Assembly (NCBI GenBank): GCA_000310025.1
Contig: FN649741.1
Span: 6,432,389 to 6,494,046, forward strand
DNA from: Ectocarpus siliculosus
Taxonomy: Eukaryota; Sar; Phaeophyceae; Ectocarpales; Ectocarpaceae
Length of the DNA stretch: 61,658 bases
Direction of reading: 5' to 3'
Position numbers and translations under genes: made by a program. The notes beneath the pieces are model-generated. The model searched no databases. It was given only the letters and a program-made list of their open reading frames with translations, and was not told the DNA's origin. Shown here piece after piece: positions 1 to 61,658 of this stretch; within the stretch, counting starts at the first letter, position 1, and the number at the start of each line of letters is the position of its first letter.

Positions 1-125
1 GGACACCATGGGACGTCCCTAGGTGTCTCATGGGACGCCATGGGACGGCCCTAGCTGTCCCATGGGACTCCATGAGACACGTGGGACGTCCCAGGGCTGT
101 CCCATGGGACGTCCCACGTGGGCTC
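1..125. repeat. Palindromic GGGACGTCCC-type repeat cluster
   Basis: The first 125 bases are built from repeated CATGGGAC and GGGACGTCCC blocks, many of them self-complementary, with variants such as ccatgggac and cacgtgggac. The array is cut by the window edge, so its full length is unknown. No reading frame is convincing. Confidence 0.7.
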
Positions 126-211
126 CCAATAATGTCAGTACCCCCAAACTTCAACAAGACATGACGGCGTAGTTTTAATTTATTTATATTTAATTTATTT
201 AATTTATTTCC

Positions 212-277
212 ATATCGTCTGCCCAAACTCGGAATATCGTCTGCCCAAACTCGGAACATCGTCTGCCCAAACTCGGA
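212..277 (+). repeat. 22-bp tandem repeat, three copies
   Basis: Three consecutive copies of a 22-bp unit containing cgtctgcccaaactcgga start at 212, 234 and 256 and differ only at the second base or so. The array lies in AT-rich, apparently non-coding DNA. Confidence 0.9.
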
Positions 278-435
278 AATTTCTGATTCACCTGAGTTTG
301 CATAGATTAATTTAATTCTACACAGTCCCGTTCACAGTCTCGTTTCCGACCCCAAAATATAACAGGTTCGTGGACGGTGCACTGATTTGCGGTTCGTAGA
401 ACCTGCTGCACGGTAAGGCGCAATGTACGTACAAC

Positions 436-650
436 GTACAATGTGTACAATGCACACACGCCCCAGAGTTCTAAGTACTTTCGAACGAATAATTTCCGAC
501 CGGCATAACATGTGAAATGGTAATGTTCAAGTAAGTAAGACTAAGTGTGGTCCTTCGTGCAATGTACGCACGCGCCCCGCAGTTCCAACTGGTTTGAACG
601 AATAATTTCCGAGCGGCAGAACTTCTCAAACTTTTAATGTTAGGGTTATT
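436..650. repeat. Degenerate ~90-bp repeat, two copies (third at 7897-7990)
   Basis: Two related segments (about 436-530 and 557-650) share a cacgcgcccc-type start, the core gaacgaataatttccga, a cggcagaac-like stretch and a taatgtt end. A third copy with the same order of blocks occurs at about 7897-7990, on the other side of the decayed copia element. They could be remnants of a dispersed repeat or of an older element's termini. Confidence 0.6.
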
Positions 651-2064
651 GTTAACGCAACGAAAAAGAAACGCTTTTTTCACGGAACGGTGAAAAGAAG
701 ATCCGATTATTTTTCCCTTGTTCTAATCGTGATGTCATCGCGAAGAGTTCGTTTCCTTCCCTGAATACACGTTTTGCTCGACACACAACAGGTTGACATG
801 GTATTGCTCTCACCATAGAGCAGCGGTGAAAGCGCAATAAGCAGCACCCGACACAGAGGACAACACGCTTAGAAAGATCCCGTCCACCTGGCCTGCTGTT
901 TTCAGTTTTAAGCAACAACAGACGCAGGGCAGAGTGTCGCCACCTGGGTGTTGCTTGCGATTTCTTCAGTTTGCCAGCTCATTTTTCACGGTTGCGACTC
1001 CCATCTTTGACCACCACCTGCCCAAAGGTAGACGAGCTCAACAGTCATAGGGCGGCAGCCGCGCTGACGGCCAGCATCATATAGATGGCCAATCCGAAAG
1101 AATTTGCGTGTCTGAGGCCCTGTTGCTCTACTGCTGCGTGGTGCCTTGGATTGATGTTGATGCGTCCGACCAAAAACAGATAATCTCGCCGCATTTTTTC
1201 CAACGGCATTTTGGTGAGGTGGCACACGTCTCTCACACACTTTATTGAGCAGCATCCAAGCACCCAATACCCACGAAGCAGCACGGCGCCGGGAGATGGT
1301 ATCATATAGACAGCCGACCCAGAAGGAATCAGCGCGTAGGAGGTCTTGGTGCTGCTGCTGTACTCGTTCTACTGTTTCCGTGTTTGCTATGTGTGATTGA
1401 AACAAAAAACCAGCACCAACAGCAGCAGTTAATATAGTTGAAGACGAGAGCACCACGCAATGCCTAGTTTTGGGCCAAGAACGGACTGAACGCCGCTTCT
1501 GCCGCTTGTCCATCTCCACAACAGACCTGGAAGTGAGTCTGGCAGGTCTTTCTAGCGTTCTCAGTGATGTTACAGCGCCCGCGGTGCGCTTGTCCGATGC
1601 TTCTGTCAAAAACACGGGTTCGTTTAATTAAGTAGCAAGCCCCCAAAAAAACCGGCTCCTTCTTTTCACGCTTTCGGGGAAAAACGCCTCCATATGTGTT
1701 CAAGAAAACACGGTTTCGTTGTTTTTTTCGTGTTTTATTGGTCGATAATAAGAAGCACCCTTAAAGTGTGATATTCCCCACGAGCTGCAACGCGCAATCT
1801 GCCGGCCTCGGGCAGGTAGTCTAGACGTGGCGGGGCGGGTACCGTGACGTAGCGGTGGCGGCTGGTCCAACATTATCGAAATCATGGAACAACAGCGCCG
1901 TCGGATGGGCGGCCTTTCCCCCTGTTAGATGTACAACTCGCAGCAGTGTCTGGTCGTGAGGATCCCAGGGGGATACGTGTTGGTAATTTCGTGTGTTGTG
2001 GGGTACCACCGGTGCAGTCACGGGGACCCTTTTGGCGTGGCGGATGTGATGAGGCATCCGTGCG
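651..2064. other. No supported gene
   Basis: Open frames on both strands are short and show no recognisable domain. A degenerate duplication of about 65 bp (around 1075-1140 and 1301-1366, both containing atcatataga followed by similar sequence) is the only structure noted. The 3' part (from roughly 1.7 kb) may include the 5' LTR of the copia element that follows, but no second LTR exists to define it. Confidence 0.4.
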
Positions 2065-2172
2065 TGCAGCTCACTTCCTCTCTCTCTCCACCACCACCAC
2101 CGTCTCTCTCCAATCAAGTTTCCTTCTCCCACTCTCTCTCCAACTCTCTCTCAATCTCTCTCTCTCGGCCTA
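2065..2172. repeat. CT-rich microsatellite
   Basis: A run of ctctct blocks interrupted by ccaccacc and caat, just upstream of the copia primer-binding site. It probably lies inside the degenerate 5' LTR or leader. Confidence 0.8.
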
Positions 2173-2261
2173 ACACGGCCGACTACCCAGTGCCCCAAGT
2201 AACGTCCAGAACGTGCTCGCTGCACCCCGCGTAGTTTACCTTTCACACTAGTGTTATATCA

Positions 2262-2274
2262 CGGTATCTGCGCG
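2262..2274 (+). other. Putative primer-binding site of copia element 1
   Basis: The sequence cggtatctgcgc resembles the usual copia primer-binding site TGGTATCAGAGC (complementary to initiator tRNA-Met), with 9 of 12 bases the same. It follows atatca, a plausible LTR end, and lies 67 bp before the first Gag codon. The assignment rests on this similarity and position only. Confidence 0.45.
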
Positions 2275-2340
2275 CGGGCGTAGCCATCCGGGGGTTGTGC
2301 AGTCACGCGCAATCGGTAGACTCCCACAACACCAAACATC

Positions 2341-3720
2341 ATGGAGGACATCGACCTCTCCGCCCTCAGCGGGGAAGAGCTACAACAACAAGTGGAGGAG
2401 ATCGTCCAGCAACGAGTGCAAGCCGAACTCGAAGCCAACAGGATCAACGAGGGTGAAGTCACCATTGCCCAACCACCAGCCGGCAACCCAGCCACTCCAA
2501 CCGGCAACCCAGTCCCACCTACTGGCAACCAACCATCACCCTCCAGCCAGGGTAAACCAGCCACATTCAACGACCCCAGCAGCGTCGCACAGATCGTTTC
2601 GCAAGCGGCCAAGGCGACAGCTGAGGCCATCGCTCAACAACAGGGCTTTGCCCGCTCAGGCACGTTACGTGTCAATCCAGGCTCAGAAATCGAACCTTGG
2701 CTTGGTAGTGTAAAGAAGGAGCAGGACTTATACATTCTGTTTGATATTTTTCGTGGTAAGATGATTTCATATTTTCAGGAGGAGGGTGTGCATGATACAT
2801 TGGAACTGGAGGTCGAGGTCAAGGTCGGGAAGAGGGGTGTGAATGTAGGAGACCTTCGGAGACTTTTTGGAAATGAAGTGGTAGACAAGTCTTTCAAACT
2901 GTGGAATATCCTCATAAGCAAGGTTATGTATCCCCCGATTCAGAGCTTGATTCTGGCGTGTGAGAGTCCCCAAAAGGGCTGGAAAATAGTGACCGAGTTC
3001 TATCAGGAGAAAAAGCAGTCAGAAAAGTCGAGGTTGGAGCAGGACTGGAAGGAGTTGGAGATGAAGGAGTCCGAGAGTCCACAGGATTACATTGCCCGCT
3101 CAGAGGCCCTTCGCCTGCGTCTCGCATCTGTAGGCACGATTAAGGATGAAACAGATGCCAACAGACATTGCTCGTGGCCTTCCCTCTTCGTTGTATGCCG
3201 TGCAAAAAGGAATACTGCTTGCCCATGATGTCCTGACGTTGCGTACCCTTGAGACTGTGGTGAGGGACGCCCACGTGGAGATGGAGCGCGAGAGGAGCAA
3301 GGGGGAGAGGCGCGAGGTGGAGCTCGCTCTCGCCGCATCCGGCATGGGCCGGCGCGGCGGGGGCAGTGGGGGGGCATCCTGGGGTCAAGACGGCGGTCAG
3401 GCAGCAGCTGGCGGCCAAAATCGTGACGGAGAGAAGAAAAATAGTGACGTGTTCAACGACGACCCCGGCGGATATTGCCGCTACCACCAGTCCGAGCTTC
3501 ACACCAACGAGCAGTGTCGTCTCCAGCAGCAACTGCGGCGTGCGCGTTCGAGAGAGGGCGGCGAGGAACGTCGCTCGGGCGGCGGCAGCCGCGGTGGCGG
3601 CGGTAGCCAGCGAGGGGGTAGACCGCCGCCGGGACCCGGCCGCGGTGGCGGGCGATGGGTGAGGATAGAGCAGCAGCACCACACCGGTCATGGTGGCGGT
3701 GGCTGGAGCCAATCCTCACC
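2341..3720 (+). pseudogene. gag: Gag of copia element 1 (frameshifted)
   Basis: Structural capsid/nucleocapsid region. It starts at the ATG at 2341 with an acidic helical N-terminus, followed by a Pro/Asn-rich linker and the copia capsid domain, with SEIEPWLGSV near residue 120 matching RRIEPWDGVF of elements 2 and 3. The first frame stays open to 3228, but homology leaves it near 3160 and continues in the +2-relative frame to about 3.7 kb. Comparison with the other elements suggests two single-base losses around 3165-3190. A zinc-knuckle-like C-X2-H-X4-H-X4-C (CRYH...H...C) lies at about 3475-3520, followed by a Gly/Arg-rich tail. A further shift between 3.69 and 3.88 kb joins it to the protease frame. 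Confidence 0.8.
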
Positions 3721-6700
3721 CCCCCCCGCGACCTCTTCGTGGACGTGGGCCTGGTGGTCGTCTGGGGCGTCACCCGGGGGGTCGTGGGCCCGCGGGACGC
3801 CACAGCAGCGACGGGCGTGCCGAGAGAGATCGGGCAGGGAGAGGCCGGGGGCACGCGCGTTCTGGCCACGGAAGAGAGCAGGCGTACGTTGTGTACTACG
3901 CCCACGATGATGGTGGCTACTACGAAGATTACGGCGACTACGACGAAGGCTACTCCTACGACGACAGCTACCACGACGCCGGGTGCGCCCACTACGCCGG
4001 CGGCGGGGACAGCTACAGCTACTCCTCCGGGTACGAAGACAGCCGTTCATCTGACGGCGGGATCCACTACGTCTACTACCCTCCCGCCGGTCAAGATTCA
4101 TCATCCGAGCAGCCACGTCAGCCCCCCCCCGCGGGCAGCAGCAGCACCGCTTCCTCCTCGCCCTCTGCCCCTTCTCCTGGCGCGCCTCCATCTTCGGGCT
4201 ACCTCCACCTCTGCACGGCACAATCGGTGCCCCTAGGCAAGTCTCACCCCGAAGATTTTTTTGGTAGGATAGGAGTGACGATTGGAGTTGAGTCTGCTGC
4301 GTCTGCTTCGTCTTTGCTGAGTGTGGAATCTAGTGAGGGGCCGCCTGGTAGCGAGAGATGGGTAGCTGATTCAGGTGCAAGCAACAGTTTTACCAACAGT
4401 AGTCTACACATGTACGATCTGCAGGAGATCCCCGCAAATAGGAAGTATGTCGTCGTAGGTGATGGTCGACTGCTAGAAGTGCAAGCTATCGGTAGCATCA
4501 ACCTTAGTTTCTTTCAGGAGGATGAGAACGGTGAAAAAACGACGATGTGTGTTAAGCTGACTGACGTGTCTGTAGTAGAGAACCTGAGCTTCAATTTGTT
4601 TTCATCGCATGCAGTTTCTCGAAAGCAACAAATCCTGCACGACGAGCGTGGTGCAACCCTCCAAAATGGACTGCTATTTGCTAGAGAGGAAAAAGCGTCT
4701 GCAGCATATGCCATGCGGTTACCATACGACCCATCTGCAACTATAGTAGACTCTTCTGCTTTGCCTGCATTCGTGACTGCCCCCGATTCCGCCCCCGCCG
4801 TTGGCTCCACGCGTTCCCCTTCCCAAAAAGGGGGCTCCGCGGAATCATTGGTGTCCGTGTTGCGTTTCCCTCCCGCTGGCTCTGCTAGCGTAGTACCTTC
4901 GAGTGAGAGCGTCACGCCCGCTGGTCCCACAAGCGTAGTACCTTCGACTGATAGCGTCACGCCCACTGGTCCCACCAGTGTAGTACCTGAGAGTGAGAGC
5001 ATCCCGCCCGCCGCCTCTGCCGGCGTAGTACCTTCTTCGGCGTCCGAGTTTGTTTGTGTGGGTACTTTTCCGGGTATGGATCTTGGAGACACGAGTGTGC
5101 TCACCGACGAGCAGCTCATGGATGGCTATGATGACACCCCGTATCAAGAGTTTTTCCCCGCGTTTATCCCTGAGACTGATGCTGCGAATGTAGCTGCTGT
5201 TTTGGATAGCATTGATGGGGGTGCTGATTTTGACTTGGGTGCGGCCGCGCTTGGCCCTGGTGCGTCCCCGTTTGCTCTTGGTTCGACTGAAAAGTCCGTT
5301 GACATCAACCGCTTCCACCGCTCCCTTGCCCACGCTTGCGAGCCCCTATTTAGAGAAACCGCCCAGCAGAGAGGCATCGTGCTCACCGGCAAGCTGGAAC
5401 CGTGCACGGACTGCATGAAGGCGAAGGGCAGGCGAGGGTCGGTGCCGCGGGGGCCGGGAGCGCGGGCGTCCAAGCCACTCGGGCGTGTTCACCTGGACTT
5501 GTGTGGACCGCTGGTGCCTTCCCTGGGCGGCAACCTCTACCTGTTCGTCGCCGTCGACCGCGCCTCGCGGTGGAACAAGGTCTACGGTCTCCGGCGGAAG
5601 TCCGACGCGCTGGCGGCAACGAAAAGGCTGCTGGCGGACGTGGGGCGGTACGACCTCGGGCGCATCGAGTGTTTCCGCGTCGACAACGGCACCGAGTGGA
5701 CCCGTGGCGACTTCCGGCAATTCTGCGACGACAACGGCATCGGCGTCGAGTTCACCCCGCCTGGCACTCCGAAGTACAACGGCGTCGTCGAGAGCGCCAT
5801 CTGGCGGATTATGAAGGCCGGCATGGCCGCCCGCCGCAGCGCTGGCCGTGTGTTCAACGTCGACTTCGCCTCCATCCCCGGCCTCGACGAGCGCGGTGAC
5901 CGTCTTTGGATGGAATCGGCGAAGTGGGCCGCCGACGCTCTTAACCAGTCGGCGACCAAGGCCAACCCCGGGCGGCGCTCGCCGCACGAGATGTTCACCG
6001 GCGAGCAAGGGCCGTTCCGCGTGCTGCCGTTCTTCCAGCCCGGCTTCATGCGCGAGGATCGCCGCACCAAGCTCGACGACCAGGCCACCCTCTGCTTCTA
6101 CCTGAACGGCGGCGACAACCACCCGAGCGGCACCGTCAAGGTCCTCAAGGCGTCCACCGGTCGCGTCGTCTACACCAACAACGTGTCGTGGGTGACATCG
6201 GCGCCAGCCGGCGAGGGGGGTTCCGCTGGTATCACCGCTGCACCGACACCCCCCCCGTTCACGCCGCCGGTCGTCTCGATCAACTTCGGCCCAGCACCGA
6301 CGCCTTCGACTGCCGCAACGCCACCTGCCGCAACGCCGCCGCCAGCGACCACGCCGCCGTCCGCTCCCACGCCTTCACAGCCGCCCTCTGCCACTTCGCC
6401 GCCACCGTCGGCGACCCCCGCCCCTGGCCAGCCGTCTTCTGCCTCTTCGCCGTCACCGTTGGCGACCCTCGATCTAGACCAACCGCCGCCGCCGGACCCC
6501 GCGATGCCCCCGCTTACGGCTCACGCCATGCGGCAGCTTCGCCCGGGTACAAAGGCCGAGAGTATGATAGACCCGCGGCTGCCAAGCCGAACGAGATCGG
6601 GCACGAGGCACAGCACAGGACTCATCTCGATGCTAGACAAGAACACTCTGGTGTCGATGCTGGAGGCTCGGAGCGCGGTGGATGAGGAGCGCAGGGAGCT

Positions 6701-7031
6701 GGGGGGGGCGGAGGCCGGAGAGCCGGGGGGAGCGGGGGCCGGAGAACAGGCGGGAGCACTCGCAGCGGTGGACCCGGGGGCTGGAGGAGCGGGCTTTCCA
6801 CTCGCATTTGCCACGCTCCTCGCCAACCGGGAAGACATCGACGCCACGCTGCGAGACCAGCGCCCGCCGGAGCAACGCCCTGACCTTCCTCACTGCCAGG
6901 CCAGCGACCTTCGTGTCCCCAAGAGCTACAAAGAGGCCATGGCGTCGGAGCACCGGCACCTTTGGAGCGACTCTATGCAAAGGGAGTTTTATGGCTTGTT
7001 GGAAGCAGGGACTTTTACTCCGGCGAAGTAG
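3690..7031 (+). CDS. pol: Copia element 1 Gag C-terminus, protease, integrase and start of RT
   Basis: One 1113-codon frame. It opens with an Arg/Gly-rich then Tyr/Asp/Ser-rich low-complexity segment. The aspartic protease motif WVADSGASNSF follows at about 4360 and a Ser/Pro/Val repeat at 4.86-5.05 kb. The integrase zinc-binding pair (FHRSLAH and CTDCMKAK) lies near 5.31-5.42 kb, and the integrase core has VHLDLCGP, RVDNGTEW and ESAIWR as the D-D-E triad (about 5.48-5.81 kb). After a Pro-rich spacer the N-terminal RT region (KSYKEAM...LLEAGTF) runs into TAG at 7029. That stop is shared with elements 2 and 3 and is followed by the RT proper, so it is likely a programmed readthrough stop. The frame's first codon is arbitrary because the true product would start at 2341. 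Confidence 0.85.
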   Translation: MVAVAGANPHPPPRPLRGRGPGGRLGRHPGGRGPAGRHSSDGRAERDRAGRGRGHARSGHGREQAYVVYYAHDDGGYYEDYGDYDEGYSYDDSYHDAGCAHYAGGGDSYSYSSGYEDSRSSDGGIHYVYYPPAGQDSSSEQPRQPPPAGSSSTASSSPSAPSPGAPPSSGYLHLCTAQSVPLGKSHPEDFFGRIGVTIGVESAASASSLLSVESSEGPPGSERWVADSGASNSFTNSSLHMYDLQEIPANRKYVVVGDGRLLEVQAIGSINLSFFQEDENGEKTTMCVKLTDVSVVENLSFNLFSSHAVSRKQQILHDERGATLQNGLLFAREEKASAAYAMRLPYDPSATIVDSSALPAFVTAPDSAPAVGSTRSPSQKGGSAESLVSVLRFPPAGSASVVPSSESVTPAGPTSVVPSTDSVTPTGPTSVVPESESIPPAASAGVVPSSASEFVCVGTFPGMDLGDTSVLTDEQLMDGYDDTPYQEFFPAFIPETDAANVAAVLDSIDGGADFDLGAAALGPGASPFALGSTEKSVDINRFHRSLAHACEPLFRETAQQRGIVLTGKLEPCTDCMKAKGRRGSVPRGPGARASKPLGRVHLDLCGPLVPSLGGNLYLFVAVDRASRWNKVYGLRRKSDALAATKRLLADVGRYDLGRIECFRVDNGTEWTRGDFRQFCDDNGIGVEFTPPGTPKYNGVVESAIWRIMKAGMAARRSAGRVFNVDFASIPGLDERGDRLWMESAKWAADALNQSATKANPGRRSPHEMFTGEQGPFRVLPFFQPGFMREDRRTKLDDQATLCFYLNGGDNHPSGTVKVLKASTGRVVYTNNVSWVTSAPAGEGGSAGITAAPTPPPFTPPVVSINFGPAPTPSTAATPPAATPPPATTPPSAPTPSQPPSATSPPPSATPAPGQPSSASSPSPLATLDLDQPPPPDPAMPPLTAHAMRQLRPGTKAESMIDPRLPSRTRSGTRHSTGLISMLDKNTLVSMLEARSAVDEERRELGGAEAGEPGGAGAGEQAGALAAVDPGAGGAGFPLAFATLLANREDIDATLRDQRPPEQRPDLPHCQASDLRVPKSYKEAMASEHRHLWSDSMQREFYGLLEAGTFTPAK

Positions 7032-7037
7032 CAACTA
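7029..7037 (+). promoter_or_regulatory. UAG-CAA-CUA stop-codon readthrough context
   Basis: TAG is followed directly by CAA CTA, which fits the UAG-CAR-YYA signal known from tobacco mosaic virus. The same signal, with CCA as its second codon, is at the same protein position in elements 2 and 3. In this copy four extra bases (7038-7041) put the downstream RT out of frame, consistent with decay after loss of function. Confidence 0.6.
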
Positions 7038-7547
7038 AATAGTGGAGAACGCAATTAACGCTAAGTGGGTATTCGATTGGAAGGCAGATGAATTTGGATG
7101 GCCCACTAAGGTGAAGTCGAGACTTGTAGCGAGAGGTGATATGCAGAGAGAGTACATTGACTTTGGAGAGCTGTACGCGCCTACCGTTTCTGTTTCGTGT
7201 GTTAGGATGTTGGCTGCGTTGGCGTGCGAGTTGAATCTCGACTTGTGTCATTTCGATATTGAGCAAGCTTTTGTGCGCTCGGAGTTGGAGGAAGACGTGT
7301 ACATGCGTTTGCCACAGGGATGTGGAGCTCTATCTGGAATGATTGTAAAACTAGGCAAGAGTCTGTATGGCTTGAGACAGGCATCTAGGCAGTGGCATGC
7401 AATGCTGAAGAGGTGTTTAGTGGCGTTAGGTTTTGAGCAGTGCATGGCCGATGCTTGTGTGTTTCGTTTGATTGAGGATGGATGTGTTGTTTTGATTTTG
7501 GTAGTACATGTAGATGATATTTTTGCTGTGGGAGAGAGGGAGAGATG
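7038..7547 (+). pseudogene. Reverse transcriptase of copia element 1, truncated
   Basis: From GTG at 7042 the frame reads VENAINAKWVF, ARGDMQREYIDFGELYAPT, FDIEQAFVRSEL, SLYGLRQASRQW and VVHVDDIFAVG, the ordered motifs of a copia RT. Homology ends at about 7547, where the tRNA-like segment starts; the peptide after that is not RT. The active site is HVDD, as in elements 2 and 3, rather than the usual YVDD. There is no upstream ATG in this frame, which fits expression as a readthrough extension in the intact ancestor. Confidence 0.85.
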
Positions 7548-7617
7548 TGACCAGCCGGGATTCGAACCCGTGCGTGTATCCTTTGTTAGAAAGGCTTACC
7601 CATTAGACTACTCAGTC
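7548..7617 (-). tRNA. tRNA-like sequence (degenerate; anticodon uncertain)
   Basis: On the minus strand this 70-nt stretch has an A-box-like TAGTCTAATGGG and an exact B-box GGTTCGAATCC. The T arm has a CGGG/CCCG stem, the possible anticodon stem is CCTT/AAGG, and the acceptor stem has GAC/GTC plus two G-T pairs. The D stem is imperfect and the anticodon loop is two bases short if read as a Val(AAC)-type loop (CTAAC), so it is probably a pseudogene or the head of a tRNA-derived SINE. It directly abuts the truncated RT. Confidence 0.45.
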
Positions 7618-7682
7618 GAAAGGCTTACCCATTAGACTACTCAGTCAGCGCTGACTGAGTAGTCTAATGGGTAAGCCTTTCT
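7588..7682. repeat. Direct and inverted copies of the tRNA 5' half
   Basis: The 29-base stretch covering the tRNA-like 5' half occurs twice in tandem (about 7588-7617 and 7618-7646), then once inverted (about 7652-7682) across a short agcgct centre. The inverted copy ends in ctaacac rather than ctaacaa, so it keeps a normal-length Val-type loop. Transcripts would fold into a strong hairpin. Confidence 0.85.
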
Positions 7683-8215
7683 AACACCCCCGCTCGGCCA
7701 ACCCCCTCCCATTCAGTCACTCACGCAGCATCCTCTCCCCAAATAAAGCACACTCAGCTGCTTCGCCTCTATCTCTTCAAGACACGACGATTGTCTTCGT
7801 TCTTCCCGAACACGGTCGTCCTCTTCGACAAGTCGGCCTCCTACTTCCGACCCTCTCGTGCATCGTCCGCGGTTCAACGTATACCCCCATCGCGACGTTT
7901 GCACAATGCACACACACGCCCCCGAGTTGAAGTGTTATAGAACGAATAATATTCCAGCGGTAGAACTTGTCAAATTTTAATGTTGGAAGTGCGTTCCCTT
8001 TCGTGTACGGGACAAGCACACACACGCCCCAGAGGAAGGGAAGTAAGTGTACAACGTGCGGCCGACGTCCGGAACGTACGAGCAACACCGCCGCCGACAC
8101 ACCATGGAGCATGGAGGGCGTTCGACGAGCGGCTGGCAAGCCCGCCTCGATACAAGACGCCGTTGAAAGCACACTTAGACTGAAGAACACAGAGTTTATT
8201 TCCGGTTCCCCCATA
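7683..8215. other. No supported gene; contains third copy of dispersed repeat
   Basis: A C-rich stretch with an AATAAA (about 7741) is followed by the third copy of the ~90-bp dispersed repeat at about 7897-7990. Open frames are short and without recognisable domains. Confidence 0.4.
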
Positions 8216-9606
8216 TGTACTCCCCAAACCGAAAAACAATTAATTAAATCAAACACCCCATATATATATATATTTCATAGACTGCATCTCTGCATGTATG
8301 TTTCTCCTCCTATTTTCAAAATCAGCGCTCACAACATCAGTAGTATATACATATTTCATAGACTGCATCTCTGCATATATGTTTCTCCTCCTATTTTCAA
8401 ATCAGCGCTCACAACATCAATAGTATATACATTTTTTGTCTTCACTTAAGTCAGCGCTCACAGCACTAGTGCCGTTTACTCCAACCCGTGGTCACACAGG
8501 AGGGCCGACCCCTCTCTACCCTCCCCTCCTGCGGTACGTTGCCTACAATTTTTAATGCGAGAAGAGTTCAGCACTCTCTTCCCTCTGTGTACACACGAAC
8601 TACAGTTGGCGCCCGCAGTTAAGAAATACTTTGTTAAGAAATTGAGGCTCACTTTTTCACGAAAAATAAGAAAATAGGGTTAAGAAACATAGCTCAACCT
8701 GGGTCACACAATAAGAAATGTCTCAATAAGAAACACAGCGGTGACCGCTACCTTACTACATAAGAAACGAGGGTTTACGGGGGAGCGTGTCGAATAAGAA
8801 ACAAACCCCACAGCTCTCTCGTTCTTTCCCCCTCTCCCCCGACCCCCCCCTCCGATACAAAATAGTGCATTATTATTATTATAAGTTGTACGACGAGGGG
8901 GAGTGTTATTTTATGTACTCCCCAAACCGAAAAACAATTAATTAAATCAAACACCCCATATATATTTCATAGACTGCATCTCTGCATATATGTTTCTCCT
9001 CCTATTTTCAAATCAGCGCTCACAACATCAGTAGTATATACATATTTCATAGACTGCATCTCTGCATATATATATGTTTCTCCTCCTATTTTCAAATCAG
9101 CGCTCGCAACATCAATAGTATATTATACATTTTTTGTCTTCACTTCAAGTCAGCGCTCACAGCACTAGTGCCGTTTACTCCCGTGGTCACACAGGAGGGC
9201 CGACCCCTCTCTACCCTCCCCTCCTGCGGTACGTTGCCTACAATTTTTAATGCGAGAAGAGTTCAGCACTCTCTTCCCTCTGTGTACACACGAACTACAG
9301 TTGGCGCCCGCAGTTATGAAATATTTTGTTAAGAAATTGAGGCTCACTTTTTCACGAAAAATAAGAAAATAGGGTTAAGAAACATAGCTCAACCTGGGTC
9401 ACACAAAAAGAAATGTCTCAATAAGAAACACAGCGGTGACCGCTACCTTACTACATAAGAAACGAGGGTTTACGGGGGAGTGTGTCGAATAAGAAACAAA
9501 CCCCACAGCTCTCTCGTTCTTTCCCCCTCTCCCCGGACCCCCCCTCCCATACAAAATAGTGCATTATTATTATTATAAGTTGTACGACGAGGGGGAGTGT
9601 TATTTT
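8216..9606 (+). mobile_element. Tandem TRIM-like miniature LTR element (LTR-internal-LTR-internal)
   Basis: Two near-identical units of about 695 bp start at 8216 and 8914 (tgtactccccaaaccg). Each has an AT-rich ~390-bp LTR-like part ending in cgaactaca (8604; 9299). Next come TGGCGCCCGC (8607; 9302), resembling a retroviral/gypsy-type primer-binding site, a ~290-bp internal region without an ORF, and a polypurine tract gagggggag directly before TGTTATTTT. This is the layout of a TRIM or LARD in tandem form. The first LTR lacks its TGTTATTTTA start, and the third LTR start (9598) diverges after about 10 bases. Within each LTR a ~74-bp subrepeat (tttcatagactgcatctctgc...) occurs twice. Confidence 0.65.
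8617..8805 (+). repeat. TAAGAAA motif array inside the TRIM internal region
   Basis: Eight TAAGAAA heptamers occur irregularly spaced in about 190 bp just after the putative primer-binding site. The second unit (9313-9500) repeats them with small changes (one TATGAAA, one AAAGAAA). The spacing is not that of a simple microsatellite. Confidence 0.8.
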
Positions 9607-9735
9607 TTGCGGCGCCCCCTCCGACCCCCTGCGGGCTCTGCCAAGCTCTCTGCTGTGCTGGCGATAACGCTTTGGCACAGCACACCAGACAGGCTGCGAA
9701 CCACGACATGCTGTCTGCTGTACACGGCTTTGGTG

Positions 9736-10158
9736 GTTCTCTCCGCCAACTCTCGTGAGGGCTTGACCAAGCTGGTCACCCTCAGAGATCAACAAGAACT
9801 GTAGACGAGACAGCTCGGGGACATCAAGAAGCACCTTCTAAACAACGAGCCCCTGTCTCACGATTTCTGGAAAGGCATTGAAGAGCTGCGGAGTTTGAGG
9901 TCTTCCGATATCCTTACTTTGGAGGAGCATGTGCATCATCTCAACGAACATGTGGCGTCCCACCTCAAGAAAAAGACCCCGGTGCCAACCCCTCCTCAAT
10001 CGGCTGCTGGTTCAGGCGCACAGCAGTTCGTAGGGCAGAAGCGAAAGGCATCATCGTCTTCAACAGCATCAGCCAAGAAAAAGGGGAGGGCAGCATCCAA
10101 CCCGCCGGCAGGGACTCACAACACCATCAATGCCTTCGCTAAAGGCAGTGGCAAACCG
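9736..10158 (+). pseudogene. Fragment of an unrecognised Lys/Ser-rich nuclear-type protein
   Basis: The frame reads through SREGLTKLVTLRDQQEL, a TAG at 9802-9804, then TRQLGDIKKHLLNNEPL and helical sequence. A basic tail (KKKTPV, QKRKASS, SAKKKGR) resembles nuclear localisation signals. Both sides of the TAG look like one protein, so the stop may be a CAG-to-TAG mutation. The frame ends at a possible splice donor (accg|gtgcgt, 10158/10159). No family was recognised; the 5' end merges with the third LTR start of the TRIM-like element. Confidence 0.35.
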
Positions 10159-10716
10159 GTGCGTAGAATATGTTTGTGTGTGCCGACGAGAGGGTCTCGC
10201 GCGATACTTGAAAATATATTCAGCGCCACCGAGACGCGGACAGACCAGTTTTTTTTTTTCAGTTTGTTTTTGTTTTTTTTTTGTGTCCAAAATACACATT
10301 AACGTCTACATGTATGTATTGTTGGCATCGAATGCTCTGCGTTGTGAGTCTCTTTCGGTTTGCGTGAGTTCTTCTGCTATTCTTTGTCTTCGATTTGCGT
10401 CATACCGGTGCTGCTGTGAACCACGTGAATGATCTCAACACTAAATTTATTGTTGAAATGCCGCATAAAAATGATTTTTGAGCCGCTTTTGCACGCACTT
10501 AATGGCAAGAACATGTCTGTAGCAGTAAGTCGCCAGCGTGCCTCCGTACCAGGTTCGCCTCTTTTTTTGTCAACCCTTTCCGACATGCGTCTTCATACAT
10601 GCTGCTGTGCTGGCCTTACCCGCGGCAGCACTCTTTGTTGAACGAGTTTATGTTGCTATCTTTCAAACAACAAATAATAAACTCGAGCAGGAATGAACGG
10701 GTGATGTACATTATCC
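10159..10716. other. No supported gene; T-rich tracts
   Basis: Long T runs (10250-10280) and mixed sequence follow the possible splice donor. This could be an intron or 3' flank of the preceding fragment. Nothing else was recognised. Confidence 0.35.
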
Positions 10717-10786
10717 TTATTCGTGCCCATGGGCATTGTACCCATGGGCACCCATGGGTACCCATGGCGCGTGGGTACCTATGGGC
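10717..10786. repeat. CCCATGGGTACC-type palindromic minisatellite
   Basis: Repeated cccatgggtac and cccatgggcac blocks, each self-complementary. The left border ttattcgtgcccatggg (10717-10733) is found in reverse complement at 22121-22137, bordering another such cluster. Confidence 0.85.
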
Positions 10787-12326
10787 AACGACGGTGGAAA
10801 TTGCAAAACTCCCTCTGTTAGATGTATGCATACCTAGTCCTGGTTGTGGACACTTTGGGTTCGGCACCCGGCATTTTCTTCCTCTCGGCAGTCACTCTCT
10901 TTCTCGGGGGCACACAGCGGCTAACGCGATGCAACACTGCGTATGGCTGGTACTCGTCAGCCATTCACCTGCGGCGCCTGTCCTTACCGTTCAACCCCGC
11001 GTAAACTGGATGCATACCTGCGCTATACTTACCGCCCATGACAAAGAAAGGCGAGGATCCACCACCTAGCAACATATTGAAGGCATAACTGAAGGAGGAA
11101 ATGTGTATATACCAAGTGTAAAGATCCCAGAGCACGTATTTCAAGCGGAAGGTCATCAGCTACCAAGGGCAGGTAGCCGGAAAACGCTACTCTAGTCAGA
11201 TGGCACTATGGTCGGGGTCGCGTCCCCCCGAGCGAAGGGGTATCGGGGGCGCGTGAGGGTTAGCGCCCGTGAGTTGCCGCCCCGGTCGCAGTTTACAGCC
11301 TTGGTGTACGTACCAACAGCGAATAACTCGACTCTCCGCTTTTGTTCATGGCCACAACTTGTACATCATGCTGATTCCATTGCTGCTGCCGCCCCAAGCG
11401 TCACCGCAGAGTCCATCGACAGCACCATTGGCCTTTTAGACTTTGCGGCGGGCACGGTGATACGCTGCGCAGCAGTTCAACTAGGCTGAGCGTGTGCACC
11501 CAACTTTGGTAATAACGTAGATCATGTGTGTGATTGTTTGGGGTTGTGTCGCAGTGTACGGTGAATGGAATAAGTGTGGTGTGTTCTTTTGATAAAACGA
11601 GCAAAAAATAAGGTAATGCTCGTGGTAGAAAATATTTATGCGTGAGGGGCCTTGTCAACGGAGGGTTCTATGCGCCACATCTTCCCAAAGATTGCTTTTG
11701 TTGTCCTGAGCACTCTTGTCGTCGTCCTCGTGCAAGAAGAGGCGGGAGTCCGCTGGCACAACCTCTCGCGGAGGTTGGCAGCCACGAACAGTGTACATGG
11801 AATGACGTGTCGCAACACCTCGTGCGTGAAGCTGTGGGTCAAGTTTTCCTCGTGACCAGCTACAAGGCTGAACCACGTGCTTTGGTACTTACAAGGGACA
11901 TCGACCGCTAAATTACTTGTAATACATGCTGTTCGTTGCCGTACGCAGGAGCTGCCGACAAGGATTGGATATATCTTGTCCACACACCGGTGTTAACCCC
12001 CTCCTGTGTAGCCTTGGATGGTTGTAGTTGTACGGAAAAACGATACTGAAAGTGTACATTTATTTTATTACTCTGCGTACAATGAAAAGTGTCGTATACG
12101 TCTCACGACGAAAATGGGAGTACTGTCGCCATACCAAGTTGGACGCCACCAATAGAAACCTGGGAAGGCCGTGCAAAAATGGTCATGTACGTACGCGGAT
12201 GTCGTCACCTTGAAGCCTCTCACCGAAAACACACCCGCGGACGCTCTTGCCAACAGGTAACGACCACTGTAAATTAAGCAGGCAGCCGCAAGGATGTTAC
12301 TTCCATTGTGGCAGAGAATAACCTTG
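10787..12326. other. No firmly supported gene
   Basis: Several short frames exist. The only one with a protein-like start is a plus-strand ATG at 11670 (to 11855, 61 codons) with a hydrophobic N-terminus (FPKIAFVVLSTLVVVLVQ) that could be a signal peptide. It has no recognisable domain and competing frames overlap it, so it is not called as a gene. Confidence 0.3.
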
Positions 12327-12480
12327 GAGGACCCGCTGATGGTAGTAAGTCGGTCCATACTTCGATTGAAAACACTAAACAACTGCGAGAGAGAAAAACC
12401 CATGAGGACCCGATGATGGTAATAAGTCGTTCCATACTTCGATCGAAAACGCCAAACAACTGCGAGAAACAAACGTGGCA
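12327..12480. repeat. 77-bp tandem repeat, two copies
   Basis: Two adjacent copies begin gaggacccg at 12327 and 12404 and share the tacttcgat and caactgcgag blocks with a few substitutions. Confidence 0.9.
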
Positions 12481-12717
12481 CAACACGAACGACTGAAGTC
12501 CCACAAAGAAGACCAGGGAATACCCCGCGTCGGAACATGCACGGGGCGCCATTCGTAAACCTCTCCACCCCACCGTGCCAGAGCGAGCTCGAGTGCCCTG
12601 GTCTACAAAACCACGATCATTCATCACGAAGTATGGAGCTGGCCACCACCAGGCATTTCCCCGCATAGTGCTGCGCGCTTCAAGTGTTTATCCTTTCAAC
12701 GAGTCAAAGATGCATCT

Positions 12718-13674
12718 CTAAATTGACTCATTGCAACCACACGTAAAACCGTCACCCGTAGACATCCCGTCAAACCTCAGTTCGACTATAGCTCTCGGCC
12801 AACGTACGCCTGACAGTGGTTGTTGGAAGCGTTTGCCAAACGACAACTCCTTCAGGGTAGGAGCCCAACATGACTCGAGAGTGATTGAAGGATCCCCCGA
12901 AGGCAAGCGACTCCAATCCAGGCGGCCACTGCAAGGTGTAAACCTTCGTGTTGAACTTACCCCCAAGCACCAACGTCTTTAGGCTCGTAGGCCAAGTGGT
13001 GTCGCTTACACGCCACCCGCAGCCTGACCCAAACTCGAAAGCTTCTAGCGTGGACGGCCACTTAGCACGTTCTACGGAAACCATGTCGTCGAAATCATCC
13101 GGGAACCAACTCTATGCAAGTTCCCGGGCCAATGAACGGCATCAACCTTCTGCATAAATTTTAAGGCGAACGACACCTCCTACAGCCCCTCAGGCAACTG
13201 CATGCCTTGTATTGGGCTGTTGAAACTCCCCCCCAACCGTAGGACCTTGAGCGTGGCAGGGAGTACCACAGGAGGCCTCAGCCCCCCGTTCCACGCACCC
13301 CCCAAGGTGAGATACTGCAGCGAACCAGGCCAGATAACGTCTAGCAGGTTCTGCTGGAACGCATCACCGGCCGTCAGAGCGATCAATGCATCCGGCCAAT
13401 GATAGCCGGTCAACGGCTGGTCAAAGCACGTACCAAACGCCAAACGTTGCAAGCTACTGGGCCACCGGACTGCGGCGATTGGCTGGTTCAAGCATCCTAC
13501 TAGATGAATGTCCTCGATGGAATCTACGAAAGTCACACCTTCAATGGACCTGTTGAATGTGCTTTCTAGCGAAAGTTGCTTCAAATTAGTAGGCATACTG
13601 ATACTTTCGAGTGGCTGGTTGAAGCGGCTCTCGCAGCCGGATCCTGTTGTATTCTTATCCCTTACCCAGATCAT
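12718..13674 (-). pseudogene. FNIP-repeat (IP22-type LRR) protein, C-terminal part
   Basis: The minus-strand translation is a run of ~22-residue FNIP repeats (Pfam FNIP type). Examples are LKQLSLESTFNRSIEGV, LQRLAFGTCFDQPLTG, LKVLRLGGSFNSPIQGM, LKTLVLGGKFN and LKELSFGKRFQQPLSGVRWP. Such repeats form curved solenoids for protein binding. The frame is broken: an in-frame TAG at 13180-13182 sits where the repeat expects an ordinary codon, and the repeat pattern continues past it in the same frame. There is a frameshift at about 13090-13100 and another near 12880-12900. It ends at TAG 12718-12720. Together with 15576-15941 it formed one gene, split by the recombinase element. Confidence 0.85.
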
Positions 13675-15575
13675 TCGATGTAAGTATTGAATTTGGTTGG
13701 GTGAGGCCTCCTGCGCCGGCCTGTGGTCCCGCCCATTACTTTCTTGTTAATTGTCCGATCTGTCACATCTTAGTTCTTGACCACTCACGCCTCTAAGCTA
13801 GGTCTCGCCCACCCAAACTTTCTTTATTTTTCGCGGCGAGCACACGCAGAGAAATCGCATGTGAAGTCAGCCGACAACGGCAACGCGTTTGAGTCTGCGT
13901 ACAGCTCGCTACGGGTCCTCTTGGAACCCGTTGCCCCCACACTAGTAGTGGCGCCAACATATCGCTTCGCTACACTCTCCGTACGCCACCCGGCAATTTT
14001 CATGATAGCGTCCATCGCCGTTCCGTCAAGCGACTGCGCTACAGAACCTCCGACGTGGAACGAGTGCATAGTGTAGCGGTGCGGCAGTCCCGCCGCTCGC
14101 AAATGCCCTTGTAGGGCAGCCGTCATCTGAACCGCCGTAAGCGGAGCGCAGCCCCGAGTTCCATCCAGCAGAACGATAGGAAACAGATGCCCTTGGGACA
14201 AATCCCAGCCAATACGCTCCGCCGCACTGATGTAGGCCGTAACATTGCTCACCGCACAAATAGACGGGCAAGCGACGTCCGGACGCACGATCACGGCATC
14301 AACAGAGTCCCGGAGGGTCTTGCCAAACTGGAAGTTGAAAATCAGACCCTGCCCCGCGGGCAACCGCAGAACTTGCGATCCCATAGTGAAGGAGAGATCA
14401 TGGCCTCGCCGTATGGAGGCGAACGCCAGCAAAAACAAAGCGACGTCCCTGGTGAGCTCAATACGTTCCGCCAAAGAGGACGCAGTCTGCGCGCGAGAGC
14501 GCATGTCCCTCAACAGATCGATGAGGACGTGCGGTAACATAGCCTCTGCCTGGTTGACAGCGACACCCACACGTTTTTGTTCCTCCCCCGTGAAGGCGAG
14601 GTAGGAGTCGACGAGAGGACTACAACAGGGGTTGCCCGAGCGCGTGGCAGGGTCCCAGCTGCTGTCTTTTCCCAACTGTTCTTGCATCGCCATCTTCAGC
14701 TTGGACACGATCCCTTTCTGCATGGACGCGGCGGCATACCGCTTAGCACATGGCGAGTTTGGAAGACAATCGCGGCCGTGAGTCGTGCCGACACCAGGGC
14801 ATGCCCTGTCGTGCACCCACTTGGTACCACTACCTTGTGTGTCCAAGAAGCAGAGATAGTCAAACACGTCTCGGTCCGACGCCTGCTTCCAACCCCGACG
14901 TTGTTCAGTCGCCGAAAGTATGAAAGCGTCGAACCCGTCTGCTACGGCGCACTTGCGCTGTTGAGCACGACGGTTAGATGCGGCCGAGAGGACCTGATCA
15001 CCACGAGCGCGCAGCGCGTCGAAATCGATCGACACCCGAGCCGCTTGAGGGTCACGCGGTACCGGACGCCCGCGGGCAGGCTGAACACCGCAGGACCAAC
15101 AATAGTTGTAATGTCCCACGTTTTCCGTCTGGCACGACGAACACAGCCTTCTGACTGCAGGAGGCGGCCATGGCGGAGCGCGAGTTCCACAGCGTACTCG
15201 GCCAGGAGCTTCTTCGCCTCATCCTGGCGATAGGCAACTGACTTGTCGCCCGTCCGCGAAGTGGCCACCTTCCTGGCGCGCGCCAAAACTGCCGTGTAGG
15301 TCTCCGCCCCGGGAAGGGGCGGCAGCCGAGTGGCCACCTCACCCAAACGGAGAAGGCGCCGCCGCTGAGGAAGCCGTTGTAGAAGAAGCAGCCGCCGAAG
15401 TCGCCGCCGTGGAGCGCCGCGTGTTGCGAGGCGGCATGTTACGACTCTCAAATTTATCCCTTCTCCTCGGTAGCTCCGGCGTATTTCGGGAGAGAAAAGG
15501 GGGATTGAACTAGGTAGGGTCATTTTCCAACATCCTTTCTGGAATATCTGACTCTTCCCGATTTCGTTCCGAAAT
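13675..15575 (-). mobile_element. Crypton-like tyrosine-recombinase element inserted in the FNIP gene
   Basis: A tyrosine recombinase and its flanks lie between two halves of the same FNIP-repeat protein in the same orientation. No reverse transcriptase, terminal inverted repeat or LTR is visible, which fits a Crypton rather than DIRS or Ngaro. The limits given are where FNIP homology stops and are approximate; no target duplication could be identified. Confidence 0.65.
13824..15523 (-). CDS. Tyrosine recombinase (Crypton-like), probably inactive
   Basis: DNA strand-exchange enzyme. The catalytic part reads RRGHDLSF (first Arg), QFGKTLRDS (likely beta-hairpin Lys), then HSFHVGGSVAQ and AGWRTESVAKRYVG (Trp and nucleophilic Tyr). 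Families of this kind have H-x-x-R; here the Arg is His (codon CAC at 14055-14057), a change that a single CpG transition explains. The main frame runs from about 15145 to 13824 and opens with a zinc-ribbon-like C-X2-C-X10-C-X2-C (CSSC...CWSC). An upstream frame from 15523 (ETYTAVLARARKV...LAEYAVELALRHG) belongs to the same protein but is offset by one base near 15142, by a frameshift or a very short intron. Confidence 0.75.
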
Positions 15576-15941
15576 CTAGATGCGTCTCAAATCCGAGATT
15601 ACGAACGACATCACCTCAACGGTGGCCGGCCACACCACTCCGTCCATGGGCGAATCGAATAAATCCTTGGCCCGAAATACACGCAAGTGACTCGGCGGCA
15701 ACATGCGAACATGTGATTGCCCGCTAGCGGACCATAAGTCCGCGAAAATCGACAGCATCCTGACGCCGTGCATGTTGTCGTGGAACTTGTTAAAAGAAGG
15801 GGCGGACGTACATGCCGACCAAGTAATCGCAACCGCAGTCGATGGCTTCAGCTTGGTTAGCCACTCTACCAATTCTCTATCGTATGTCGGCCCCTGGTAA
15901 ATTTCCTCGCCTAGGGTACTCCTGAGGAGAGGATCCAGCAT
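15576..15941 (-). pseudogene. FNIP-repeat protein, N-terminal part
   Basis: Starts at ATG 15939-15941. About 85 residues of non-repeat helical sequence (LVEWLTKLKPS, MLSIFADLW) lead into the first FNIP repeat (DLFDSPMDGVVWPATVEVMS), where the frame runs into a stop at the junction with the recombinase element. The repeat series resumes at 13674. No F-box was recognised in the N-terminus, although many FNIP proteins carry one. Confidence 0.7.
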
Positions 15942-15993
15942 CCCTCTGTGGGTTACTGTGGCACACGTCGCTGCTACGTTGCATATCTGACAG

Positions 15994-18900
15994 TGCGGGC
16001 TTCAACTCCTACGCTGAACTGCACTCCAACACGGCCGCCGCGGACGTCGTCGGCGGCCGGGAGTTGCGCCTCCTGGGTTCAGAGCTCCTGCAGTGCTGGG
16101 AGATATACGTCGTGCTTAAGGCCGCGAATGATGTCGGTAAGAAAGTTGCGTTGTCCCCATACTGCAACATGTTGTATTCTGTTGTGACAACACAGCAGAC
16201 CTCTCCCCGCATTGGAATACATTTTCCATCGACGGCGAACAAAAATTAGTACCCAATCCCCAATCCGACCGCGTACAGGTCAACAGTAACTTCTCGTAGG
16301 AAGGATAAGGGAGCGCCGAGCAGGGGACATGCGTGCGAGCCTTTTACTTGGCAGTAGGCAATCGTTTGTTTCTTCTTGTCTTTCCTCTGTCATTACGCAA
16401 GGGGTGGGACACCTACCGGGGGTGGGAGATGTTTGACAAGCCTTAGCGGTTACACGAACGACCGCGCGTCCTCTACAGCACGGAGGGTTATTCACACAGA
16501 ACCGACAACCGATGGCGAGTCGCCTTCAGCTATCGTGCTGGCAGCTGACTCAAGTTCTTCGTCTTGCTTGCCGTTACTCAAACTTTCTCCGTTATGATTG
16601 CGTGCAAGGTCCACACAAGTGGTACGCATTGCCGGGGCAGGCACTCAAGCCAAGGGATCCCAAGGCTGTCGATGTGTTTGATGAGAGAGGTGAGGAGTCA
16701 GGATGCAATAGTTGGGCGGGGCTACGTCGTGTCGAGGAGGAGCTCAACGACAGGTACTGGAGGGACTCCCCGTGGGTAGATCACGCTTGTGATCAGTGCC
16801 GGAAATACACTCCACAGAGGGACAGGACTTCTGGACGCAGGCGGCCGCGATAGACGGCAATACGTCCACGCGATACTTCAAGGTCTGCAAGTGTTTTTTT
16901 TCGGCGGAGAATGCCTTACTCTTGACTCGTTTTATTCTGGTGTCGCAAAACAGTCTCACACTTCGTCGCCGCTATCGATACCTTCCGCTCGTCGGTTTGG
17001 GTTCGTCCGCTCCCTACACAGCCAAGGACGTTGCACAGCGGCGGGTAGATGATATTATTCTTAAATGATGCGTATTGCCGGGACTTTGTTAGGCGCATTT
17101 CGATGTTCTCGCCGTTAGTTGGCGCTGCCGTGTGTTTCACATGGACCTGCCTTTCGAGGCGCCGTGGGTGGGGGCGCTAAGTGTTACTTGAACGTCCCCG
17201 TACACACACTCCTTTGTTGTCGCATGGTTCCCGGAATTTTCCCTGTTTGCCCAGCTCACGCACAGACCAACCATCAACGTCGTTTGTAACGCCTGTTGAT
17301 CCCACAAAATATAACTTGACACCACCCTCTCCTTCAAACGTCCCGCGCCTTCACAAGCCAGTGCTCTTTCTACGAGTGTGACCGTGACATTGAAGGGCTT
17401 CACTCCACGCAGACGTACGTTGCAACTTAGTGTCGAGCGAAGACACGGTTGAGCACGATTCCCTAGTAGCTAACCCTCGTCCGAAGCCCTGTCCCAAGCC
17501 CTTGCCGCTAGGCTGCACGTATTCGTGCATCATCACCACAACCAACGTTCAATACGTGTCGCTAAAGCTACCTGAATGGTAGCGTCATGCCCAAGTTCAT
17601 GACGCTTGCTGAGACACGCGTTAATCGACGTATCGGTATGAGGAAAAACGATGGCAGCTGCGCCGTCGATTAGCTTTCTGGGATAGTAAGGCGTGCCGCT
17701 TGTACAACGCTAGATCGATGGCTGAGTTTTTCGTGACACAGAGGCTCACCAACAGCATGCATAACGTAACCAGCTACGTCTTCCATACACTGCGAGACCA
17801 GTCAAACGACAACCAACACAACCTGCGTATCGTAGGAAGGCAACAATAATCAAGATACGCCGAGGTCTTTTCGTGATCTTTTGTGATCTTTGAATGGCAG
17901 ATACTGCGAGGACCACGCTGCTGTACACGGGCACAAATGCGTGTTCTGGGTCGCACAACCGCCCTGCGGAAACAATCGCGAGGACAACAGGCTAACGTAC
18001 ACAGCACACAAGGCACAGGAGGACGAGTTCAACAGAAGGAACCGGGAGGTTACGTGGACTGCTGCACAGCGAGCACGCTTCTTGGACCAGGAGGTGCGTA
18101 GAATCAACCCTTGCTACGCCCACCCGCCTTTAGGACGAAACAGCAATTTACGACGAAGCGTTTTTGATGTGGGGTTTCTGCATGAACAACCATCGCGGCG
18201 GTGGCATACTCTGTGATTGGTTACCGACATGATATCGTCTTTACATCATCAGAGGGTTCGGGAGGGCTTCTCAACTACCTCTCAAGTATGTGTTTCGTCG
18301 TGAGTCAAAAGAAGAGTCTTTGGACTTCTTCGAAGGTACAGAGCTGCTTGGGGCCCTCCTCCTTCATCTGGCCCGTTTTACAGAACCCCAATAACTGTTA
18401 CTCCTTTCCCCTTGCGTTCTTTCTTTTTGGAAGTTTTTTATGGAAGACCGCTCCGATACGGGTGCCGTTTTTTGCTTAAGCAAAAACAAATGTTAGAGGT
18501 ACTCCCGTACGTGATGTGTGCACGGTCCAATCTAAAAACTCTCGCACAAGCGCCGTGGCTTTTGGATCGACTGCCCCTCTGCTTCACGGGCGAGAAATAC
18601 CCACCTCAACGTATTTCCTTCAACAGCGCAAGCTATTTTACCCTACACTCTACTCCTAACCCCACCACAGCTACGGGACAATAGGCGCGTTCCGGCCGGG
18701 ATGAACCCTCCGACATGGGTTCTCCGGCGAGGACGGAACGCGCCCGGCAGACGACGCGAACGTTTTTTGTCACACCGCATGGACTTGAGACAGAAGGTCC
18801 ACACACCAACATCAGTTGAGGGTGTACATCACCATGTACTCCAAGAATACACTGTAGGAGGGCCTGCGATTGAAGCCCACTGACACCGCAGGCTTCGGGT

Positions 18901-20065
18901 TTAACCTATATTGAACGTGGCGGTATCGAGTGTATCATAACGAATCTGGCGCGCATGGGAGCAGCCGGATTTAAGCCACATTGATCTGCACCATCACAAA
19001 CCCCTACCTCCCTCGTCACTGCGTGCGTGTGTGTGCCGACAACATAGCCTGAGGACATGAGGATGCTTCGTGCAATTCTAGGAAGGAAGAGCAGCTGGGG
19101 GAGACTTTCCGCGAGCTGGTCTTGCGGGATCATCTGCGGGATAGTGCCCCTCTTGGAGGCGGAAGGATGTGCCGATGTGGACGCGGCCCTGAAACATATT
19201 TTTCCCGATGAGGATCGACGCCCGACCATCCCCTTTTACGACAAGGCCTGCGTTCTGGACCGCTACCTGAGCGGCCGAGGGGATCTGTCCTGGGTTGGAA
19301 CGATGATGATCGTCGACCGGTACGTGACACGTGGGCCTGTGTTTCCGAAGCACCCGGGGCAATTCAACGAGAGACTACGTACACCTCGGCCTAAAGTAGG
19401 GCGTGCTCCCTGTAGGTAAGTTGCTCACAGCAGCAGGTTGGGCGTTCTAAGTTGTAGTTTGCGTGGCGTTGGGGGTGACGTGTACAGTGTGTCCGAACTC
19501 CAACTTGGAATGAAGTACCGTCGTCGAACACATACCCCGGCCGTACCCAATACCCGTGTTGTGCGCATATCGTTACTGTGGACGCCGGCAGGTTCCAGTA
19601 TCGGGGCCATACGGAGCTTGCGTGCTCTTTCCTCAACAACCCAAACGACTACAACAACCCTCTTCTGTGGAACTTGCAGCAAGACCCACCCGAGTTCTAC
19701 TGGAACTCCTCCATCGCCGAGTCCAACAACGGGTGGCTAAGCGGTGCGTCCGATACACCCTGCGTCGAACCAATAGCAGTTTCTGGTTAACACCGTCATT
19801 ACAGCCCCCCGTTGATGTCTTTTACTCGCTGTCTCACTCGTAATCCGTGTTGTTTCATCCATTAAGGCTAAGTACCTCCAACTACGTTAACTACCCACAC
19901 TTGTTCTGAAACGCGTGCCTCTCTTGCTGACCAGGGTTTCGACATGTCCTCATGCGCATGCCAAAGGTGCTGAACTGTTTCGTCTTGGACAACAACATCT
20001 GCTTCAAGAACGAGCTCCTGCTCACCAAAAAGCTGTTGTCCCAGCACCCGACCTTTGACCGTTAG
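15994..20065 (+). CDS. KDZ-type (Kyakuja-Dileera-Zisupton) transposase-like gene, intron-split
   Basis: Supported exons are 15994-16136, 16609 to about 16900, 17901-18093, about 19082-19319, 19592-19743 and 19935-20065 (TAG stop). Splice phases agree at 16136/16609, 19319/19592 and 19743/19935, with acceptors ctgacag, gtgcaag, cggcag, gaccag and donors GTAAGA, GTACGT, GTGCGT. The catalytic part shows the KDZ D-D-E pattern: FYDKACVLDRYL, MMIVDRFQYRGHTELAC (spliced) and NSSIAESNNGWLS. Upstream, HACDQCRKYT, AAAIDGNTSTRYFKV and GRYCEDHAAVHGHKC resemble the cysteine clusters that precede KDZ domains in fungal proteins. One frame offset near 16815, and the stretch 18094-19081 (a possible exon around 18251-18410), are unresolved. 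It may be an intact transposase with a lesion or a host-adopted copy. Terminal repeats were not identified. Confidence 0.6.
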
Positions 20066-21159
20066 CGAAGCACGTACAACACATACATCCGGAACGGCAG
20101 GTTGTAGACGTCAGGAACCGCACAGCTCCCGCTGCCATCTTTTTCGTCCTCCTACGGTGTGTCGAGAGTGGGCCAACATTCCTACCGATCCGAGTTCCCT
20201 GGTGCTCTCTACCTAGCAGAGTGGAATTCCACCCGCACAGATGTCCTGGGGTGATGGGCTAAAGGATGCACTTCTTTATGGTTACACCATTCGCGCTGCC
20301 TAATGGGGGCTGCTTTACGTACATTCGAGCCGTTTAGGTTGCTTCCTCTTATCTAGCTGCGTCATCTCACTTTGATCGGCGACGTTTCTTACTACAGTGG
20401 GTTTACTAGAATGGGTTGACGTTGTTGTCGGGGTTTTTTTTGTCCCATTGCACGGTTGACATTGTAAATTGCCAACGTTTCCCGGTATGGGTTTCCTTCC
20501 TGGCGGGGGTGTTGTCTGTTCTCGGGACGATATGTGCCGTGCGTATGTCAACATCGTGGTTCCGACTTCTTGTCAATGTCTTGGTTCCGACGAAACCTTT
20601 TTTCCTTGTTGCGTCGTACACAGCGTAACGACGATATTTTACGATGCCCGATGCGGAGTTCGTGGTGAAGGTGTCGAGCGTGGATTTTCTATGGTGCTGT
20701 GTTTGGCTTCATATATTTTTTCACAACATCGTTTTTTGTGGCGTCATTACGTATGTTAGTGTTTCCTTCGTGGTTCTTCAGGACCGAGCCAAATAGTTCC
20801 GAATATGCGGCATATACAGCAAGGGGTAAGGGATTCAGGTCGTGGCAGAAGCGACCCCGCCCCAAGAAGCGTAAGGGGGTTTCAACCACGTGGACGCGAG
20901 ATGGTCACGACATACCGGGTTTCATATCGTCGCCGAAGCGAACCCGCCGGCCAATTGGCGTTCTGTTCCTTACTATATTTATCTCTCCCCGAGGTAGTAT
21001 ACACGCATTCGTGCGTGCCCGTTCAGGTGACAAAAGGGTTTCAAACCATACCCGAAGCTTTCCCGCCCCGCGGCCCTCTTCATTGCGTCGGGGTTTTCCG
21101 TTTCTTTCTTTGTCTCGGTGTAGATGTTTGATACATTCGTCCATAACCAAGTGAATTAC
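20066..21159. other. No supported gene
   Basis: 3' flank of the KDZ-type gene. Short frames on both strands lack recognisable domains; a frame at 20405-20630 is T-rich and not convincing. Confidence 0.4.
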
Positions 21160-21440
21160 CCCGTGGGTACCCACGGGCACCATAGGCAATGCCCATGGGT
21201 ACCCATGGGTACCAAGTGAAATTATCCCGTGGGTACCCATGGGTTACCACAGACAATGCCCATGGGTACCCATGGGTTCCCACAGGCAATGCCCATGGGT
21301 ACCCATGGGTTCCCACAGGCAATGCCCATGGGTACCCATGGGTTCCCACGGGCAATGCCCTTGGGTGCCCATGGGTACCCATGGGTATTGCCCGTGGGTA
21401 CCCATGGTGACTCATGGCCACACACATGGTGACCCATGGG
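21160..21440. repeat. CCCATGGGTACC-type minisatellite, 33-bp higher-order unit
   Basis: The core CCCATGGGTACCCATGGG is a perfect palindrome. Within 21184-21400 it repeats as a 33-bp unit (ggcaatg + core + ttcccaca) about four to five times, with degenerating copies to about 21440. Because the unit is a multiple of three and palindromic, it gives open frames of MGTHG/YPWVP repeats on both strands that are not genes. Confidence 0.9.
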
Positions 21441-22054
21441 CAGCCAAACTGATGCCTAACGCTAGCCCATGGTCGTCACCGTGGGTAGCCACAGGCACCC
21501 GTGGTCACAACCGTGGGTAGCGATCCATTGGTATCGGTGGTGTAGCACCCTACGGGTGCCGACGGGTATTCATGATGATCACCACGGGACCTATTCGTCC
21601 CGACTAAGGAAAGACGACACGTCTTGGAGCTTTGAAAACAACTAAACCCACCGTACCGTTTAAATCTGCAACAAGTAAGTATGATGAAGAGACCTGCCCA
21701 AGGCCTCGGCGTGCGTGTGCACTGTACGAAACACGGGAGATGCGACAACGCCCTCAGCGTCGCGCCGTGGATCTGGGTGAGCCTAGCGCCGTGGATCTGG
21801 GTGAGGCCACACTGACGCGCTTTCCTCCACGCCCACACCAAGCTTTAGATAGCTTCCTTTCTTTCTTTACATTCTTGCGCCGAGCTGGAATAATGCTGGA
21901 CTCACTAGCTGATGTGCTGTGAGCCTCCCACGGAACCTTGGGTGTACCACCTCGCTGCGGCCGCGCCTTCGTCGACCCCGCCTAATCGATGTTATAGAGT
22001 ACGCTTAATCTTGGTACCCGTTGTGATCCCCGTGGTGGTGAAAGCCATTACGGT
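21441..22054. other. No supported gene
   Basis: Mixed sequence between two minisatellite clusters. A 21-bp duplication (gccgtggatctgggtgag, 21764-21806) is the only structure seen. Confidence 0.35.
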
Positions 22055-22137
22055 CCCCCGTGGGCCGTGGGTGGCCGTGGGTACCCATGGGGCGTGGGTA
22101 CCCATGGGTACCCATGAGTACCCATGGGCACGAATAA
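22055..22137. repeat. CCCATGGGTACC-type minisatellite, inverted relative to 10.7 kb
   Basis: Repeats of gtgggtacccatggg. The right border cccatgggcacgaataa (22121-22137) is the exact reverse complement of the left border at 10717-10733. Confidence 0.85.
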
Positions 22138-22186
22138 ATATAGTGTATATGATTGCTGGAACCCCAGAACTCGCTCCCGGTATGTT

Positions 22187-22431
22187 GTCCCAGCGGCTTT
22201 CCCACGGGTGATTTGGCCCATCACGGGCCGCTTCCGGGGAAATGCCCCGCCGCCCTCTGACGGCAAGGACTCTCTCTGGCTTGGGATGGCAGCACCGCCG
22301 CCCCTACTGGCATCGCCCGCCACGGCGTCGCCAGGCTCCTTCCTCTTCAGCTCGATCACTATGCTCATCAGCTGCGATAACTGGCCCTCCAGCCTCGCAA
22401 TCGCCGGGTCCTCGGCGTGTTGCTGTTGCAT
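22187..22431 (-). CDS. Unrecognised protein fragment with a short coiled coil
   Basis: From ATG 22431 the minus strand reads MQQQHAEDPAIARLEGQ and LSQLMSIVIELKRKEP, a helical heptad-like stretch, then a Gly/Ala/Ser-rich basic tail (FPRKRPVMGQITRGK). The frame also extends upstream of the ATG (GEETSA). Downstream it runs into the minisatellite at 22137, so the original 3' end is lost. It could be the N-terminus of a transposon protein; no family was identified. Confidence 0.35.
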
Positions 22432-22524
22432 GGCTGAGGTCTCTTCCCCAGCCCTTCGACCGAACCGCTGTCCGACGCAGCCATCACCCGATGCGGCTAT
22501 CCCTCGAGGGACAAACTCTAGAGT

Positions 22525-22638
22525 GTTTGCAGGCCGTACTCCGCGTACTTATCGGGTTGTTTGTGTAGTGTATTAACTTCAGATGGTGAGGCAACGCCCG
22601 TACCCAGGGAATAAGTTCGCGGAGTACGGCCTGCAAAC
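22525..22638. repeat. Inverted repeat, 28-bp arms
   Basis: The left arm (22525-22552, gtttgcaggccgtactccgc and onward) and right arm (22611-22638) are reverse complements apart from one internal mismatch, with a 58-bp spacer. It could be a hairpin or the joined ends of a small inverted-repeat element. Confidence 0.8.
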
Positions 22639-24183
22639 ATATCCAAACCATGTCCGTAGACCCACGAACAGTTTCCACAGAGTCTTAGCGTGCCAGAGAG
22701 AGAGTATCGCAGAGACAAGTAGCGAGGTGGTCACATAGAAGGCTTCTAGTGGTGTGCCAGCCTCTGGAGCTGACAGGAAGTGGAGTCTTTTCCCACCCAC
22801 CCACTGCGCAACGCGAGATTTTTTATTCCGAGCGGCCGAGCGCTGTCTGTTGTCTGACGTCGTGTTTGAAAACACAGGGGAGATATCGCTGTGTGCTGCT
22901 CGGGAAATCGTGGAAATACAGGTAGCCTTCGCTGACGCTATGGATTCATTGCTACTCTATCTTAGACTCTCTTCTTAGATAGAGATGGATTCGTTGGTGC
23001 CGTCCAACGATCATGTATGTGTGCAAACGAACTTCCCGGCCTGCCACGCTCGTGTTTCTGCGACGTGTTCGGGCTCTCTCTGGGGCACACACAAGTTTGT
23101 GTCGTTGCATCCTCATGTAAGCCCACTCGGTGTCACATGGGCCACGCAGCAAACACTAGAATGTGCCTGCGCCAAGAACGGAGGCGTTCTTGGAGGGGAA
23201 ACGACACGAGACAATCGCTCACATCAATCCTCGAATCACCCGGTCGACGTAGGCGTGGTATCTAATACAGCAGTAGAATCAAGCTGAATATAGGCACGGC
23301 GAGCACCTACGAGTCCACCGCCGCACATACATGCGCACATTGCCAGGGGGCACGCAGATTGCACAATACCCCCTACATCGCACGGTGCCCCGTATTTTTA
23401 TAGGAATTAGTACAGAAGTATAGTGCATTTTCGATTTTGTATGACATTTGAGTGGGGGGTATGGTTCCCTCGTACAAAATCAAAGTTACATCGTGGTAAT
23501 CCTGAACACCACCGCGAAATTTCTCCAATGAATTCTTGGTGATCTCATACCAAGGCCGCCCCACCAAACACGATCACGATTGGCATCACACCGATGACGA
23601 TGGCCTTGTGAAACCATCATCCGAATTTCTACGTCTCCTAGGGAGCCAGGGAAATGGAACGTCTGCGGTCAAGAGAGGGCGGGGACAAGCAGTGGAAACT
23701 GATTGAGTCTTCAATCGACCTGCTCTCAGAAGACTCCTCATGGTAGTATTTTCATTCAACTTAACATTCACTCCATAGCGCAGCCGACTGGTTCATTCGC
23801 GAGACGCCAATCAGAACTCGACGGACCACCCAAGAACGGATACCTGCGGACGATGCTAAGACGGTCATTTACCGGGGAGACGGTCTTGCTTCCTTGGGCT
23901 TGTGATATCGCAGTTGTGTTTGCTTCCAAAAGTGAATACCATGACATTGACCGCACGGGACTGACAGCGAAGATTCACAGGGAAAGGATGCGGGTCATCA
24001 AGGAAACCCTTCGAGCAGAATATTGATGCTGTTCTCATCCGCGAATATTTATCAAGGGGTATTCCTTGGGATCCGCGGTGTTTCTGTACCCAGGAACAAC
24101 AGCAGGAGCAGCAGTGAGCGTGAGGAGAATAAGGAATCGGTGCTGCGAGATTTGCGAAAATCACAACACCAGAGGAATCACTT
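22639..24183. other. No firmly supported gene
   Basis: A plus-strand frame at 23703-24026 has a protein-like C-terminal half (SKSEYHDIDRTGLTAKIHRE) but no recognised domain and unclear ends. Other frames are short. Confidence 0.3.
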
Positions 24184-24366
24184 TTACACATATGGTACGG
24201 CGAAATGCACCGTTTTCATTCCCAAATTAGTGCTGTACAACATCAACTGGTTCGATATTGTTTTAACGTGCTGAGCACAAATCTCCAACTTCTTTCCGCT
24301 GTCCTTTCCATTTCGCCGCTGCTCAATGCACCCTGGATGGCCGCACCTCTTGTTGGTGTAATGGAG
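24184..24366 (-). CDS. Single EsV-1-7-type cysteine motif (exon or fragment)
   Basis: The minus strand encodes C-X4-C-X16-C-X2-H exactly (RCGHPGC, then 16 residues, then CAQH), followed by about 25 residues to a stop at 24184. This is the spacing of the EsV-1-7 domain, first seen in Ectocarpus virus EsV-1 and expanded in brown algae, including the developmental regulator IMM. There is no ATG; the frame begins after ctag (24366), a possible splice acceptor, so this is probably the last exon or a fragment. Usual family members have several motif copies, and only one is visible here. Confidence 0.55.
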   Translation of the reverse strand, partial: LHYTNKRCGHPGCIEQRRNGKDSGKKLEICAQHVKTISNQLMLYSTNLGMKTVHFAVPYV

Positions 24367-24546
24367 CAACTAGTGTATTTGCATTGTGCGAGCGTTTCGT
24401 GAACGTTGTATGAGCGCTTCTTGGATATTTTGAATTTTCTTTGGATATGGATATTTGGCGACGTTGAGGGGTATCGAAGTAGCTTGAAGGAAGATCAAAA
24501 TCCCAGCCCCGCTCCCTCACCCTCCGAGTGGGCGCTGAGCGGACCT

Positions 24547-24887
24547 TGATCGATAATTCGGGTGGCTCGGTTCTTTGTGGTTGGAGCTCAAAGCGGGTGG
24601 CTCATGGCGGGGCGTGGAAGGGTAGAAACATGTAGAAAACGTATCGAAAAGGATTGTATTCATCGGGGGCGTGCCAGTGCTCGTCAAACCTTCACGGTAT
24701 CTGGGCACGCCTTCACTCTTTGTCACTCAACGAATCTCTCTGAATCTCCACCAAATACCTATCGCAACCAAGGAATATATGTAGAAAGTTCCTATCCCTC
24801 CGCATCTCATCACTGTTACTTTCGTACGTACGTACCGAACATCTCAACCGTCATACTATGCTACGAGTACTCCCAATATATCTAATA
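24547..24887 (-). repeat. 3' LTR of copia element 2
   Basis: 341 bp, matching 31548-31888 with one difference (aaagttcc here, aaatttcc there). A polypurine tract precedes it on the minus strand (24888-24897). Confidence 0.95.
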
Positions 24888-25195
24888 GCCCCCCTACTCG
24901 TATGCATCGTCATGCTCCGAGAAAAACCAAATTCCTCTTTACCATCTCTCCAAAACAAACAAAAACCAATATCTTCACCAAAACAATCCAAAATCCTCCA
25001 AGTCCATCACAAGAAAAATCAAACACAATCAAAACTCCTCCAAAACAATCAAGAAAAACTAAACACAACAACTCCTCCAACCTTCACCAGACTCTCTCTT
25101 TTCTCTTGTCCAATCTCTCGTCTCTCTCACTCTCTCCATCACAGAATACGAATCGACCCCAAAACACTTCCTTCATCTGCAAGTTCATCACAAAG

Positions 25196-26596
25196 TCACG
25201 GGTGCAACGCAAAAGACTCCTTGCTAATGGCCTTCGTCAAGAAATCTGCATGCTGAAATTGCGTCGGCACATGAGTAATTGAAATCTCCTTCCTCTCTAC
25301 CAGCTCCCTGATAAAGTGATGTCGTACATCGATGTGTTTCGAGTTGGAGTTCGTGATCGGGTTGTGTGCAATCTGAATCGCTCCCTGATTATCCTCGAAC
25401 ACCGGGATGCACGGCATACCTGCATCTGGCAACATAAAACGCCACACCTGCCTCAGGAACAACACTTCCTTCAAGACATCGGCAATTGCCACATACTCTG
25501 CTTCCGTGGTGGAAAGCGTGACACACTTTTGTGTCCTCGAAAACCAAGTCACACACCCTCCCCCACACATCACTAGCCCTCCTGACACCGATCTACGGTC
25601 TGTCGCCTTGCTTGCATAGTCGGCATCCACAAACACCTGCATGCTGATCCCAGTCACCACTCCCCTCTCAAATGTAATCCCCATCCAACTCGTCCTCCGT
25701 ACGTACCCTAAAATACCGAGTGCTGCCTTCCAGTGCACCATCTTGGGAGATGCACAATACCGCGCTACTGCTCGTACTGCGTTCGCGATGTCCGGCCTTG
25801 TTTGAGTGGCCAACCACATCAGAGATCCTACCAACTCGCGAAAAGGGACATCAGCGCACGCTTCGTTCTCGTCAAAGTCGGTGAGCTTCACGCTCACAGG
25901 CAAGGGCACACTCCTCCCCCACTCAATTCCGTACTCTGCAGCCAACTCTTCGGCAAACCTCTGCTGCGAAATCCTCAACAGCCCTCTCTCTACGTCTCTC
26001 TCGTAAAAGCACGCGGAGTACCACCTCAACTCTCCAAGGTTCTTCACGGGGACCATCTCGTTGAGATCCCTGCCAAACTTGTCACACCTCTCCTTCTGCC
26101 CTACAGCAAAAATGTCATCCACGTGGACCACGATGATCATGATCACACGTCCCTCCTCCATCAATCGAAAAACACATGCATCCGCCAGACACTGCAAAAA
26201 ACCTAAAAGTAACAAACACCTCGTCAGGTGCGCATGCCAATGTCGTGATGCCTGCTTCAAACCATACAGACTCTTGCACAGCTTCACGATCAGGCCAGAT
26301 AACCTACCACACCCCTGCGGTAAGCGCATGAAAACATCCTCATCAAGCTCAGACTGCACAAAAGCCTGCTGAATATCAAAATGGCACAAGTCAAGATTCT
26401 GCTCACATGCTAATGCTGCCAACAAGCGCACACTAGACACTGATACGGTGGGTGCAAACAATTCTCCAAAATCAATCGAAGCCCTCTGCATGTCCCCCCG
26501 CGCTACAAGTCTTGCCTTGAATTTCGTCGGCCATCCATACTCGTCTGCCTTACAGTTGAATACCCACTTAGAATTGATGGCGTTCTCTACTGGTTG
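25196..26596 (-). CDS. Copia element 2 reverse transcriptase-RNase H (readthrough ORF)
   Basis: Open in the same frame directly after the TAG at 26597-26599. RT motifs in order: VENAINSKWVF, ARLVARGDMQ, FGELFAPTVSVSS, FDIQQAFVQSEL, SLYGLKQASRHW, VVHVDDIFAVG. RNase H follows with FVDADYASKATDRRS, TTEAEYVA and EDNQGAIQIAHNP...HIDVRHHFIRE. The first Met lies about 36 codons after the stop, beyond conserved RT residues, so separate initiation would give a broken enzyme. Compared with element 3, an extra C near 25200 shortens the C-terminus by a few residues. The product copies the element RNA into DNA in cytoplasmic particles. Confidence 0.9.
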   Translation of the reverse strand, partial: QPVENAINSKWVFNCKADEYGWPTKFKARLVARGDMQRASIDFGELFAPTVSVSSVRLLAALACEQNLDLCHFDIQQAFVQSELDEDVFMRLPQGCGRLSGLIVKLCKSLYGLKQASRHWHAHLTRCLLLLGFLQCLADACVFRLMEEGRVIMIIVVHVDDIFAVGQKERCDKFGRDLNEMVPVKNLGELRWYSACFYERDVERGLLRISQQRFAEELAAEYGIEWGRSVPLPVSVKLTDFDENEACADVPFRELVGSLMWLATQTRPDIANAVRAVARYCASPKMVHWKAALGILGYVRRTSWMGITFERGVVTGISMQVFVDADYASKATDRRSVSGGLVMCGGGCVTWFSRTQKCVTLSTTEAEYVAIADVLKEVLFLRQVWRFMLPDAGMPCIPVFEDNQGAIQIAHNPITNSNSKHIDVRHHFIRELVERKEISITHVPTQFQHADFLTKAISKESFALHP

Positions 26597-26599
26597 CTA
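26591..26599 (-). promoter_or_regulatory. UAG-CAA-CCA stop-codon readthrough context
   Basis: On the minus strand GTG TAG CAA CCA GTA GAG AAC keeps one frame from the integrase ORF into RT. The six bases after TAG fit CAR-YYA. The identical arrangement occurs in element 3, and a CAA-CTA version in the more distant element 1. Confidence 0.65.
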
Positions 26600-29500
26600 C
26601 ACCGGACTAAAAGTTCCTGCATCCAACAAACCGAAAAACTCTCGACCGATTGCATCATTCCATAACTCTGAATGTTGAGACCGCATGGCCTCGTTGAACG
26701 TCTTCGGCTCGCGGAGGTCGCTGGCCATGCAGTGCGGAAGGTCAGGCATCTTGTCAGGAGGACGCTCGGCGCGAAGAGCGGCGTCCACATCCTCGCGGGT
26801 GGCGAACATCGTTGCGAACATCTGCGGTCTCCCCCCCCCCCCGGAATCCATGGGCCCCCCAGCTCCCACAGCCCCCCCGCTTCCACGGCCTCCAGGACTC
26901 GGATCCGGCTGCGGCGGGGGCGGTAGGTCGCGGCGTCCTTGATCCACGGCCTCCCGGGTGGCGAGCGACGAGATGAGGGTGTCCTTGTCCATCATGTCCA
27001 ACAGCTCAAGGCGGTGGTGGAGAGCGGTGCCGCCACTGGGTGGCGACGGCGGTTTTTGTTGCTCATCCATGAACCGCACTCCATCGCCGCGTGTGCGGCC
27101 GTGAACCCTCGTGTCCTCTCGTCCCAACTCCTTGACGGCTCGTTTCGAAAGCGGCGGGTGCGGAGGAGCGGGGACGGCGGCGCTGGCGGGCTTCGGCGGC
27201 GGCGGCGGTAGGCCCGGGGGCGAACGGGGCGGAGTGGCTGCGGTCGACGGCGGGGCTGAGGATGGTGCGACGGAGATCGGCGACGGCGCTGAAGATCCTG
27301 TGAAGATCGACGGGGGAGGGGGCGGCGCTGCGGTGGTCGCTGGTGCAGGGGGGTAGTACGTCCATGTCCGCGGGGGCGGCGGCGGTGCGGCATCGGCCGC
27401 AGGTACGGCGGCGGCCGGCGAGGGCGCCGCGGTGACCGAAGAACCCCCCCCGATGGCCGGCACCGGCGCCGGCGCTCCTGCCCGGCGGTTGACCCACACG
27501 ACGTTGTTGGTGAGGGCGAGGCGACCGGTGTCAGCGCGAAGAACGACGGCGGTAGACGTCGAGTGGTTGTTGGCGCCGTGCAGGTAGAAGCACCTCGCGG
27601 ATTGGACGTCCGCCTTGGTGGCCCGCTTCACGCGCATCCTACCCTCCTGGAAAAAGGGGACGACGGTGAGGGGCGGCTTCCGGCCGAAGAAGGCCTCGAA
27701 CGGCGACATCCAGCCCTGATTGGCCTTCGTCGCGGAGCGGTTGAAACAACCGGATGCCCAGAGCGCCGACGAGAGCCACAGGCGTTGTCCGTTGGCGCCG
27801 ATGTTGGGGACGGAGGCGAGGTCGACGTGGGCCATGGAGAGGATGTGGCGTCGCGCGGCGTGGCCCCCCTTCATCGCACGCCAGATGGCGCTCTCGGCGA
27901 CGGCGTTTTGTTTGGGGGTGTTCGGCGCGGTGTACTCGCGCCGGATGCCGTGCGGCGTCGCAGAACTCGATAAAAGCGGCGCCGGTGAACTCGCCGCCGT
28001 TGTCCATGCGGAAACATCCCGGAGTGCCCATGCCGTTCATGTCGGCCAAGAAGCGCTTCACGTACTTCAGGGTGTCGCTCTTCGCCCGCATCCCGTACGC
28101 CCGTTGCCACCGCGATGCGCTGTCCACGAACATGATCAGGTACCGGGAGCCGTCCATCGCCTCGGTGAACGGGCCCGTGAGATCGATGTGGACCTTGCCG
28201 AACGGCACCGCAGCGCGTGTCCCACGCCGCGGCACCGGGGCCCTCCTGCCTTTCGCCTCCACACAGCCCACACATGGCTGCAGCTCCCCGACCAGCCGAA
28301 CACCCTGCTGCTTGGCAGTCTCACGCATCAAAAATTCGTTCACGTGGCCGGTGGAAGCGTGGAACAGATTAATATCGATGGTGGGCGTGGATTTTCCTAC
28401 CGAAAAGGGGGAAGCACCGGGGGCGATAATCGCCAACGCGTGGGAAAGAGACGGAGGGGCTACGGCCTGCTGCTCATTGCACTCGGAAAGAAAACCTCTC
28501 AACACCTCCAAATCATCATGCTGCACAGTGAAAGCCAAGGGAGGGGGCTCCGCAGACGCAGAGAATTCATGCGCATCCGGAAAAAAATCACCCGGGGGGA
28601 CCGTGTCTTTGCCATCCATCAACCCAACATCTAGGAACATGCTCATGTCCATGATCGGTAATTCGTCCTGAGAGACAAGGGGGTTGATCTCGATCTCGCG
28701 ATAGTCTGTCAGCTCTACGGCAGGGGGAGGCACAGTCGAAGACGATTCTACGGCAGCAGTAATCACAGGCTGAAAATCAGGGATCGTCGTGGGGATTGGG
28801 TCTACTTCGACAGACGGAAAAGCACAAATCGGCAGCACTACACCGGAAGTGGTGGAGGGGACGCTGGGAGTCGAAGGTACTACACCGTCGGAGCCGGTGG
28901 GCTGGACACCAGGAGTCGAAGGTACAACGCCGGCCGTTGCGACGGACTGGAAGCCAGAACTCGCAGGTACAACGCCGACCGCAGCGACGGACTGGAAGCC
29001 GGTACTCGCACTCGCACTCGAAGTCGCGCCCGCTCCTGCACTCTGTGGGAAAGGGGGGTTTGCCGCAACAAGGCCTGTGCCAACGCCAGGCGGGGACGCT
29101 TGGGCAGAAACACGGGGGGGGGCATCGGGGCTGTAGGTCACAGCGCTACCAGTATAATCCTGGGGCAATCGAGTAGCCCAGAGCGAGCATCCTACGTCAG
29201 AGTATGCAAAGGAAAGCCTACCATCGAATAGGTGGACGCCGGTCTCGTCTAGAACGATACGCTGCCTACGCTGCGTGTGGTGCAACGAAAAAAGATTGAA
29301 GGTGATTCCAGGCACAACGTACACGTCCGACATCTGCACGCAAAAATCATGCTCTCCTGACTGGTCTTGCATGTGAAAGGCCATGTTGACCTTCCCCACA
29401 CACTGCACGCGCAAATAAGCACCGTTTCCAACCTGTATGTACTCTTTACCAGTCGGCACTGGCCTCAAATCGAACATGTGGTGGCTACTGCTAACAAAGC

Positions 29501-31460
29501 TGTTCGTGGCACCGCTGTCGGCCCAAAACTTCTCTCTACCAAAATGGGAAAGCGAGTTCTGCGCAGACAAAGCAAATCCATTACCATTCTCACGCTCGGT
29601 ACTCGCTACAACACCACTCGGAACAATCTCGCCTGCAGACACGAAACGTGCCATCAAGAAGTGGAGGGAGCCCGGGGCCGGTGCTGCTGCTCCGGGAGGA
29701 GAGGAGTGGGGCGGGGCATGAGTCGAGTGCTGCTGCTGCTGGAACGTCGGCGGAGGCGGAGGCTGTGTCGGCGGCTGTTGCTGCTCGTAGTAAGGCGTCG
29801 GTGGCGGGTAGTACGGCTGCTGCTGCTGGGTGTAGTCAGGCGGAGGCTGCTGGTACTGTGGCTGCGGCTGCTCCCAACCCCCATACTCGCTACTATTTGC
29901 GGGCCCCCCGTAGGGCGGTGCACCGTGTTCGTGGTGCATCACGTTTGCATGCCCGTGCGAGGGTCGCCATTGCTGCTGCTGCGGGCGAGGGGGGGCTGAG
30001 TTTCCATACCTTTGCTGCGCTCCGCGTCCGCCGTGGGGTCCGTGCTGGGGTCCACCACCCCAGCCCCCCCCACCGCGGCCGCCTTGTTGCTGTCGCTGCT
30101 GCTGTTGAGGACGAGGATGGTAGTACTGCTGTTGCTGAGGCTGCTGCGGCTGTTGCTGAGGCTGCTGCGGCTGTTGTTGTTGCTGCTGCGGCGGCTGTTG
30201 CTGTTGTTGCGATGACTGCTGCTGCCGCTGCTGATGCTGCTGTTGCGATGACTGCTGCTGTCTTCGCTCTTTCTTCCGCTGCTGTTGATAGCACTCCGCG
30301 TTGGTGTGGGTTCCATACGGATGAAAATGACAGCGCCTGTCTCCTCTGGTCTCGTCGCTCCTGCTCCGACCGTCGCCTTTGCCGTCCTGTCCGCCGCCGT
30401 TCCCACTCGACCCATTTTGGACACGTCCGTCGCCCCGGGGCGCACCGGAAGCGACGAAGGCGTGCCCCACGCCACTCTTTTGTTCCTCCTCACGTGCGCG
30501 CACCAGGTCCGTGTGGGCCTCCTTCACGGAATCCTCTATCTGCTCAAAAGTCAAATCAGGGGTGCGGTCCAACAGTTTCTTCTCTAATTTGTAGTCGGAT
30601 GACAGGGCGGACACCAAGTGGTCGTTGGCTTCGTTGTCGGGATACACTGTCCCGTGCGACGCTAGCCTACTCCGCAAAATAGAGAACCTTCCGAAGTATT
30701 CTTGTGGGTTTTCACTCTCATGCATCGCGAAGCTATGGTACTCCTTCAAGAGTCTCTTTTTCTCGGCTTTCGCTTGGGGTTCGTAATACTTGAGGAAAAT
30801 CCTCCATCCTCCACTCGGGCTCCCGTCCGACACGATTTCCGACAGAATCGGCATGTACGAGATTGACGTTATCAGCACATTCCATGCCACTATAGCCTTT
30901 GCTACCTTTTGTTCGCCATACTCAGTCTTCAGGTCAGTCATACTGATCCCCTGCCTCCCTACTGGGATGTCTTGGTTGCTCATCACTACTTCGTGAACAT
31001 CCTCCTGCGCAAAGCGTGCTACCATGCTCGATCGAAAAATCAAAAGCTTCTGCTGCCTACTGTCCCCCGACTTGAACACACCATCCCAAGGCTCTATTCG
31101 TCTACTCTCAGTCATACGGAGGGTAGCGGGGTGAGACACTGCACCGATATCCCCTGAGGTTTGGAGGCGACCGGCCATGGCAGTCGCAATCGCGTCGGCC
31201 AGCTCGTCTGCGGAGGGGTTGGGTGTTGGGCGCCCAGAATCTTGCTGGTGTGCTGCCTCTTGTTCCTCATTTCCTCCCCGCTGCTGCTCGGCTCGATGCC
31301 GCACCTCCATCTCGGCCATCTTCTTGGCCAGTTTCTCCTCCATCAGCTGCTCCATCCGAGCTGCTACTCGCTCGTTGACCAGTTCTTCGATCCTGGCGTC
31401 CTCCGCTGCTTGGCGGGCTTCCGCTGCTGGGCGGGATTCATCTTCGCGCCTGGAGGCCAT
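26597..31460 (-). CDS. Copia element 2 Gag-protease-integrase (one frameshift in integrase)
   Basis: ATG at 31460. It begins with a charged coiled-coil N-terminus (RIEELVNERVAARMEQL), followed by the capsid domain (RRIEPWDGVFKSGD) and a zinc-knuckle variant C-X2-H-X4-H-X4-C (CHFHPYGTHTNAEC). Next come a Gln/Pro/Tyr-rich stretch and the protease (WADSGATNSFV at about 29.5 kb). The integrase has FHASTGH/CVGCVEAK and the D-D-E residues in VHIDLTGP, FRMDNGGEF and (after the shift) the ESAIW region. At about 27952 one extra base shifts the frame; the rest runs 27951-26597 through a Pro-rich linker to AGTFSPV-TAG. Apart from this single shift the ORF is complete, so Gag from this copy could still be made. 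Confidence 0.9.
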
Positions 31461-31547
31461 CTTGACCCTGCTGTCGATCGCCGCAAGGCGATGCTCCTAA
31501 ACCAAGCTCGACCGCGAATCTCGTAGACGACGTGTCATACGCTAGCG

Positions 31548-31888
31548 TGATCGATAATTCGGGTGGCTCGGTTCTTTGTGGTTGGAGCTCAAAGCGGGTG
31601 GCTCATGGCGGGGCGTGGAAGGGTAGAAACATGTAGAAAACGTATCGAAAAGGATTGTATTCATCGGGGGCGTGCCAGTGCTCGTCAAACCTTCACGGTA
31701 TCTGGGCACGCCTTCACTCTTTGTCACTCAACGAATCTCTCTGAATCTCCACCAAATACCTATCGCAACCAAGGAATATATGTAGAAATTTCCTATCCCT
31801 CCGCATCTCATCACTGTTACTTTCGTACGTACGTACCGAACATCTCAACCGTCATACTATGCTACGAGTACTCCCAATATATCTAATA
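31548..31888 (-). repeat. 5' LTR of copia element 2
   Basis: 341 bp, one difference from 24547-24887. Its inner end (31548) is followed on the minus strand by cgctagcgtatgacacg, also present next to the LTR of element 3 and so a candidate primer-binding site. The complementary tRNA was not identified. Confidence 0.95.
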
Positions 31889-31893
31889 GACCT

Positions 31894-32869
31894 GGTCTAA
31901 GAAGGCTAAACAAGAGATCAAACAACAACTGTGAGTACCCGAAGCCAGGAGCAACGAGCTTGCTCCCTTCCCTCTTTTATTTCTCTGTTCCTCCATAACA
32001 TTGTGGCGTCGTCTGGCATTTGGACACCGGTCCTTCGCTTCGGTGCTCATCGTTCGCGTGAACGTCTCGCATTTAGGTCTTCTCGGGTTTTTTAGTTACC
32101 TGGTTTTAGAGAGGGCACGGTTTTGCTCTCTCTGACTCACTCGGTGGGGCACTTTTTGTTTTGACGTGTGGGCGTTTGCTCCGGTCGTGTGCGCGACGGG
32201 CGTTTGCTCCGGTTTGTGCGCGCGACGGGCGTACAGGCCTCATGCGCGAGGGCTTCCCCTCGCATGGCTTTGTGTTCACCAAGGGACGGCTTGGTGGACG
32301 CTGGCCTTTCTTTCCTCATTTGCTCGGCAAGCATGCTCGCGTAGGATTGCTCTCCATCCATGAATGCTTCGACCTTGTGCATGACGTGCATGTTACAAAA
32401 GACATGCCCCTTTGCTCCCAAGACGACACCTTTCTGCCTGCTTTCGGGGGAAAGCCTTACGCTTCTCACGCGCTTGGCTACCCTCCCGCATGGCGGCGAC
32501 AGGCTACTGGATGGCCGCTTTGTTGGCATGATCTGCTGCCGTCTGGTTGTAGTGGGTTGCGCTCGTTTGCACAATCGTTCACAGGGATCTCAGAAATTCG
32601 CGAAAAAGGTGCCGTTTTTGAGCTTTTCGATCGGGGGCTTGTCTCCACCGATTTGTGGCCGGAGGACATTCTGCCGGCACCGGTTTCGGACCGTGTGTTA
32701 CGTCTGCTGAACCGCGGTTTGGTGAAGGCCGGTCGATCGAAGAGAAGGCCGCGCACGGCCACTTTGTCGGGCGAAAAAATTCGCTCTTCGCATTCGCATC
32801 ACGATTTTTCCTTTCTAGATTTTGTTTCTGCTGCATCGTGCATTTATTTGGTGTTTTCAAGATCAGCTC
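31894..32869 (+). other. Gypsy 5' leader region
   Basis: About 1 kb without a clear gene between the element 2 target duplication and the first plausible Gag ATG (32870). It holds the candidate primer-binding site near 32010 and a tandem repeat at 32170-32227. A 266-codon plus-strand frame crosses it, but competing frames are equally open and no domain is recognisable. Confidence 0.4.
32170..32227 (+). repeat. 28/29-bp tandem repeat, two copies
   Basis: Two consecutive units of gggcgtttgctccggt followed by a cgcgac end, differing at a few bases, in the gypsy leader. Confidence 0.85.
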
Positions 32870-34446
32870 ATGCCTTTTGCCCTCGCTGCTTTGAAGAATT
32901 TGGATGGCAAGGGCCGGCAATCTCTCCTCGATTGGGTCTCGACCAGTCACTCGATCAGTGACTCGCCCGCTGATGATGTTGTATCGCCGTCCTCTTTTCC
33001 TATTGCGGACGATGCCGCTGCTGCTGTTCTGTCGTCTGTTTTCCCCCCTGGGGACAACACACATACATGTGTCACCCATGGCAACACAGGGTGCATGCAT
33101 GTCGGTTGACCTTGACACCACCGCAGATCCCGCTGCGATGGCGAAACTGAAAGAGGACCTTCAGGCTGACACGCCTGTCAGCCCGGTCACGGCAGGAGAG
33201 CAGGGGAGCTCTCCTGCTGCAGGCACGCTCCCGGCGCCGAGGGAGACGAATTATGGTGTGGCACACCTACTTTGTCTCCCTCCGCTGGGGGTCAACTCGG
33301 AACACCGAGTAAGAGTACCGCGGTGTCGCCTGGAGCCAGTAAGGGTACTGGTTCCGGCGGCATCCCCCGTCAGATTGCCGCTGTCTCTCAGGAGACCGCC
33401 GCTGTGGCTGTCCCTCGGCTTTCAACCGCCGAACTCGAGGCACGTGCGTCTCGAAGAGAGACAGACCAGCAGAAAGCTCGCGAGCACCATGCTCGTCTGA
33501 AACAAGCAATTGCCTTGGCAGAGGCGGCTGCGCGTGCCAGATCGGAGCGTCTGCGCAAAGCACGGGAAGAAGAGGAACGGCTGGAGGCCCAGCGGTACAC
33601 CGCGTTGTTGGCAGAAGACGCGGAAGCACAGCGTGAGCACACGGCATGGATGGCATCTGCTTCTGGGACGGCCCGTGATCTCGAAAAGCAGTTATTATAG
33701 CACGTTTGCAAGCCGCAGAAAATTTCCCGGAACTTTCTGACGTTACCGTCGCAGTTTCTGCTGCTGCCGCCGCTGCCCCTGCTGCCGCTGTTGCAGCTCC
33801 TGTTGCAGCTGCCGCTGCTCCTGCTGCAGCTCCTGCTGCTGCCGTTGCAGCTCTTGTTGCAGCTGCCGCTGCTCCTGCTGCAGCTACCGCTGCTGCCGTT
33901 GCAGCTCCTGTTGCAGCTGCCGCTGCTCCTGCTGCAGCTCCTGCTGTAGCTGCCGCGCCACCTGTTGTTGCGGCTGCACCTGTTGTTGCCGCTTCTGTTG
34001 CGACAGGTGTAGCTGATGCGTCTGCTGTTGCAAATCCTGTATTTGTTGCCGCGCCTGTTGCAACTGGTGTAGATGCTGCGCCTGTGAATGCTGCTGCTGC
34101 TGCGGCTGCAGTAGCCTCTGCTGCTGTGGCTGCGGCCGATACGACTGATTTCGACAGTGATGCTGCTGCGGTTGCGACCAACACCATGCCTGTTGAACAG
34201 GGAGGCACGGAGACTCGCAGTCGGAGTTCCTCAGAGATGACTACCATCTCGGCCGGTGGACCAGTGGGACGCGTCAGGAAACGGTATAAACCTCGCAAAA
34301 ACTCGTCCAGCTCGTCCTCTTCGAGCACCTCTTCGTTCAGCTCGTCTTCTTCGTCTTCATCGTCTTCTGAAGCAGGTGATTTCCAGGTTCGTTCTCTCGA
34401 CACTAGACTTCTAGGTCTCAACATTGACGGATTAATCGAGTTCGTC
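32870..34446 (+). pseudogene. gag: Gypsy Gag, N-terminal part (frameshifted)
   Basis: A likely start is ATG 32870 (MPFALAALKNLDGKGRQSLL). The coding signal then passes to the frame of ATG 33078 (MATQGACMSVDL), to another frame at about 33265 (VSPSAGGQLGTPSKS), and again at about 33698. There a missing base in ttattatagc ends EKQLL and restarts as ARLQAAENFPELSD. The protein has a long charged helix (RARSERLRKAREEEERLEAQ), an Ala/Pro-rich repeat, a Ser-rich run and a globular segment (LDTRLLGLNIDGLIEFVN) that is cut at 34446 by copia element 3. At least three frame breaks, so this copy is not expressed intact. Confidence 0.75.
33775..33960 (+). repeat. 54-bp (18-residue) tandem repeat in Gag
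   Basis: About three and a half copies of a gct/gca/cct-rich 54-bp unit encode Ala/Pro/Val repeats. The period is a whole number of codons, so copy number can change without frameshift. Confidence 0.85.
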
Positions 34447-34451
34447 AACAC

Positions 34452-34814
34452 TGATCGATAATTCGGGTGGCTCGGTTCTTTGTGGTTGGAGATCAAAGCG
34501 GGTGGCTCATGGCGGAGCGTGGATGGGTAGAAAACGTGTTGAAAACGTATTGCAAAAGTATATTGTATTCTTCGGGGGCGTGCTTGCGCTCGTAAATCTG
34601 TCACGGCATCAAGCACGCGTCACGCTCATCACGGTTAAAGTACCAAACAGACCTATCCGAATCTCCATCAAACTCTTCTCACTTCCAAGGAAAATGTCCA
34701 GAAAGTTCTGGACCCTTCGTACCCCATCACTGCAATTTCCGTAGGTATGTGTACCAAAGATAACCAAAGATAACCCGTCATAGTATGCTACGAGTACCCC
34801 CAATATATCAAATA
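34452..34814 (-). repeat. 3' LTR of copia element 3
   Basis: 363 bp, starting tgatcgataattcggg on the plus strand and ending atatcaaata. It carries the 10-bp duplication absent from the other LTR. A G-rich tract precedes it on the minus strand (cgagcaggg). Confidence 0.95.
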
Positions 34815-35078
34815 GCCCTGCTCGTATGCATCGCCATGCCTCAGCAAATACCAATCCTCTTCTGTACCATCATCTCCAAAACAAAACAAAATATACTCCA
34901 AGACAATCACAAGAAAAAAAATCCCAGCACTACCAAAACTCTTACAAAACAAACAAGAAAAATCCCAACACAACCGAAACTCTTACCACCTTCACCAGAC
35001 TCTCTCTTTCTCTTGTTCGATCCCATCTCTCTCTTTCTCTTTCCATACAGAATACGAATCGACCCCAAAACACCCCCT

Positions 35079-36500
35079 TTACTGCAAGTTCATCACAAAG
35101 TCACGGTGCAGCGCAAAAGACTCCTTGCTAGTAGCCTTCGTCAAGAAATCTGCATGCTGAAATTGCGTCGGCACATGAGTAATTGAAATCTCTTTCCTCT
35201 CTACCAGCTCCCTGATAAAGTGATGCCGTACATCGATGTGCTTCGAGTTGGAGTTCGTGATTGGGTTGTGCGCAATCTGGATCGCTCCCTGACTATCCTC
35301 GAACACCGGGATGCACGGCATACCCGCACCTGGCAACATAAAGCGCCACACCTGCCTCAAGAACAATACTTCCTTCAAGACGTCAGCAATTGCCACATAC
35401 TCTGCTTCCGTGGTGGAAAGCGTAACGCACTTCTGCGTCCTCGAAAACCAAGTCACACACCCACCCCCACACATCACTAGCCCCCCGGACACCGATCTAC
35501 AGTCTGTCGCCTTGCTTGCATAGTCGGCATCCACAAATACCTGCATGCTCATGCCAGTCACCACACCCCTCTCAATTGTAATCCCCATCCAACTCGTCCT
35601 ACGCACGTACCCTAAAATATCGAGTGCTGCCTTCCAGTGCACCATCTTGGGAGACGCGCAATACCGCGCTACTGCTCGTACTGCATTCGCGATGTCCGTC
35701 CTGGTTTGAGTGGCCAACCACATCAAGGATCCTACCAACTCGCGAAAAGGGACATCAGCGCACGCTTCGTTCTCGTCAAAGTCGGTGAGCTTCACGCTCA
35801 CAGGCAAGGGCACATTCCTCCCCCACTCAATGCCGTACTCTGCAGCCAACTCTTCGGCAAACCTCTGCTGCGAAATCTTCAACAGCCCTCTCTCTACGTC
35901 TCTCTCGTAAAAGCACGCGGAGTACCACCTCAACTCTCCAAGGTTCTTCACGGGGACCATCTCGTTGAGATCCCTGCCAAACTTGTCACACCTCTCCTTC
36001 TGCCCTACAGCAAAAATGTCATCCACGTGGACCACGATGATCATGATCACACGTCCCTCCTCCATCAATCGAAAAACACATGCATCCGCCAGACACTGCA
36101 AAAAACCTAAAAGTAACAAACACCTCGTCAGGTGCGCATGCCAATGTCGTGATGCCTGCTTCAAACCATACAGACTCTTGCACAGCTTCACGATCAGGCC
36201 AGATAACCTACCACACCTCTGCGGTAAGCGCATGAAAACATCCTCATCAAGCTCAGACTGCACAAAAGCCTGCTGAATATCAAAATGGCACAAGTCAAGA
36301 TTCTGTTCACATGCTAATGCTGCCAACAAGCGCACACTAGACACTGATACGGTGGGTGCAAACAATTCTCCAAAATCAATCGAAGCCCTCGGCATGTCCC
36401 CCCGCGCTACAAGTCTTGCCTTGAATTTCGTCGGCCATCCGTACTCGTCTGCCTTACAGTTGAATACCCACTTAGCATTGATGGCGTTCTCTACTGGTTG
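35079..36500 (-). CDS. Copia element 3 reverse transcriptase-RNase H (readthrough ORF)
   Basis: Open in the same frame from the TAG at 36501-36503. It carries the same RT and RNase H motifs as element 2 (VVHVDDIFAVG, FVDADYASKATDCRS, TTEAEYVA, EDSQGAIQIAHNP) and a complete C-terminus (DFVMNLQ). No internal frame break was seen, so this part of the copy appears intact. The first in-frame Met is about 36 codons past the stop. Confidence 0.9.
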   Translation of the reverse strand, partial: QPVENAINAKWVFNCKADEYGWPTKFKARLVARGDMPRASIDFGELFAPTVSVSSVRLLAALACEQNLDLCHFDIQQAFVQSELDEDVFMRLPQRCGRLSGLIVKLCKSLYGLKQASRHWHAHLTRCLLLLGFLQCLADACVFRLMEEGRVIMIIVVHVDDIFAVGQKERCDKFGRDLNEMVPVKNLGELRWYSACFYERDVERGLLKISQQRFAEELAAEYGIEWGRNVPLPVSVKLTDFDENEACADVPFRELVGSLMWLATQTRTDIANAVRAVARYCASPKMVHWKAALDILGYVRRTSWMGITIERGVVTGMSMQVFVDADYASKATDCRSVSGGLVMCGGGCVTWFSRTQKCVTLSTTEAEYVAIADVLKEVLFLRQVWRFMLPGAGMPCIPVFEDSQGAIQIAHNPITNSNSKHIDVRHHFIRELVERKEISITHVPTQFQHADFLTKATSKESFALHRDFVMNLQ

Positions 36501-36503
36501 CTA
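36495..36503 (-). promoter_or_regulatory. UAG-CAA-CCA stop-codon readthrough context
   Basis: GTG TAG CAA CCA GTA GAG AAC on the minus strand, in frame on both sides, identical to element 2. Confidence 0.65.
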
Positions 36504-39500
36504 CACCGAACTAAAAGTTCCTGCATCCAACAAACCGAAAAACTCTCGACCGACTGCATCATCCCACAACTCTGAGTGCGGGGACCGCATTGCCTCGTTG
36601 AACGTCTTCGGCTCGCGGAGGTCGCTGGCCATGCAGTGCGGAAGGTCAGGCATCTTGTCAGGTGGGCGCTCGGCGCGAAGAGCGGCGTCCACATCCTCGC
36701 GGGTGGCGAACATCGTTGCGAACATCTGCGGTCTCCCCCCCCCGCCGGAATCCACGGCCCCCCCAGCTCCCCCAGCCCCCCCGCTTCCACGGCCTCCAAG
36801 ACTCGGATCCGGCTGCGGCGGGGGCGGTAGGTCGCGGCGTCCTTGGTCTACGGCCTCCCGGGTGGCGAGCGACGAGATGAGGGTGGCCTTGTCCATCATG
36901 TCCAACAGCCCAAGGCGGTGGTGGAGAGCGGTGCCGCCACCTGGTGGCGACGGCGGTTGTTGTTGCTCATCCATGAACCGCACTCCATCGCCGCGCGTGC
37001 GGCCGTGAACTCTCGTGTCCTCCCGTCCCAACTCCTTGACGGCTCGTTTCGAAAGCGGCGGGTGCGGAGGAGCTGGGGTGGCGGCGCTGGCTGGCGGCGG
37101 CGGCGGCGGCGGCAGGCCCGGGGGCGAACGGGGCGGCGTGGCTGCGGTCGACGGTGGGGCTGATGATGGGGCGACGGAGACCGGCGACGGGGCTGAGGAT
37201 GCTGTCAAGATCGGCGGGGAAGCGGGCGGCGGCAGTGCAGTGGTCGCTGGTGCAGGCCAGGTGAACGTGAATGTCCTTGTTGGCGGGGGCGGCGGCGGTG
37301 CGGCATCGGCCGGAGGTACGGCGGCGGCCGGCGAAGGCGCCGCGGTGACCGAAGACCCCCCCCCGATGCCCGGCACCGGCGCCGGTGCTCCCGCCCGGCG
37401 GTTGACCCACACGACGTTGTTGGTGAGGGCGAGGCGACCGGTGTCAGCGCGAAGAACGACGGCGGTAGACGTGGAGTGGTTGTTGGCGCCGTGCAGGTAG
37501 AAGCACCGCGCGGATTGGACGTCCGCCTTGGTTGCCCGCTTCACGCGCATCATCCCCTCCTGGAAAAAAGGGACGACGGTCAGGGGCGGCTTCCGGCCGA
37601 AGAAGACTTCGAACGGCGACTTCCAGCCCACGTTGGCCTTTCTCGCGGAGCGGTTGAAGCAGGCGGAGGCCCACAGCGCCGACGCAAGCCACAGGCGGTG
37701 TCCGTTGGCGCCGACGTGGGGGATGGAGGAGAGGTCGGTGTGTCCCATGGCGAGGATGTGATGTCGCGCGGCGTGGCCCCCCTTCATGGCGCGCCAGATG
37801 GCGCTCTCGACCACCGCGTTTTGCTTGGGGATGTCGGGGGCGGTGTACTCGCGCCGGATGCCAGCAGAGTCGCAGAACGTGGTGAACGCGGCGCCGGTGA
37901 ACTCGCCGCCGTTGTCCATGCGGAAACACCCCGGGGTACCCATGCCGTTCATGTCGGCGAGGAACCGCTGCACGAACTTCAGAGTGTCGCTCTTGGCCCG
38001 CATCCCGTAACCCCGTTGCCACCGCGAGGCGCTGTCCACGAACATGATCAGGTACCGGGAGCCGTCCAGCGCGTCAGAGAACGGGCCCGTGAGATCGATG
38101 TGAACTTTGCCGAACGGTACCGCCGCGCGGGTGCCACGCCGCGGCACCGGGGCACGCCTACCCTTGGCTTCCACACAGCCCACACACGGCTGCATCTCCC
38201 CCACCAATCGTACGCCCTGCTGCTTTGCCGTTTCACGCATCAGGAATTCATTGACATGGCCGGTGGAGGCATGGAACAAATTAATGTCGATGGTGGGCGT
38301 GGATTTTCCTACCGAAAACGGGGAAGCACCGGGGGCGATAATCGCCAAGGCATGCGAGAGGGAGGGGGGGGCTACGATCTGCTGCTCACTGCATTCTGTA
38401 AGATAACCTCTCAACATGTCCAACTCTTCATGCTGCATAGCAAATGCAAGGGGGGGGTTCACCGCAGACTCAGGGAATTCCAGCGCATCCGGAAAAAGAT
38501 TACCAGGGGGAACAGAGTCTTTCGCATCCATCAATCCAACATCCAGAAACATGCTCATGTCCATGATCGGTAAGTCATCCTTGGATACAAGGGGGTTGAT
38601 ATCGATCTCGCGAAAATCAGTCGTGCCTACTGCAGGGGGAGTCACAATCTCGGACGATTCTACAGCGGCCGTGATGACAGGCTGAAAGTCGTGGATCGTC
38701 GTGGGGACTACGTCTACGTCAACGGGCTGAAAAGCACAATGCGGTAGCACTACACCGGAAGCGGTGGAGGGGACGCTGGGACTCGAAGGTACTACACCGT
38801 CGGATCCGGTGGGCTGGACGCCAGGAGTCGAAGGTACAACGCCGGCCGTTGCGACGGACTGGAAGCCGGTACTCGCAGGTACAACGCCGGCCGCAGCGAC
38901 GGACTGGAAGCCGGTACTCGCACTCGCACTCGAACTCGTGCCCGCTCCTGCACTCTGGAAAAGGGAGGGGGTGGCCGCAACAAATCCTGTGCCAATGCTA
39001 GGCGGGGACGCTTGGGCAGAAACACGGGGAGGGGCATCGGGGCTAGAGGTCACAGCACGACCACTGTAATCCTGGGGCAATCGAGTAGCCCAAAGCGAGC
39101 ATCCTACATCAGAGTATGCAAAGGAAAGCCTACCATCAAATAGGTGGACGCCGGTCTCGTCTAGAACGATCCGTTGCTTACGCTGCGTGTGGTGCAACGA
39201 AAACAAATTGAAGGTGATTCCAGGCACAACGTACACGTCCGACATTTGCACGCAAAAATCACGCTCTCCTCCCTGGTCTTGCATGTGGAAAGCCATGTTT
39301 ACCTTCCCAACACAATGCACGCGCAAATAGGCACCGTTACCTACTTGGATGTACTCCTTACCGGGCGGCACTGGCCTCAAGTCGAACATTTGATGGCTGC
39401 TGCTAACAAACGTGTTGGTCGCGCCGCTGTCGGCCCAAAATTGCTCTCTGCCAAAATGCGAATTCGGGTTTCGTGCAGCCAAGGCAAATCCTCTACTCTC

Positions 39501-41369
39501 ATGCTCGCTACTTGCTACCACACCACTCGGTACGATCTCGCCTGCAGGCACAAAACGTGCCATCAAGAAGTGAAGGGAGCCCGGGGCCGGTGCTGCTGCT
39601 CCGGGAGGAGATGAGTAGGGCGGGGCATGGGTGGAGTGCTGCTGCTGCTGCGACGGCTGCTGCTGGAACGTCGGCGGAGGCGGAGGCTGCGGCGGTGGCT
39701 GCGGTGGTGGCTGCTGCTGATAGTATGGTGCCGGAGGCGGGTTGTACGGCTGCTGTTGCTGGGTGTAGTCCGGCGGAGGCTGCTGGTATTGTGGCTGCGG
39801 CTGCTCCCAACCCCCATACTCGCTACTATTTGCGGGCCCCCCGTAGGGCGTGGCACCGTAAGCATGGTGCATCGCGTTTGCATGCCCGTGCGGGGGTCGC
39901 CATTGCTGCTGCTGCGGGCGAGGGGGGGCTGAGTTTCCATACCTTTGCTGCGCTCCGCGTCCGCCGTGGGGTCCGTGCTGGGGTCCACCACCCCAGCCCC
40001 CCCCACCGCGGCCGCCTTGTTGCTGTTGCTGCTGCTGCTGTTGAGGACGAGGATGGTAGTACTGCTGTTGTTGAGGCTGCTGCGGCTGTTGTTGTTGCTG
40101 CTGCGGCGGCTGTTGCTGTTGCGATGACTGCTGCTGCCGCTGCTGATGCTGCTGCCTTCGCTCTTTCTTCCGCTGCTGTTGATAGCACTCCGCGTTGGTG
40201 TGGGTTGCATACGGATGAAGGTGACAGTGCCGTTCTCCTCTGGTCTCGTCGCTCCTGTTCCGACCGTCGCCTTTGCCGTCCTGTCCACCGCCGTTCCCAC
40301 TCGACCCATTTGGGACACGTCCGTCGCCCCGGGGCGCACCGGAAGCGACGAAGGCGTGCCCCACGCCACTCTTTTGTTCCTCCTCTCGTGCGCGCACCAG
40401 GTCCGTGTGGGCCTCCTTCACGGAATCCTCTATCTGCTCAAATCAGGGGTGCGGTCCAACAGTTTCTTCTCTAATTTGTAGTCGGATGACAGGGCGGACA
40501 CCAAGTGGTCGTTGGCTTCGTTGTCGGGATACACTGTCCCGTGCGACGCTAGCTACCTCGCAAAATAGAGAACCTTCCGAAGTATTCTTGTGGGTTTTCA
40601 CTCTCATGCATCGCGAAGCTATGGTACACTCCTTCAAGAGTCTCTTTTTCTCGGCTTTCGCTTGGGGCTCGTAATACTTGAGGAAAATCCTCCATCCCCC
40701 ACTCGGGATTCCGTCTGAGACGATTTCCGACAAGATCGGCATGTATGAGATTGACGTGATGAGTAGATTCCACGCCACTACAGCCTTAGCTACCTTCTGA
40801 TCGCCATACTCAGTCTTCAGGTCTACCATGCTGATTCCTTGCCTCCCTACTGGGATGTCCTGGTGGCTCATCACTACTTCGTGGACATCCTCCTGTGCAA
40901 ACCGTGCTACCATGCTCGATCTGAAAATCAAAAGCTTCTGCTGCCCATTGTCCCCCGACTTAAACACACCATCCCAAGGCTCAATTCGTCTACTCTCAGT
41001 CATACGGAGAGTTGCAGGGTGAGGTACTGCACCGATATCCCCTGATGAGGTCTGGAGGCGACCGGCCATGGCAGTCGCAATCGCGTTGGCCAGCTCGTCT
41101 GCGGAGGGGTTGGGCGTCGGGCCCCCAGTTTCTTGCTGGTGTGGTACCCCTTGTTCCTCGTTCCCGCTCCGGAGATCTTGTGTGCTCTGCTGCTCGGCTC
41201 GATGCCGTACCTCCATCTCGGCCATCTTCTTGGCCAGTTTCTCCTCCATCATCTGCTCCATCCGAGCTGCTACTCTCTCGTTGACCAGTTCTTCGATCCT
41301 GGCTTCCTCCGCTGCTTGGCGGGCCTCCGCTGCTTGGCGGGCTTCATCTTCGCGCGTGGAGGTAAGCAT
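36501..41369 (-). pseudogene. Copia element 3 Gag-protease-integrase (Gag frameshifted)
   Basis: ATG at 41369 (MLTSTREDEARQAAEARQ). Gag matches element 2 until about 40627, where two extra bases (tacact versus tact on the plus strand) shift the frame. A second lesion near 40553 and a 7-base loss near 40441 follow. From 40421 to 36501 the frame is open for 1306 codons: zinc-knuckle variant, Gln/Pro-rich stretch, protease WADSGATNTFV, integrase FHASTGH/CVGCVEAK with VHIDLTGP, FRMDNGGEF and VVESAIWRAMKGG, Pro-rich linker, AGTFSSV-TAG. Protease and integrase thus look intact while Gag is broken, the reverse of element 2. Confidence 0.9.
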
Positions 41370-41456
41370 CTTGACCCTGCTCTCGATCGCCGCAAAGCGA
41401 TGCTCCTAAACCAAGCTTGACCGCGAATCTCGTAGACGACGTGTCATACGCTAGCG

Positions 41457-41809
41457 TGATCGATAATTCGGGTGGCTCGGTTCTTTGTTGTTGGAGCTCA
41501 AAGCGGGTGGCTCATGGCGGAGCGTGGATGGGTAGAAAACGTGTTGAAAACGTATTGCAAAAGTATATTCTATTCTTCGGGGGCGTGCTTGCGCTCGTAA
41601 ATCTGTCACGGCATCAAGCACGCGTCACGCTCATCACGGTTACAGTACCAAACAGACCTATCCGAATCTCCATCAAACTCTTCTCACTTCCAAGGAAAAT
41701 GTCCAGAAAGTTCTGGACCCTTCGTACCCCATCACTGCAATTTCCGTAGGTATGTGTACCAAAGACAACCCGTCATACTATGCTACGAGTACCCCCAATA
41801 TATCTAATA
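41457..41809 (-). repeat. 5' LTR of copia element 3
   Basis: 353 bp. Differs from the other LTR by about six substitutions and one 10-bp indel by eye. Confidence 0.95.
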
Positions 41810-41814
41810 AACAC

Positions 41815-44643
41815 CTGCATTTTTGCGACGTCTGAAGCGAAAGATGCTGGCCTTGCGCTAGTGTACAAAATCTCGTTCGATCCAGCTTCTCTTCGTAATG
41901 AGACGGTTGGACGTCTGCTTTACAGCCCCCTTTGGTCGTCCAAGAAACGTCGGCGGCTTGAGCGGCTGGTGATTGATCTGCGTAGTGTGCGGGCGGCGGA
42001 TGTGGGCATCTCCGCTCGTTCGAGGGAGGATGTGGACACTTCTGCACGTTCAAGGTCTGGTTCGGCGGGCTCGGGGGGTCGCCGCTCTCAAATGGGGGGG
42101 CAACCCTCGGAACCTTCCGGGTGGGGCACTTCTGCGTCTGCTGGGTCCTACCATTCCTCTCGTACTCACGACCGCCCGCATACACAGAAATACCTCAGGC
42201 AGGATGCAGGCCGTTCGCGAGGACATGACACCCGCGGACGCACGGATGCTCATCCGGGTGCCGGCGGGGGTAGCCACCGGAATGACGGGGGAGGTAGCCG
42301 CCGGAATGCCGGGGGGGGGGAGGCTTCTGACCGTGGCGGGCACACTCATCTCTCCTACTATGGTCCGACTAGTAGCAGGCAAGTACAGTATGGTATCGCA
42401 GGACAAAATGTGCCGTTTTTCCAGCAGCCGTGGGCCGTAGATGCGCTTGGAAACCCGTACGCGTTGCAGCCGCCGTTCATGGGGTCTGGGGGTCAACAGT
42501 GGCCGGTGACAATGCAGGACCCGATTACTGTCGCTTCTGCCCAAATGTCTGCGGCGGCCATGCCCCCGGTCAGTTCTTTGCCGCCTCACATCGCTGAAAC
42601 GTCGGTCAAAGCGACCCAACCCATCGTTGACCACCCCGAGCCTGGGCTAGAACGTGCACGACAGATATTGCATCGCATGTCTTTGTCGAGTTTTCCCCAG
42701 CAGCGGCAACCGTCGGCGACGGCGTCGCCGTCGGTAGCGGCTTTTGACGTGCCGTCGTCGAGACTTCCGTCGCCGATGTCGCCGCTGTCGGTGCCGTCGC
42801 CGCCGGTACCGCCGTTGCAGATGCCACCGCAGCCGGTGCTGCAGCCATCGGTGCCGCCGGTGCCGATGCCGCAGGTACCGCAGCCGTCGGTGCCACCGGT
42901 GCCGCAGCCGCCGGTGATGCCACAACAGCCCGTGCCGTTAGTAAAGTCAGGGCCACCATCAGTAGCCTCCGCTTTGCCATCGCATACATCATTTGCCGCT
43001 GTGAAAACAGAGGTACCGCCCCCCGCCTCCGTTGTGAAAACGGAGACGACACAGGTTTCTGGGGTGGTACCGACGCTCTCCCAACGTGTTTTGCCACAGG
43101 AACCACCGGTCTCGGCTATCGCGGTGTCGGTAGCGAGGCCACCGCTGCCGGCCGTGCACGCGGCCGCCTGCGATTCCGCTGATGACCGGGCACTGCCCCT
43201 GTCGTCTGCCGGTGCACGCACCGCCCAGGCACAGCTTGATGCAAACGCCGTTGCCGCCGCAGAGGCGTACGCCCTCAGCGTGCGCAAAGGATACGGCAAG
43301 CTTAAAGTGAACGAATTGTATGCGGTAGTCCCGCTTCCCCCGGCAGAATTTTCTGCCTTCGCTCGCTCGACCGAAAGTGTGTTGGCTGAAATCCTGTCGG
43401 CCGCCGATCCCTCCGGCAAGCAGACCATCAAGTCGCCTCATGGGTGGCTGGATGGTATGCCCCCTTTCACAAGCGTGTCCTCATGGCCATTTCGAACCCT
43501 CAAGGCGCCAATGCCGCAACCCGCGAATTGGTGGATTCTTCGTTTTCTCAGGTGAAATGTTTCTTGGAGACGAAGGACAAGTCGGGGCCTTCGGCATACC
43601 GTCGGCTGCTCAAACTGCTCGCGGATGAGTGGGAACCGAAAGGTTTCAACCGGGGCATCGACAAGCTGCAGGATTTTGGTGTGCCCAACGGCACGCCGTA
43701 CAGCAAATTCGTTACGAAGTTTAAGGCGTTAGCAATGTCGGAGTTGGCCTCGCATAGGGCTTTCGCGCCGGATCTGCGCATGGTACAGCGTGCGCTTCGG
43801 GACGCTTTGTTGGAGCAGTACCCGAATGTTCTCTCGTCTTTGCCGTTGAAAGAGAAGATTCTCCACAACGTGGTGTTTAGTGATCAGGATGAGCTTTGGG
43901 ATGCTTTGTCGTCGGAGGAAGCACTAAAACACTCGCCCGCCTGCAACGGCGACCGTTATTTTACCACTGTCACCTCTGGGTTTTCATCGGCGCCCACACG
44001 AGCCATGACTGCGACCGTGGGGCAGCAGCGGCCGCCACCGCCGCCGCCGCTGCAGCCGTCCGCGTGGTCGCCGGGAACACAATTTCCCGCCGGGGTGATG
44101 GCTATCGACCCTGTGCCGTCCGATAACACATGTCCATTCGAGCAGGACTACGACTGCGGGCCGTTGCGTGGTCACTACGGCTTTGTGTACAGCGTTGTGG
44201 CAAGTATGGCTAAGATGGACCCCCATTTGTTTACACCGCTGTTGACCCCTGCCGACCGAGCGCAAGCTCTGCGGCGATTTTCTGGCCAATGTCTCAACTG
44301 CGGGCAGGCGGGCCACAGCCTGAAAACTTGCCCGTATGCTTTCACCAATTACACCGGCCTCTTAAACCCGGCCATTGCTTCGCATGCTGATAGCGTTCAG
44401 GTTTTTCAACGTTGGCAAAGCCGCATGAAGTCGCACCGCCCGCGTGTACACAATAAAAATGGCCCGGGTAAGAGCAGCGGCCATACACAGGGCGACGGCC
44501 GCCGCTCTGGGAAACGTAACTCAACTACACACACACCACCTCCGGCGCCGGCCGTAGGCGCCGCCGCGACCCCGGTGCCCGCCGCCGTACCTGGAACTCC
44601 GTACACTCGAAGTTCCGGAACCCCGCACTCGCGGGGTAACTGA
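41815..44643 (+). pseudogene. gag: Gypsy Gag, C-terminal part with CCHC zinc knuckle
   Basis: Continues the Gag frame after copia element 3 (CIFATSEAKDAGLALVYKIS). A Ser/Gly/Arg-rich region is followed by a Pro/Val/Gln-rich linker, then a helical region (AQAQLDANAVAAAEAYALS). Near 43446 the frame shifts by one base within a run of G (ggg, where gggg would keep frame), and the capsid-like domain goes on (FHKRVLMAISNPQGANAATR...FNRGIDKLQDFGVPNG). A canonical C-X2-C-X4-H-X4-C (CLNCGQAGHSLKTC) lies at 44290-44331. It ends at TGA 44641-44643, in the same frame as Pol. Confidence 0.85.
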
Positions 44644-44658
44644 CACGCCGGTGACGGC
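44641..44658 (+). promoter_or_regulatory. Gag UGA stop with Pol in the same frame (possible readthrough)
   Basis: Gag ends at TGA and Pol is open in the same frame from the next codon (CAC) for 1355 codons. The base after the stop is C, a leaky context. Three bases further on GCCG-GTGA-CGGC (44647-44658) can form a 4-bp stem with a GNRA-type tetraloop. Gammaretroviruses use an analogous arrangement with UAG and a pseudoknot. The stem here is short, so the structural part is weak evidence. Confidence 0.45.
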
Positions 44659-47600
44659 CTTTTGCACACATCGCCGTCAACAGCACCGGGTGTGCGCTGT
44701 ACGACTAGTTCCCAAGATGTTCGTATCACACAGACGCCTTCGGGCTCGCCTATGTTAGTTTCCCAACCTTTTATTTCTCAGATGTCGCCTCACGCCTCAT
44801 CACAGCCTGTTTTGGATGACCGACGTGACTCGTCGGCGCCGAATGCAGTCTTGTGGTGTGGGCGAGGGGCCGACCAGACTTCGGGTGTCTCACGGACGCT
44901 CGTCCCGATGTCTACGCCCCCCGGAGGCATGGCTCCGGCTTCTCCCACCGTTTCGGCGGCTCCGGGTGATCTCGTCAACCACGTTGGAGCACAGGAACCT
45001 TTCGGACAACCGCAGGCCCGCCGCGGTGGCTCGAGTACGCTTGTACCCACCGCGCCCCCTCCGGACCCCTCGCGACGTTCCTCTACGGAGCACCAACGTC
45101 GCACGGTGCTGACTGCACCGCCGTTGCCGAGCGCAAGTAACGGTTTCCCCAAATCGGAAGGTTCATGTTCTTTGTCACGAAATAGCGGTCACGAGCCTCC
45201 CGCGGCCGCTGACCATGTTGGTCGAGCGCCCGTGATGAAGGCCGCTTTTAATGAACGGGCCTACGCCGACGTTTTGCGCGAAAACGCCCGCGTAGACCGC
45301 TTGGTTTCGCACGCTTCTGCGGCTGGCTCACCGCTCTTGCCTGCCTCTCCTCGTTACCCACAATCCGGCCCGCCTTCGGGCGGCACCCAGATTGTCCTGC
45401 CGGTTGCCGGTGCCATTTCTCTTGACGATATTTCTTCAGGGAAGGTAAGCGCACCCGCGCGGCAGGCCCCTGTTTTTGACGGTTGTCAGGAATACTATAA
45501 CGATGAGGTTTTCCTCTTTTGGAAACCGCCGTCCTTTCTGTCTAACTGGACGCCCTGTGAATTCTCGGTTCATGGCGTTCGCTACGTGTGCGGCGAACAG
45601 TTCATGATGGCGGAGAAAGCCCGCATTTTCGGAGATGATGCCGCTTATGCCAAAATCATGGCTACCTCCGACCCGAGAGAACATAAGTCCCTTGGTCGCA
45701 AGGTACGCGGTTTTGACCATGCTCTATGGGAACTCCGGCGCGAGGATGTTGTCTTTTCGCTTTTGTATGCAAAATTCGCCCAAAATGCTGACGCGCATGA
45801 ACGTTTGTTGGCTACGGGTGACAGACAGATAGCGGAGGCCAGTCCTTATGACGGATTGTGGGGCATTGGTGTTGATGCCTCCGATCCGCGTGCGGCGTCG
45901 CCCTCCAAGTGGACTGGTAAAACCCTTTTGGGCAAAGCGCTTGTTGCGACGCGCACGCTTCTGCGTGTGCGCCCGGTCGAACCCGATAAGCCTTTACGCC
46001 CTGAACACTCGGGGCCACCTGCTCCCGTGTGTCCCACTATCCACGAAATTGCGCCCCCGGGTGAGGACTCTTTGGTCCATGATTCCTCGCCCGAGGACGC
46101 GCGCGGCCCGCTGGACGTGCCAGCCAACACGCACGCAGACCACTCGAAACAGGTGCTGCATATTGCCTCTGCTGCTTTTCGCGAAGCCGCCGCTTCCCCA
46201 CCGCCGTTATTGGCGGAACACGGCCCAGATTTGGTGAGCGGTGATGTTTTAGTAGATTGCGATACCTCTACGACGCGAGTCCGCGTTCATAGTGGTACCG
46301 GAGCCGTGTGTACAGCGCATGGTGTAGCCCTTTTGAACTCGGGCTCACCTTCATCTTTCATTGGTGATGCTTTCCTTGAAGCCATGGAGGCGTCAGGAGC
46401 TGCATCCGTCCACAGTCGTCGTTCGGTGCCCGTTCGGCAGTGGGGTGGTTTTGGCTCTGGCAATGCTCTTGAAACCACCTCATCCGTGCGGCTGTCCGTT
46501 CAATTTTTTTATGGTGATAGTGCCACCGCTTCGTTAGCGGTGTGGGTGTATGTTGTCCCAGCTGCCGCCATGGGTCACGCCCTCCTTCTTGGACGTGATA
46601 GTTGGATGCGTTTAAACTCTCGTTTGTCCACTACTTTGCCCACGCGGTCGGCAAGTGGACGCATCATGGAAAAACTTTCTCTGTCATCGGATTTTGCGGC
46701 GGGAGCTTCCACGTATGTCGCTGGACCCTCCGCCCCCGGGGCATCTTACTTCCTGCGGCACGCCGGCAGGAAGGGTGTCTCCCTTTCCGATAAACCCACT
46801 TTGACGAGGGTGAACCTCGTTCGCAACTCTGGCACCCCCGCTCTCACCGGCAACTATCTTGTCACGTTTTTACCGAAACACGGCGCCCTCTCGGCGTCGG
46901 ACGCGTTTGTTTCGGACGGGCCTCAACACATCCCATTGACAGGGTGCGCCGAGTTGGAGCCAGGTGAGGTGCTTGGAGTGGCGACTGCCCCACTTGTGCA
47001 GATTCCGCTTGCGTCGATTGATCCTACACCGCAGACGGCCGAGGGTGATGGGTTGAGTGACCCTCCGCCGCCAGCCCGTTCCGCGGATGGGCCGCCGTCT
47101 CGCGTGAATTATTTGCATTCAAACATCCCGGTTGCGGATCCGGAGATCTCGGATTCCCCCGCGGCCTCACTGCCGCCGAAACCGCCGCCACCGGATCTGT
47201 TGGAACGCCTCTCAGAAGCGCAGCGAGTGAGTTTTCGCGAGTTGTGGCAACGTTTGCCTGCACATTTGCACGATGTGACTTTTGATTTACATGACTCGGG
47301 TTGGACCCCGGAAGCCATCGACAGCCTCGCGGATGTGCTGTGTGACTTTTCGGATGTGTTTTCGCGGTCACCGTCCGATTTCGGTTGCTGTTCCGTGAAA
47401 CCGTTTCGTTTGGAAGTGCCCCCGGGAACGAAACCGTTGGCCTCGCGTCCCTATAGGCTCAACCCACTGGTGGAGAAAAAGGTCGATACAATTCTCGATC
47501 AATACCTTGCTGCCGGTCTTATTCAGCACTCGCAATCGCCGTGGGCGAGCCCTCTGGTTGTCATGCCTAAAAAGGACGGCAATCTGCGTTTGACCGTGAA

Positions 47601-48602
47601 CTACAAAAAGCTTGACAAATTGTGCAGCCTTGGTCAACAACCGCAGCCGCGAGTTGGCCACATCATCGATTCCCTGCACAAGGGCAAGGTGTTTTCCATT
47701 TTCGATCTTAACTCCGCTTTCCACCAAATCACCGTCGAAGAGGACACGGTTCAACTTACGGCGTTTTGTACGCCCACGCAACTTTTCGAGTGGCTCCGCA
47801 TGCCTCAGGGAAGCTCCGTGGCACCGTCGTGGTTCACCATGGTTATCAACGAAGTGGTTAAAGGTCTGGACCATGTGCTTGCATACCTGGACGATGTGAT
47901 TGTGTTTGACGCCGACCCCATCCACCATGTCGCCAACATACGGCTTTTTTTGGAGCGTTTGCGCAAGTTCAACCTCAAGCTTTCTCCTTTCAAGAGTCGC
48001 GTCGGCGCTAAGGAGGCTGTTTATTTAGGTCACACAATCTCCCCTGCGGGTGTTAGTCCTCGTGCCGATAAGGTCGAAGCCCTCACAAAAATGCCGCTGC
48101 CTAACAACGTCAAAAGGCTGCGTTCCTTGCTGGGTGGGCTTTCGTATTACCGCAAATTCATCAAGGGTTTGGCCATGCGCGTGAAACCACTCACAGACCT
48201 TTTGCGTAAGGACGCGAAGTTTTGTTTCACGCCGGCTATGGCGGATACTGTCAAAGAACTCTTGGCGAAACTGTCCGAACCTCCGGTTTTGGCTTTCCCG
48301 GATTGGGACGCTGTCGCAGATGGCAGCCGCCCTCTCCGGCTTTGCTGTGACGCCTGTATCGATGGTTTTGGTGCGGCCCTTGAACAGGAACAGGCCGATG
48401 GTTCAATCCGTCCCATTCTGTTCGTTAGCCGCGCTACGCTCGAATCCGAGCGCAATTGGACAGTGCTCGACTTGGAAGCTGGAAGTATCGTGTGGGCAAT
48501 TAAACGCTTACGCGGTTATTTTTGGTCTACGCACTTTCTGATTCATTCGGATCACAAGGCTTTGGAGAGCATCGTCAAGGTGGGTGAACACAACGCCGCT
48601 CG
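44644..48602 (+). CDS. pol: Gypsy Pol: NADAR domain, protease, reverse transcriptase, RNase H
   Basis: Residues counted from ATG 44662. 1-279: Pro/Ser-rich linker. 280-436: NADAR domain. About 540-650: aspartic protease whose motif reads LLNSGSPSSFIGD, so the catalytic Asp is Asn559 (AAC at 46336-46338). About 915-1100: RT with VDTILDQYLAAGLIQHSQSP, FDLNSAFHQI, LRMPQGSSVAPSWF, AYLDDVIVF (YLDD at 47884-47895) and AVYLGHTIS. About 1215-1310: RNase H with CCDACIDGFG, RNWTVLDLEAGSIVW and HSDHKALESIV. At about 48600 a small deletion removes the expected RVQRW segment and shifts the frame; the homologous sequence resumes as LEFLSSFKYTLVYRKG in the next frame. This copy is inactive by frameshift, by the protease change and by loss of integrase, but RT and NADAR core residues look intact. 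Confidence 0.9.
45499..45968 (+). other. NADAR (YbiA-like, DUF1768) domain within gypsy Pol
   Basis: About 157 codons. Conserved family blocks appear in order: FLFWKPPSFLSNW, GEQFMMAEKARIFGD, ATSDPREHKSLGR, the FDHALW block, LLYAKFAQNADAHERLLATG, EASPYDGLWGIG, KWTGKTLLGKALVATR. NADAR proteins act on N-glycosidic bonds of NAD/ADP-ribose-related compounds. Members are reported to cleave riboflavin pathway intermediates (YbiA) or to remove ADP-ribose from guanine. All blocks expected for a functional fold are present and the domain has no internal stop, although the rest of the element has decayed. Its role in a retrotransposon is unknown. Confidence 0.9.
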
Positions 48603-49660
48603 AGTTCCTTTCCTCGTTCAAATACACCCTTGTCTACCGCAAAGGCACTGCCAACGCCAATGCGGATTTTCTTTCGCGGTTGCCCCTGCCGGCAACCGAC
48701 GCGGATAGACACGGTGACACCAGTATCGCAGTCGATGACGCCGCGGGCGTGTATCTCATTCGTGCGTGCGGACGGAGTTATCACTCTAGTTCGACGCCGA
48801 ACATCGGCTTGGGTGGGCTTGACATTGACGATCAACGAGACGCGTTGGCACACGCGCCTCTGACGGAGGATGACTTTGGGGACTTCCGCCGTTTTTGGCC
48901 ACAAATGGTCCTGCCGGCTCTGTCGCCCTCCTCCGTAGTGGATTCGTCGAAATTTTCGCCGCCTGGTGTTTTCGCTGTCGTTTGCGATGCAGCCCCCGAG
49001 AGTTCTGTGCCCGATGGACCTCCTCCGGCTTCCGTTTCTGCGGAGCCAGACGTCGCTCCCTCGTCCACCGTCGGAACCTCCTCAGCTGCCCTGTCGTTTT
49101 CGCGTGGCCCTCTGATTTCTTCTCGTACCCGGGCGAGAACGAATTCGGCCTCGGGCATGGCTCACAGCCGTCCCAATTATTTTCCGCAACAACCACGGGC
49201 CGTTGTGGTGCCCAGACCGCCGCGACCTCCTCGAACGCCGGCCCGGTCGAGCCGTGCCGCGCGGTCTACGAGAACGGTGGGTAGCCCTACTTCTGGCCCG
49301 CTGCCTTCTCCGGCGCCGGCTGAATTGCAGCCGCCGCCGCCCGCGCCTGCTGCCGCCACCCCGGCGCCACCGCCGCCCGCGACGCCCATGCCGCCAGTGT
49401 TGTCGCCCGCAAGTACTAGCCCTGCGACTTCCGTGGTGCCGCCCACGGCCGCTGAGGAAGCTCACCTCCGCGACTGTGTGCATACATTCTCGCATGCCGA
49501 TTGGGCCCGAGAACAGCTGTCAGAAAGTGAGTGTGTAGCGGCTATACATTTTTTGTCGTTGGGATCCCCGGCGGTTTTGCCGGATACATTCTGGGATTGC
49601 TTGCCCTGTGCGCGACGGCCGGCGTTGTCTGATGTGGTCGTGAACCAGGCCCCTGCACCT
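48603..49660 (+). pseudogene. Gypsy Pol C-terminal remnant (frame 2, no integrase)
   Basis: Follows the frameshift with KGTANANADFLSRLPLPAT, the usual end of the gypsy RNase H region, then about 80 residues and a long Pro/Ser/Ala linker. A segment HADWAREQLSESECVAAIHF resembles the region that normally precedes the integrase zinc finger. No HHCC or D-D-E residues follow; the frame runs out at 49981 in unrelated-looking sequence. Confidence 0.7.
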
Positions 49661-50206
49661 ATCGCCGGACAACCTGTCCCCGGCGGGGTATGTGGTCGCC
49701 AGGGCCGCCATTCCCGCCCTTGTCACAAGGGAGGCACATCTGACGACAAAGGCCCTTGGCGGTGTAGTGGGGCGGCAGCGCTGGCGTTGGTCGGCCACCG
49801 TTCAGGGTTGGAATTCCGCTGTACTCGTAGAAGTCTGATTCGCGGGCGCTCGCCTCCTTGCAATCTTCGCACCATCGATAGAACCTACCCACGAACGTTC
49901 GGTGGCTGTCCATGCCCGCGGACGTTGCCGTCGGATCCCGGCCCGCACCCGCTTCCGAGGGCCCGCCCTGTGAGCGAGTGAACGTATGAAACCAACTGCA
50001 TCGACGACAATGGAGCAACGTAGTCAGATGGAGGCACACAGCCATCGCTCGCAGGGTTTCTTCAACACACTTCAAGGGCGAGTGAGAGCAAAACGCAAGT
50101 GATTGTTCCACCTCCAGAGACTCGTGAAAGGCATCAAATTTTTAGCATCAATACACACTCTGGATGGCGACGGCAACAAGAATTTAACATTATAGATGAC
50201 GAGAAA
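49661..50206. other. No supported gene
   Basis: Sequence after the last gypsy similarity. A 150-codon minus-strand frame contains scattered Cys (CEDCKE, CRQMCLPC) but matches no family I recognise, and the plus frame is Arg/Pro-rich without motifs. Confidence 0.35.
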
Positions 50207-50717
50207 AACAACAGAGGCAACGATAACCTGATAATGGAATCTTCGACCCAGAGGCCACACAGCTTCATTCAAAGGGTCAAATCGCACGCCTTGGTAGCAT
50301 CACAAAGAGGGAGAGGGGATGCCATGAGTACGTTGGGACGCGGGGTATCAACAACAACCAACAACAACAATCCGTTCACAATATACCCGCAATCTTACCG
50401 CCGGCAGAGGCGTTGGAGACGTGAGCGTGGCCTTCGCAGGTGCACTTGTCGGCATCCTTGCACGTGCAGCCGGCGATGTTGCAGCAGTTTGCTGAAACAG
50501 AACATCATGTCGAAAGGAGAGGTCACAACAACGCCATTAACAAAATAACAACAACAACAGAGGCAACGATGAGCTGACAATCGAATATTCGACCCTGAGG
50601 CCACAAAGCTTCATTCAAAGGGTCAAATCGCACGCCTTGGTAGCATCACAAAGAGGGAGCGGAGATGCGGTGAGCACATGGGGCGCGGGGCATCAACAAC
50701 AATAACAACGACGACGA
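50207..50717. repeat. Direct repeat of ~165 bp (50207-50371 and 50555-50717)
   Basis: Both copies run from cagaggcaacgat through ttcattcaaagggtcaaatc and cgccttggtagcatcacaaa to an aacaac-rich end, with about 15% differences by eye. A third, short relic (cagaggcaacga) is at about 50887. On the minus strand each copy follows one of the two Cys-containing exons. Confidence 0.9.
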
Positions 50718-50819
50718 CGACGACAACAACACGAAAAGAAGCTCACCCCCGCGCGAGCAACCGTCCTTGAACGTGGCGGGATTCTCCTTCCGCTTTTCGA
50801 TGGAGCTCTCTCCCGGAAC
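50399..50819 (-). CDS. Metallothionein-like Cys-rich exons (partial gene)
   Basis: Exon 50399-50491 has acceptor gtttcag and donor GTAAGAT. It encodes NCCNIAGCTCKDADKCTCEG followed by HAHVSNASAG: six Cys as C-C-X4-C-X-C-X5-C-X-C in about 30 residues, the C-X-C style of metallothioneins, which bind Cu/Zn/Cd through thiolates. An upstream exon ending at a GTGAGC donor near 50748 reads ENPATFKDGCSRG; its last phase (one base) fits the downstream exon (two bases), giving a Gly/Ala junction. The start lies somewhere up to about 50819 and the 3' exons were not found. Similarity to known brown-algal metallothioneins is in style, not in alignable sequence. Confidence 0.4.
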
Positions 50820-50853
50820 GAACACAACAGGCGGGGAGTTAATCCACAAAAAA

Positions 50854-50888
<35 letters not shown>

Positions 50889-52089
50889 GAGGCAACGAGA
50901 AGCCGACCGAGGAAATATTCGCGCATTGATTCGTTGTGAGCATGGTAGGAAGAATAGGAAGGAGTGATGCCTCCTGGTCTGAATTCGTCGCACGAATACC
51001 GACGTGTAGACGTCAACTTTCAACGACCTACAATTATATGTCCTTCGGCCAAAAAGGGGGCGGTTATGCCAACGAATGGGAAATCATACACATGAACAAC
51101 GCACTAGCACAACTTCGTTCATTGAATTAATTCACTCAAAAATTAACAACAACCACTGACAACACACACGTTTTTCTAAAGCATAAAGCCGAGGTCATGG
51201 GTAAACAGTTCCGAGTGATGTACGTAAAAGTCTCGGCCTCGCACCGCTAACTACGTAGAAACAAGACTGAACACCACAAAATACACCACCCAATGAACAC
51301 CACGGGATCGGAGTTTTTCCAATGTCTTCAGTCACCTGCCCTAGCCTGCTCCTATTCGGTAAAATTAGACCATCTGACCAGTCAACAGATGGTCCAATTT
51401 TCTCGAACAAAAGATATGTCGACGGGCTCTTGGTCTCCCAGCGGGGACAGTTCAGGAACAGTGATCCGAGGACGGTTCTGTGTTCCGTAGATGAAGGGAC
51501 CTGCTGTGGTACCTGTGGTAGACTTGGATGAGTCTACGGTGCCCCCATGCTGCGTAGCCTGTGTAGGGCACTCGCTTTCTCCTCTGTTTGTCGTGCGTTC
51601 GGCCTGCGGATCTAATACAAGCCATCAACGACACCTTCTAGTCACTGGACACAAATATGGGCATACATACCCGGCAAACACTCCGGCTCTAGGAGTGATC
51701 AATGTCTCGCCCCACGGTCCCCGAACGCAGCGGCGTCACCATGTGGACCAAAGGTGAGAGACGATCAGTTCCCAGCGATTTACGGTTTCTGATTGCGATG
51801 CCTTCCCTAGCCTGCTTCATTTACGCCGTCTCATGGATCAACATGGGGTGCGCCGACGCTCTTTCTTTCCCACCACATGTCCACCCTCCGTCATATTTTC
51901 AAGACGGTGACCGAGCCCACAATAAAAGCGTAGGACCGCTAGTGCAAGCACAAAATTAGTGGGCAATGTTTGTGCGTGTCATTTTAAAGCTGATTCTAGG
52001 CGAACAGGGTGACAAAGTGACGAATGAGTGTGCGGGCAGGAGACAGAAACATTGCGGATTTGCGAAGTGGTCACGGGTAGATAGCAGGG
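50820..52089. other. No firmly supported gene; (AAC)n tract
   Basis: An AAC microsatellite spans about 50850-50890. A plus-strand frame ending near 51531 contains VDEGTCCGTCGRLG but has no other support. Nothing else was recognised. Confidence 0.35.
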
Positions 52090-52519
52090 GTGCCGAAAGG
52101 GATCTCGTTAGCAGACGAACTAGCACGCATGTTCCCGCTCAAACCATCCAACACGCCTCCCGAGGGGTTTCCAGTTTTGATTGCTATCACCTCACCCCCT
52201 CAACACTCTCCAAATATTCACTCTTCTCCGTGGATCGGACGCCAAAAGTATAAACTCTGTCATTTTTGTGACTCGGAAAGGGAAGGTAAGTATCTCTCGA
52301 TGAACACATGGGATTGTCAATTGCGAACACCGGGAGAAAAACGAGTTATGCAGAACTGATTCTCACGGGCATTCACGTACGCCGTTATCATACTCTTCGC
52401 GCTCTCACCCGTCCGTGCAGACTGCCCGAGAGTCGACGAGACGCACTATTGTCGTCGACAACGATGGTGGCTATGATAGCGACTTCAGTCCTTCGGAGGA
52501 GGAAAGGGAGCACGGGGAG
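52090..52519 (+). CDS. Possible exons of an unrecognised gene
   Basis: Frame 52090-52285 (LADELARMFPLKPSNTPPEG...RQKYKLCHFCDSE) ends at a strong donor (gggaag|gtaagtat). It carries one C-X2-C, as in the C-terminal zinc region of piggyBac-type transposases, but the remaining Cys/His residues are not visible. A second segment, 52421-52519, sits between a possible acceptor (gtgcag) and a weaker donor (ggggag|gtgatt) and encodes an acidic stretch (GYDSDFSPSEEEREHGE). Whether they belong together is unknown. Confidence 0.25.
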
Positions 52520-54444
52520 GTGATTGTAGGTACAACAAGGATTAAGCCGCTTCCCAACACGGCCACCTGGCTAATGGGTTGTCGCTCAACGATCCTAACC
52601 GGGCGTGACAGCTGCACCCCATATCGGCAAGAACGGTATCATCGTCATCGAACGACTGTACCGAGTGCGATGAGTAGTGAATATCCTCGTACCGGCTGTT
52701 GTAGCGGGTGAAGTGTCGAAGAAAAAGCCTCATTGTGGATGTTATGGTCTTATAATTCTTCTAGTGCAAGCTCAGGATGGTAGCATGAAAGTGAGAGGGG
52801 AGGGCGACTCCAAACAGCTCTCGCAGCAGGCAGAGGCTCCGCAAAATGCGACCAATACCTCTGTAGGGGTGTACTTGCGGAACAGTGAATATCCCGAACC
52901 GTAACAGCTGTACTCGAAGTAACAGTAGTCACGGATAGATTAGATGCAGAGGCCATTGTTCTATGCGTCGAGATGTCGAATGAAGCGTACCGGTCCAAGC
53001 AGGATAGACAAGGATGTACTGCTGTACACACATGCTATAACATCGTACCATGTATAGTTAAAGCAAAGTACACACGATTCTAGGAGTGTGTATGCGTACG
53101 TAGTGAGTGTAGCGGCTGGGTATGTGGATTAGAATTAATATTTAGCTGCTGCTGCTGGCAGCTGCTAGCTGCTGTGTGTAGCTCGGTGATGCGGTCTCTG
53201 TTGTGCATATGGACTTTTCATGATGGCGGAAAGTTACACAGGCTGCGCCTAGTGTATGCTGCAGCAGTTAGTTTTTTCGTGTGTTGTACTCACTAGCCAA
53301 CACCTGAATAAAGATGTATCAAAAAAATGACTAAACATCATCAATCGGCGGGCACACAACAACAGCATATCATCTAAGGTCAGATTGAAATATCTGGATG
53401 TTGCTAGAAAAAAAGTGAACCCGCGGCGGATGACATCACATGTCGACCAGGGATTGTTGGCCAATCAGAAATTTCCTTTCCAATATAATTGGCCAATCAG
53501 AAAAGTGCGGGCACCTTTTCTCTCTCTCACACGTGTGTGTGACCCCATTCATTCTAAAGAGGTTTTGCATGTACATTTACTGCAATGAAGATTATCAAGT
53601 GTTGTACCATTATGCCGGTGTGTGCAACCTTACAAAAGTACGGGACATGATGCCGCCCGCTATTTCCATGGATGGGAGCTAAATAGAAGAGGAAACTTCA
53701 CTTTCATGTTTTGGGCTCAAGTTGAGGGGGGGGAAGATATTGTCCCCCCGGGGGTCGGTTTCTTACGTGGGTGTGTTGGCTTGTATCGCATGTACCACAA
53801 TGTAAGCGGAGAAAGGCCAGGGAATTAGCCTCGGGTAGCAACGGACGCGGCAGCCATCGCAGAGTTCCTCTTTGCAAGATCGATTGTCCGTGGCACGCTC
53901 TTTTTGTCTTGTCTCTGCCTCGTTGCCAGGGGGCGCAATCTTGAGCAGTCTGTCAGAACATAAGGAATGTTCGGTAGAGCGCGTCGATCACTAAAAATGA
54001 CACGGGGACTCCATCGTCTGCATCTCTTTTTTTGCCCACACGATGAAAGTTGAGTTGAAAGAAGTACACTCTAAGAGCAAAAAAACGCATTGCATTTCAC
54101 ATCATAAATCATAAACGAACCGAAGACGCTTGAACCTGGGTGCCTATGCTACAAGCTGGCAAAAAACGCGACTCCCGCCTGGAAAACTCTTAGTGCAAAA
54201 CAAGTCTGTCGAACTAAGACAAAGTAATGAGTGGTTGTGAACTTCTGGTCGAACCACATCGGTCGACACGCGTGACAGCCTTCCACCATGTCGCTGGAAA
54301 AACGATGCAGGGAGGTATTCCCAAACCTCTCAAAAGCCAAACACACGGAGCAACCATTTCCAGAGAACAATGTCCCGCAAAATCAACCTTGTGCCAAGAC
54401 GCATGATACCGTAGTCTCGAACAACGAAGACGCGACAGACGTCA
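52520..54444. other. No supported gene; likely includes 3' flank of the minus-strand gene
   Basis: Mixed sequence with a gctgct microsatellite near 53145-53180. The part next to 54445 is the 3' untranslated region or downstream flank of the nine-exon gene. Confidence 0.35.
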
Positions 54445-57400
54445 TTATTGGGGCGCCTTCTCCCCAGCACCCACTGCCGCCGAAGGTGGCGTCGCCGGCG
54501 CTGCGCCGTCAAGAACAGGAGACGCAGCGGATTTTTCCGCCGCCGGCTTGTCTGCTGCAACAACAGCAGCAGCAGGTGCGGCAACCTTTGGCGCGGGGGT
54601 CTCCGAAGCAGGTGCCGTAGGGGCGGGCTTCTTCTCTTCTACCACAGGCTTGGGTGCCACCGCCGCCGCCGCCGCCTTTTGTGCTGAAACCTCGGGTGCT
54701 GGAGGCGTCGAGGTCGGCTTTTTATCGGCCACTGGCTTCGCTACCGCAGTAGCAGGTTCAGATGTCTTAGCCTTGGACACGGGAGACGGCTCATTCTCGC
54801 CTGCAGGCTCGGTTGCCACCGCCGCAGCTACGCTCGGCTTCGATGCCTTGGGCACTGAAGCCTCAGAGACCGGAGCTGCTGCAGAGACCGTCTTTTCCTC
54901 CGCGGCTGGCTTTGCCACCGGGGGAACAGAAGCACCAGCAGCAGGAACAGGGCTGGATTCTCTCTTCGAAGAAGAGGCGGCAGCGGCGGCGGCGGCGGCG
55001 GCGGCGGCAGCAGACTTTTGTGCTACAAGTTCATCCATCGGCTTCGGGGGGGGTGACAGCGACGGCAGCTTGGCGTTGGCCTTCCGCTGCTCGTCCGTCT
55101 CCTTACTGCCGCCGGGCAGCTGGAACCGGGCAGCCCTCGAGACCGTGAAGTACTTTGTCCCCAGCGCGGCCAACGAAACGACGAACTGTCGCCGCGGATG
55201 CAGTGAGGGGGGAAGGCGGGATAGGGACGGGGCGGGCAGCAAAACAAGAACAACATTGAGAGACCGGCAATATGAACGGTGTTCTTTCTGGTGTAGAATG
55301 CGAACGGACGGGGGGGAGTACCTCTTCTTCGAGAGGAATGATCGACAGACAGGCTCTTGAGCATGTACGCACAGAAACGCGGCGCGCGGGGCCCAAAGAC
55401 GCCGCAATATCGAAAAGTCATAGATTTCGCGTCGTACGTGTTCAGCAGTCCTCGACTTAGACAGACGTTTGCCACGACAAGAAAAACAATACGCACGCTA
55501 TTTCGCCTGGTTAAATGCAAAAAAACGAGGCACAGCAAAAATACTGTTGTTGGCCTGCGCCACGAAACTAACACCACCACCAAGCACCTGTCCGCGTCAG
55601 CTGGAACCAGAGTGGGTGCTAGAAGGTATTGTGCGGAGACCGGGACAGTTTTTTAGTGTGAAGACCAAGAACAACAGCAACAACAACAACAACTCACCTG
55701 CTCGAGGGAGTCCAGGGCGTCCTTAACGGGATTGCTTATCTCCGAATTTGCGGCGGCGCCCTTGATGGCTTCGGCGGTCCCGGCGCCAACGCGCGCGCTC
55801 GCCTGTGGCACCTGCTTGGTCAGCAAGTCCCCCGCTTCGCGAAGCTGGGCTTTCACCTGAGCAGTCCCCGTGCAGAGCAGGCGAACACGTACAAATGGGG
55901 CGTGGAGAGGGAGTGAAAGGCGGCAGGAGTGCGATATGTTGGATTTGCAATGCAGTACAACGAAAAACGAACGAGTTGGGTGCGTACGAGGAGGAGGAGG
56001 AGGAGGAGGAGTGAGATGAACTGCGCATACAGGTGTGCATACGACATCGTACGCCAGCAAGCCACGAACACGACATGAACATCAATTGCATGAAAAAAAC
56101 AACAAAACAGGAACAACGACAACAGCAACAATGCCAAAAGCAACGGCGACAGCGACGGCAACAACCACAACCAATAACTACAACAACACACGTCAGGCGG
56201 ACGTTCAGCAAGCGCCGGAGGGGTACGAAGGGAAAATGCCCACGCGCGGCCGACCCAACCACAGCAGCTGAGGGAGTGAATTCCGAAGGCCCGTTCATAC
56301 GGAAACACAAGGCAGGTCCCAGACGAAGCAAGCAAGACAAGTTCGAAAGACGTACGATGTATTATATAGTACCTGTTGAAATGTACGACAGACTCGAGGA
56401 GACAAACAGACAGCCTGACGTTCGGTGCACAGGGAATATCTTGCAGTTGAAAAAGAAGTACCAGGAACGAGCGCGGTATATAAATCAAGATAAGCACCTC
56501 TTTTTCATATTTTCAGCAGCGTTTTAGTTAGCGCGAGAGGTAGAAAACAAATAAAACGTTGAGGAATTCACGGCTTACCGCTGGGCTTTCCTGCACAGCC
56601 TTGAGCGAAGACTGCAGGCTCTTGAGGATCTTGTCAAACGAGGTCAGTTCCTCCCTGTCGTCAACGTGCACCGAAAACACCAAACAAACAATCGTCGGAA
56701 AGAAAGCAAGAAGGAACGAAAACTGTCAGCCGTATTTCCAAGAAACTTCTGCGCTATATGCCTCACGGATACCCCAGTTCGAGAGAGCTGCAAGGAACGG
56801 GCAAAAATGGAGGACTCCGACGACTCCCGCACCCCACACAACAGAGCACACAAAACGAAGTGACGTCGTCAGAGAGCCAATCGGAGGGCCGCGAAACCAG
56901 CACCGAAACGTTCGCCGGGGCTCTCTTTACCCCCCTGCATCCAACGCCTCCTCCACCTCCTTGGTACGGTTATGGTCAGGGTAAAGGCTGGGACTGTGAG
57001 AAAAAACTAAATTTATTTCCCCGGATAGTAAGTATTCTCCTCGGACTCCTTGTAGGGGTTACGGGTCAGTGCTAACAACAACAAAAGCTAACAGCACTAC
57101 CTCACATGGTGACAGCGGATACGGTCAGGGCCAAGAATCGGGAGGTAAACAACGCCGAACAGCACACTACCTTGACCGGTGAAAACCGATACGGTCAGGG
57201 CTAACAGCAGTCCGGGGGGGCTAAATCAACGAGGAAAAATATAACACTTCCTTACCCAGAGATGGCGTTCTCGTCGAACTCCTTCTTGGCCGCCTTGAAG
57301 GCGTTCGCCACCGACGAAGCCGCGCCTGCCAAGGCTCCGATCACCAGCACCGTCGACGCCGCCACGTCTTGCCCCGCGGGGGACCTGAGGTAGTCGCCCA

Positions 57401-60400
57401 GTGAGCTCGTCCCCGCCGAAACCGACTGACAAATCGTAGACAAGATAACCGAGAGCGGGGGAGGCCGGCGGAGGTCGCCGGGCGAAAAGGTCGGACCACG
57501 GCAAAATAGAAACCGGGCTCGGGGATACCGCTAACACGAGGAGCGCCTTCAGATTGAAGATGCTGGTTGGCCCTTCGCAAGGTCCTCTTCGCCAGGCTTG
57601 CGTTGGCGGGAAACGGACGGCCCACGTTCTCACGGCACCCAAAATCCGTGCACTGTTTTTCTCCACGCAAGGTGGATAGGGAGGGTTCTCAACAAGCGCA
57701 GAAGAAGAGGGCTACAGGACACCACTTCCAGCCTGTCCCTCGGTCTCGGTACCACCTGTTGCGGCACCCATCCATGTACACTATTACATACCAGCGATCT
57801 AATTTCGTCGTAGTCCTCGTCGTCCTCGTCGTTGTGGTAACTGCGTTCGTTCTTGTCTTCACACCAAGAATAGCCCCGGTCTGTGCTCATTACTTGTTTC
57901 TGGCATCCGATGCGACCGCCCTCTGTTGTCACAGGCCAACTACCCACAGAACGGTGGTACACAATTGAAAAATTCATCAACGAGAAAACAAGGATAAACC
58001 ACAACCTACACAGGTCTACGGATCTCTAATGGAATCATGGCAAGCCACGCCTCCGTGGTCCCATCTTACCTTGGCAACCCCCAGTGCAGTGTTTTTGGAC
58101 GATTCCGTGACGGCCTGCAGCAGTTCCTCCTCGCTGAGCTCCGTCGAAGCCTGGAATGCTCTGGCGGTCGTCATTTTCCTGGCGCCTGTATGTTAAGACG
58201 GGAAAAAGATAAATGGACGAGCAACGACGAAAAATGAGAACAGCAAGTAAAATCTTGGGCAAGACAGGGACTATGATTTACCAAGACATGAACGATCCAA
58301 GACACGACCTACAGTACGTCACCAGCAACTGTTTCTTATCGTTCAGGCACCCCCACCGACCACACACCACCATGTTACGAATGCCTTCGCCTCCCCCCCT
58401 CGCTAAAGGCTACCATACATGAAACCGTCGACGGCCGAAAGGCATTTGCTCCCGCAATTTCGCATAGCGTCATTTTCGAATTTTCTCTCCAAGTGCTTGT
58501 TGAGCTCAAAAGGAAATGCCAGGTATGAGGTATGGGGCGTACTTATTGCAATATACTTATCAATTCTTAAAAAGCTTGGGGAGTGGCTGCAGTAAAGTAT
58601 TTTGCCAGAGTCAATGGGATGAAGACAACAAGTTTGTTCAACGGCCTCCTCCGCCTCCACTCCGAAATCAGCTTACGACGAACTACCGCCGTATGCGAAA
58701 GAGCCACACAAAAAACTGGGCTGAAAAGGGAATCGATCGTCTGGTCACGAAACACCAACTACGTTCCGACAAGTCGCAATGTGCTCTCGACAAGTGGGTC
58801 TCGCAAGAGAAAACGACAACAACATCGACCGGTGGAAGCGGGGGAGCCGCAGATTGCCGCTGTTTCCTCCTTCCCGTCGACTTCCGAGCCCGGCATCAGC
58901 TCTCGCCGTCATTGCCGTCATTTCCCCCCCGTACTTGTTGGTTAATTTTTCCAACCATGGATATACTTCTCTCTCCGCACCTCTGCCTCCACCCTCTACC
59001 AGCTCGGCCTTGGACACCTCCCCGAGAACCTCCTTCTTCTGCTGCACCGAGTCCATCAGCTGGGTCCGCAGGAGGCCCACCTGGGCGTCGCTTGCCTCCA
59101 TGCTCTCCGCCGACGAAACCAAAACCTGAAAGAAAAGAAAAACATGCACACACACGGCAAACGCAGGGAGGACGATGAAAGCACTCCAAAAACAGCGCGC
59201 GTCCAAAGTAGTAGCCGCCACGGCAAACACGTGCAGTTTCTTCTGTTATTGCCACCAAGGTATCTGGCGTCACTCCGGAGAGTAGGATAGACCCCCCCAT
59301 GAAGGCCCCTCACGGGGTCCCAGATCATGACCTTTAGAGGCATTTTCTGTTTTCAGTCCTACTGAGACTCGTCTTTTCATTGGTAAGCCGGCTAGCGCGG
59401 CCGATGCTAACCATAGAACCACAGCCGCACGGGCACATAAATAACCCAAATTTCCGAACACGGTTATGTTGCCCGAGGACGCAAGTGAAAGATGGGGACC
59501 GCGAAACACTCCCAGGAACGGACGTTTTACTTTCTTCGCCGATAGTGGTATAGCGCACAAGAGGAAAGGCTGCAGGGGGGTCAAAAGGGCTTGTGACGCG
59601 AAGATATCAACCAATAACGCCCAACCACCATGACCGCCATAAATATTCATCGACAACAGCACAACGGCAGCAACAAAAACACAAAAGCATCATTGCCAAT
59701 GTCAGCATCACCAACACCAGCACCACCAACAACAACAACACAACAACACAACAACAGCAGCTTTAGCCAAAAACAACAACAACGACGACACCCGGTTCGG
59801 ACCCACCCCCTGCAGGTCTTGCACGTCCTGCCAGTTGTAGGCCCGCAGGCGAGCGATGTCTCCCTCGGCAGGCAGCGCCGCCACGACGCCGTTCATTGTA
59901 TCGCCACGGGCAGACGTGGACTTGAGCTCTTCCTCCAGCTAAAGTCACGTTTTTGCACGGTTGCGGGAAAAAGAAGAGCGCGCCAACATTCGGCGGAATC
60001 ACAACGTTGAACAAGTAGGTGGTCTTCGGCGAGACCAGTGGCATACCGAGTCAAGCGGCCCGTTAACAGTTTCTCAACATGAGACAACACGGCAACCCTT
60101 TTGAAGCCATCTCATAAAAATCGCGGTAAAACGAAGACAATATTTCCCCTTGTCCAACACGTCACAACCCTCTGTCTCTCCAACGAGTCTCACCTTCTCC
60201 TTGCACTCCACGAGATCCTCGAGCAACATCACCTCGATCGACGTCACGTCAGCCTGAAATATTTTACCATTCCACCGCATGGGGAAGGAGGGAGGGGGGT
60301 GGCAGTTTGATCCACAGACCAGCAATACCATGCGCGAGCTTCTCGATTCTGCATAGCGCGCTCGCCATCGGAATGTAGACCATATGCCTCGAAATGGAAA

Positions 60401-61568
60401 GACGAGAGGAAGCTCAGTCTGCTACTATCCAAGATAAACTTCACCATCACTTCTACCTCAACCCCCACCATCGGCGACAACGACGCTCTTTCCGTTCAGC
60501 CGCTGCCCGACATGGACAACGACCGCACCACCGATGAAAAAGACGACTCGACCGACCCTGTCTGTGGCTCCTGCCCGCGAAGCATGCTGTATCGCAGGAT
60601 TCGGACACGGCGAACGAGTCTAACGCTAGCACAGCACATGGTCAGGCTTCGTCAGTGGTGCGCTCTTCGTCCATGTCGGGCAGCACTCAACGAGAAGAGC
60701 GTCGTTGTTGCCCCCCCGCCCCCCGCCCCCTGCCGCTCTGCATCCCGGAACCCCTACAATAAGGCGCCCAGCCTCGAAAATCAACAATCCCCGGCAGGGA
60801 CAGCCACCGCGAGTGCAAATAGCAGCGCTTGCAACAGGGGTGGTCGGTGCCCACAGGCAAGAAGCTGCCCTGCTGCTCACAGCATCTGCTGCTTGGGTGT
60901 GGACGTTATTAGTGAACAGGCTTGAATCTCTCCCAACACGGACAATGTGCGAAAGAAACGGACAGGGCACCACGAAACGACTGCCTGAGAGATTCGTCGG
61001 TATTCGAAAGGCGCCTATTCTTGGCGCTCAAGGGTTGCAATTTTCACTTTTCGTCCCTCGTCACGCTTGGCGTCACGCTCGAAACCACGCGCCCGCCTGC
61101 CCCGCCCGCCAGCGACCCACACGGCCCGTGTTCGGCTGCAGACCCCATATGTTGCACACGAAGTGATCTCTTCGCTGCACCTTCAGTGACGGCAAACATC
61201 GCTATTCCTCCCTTCCCGGCGTTTTCCAAACCCTACCCCTCGTCCCGCCCAATTTTCCAACACCTCCCCACCGGAAAACAATTTGCGAACGAACCTCCCC
61301 TTCTGTAACTGCCGCCGCCACCGCCGCCCAGACATCCCCCCTCGCCACAACGGTCAACCTCATCACTGCCGCACTGCTGCGGAGCTGCCCGTTGAGCAAA
61401 CAGCGTACGGTTGTCCCCTCTGCGTCACCCCCCCTTTTCTCTCCTTGCAACCGAAACAGAAGCCCGGCCCGGACGAGCAAACACAGGAGTCGTTGCCCTC
61501 ACCTTCTTGGCCATGGCCGTCTCGATGGGGGCGCGGATGGACGCCTCATCCACCTGCCCTCGGAGAGC
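54445..61568 (-). CDS. Nine-exon gene, unknown function, 5' end outside window
   Basis: Exons 5' to 3' on the minus strand: 61568-61503, 60253-60194, 59938-59807, 59125-58981, 58185-58070, 57425-57256, 56654-56579, 55856-55698, 55185-54445 (TAA). Every junction has GT-AG and all reading phases agree, including split codons at exons 4/5 and 6/7, giving about 554 residues. Early exons are helical and acidic (ADVTSIEVMLLEDLVECKEK; LRTQLMDSVQQKKEVLGEV; ELSEEELLQAVTESS). Exon 6 has a hydrophobic stretch (STVLVIGALAGAASSVANAF) that may be a membrane helix. Exons 7-8 are amphipathic. Exon 9 begins FVVSLAALGTKYFTVSRAAR and then turns into a long Ala/Pro/Lys/Glu-rich tail. No family was recognised; a membrane- or plastid-associated structural protein is possible but unproven. 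Exon 4's donor (GTGCGG) was chosen over an earlier GTAGAG because only it keeps the frame. Confidence 0.8.
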
Positions 61569-61638
61569 CTGGACAAGACAGGACACGACACGACAGGAGA
61601 GGACACGACAAGGCAAGACGCGGGCAGGGTACATAACA

Positions 61639-61658
61639 GGGGGGGGGGGGGGGGGGGG
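61639..61658. repeat. Poly-G run at window end
   Basis: Twenty uninterrupted G bases end the window. This may be a real homopolymer in the intron upstream of the first visible exon, or a sequencing or assembly artefact. Confidence 0.8.

What the first reader, a model, noticed from the sequence alone, without database searches (positions are those of the whole stretch)
45499..45968. NADAR (ADP-ribose/NAD-type N-glycosidase) domain inside a Ty3/gypsy polyprotein
All diagnostic NADAR blocks lie in one open frame between the Gag stop and the protease of a gypsy Pol, followed by RT and RNase H. NADAR enzymes are known from metabolism and from removing ADP-ribose from guanine. A retrotransposon carrying one could reverse host ADP-ribosylation of its nucleic acids or alter NAD metabolites during replication. 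I am not aware of a described retrotransposon family with this domain, but cannot check. The domain has no internal stop while the rest has decayed, which suggests it was under selection until recently.
Basis: partly seen in the sequence, partly recalled or inferred. Interest (0 to 1): 0.88.

Follow-up and report, generated by a model that had tools for sequence, protein, structure and literature searches.

The report
ADP-ribose enzyme inside algal retrotransposon
A family of jumping genes in a brown-alga-like genome carries a bacterial-type enzyme domain for removing ADP-ribose; the domain is real, widespread and kept by selection, but the fusion was already described in the brown alga Ectocarpus in 2025.

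The parts
41810..44640 (+). 5'-truncated and frame-broken Gag region of the gypsy copy
   Evidence: homology to sister copy L126/L027 begins at 41810; frames 41750-43555 and 43390-44643
44290..44331 (+). CCHC zinc knuckle (CLNCGQAGHSLKTC) near the Gag C-terminus
   Evidence: read; Pfam zf-CCHC_4 E 0.05, below its cut-off
44641..44643 (+). Gag stop TGA followed by C, in frame with Pol; candidate readthrough site
   Evidence: of 10 copies with a single stop in the 450 codons before NADAR, 9 have TGA-C and one (L009) TAA (contexts also)
44644..45516 (+). Pol N-terminal spacer, apparently unconstrained
   Evidence: dN/dS about 1.0 (N 32, S 12, 4 sister copies, measured over 44644-45459)
45517..45966 (+). 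NADAR domain, YbiA type, main active-site residues present
   Evidence: Pfam, NCBIfam TIGR02464, AlphaFold model with match to 8bau, residues
46240..46620 (+). aspartic protease region (rough limits); active-site codon 46336-46338 is AAC (NSG), where 18 of the 18 other copies with a motif match read DSG (L012 and L027 gave no match)
   Evidence: motif comparison; no Pfam protease hit
47566..48039 (+). reverse transcriptase (RVT_1)
48229..48600 (+). RNase H (RT_RNaseH and RT_RNaseH_2); frame break near its end
48601..49640 (+). rest of RNase H and linker in another frame; homology to four sister copies (L010, L023, L027, L028) stops at 49640, integrase missing

Best explanation
The window holds a dead copy of a Ty3/gypsy lineage whose Pol begins with a NADAR (YbiA-type) N-glycosidase domain. 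Shown or well supported by sequence: one ancestral gain of a bacterial-like NADAR, inheritance together with RT, RNase H and integrase among the subfamilies compared, intact active site, purifying selection in the source lineages of the window's subfamily. Inferred: because the domain lies behind the Gag stop, it would be made only as a Gag-Pol readthrough product, packaged into the particle with RT and freed or kept as a fusion by the protease. There it would hydrolyse the N-glycosidic bond of ADP-ribose on guanine (or a close relative) in the element's RNA or cDNA or in the particle, working as a house-cleaning or counter-defence enzyme, as retroviral dUTPase does for uracil.
Against: No activity, expression, readthrough or packaging data. 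YbiA and phage NADARs did not protect cells from DarT1 despite in vitro activity, so the true substrate can differ. The Glu equivalent to E126 was not needed for guanine-ADPr hydrolysis in the DarT1-linked E. coli C7 NADAR, so its conservation alone does not show this activity. No DarT-like transferase was found in this genome and only partial PARP matches (exon by exon). Subfamily B gives dN/dS 0.78, not different from neutral (few changes), and C pairs 0.57 (3 copies). 9 of the 24 close copies have a broken NADAR frame, and six of eight inspected RT copies without a NADAR match really lack it at the expected place, so single copies do lose it.
Confidence: 0.5

Rival explanations
1. The domain acts on proteins or on ADP-ribose signals rather than on nucleic acid: it removes or binds ADP-ribose put on by host PARPs at breaks or on Gag, RT or integrase, easing integration or escape.
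For: The host has four partial PARP matches and one Macro match. [quoted passage not shown]
Against: The activity shown for NADARs in the passages read is on guanine-ADPr; I saw no protein substrate there.
Confidence: 0.2
2. It is a metabolic N-glycosidase of riboflavin intermediates or NAD derivatives, kept by the element for a side effect in the cell.
For: TIGR02464 'riboflavin biosynthesis intermediates N-glycosidase' matches at 136.6 bits against a cut-off of 73.7.
Against: An element gains little from a housekeeping step and the enzyme would be made in Gag-Pol amounts only (inference).
Confidence: 0.12
3. It serves RNA processing or repair of the transposition intermediate or primer tRNA (RNA processing is the suggestion of PMC12477816).
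For: Proposed by the authors who described the lineage; NADARs are linked to RNA-repair systems in PMC9503650.
Against: No KptA match in the genome (exon-blind); no direct evidence.
Confidence: 0.08
4. It is a passenger or structural domain without enzyme function.
For: The spacer before it varies freely; some copies lost the domain.
Against: Active-site residues kept although synonymous sites between subfamilies are at or near saturation, and dN/dS 0.16 for shared changes.
Confidence: 0.08
5. One-off chimera or assembly join.
For: None found.
Against: 150 scored copies in this genome, the same fusion in public proteins P0065-P0068, one named Ectocarpus sp. CCAP 1310/34, and a published description.
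Confidence: 0.01

Closest known systems
NADAR-bearing Gypsy lineage of Ectocarpus (e.g. Gypsy-12_Ec32; PMC12477816)
   Same: NADAR of YbiA family at the N-terminus of Pol, gypsy element, mostly bacterial hits; putative C-terminal chromodomain there, a sub-threshold Chromo match here
   Different: Its sequence was not at hand, so identity of families was not tested; selection, residue census, LTR divergence and co-inheritance are added here
YbiA-family NADAR enzymes (E. coli YbiA 2b3w) and P. nicotianae NADAR (8bau)
   Same: Fold; E, K and Glu of the active site
   Different: Embedded in a retrotransposon polyprotein; closest kin among sampled sequences are Myxococcota/Planctomycetota proteins
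DarT1-linked NADAR antitoxins (PMC11543638)
   Same: Superfamily, equivalents of E88, K95, K115
   Different: No Asp at the D171 place (by numbering), Glu at the E173 place; no DarT match in this genome
Retroviral dUTPase (betaretroviruses, non-primate lentiviruses; PMC1224870, PMC8961515)
   Same: Captured enzyme placed N-terminal of protease, or within pol; carried in the virion; works-like comparison only
   Different: Unrelated enzyme and substrate
Tx1 LINE ORF1 NADARs of Pacific oyster (PMC12477816)
   Same: NADAR in a retrotransposon
   Different: Non-LTR element, described there as divergent hits; not examined here

Membership tests
NADAR superfamily (PF08719) | Profile score above the curated cut-off | tested here: met
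   151.3 bits against 35.1
NADAR superfamily (PF08719) | NADAR/YbiA fold | tested here: met
NADAR superfamily (PF08719) | Conserved Glu and Lys (E88/K95 of E. coli C7 NADAR) | tested here: met
   E46 and K53 in 29 of 29 copies and invariant in 69 aligned sequences
NADAR superfamily (PF08719) | Guanine-ADPr hydrolase activity | not testable with these tools
   needs enzyme assay
YbiA-type NADAR | Glu in the xEASP motif; TIGR02464 equivalog match | tested here: met
   E126 in 29 of 29 copies; 136.6 bits against 73.7
DarT1-linked NADAR | Catalytic Asp (D171) and a DarT partner | tested here: not met
   window has Ile two residues before E126, by numbering only; no DarT match in the genome
Ty3/gypsy LTR retrotransposon | PR-RT-RNase H-IN order | tested here: met
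   RT, RNase H and IN matches behind NADAR in 20 of 20 fetched copies; window lacks IN; Pfam in L021 and L022; PR by motif only
Ty3/gypsy LTR retrotransposon | Flanking LTRs | tested here: met
   in 2 of 2 copies examined, 315 bp and about 268 bp; not seen at the window copy
Ectocarpus NADAR Gypsy lineage | C-terminal chromodomain | tested here: inconclusive
   Chromo E 0.016, 15.6 bits, below the cut-off of 25.1, in one copy
Ectocarpus NADAR Gypsy lineage | NADAR of an Ectocarpus Pol falls inside the clade | tested here: met
   P0068 (Ectocarpus sp. CCAP 1310/34) pairs with L029, 100/99

The most novel reading that the evidence does not exclude
Retroelements of several eukaryotic lineages have independently captured ADP-ribose-removing enzymes, at the two Pol positions that retroviruses used for dUTPase (before protease here; between RNase H and integrase, next to a weak Macro match, in P0069). 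They would be packaged to erase ADP-ribose that hosts place on retroelement RNA or cDNA, which would imply an undescribed nucleic-acid ADP-ribosylation defence in brown algae and other hosts.
Probability: 0.18. Interest if true: 0.85.

Novelty: already known. Interest (0 to 1): 0.45.

Why it matters
If the domain removes ADP-ribose from the element's nucleic acids, brown algae would offer a eukaryotic case of nucleic-acid ADP-ribosylation as a retroelement control, known (from the papers seen here) mainly from bacterial toxin-antitoxin systems. The selection signal found here makes the idea testable with one small, confidently modelled domain.

Tried and rejected
Rejected: chimera or assembly join. 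Not favoured: viral origin. The best-listed phage places are 46% identical (12 of 686 records listed) and the seven IMG/VR loci 44-48%, against 50-54% for the eleven best bacterial loci, all Myxococcota or Planctomycetota; some other bacteria reach 52-53% over a shorter part, so identity alone does not decide. IMG/VR rows fall outside the gypsy clade. Eukaryotic host NADARs were hardly sampled (two fungal proteins, P0051 and P0061), and giant viruses not specifically, so a host or giant-virus intermediate is not excluded.

Literature searches behind the statements on prior description; for dUTPase.

Full report
WHAT IS THERE. Window frame 44644-48708 (+, 1354 aa) carries NADAR PF08719 at residues 292-441 = 45517-45966 (E 3.7e-44), then RVT_1 and RNase H. 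A protease-like motif lies between NADAR and RT. The Gag stop TGA (44641-44643) is in frame with Pol. Of 21 copies examined (window and 20 loci), 10 have a single stop in the 450 codons before NADAR; 9 of these 10 read TGA followed by C and one (L009) TAA (contexts also). This suggests, without showing, translation of Pol by stop readthrough.

THE WINDOW COPY IS DEAD. Against sister copies its homology starts at 41810 and ends at 49640 in four copies (L010, L023, L027, L028). It has no integrase match, while 20 of 20 fetched copies have one, some partial, and no LTR pair was seen in 38-53 kb or between 36-44 and 49-56 kb. Its protease motif reads NSG; 18 of 18 other copies with a motif match read DSG, L012 and L027 giving no match. 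Hence NADAR, protease region, RT and RNase H stand in one open frame although the element cannot move by itself.

THE FAMILY. The own-genome search with PF08719 scored 150 of 230 candidates; 150 of 150 pass the cut-off. Of these 150, 129 have an RT match of this lineage 0.8-4.5 kb downstream (RT rows taken: 150, 34 of 41, 34 of 40). Of the 150 best RT protein matches, 123 have a listed NADAR upstream, median distance 2056 bases; of the RT DNA rows, 28 of 34 (A) and 24 of 34 (B). Of the 27 protein rows without, I inspected 8: two do have a NADAR, missed by the scoring cap, and six lack it at the expected place, one (L150) apparently by an internal deletion; 19 were not inspected. By eye and by tree there are at least six subfamilies, A (the window's) to F; the window's NADAR is 50-59% identical to those of B, C and D. 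Two elements with both ends examined have LTRs: one B copy on C14, 315 bp, K80 0.0096, about 13.0 kb; one A copy on C3, about 268 bp, K80 0.023, about 13.2 kb. The fetched 10-kb loci were the top 20 by NADAR score, so they are biased to good copies. A weak Chromo match (E 0.016, below cut-off) lies in the frame after the integrase in L021.

ORIGIN. In a tree of 63 NADARs the 13 rows of the lineage form one clade (bootstrap 100, SH-aLRT 99); the next node joins it to 13 rows that are Myxococcota, Planctomycetota and three unnamed proteins (91/76, moderate); other members of those phyla (L053, L066, L067) lie elsewhere. A quick tree of 86 rows gives 99 and 97. The eleven best bacterial loci are Polyangia, Nannocystis, other Myxococcota and Planctomycetota at 50-54%; the best-listed phage places 46%, IMG/VR 44-48%. 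Nonsynonymous distances put A with D and B with C in each domain: NADAR 0.258 and 0.258, RT 0.230 and 0.168, RNase H 0.113 and 0.150, IN 0.202 and 0.153 (D is one copy): the domain travelled with the element. Eukaryotic host NADARs were hardly sampled.

SELECTION. Between subfamilies synonymous sites are at or near saturation while NADAR stays alignable (pN 0.26-0.35), so constraint is old. Within A, the DNA search (40 scored of 69 candidates) lists 24 other copies at 95% or more, and I took 24 of 24. Changes against the window shared by two or more copies: N 9, S 17, dN/dS 0.16, p 5.7e-6; private changes: N 84, S 37, 0.69, p 0.067; Fisher p 0.0014. That is the pattern of selection in source lineages and decay after insertion. 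Four older copies (82-87%) give 0.15 and 0.69. 9 of the 24 have a frame-breaking indel or a stop. The spacer before NADAR gives 1.0 (N 32, S 12, 4 copies), RT 0.45, RNase H 0.29. Against the reading: subfamily B NADAR gives 0.78 (N 18, S 7, 10 copies), not different from neutral, with RT 0.23 and RNase H 1.21; B is young and the counts are small. Subfamily C (3 copies) gives pN/pS 0.57. The method is simple (Nei-Gojobori sites, changes against one reference, hotspots not modelled).

HOW IT MAY WORK. Placed behind the Gag stop and before protease, NADAR should be made in Gag-Pol amounts and packaged (inference). PMC1224870 (passages) places betaretroviral dUTPase N-terminal of protease and non-primate lentiviral dUTPase within pol; PMC8961515 (passages) places retroviral dUTPases in the virion. 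That the lentiviral one lies between RNase H and integrase is recalled, not from a call. The analogy is mine. PMC11125620 (section 2.1 read; passages) reports that all tested NADAR subtypes, YbiA included, cleave guanosine-ADPr and not thymidine-ADPr, but YbiA and phage NADARs did not rescue cells from DarT1. In the C7 enzyme the Glu that corresponds to E126 was not needed for guanine-ADPr hydrolysis. In this genome I found four partial PARP matches, one Macro match, no DarT and no KptA (searches are exon by exon and may miss split genes).

KNOWN OR NEW. [quoted passage not shown] The core of the finding is therefore known. P0065-P0068 are public proteins of the same make, P0068 being named Ectocarpus sp. 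CCAP 1310/34. Possibly new: P0069 (protease-RT-RNase H-[weak Macro]-NADAR-IN), P0071 (NADAR, then RT) and P0070 (NADAR and C5 DNA methylase, no RT match, so not shown to be a retroelement). They fall outside the brown-algal clade in the quick tree, with long branches, so their mutual relations are unsure. In the library searched I saw no paper on a gypsy element with NADAR between RNase H and integrase; those listings were read as listings only, apart from the papers named.

Noticed in passing
window 36504-40442 (-): Ty1/copia-like polyprotein frame next to the gypsy copy: Pol_BBD and rve matches, shortly upstream of the gypsy 5' truncation point.
   Followed up: partly
protein P0069 (2004 aa, source ena, residues 1076-1158 and 1237-1382): Gypsy-type Pol with NADAR, preceded by a sub-threshold Macro match, between RNase H and integrase: a different insertion place and probably an independent capture.
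   Followed up: partly
proteins P0070 and P0071: Long polyproteins with NADAR plus C5 DNA methylase (3333 aa) and NADAR plus RT (2839 aa); hosts unknown.
   Followed up: partly
window 50204-50337 and 50550-50683: 134-bp direct repeat at 89% identity just beyond the gypsy 3' truncation.
   Followed up: no
L021 2549-2774 and the same place in eight other B copies (L012-L015, L018, L019, L024, L026): About 112-118-bp tandem duplication in the Pol spacer before NADAR, 92-97% identical between units.
   Followed up: no
L019 5251-6894 and 8357-10000 (oriented with the element): 1.6-kb direct repeat, 99.5% identical, duplicating RT and RNase H beside or inside one element copy.
   Followed up: no
G000:C3:3913787 and G000:C489:435177: NADAR matches reported inside open frames of 10,887 and 6,365 residues, unusually long.
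   Followed up: no
literature, Esi0017_0056 of Ectocarpus (PMC7922944): A protein that raised stress tolerance in Arabidopsis has a NADAR whose next kin outside Ectocarpus are prokaryotic; it could be a relic or relative of this retrotransposon lineage.
   Followed up: no
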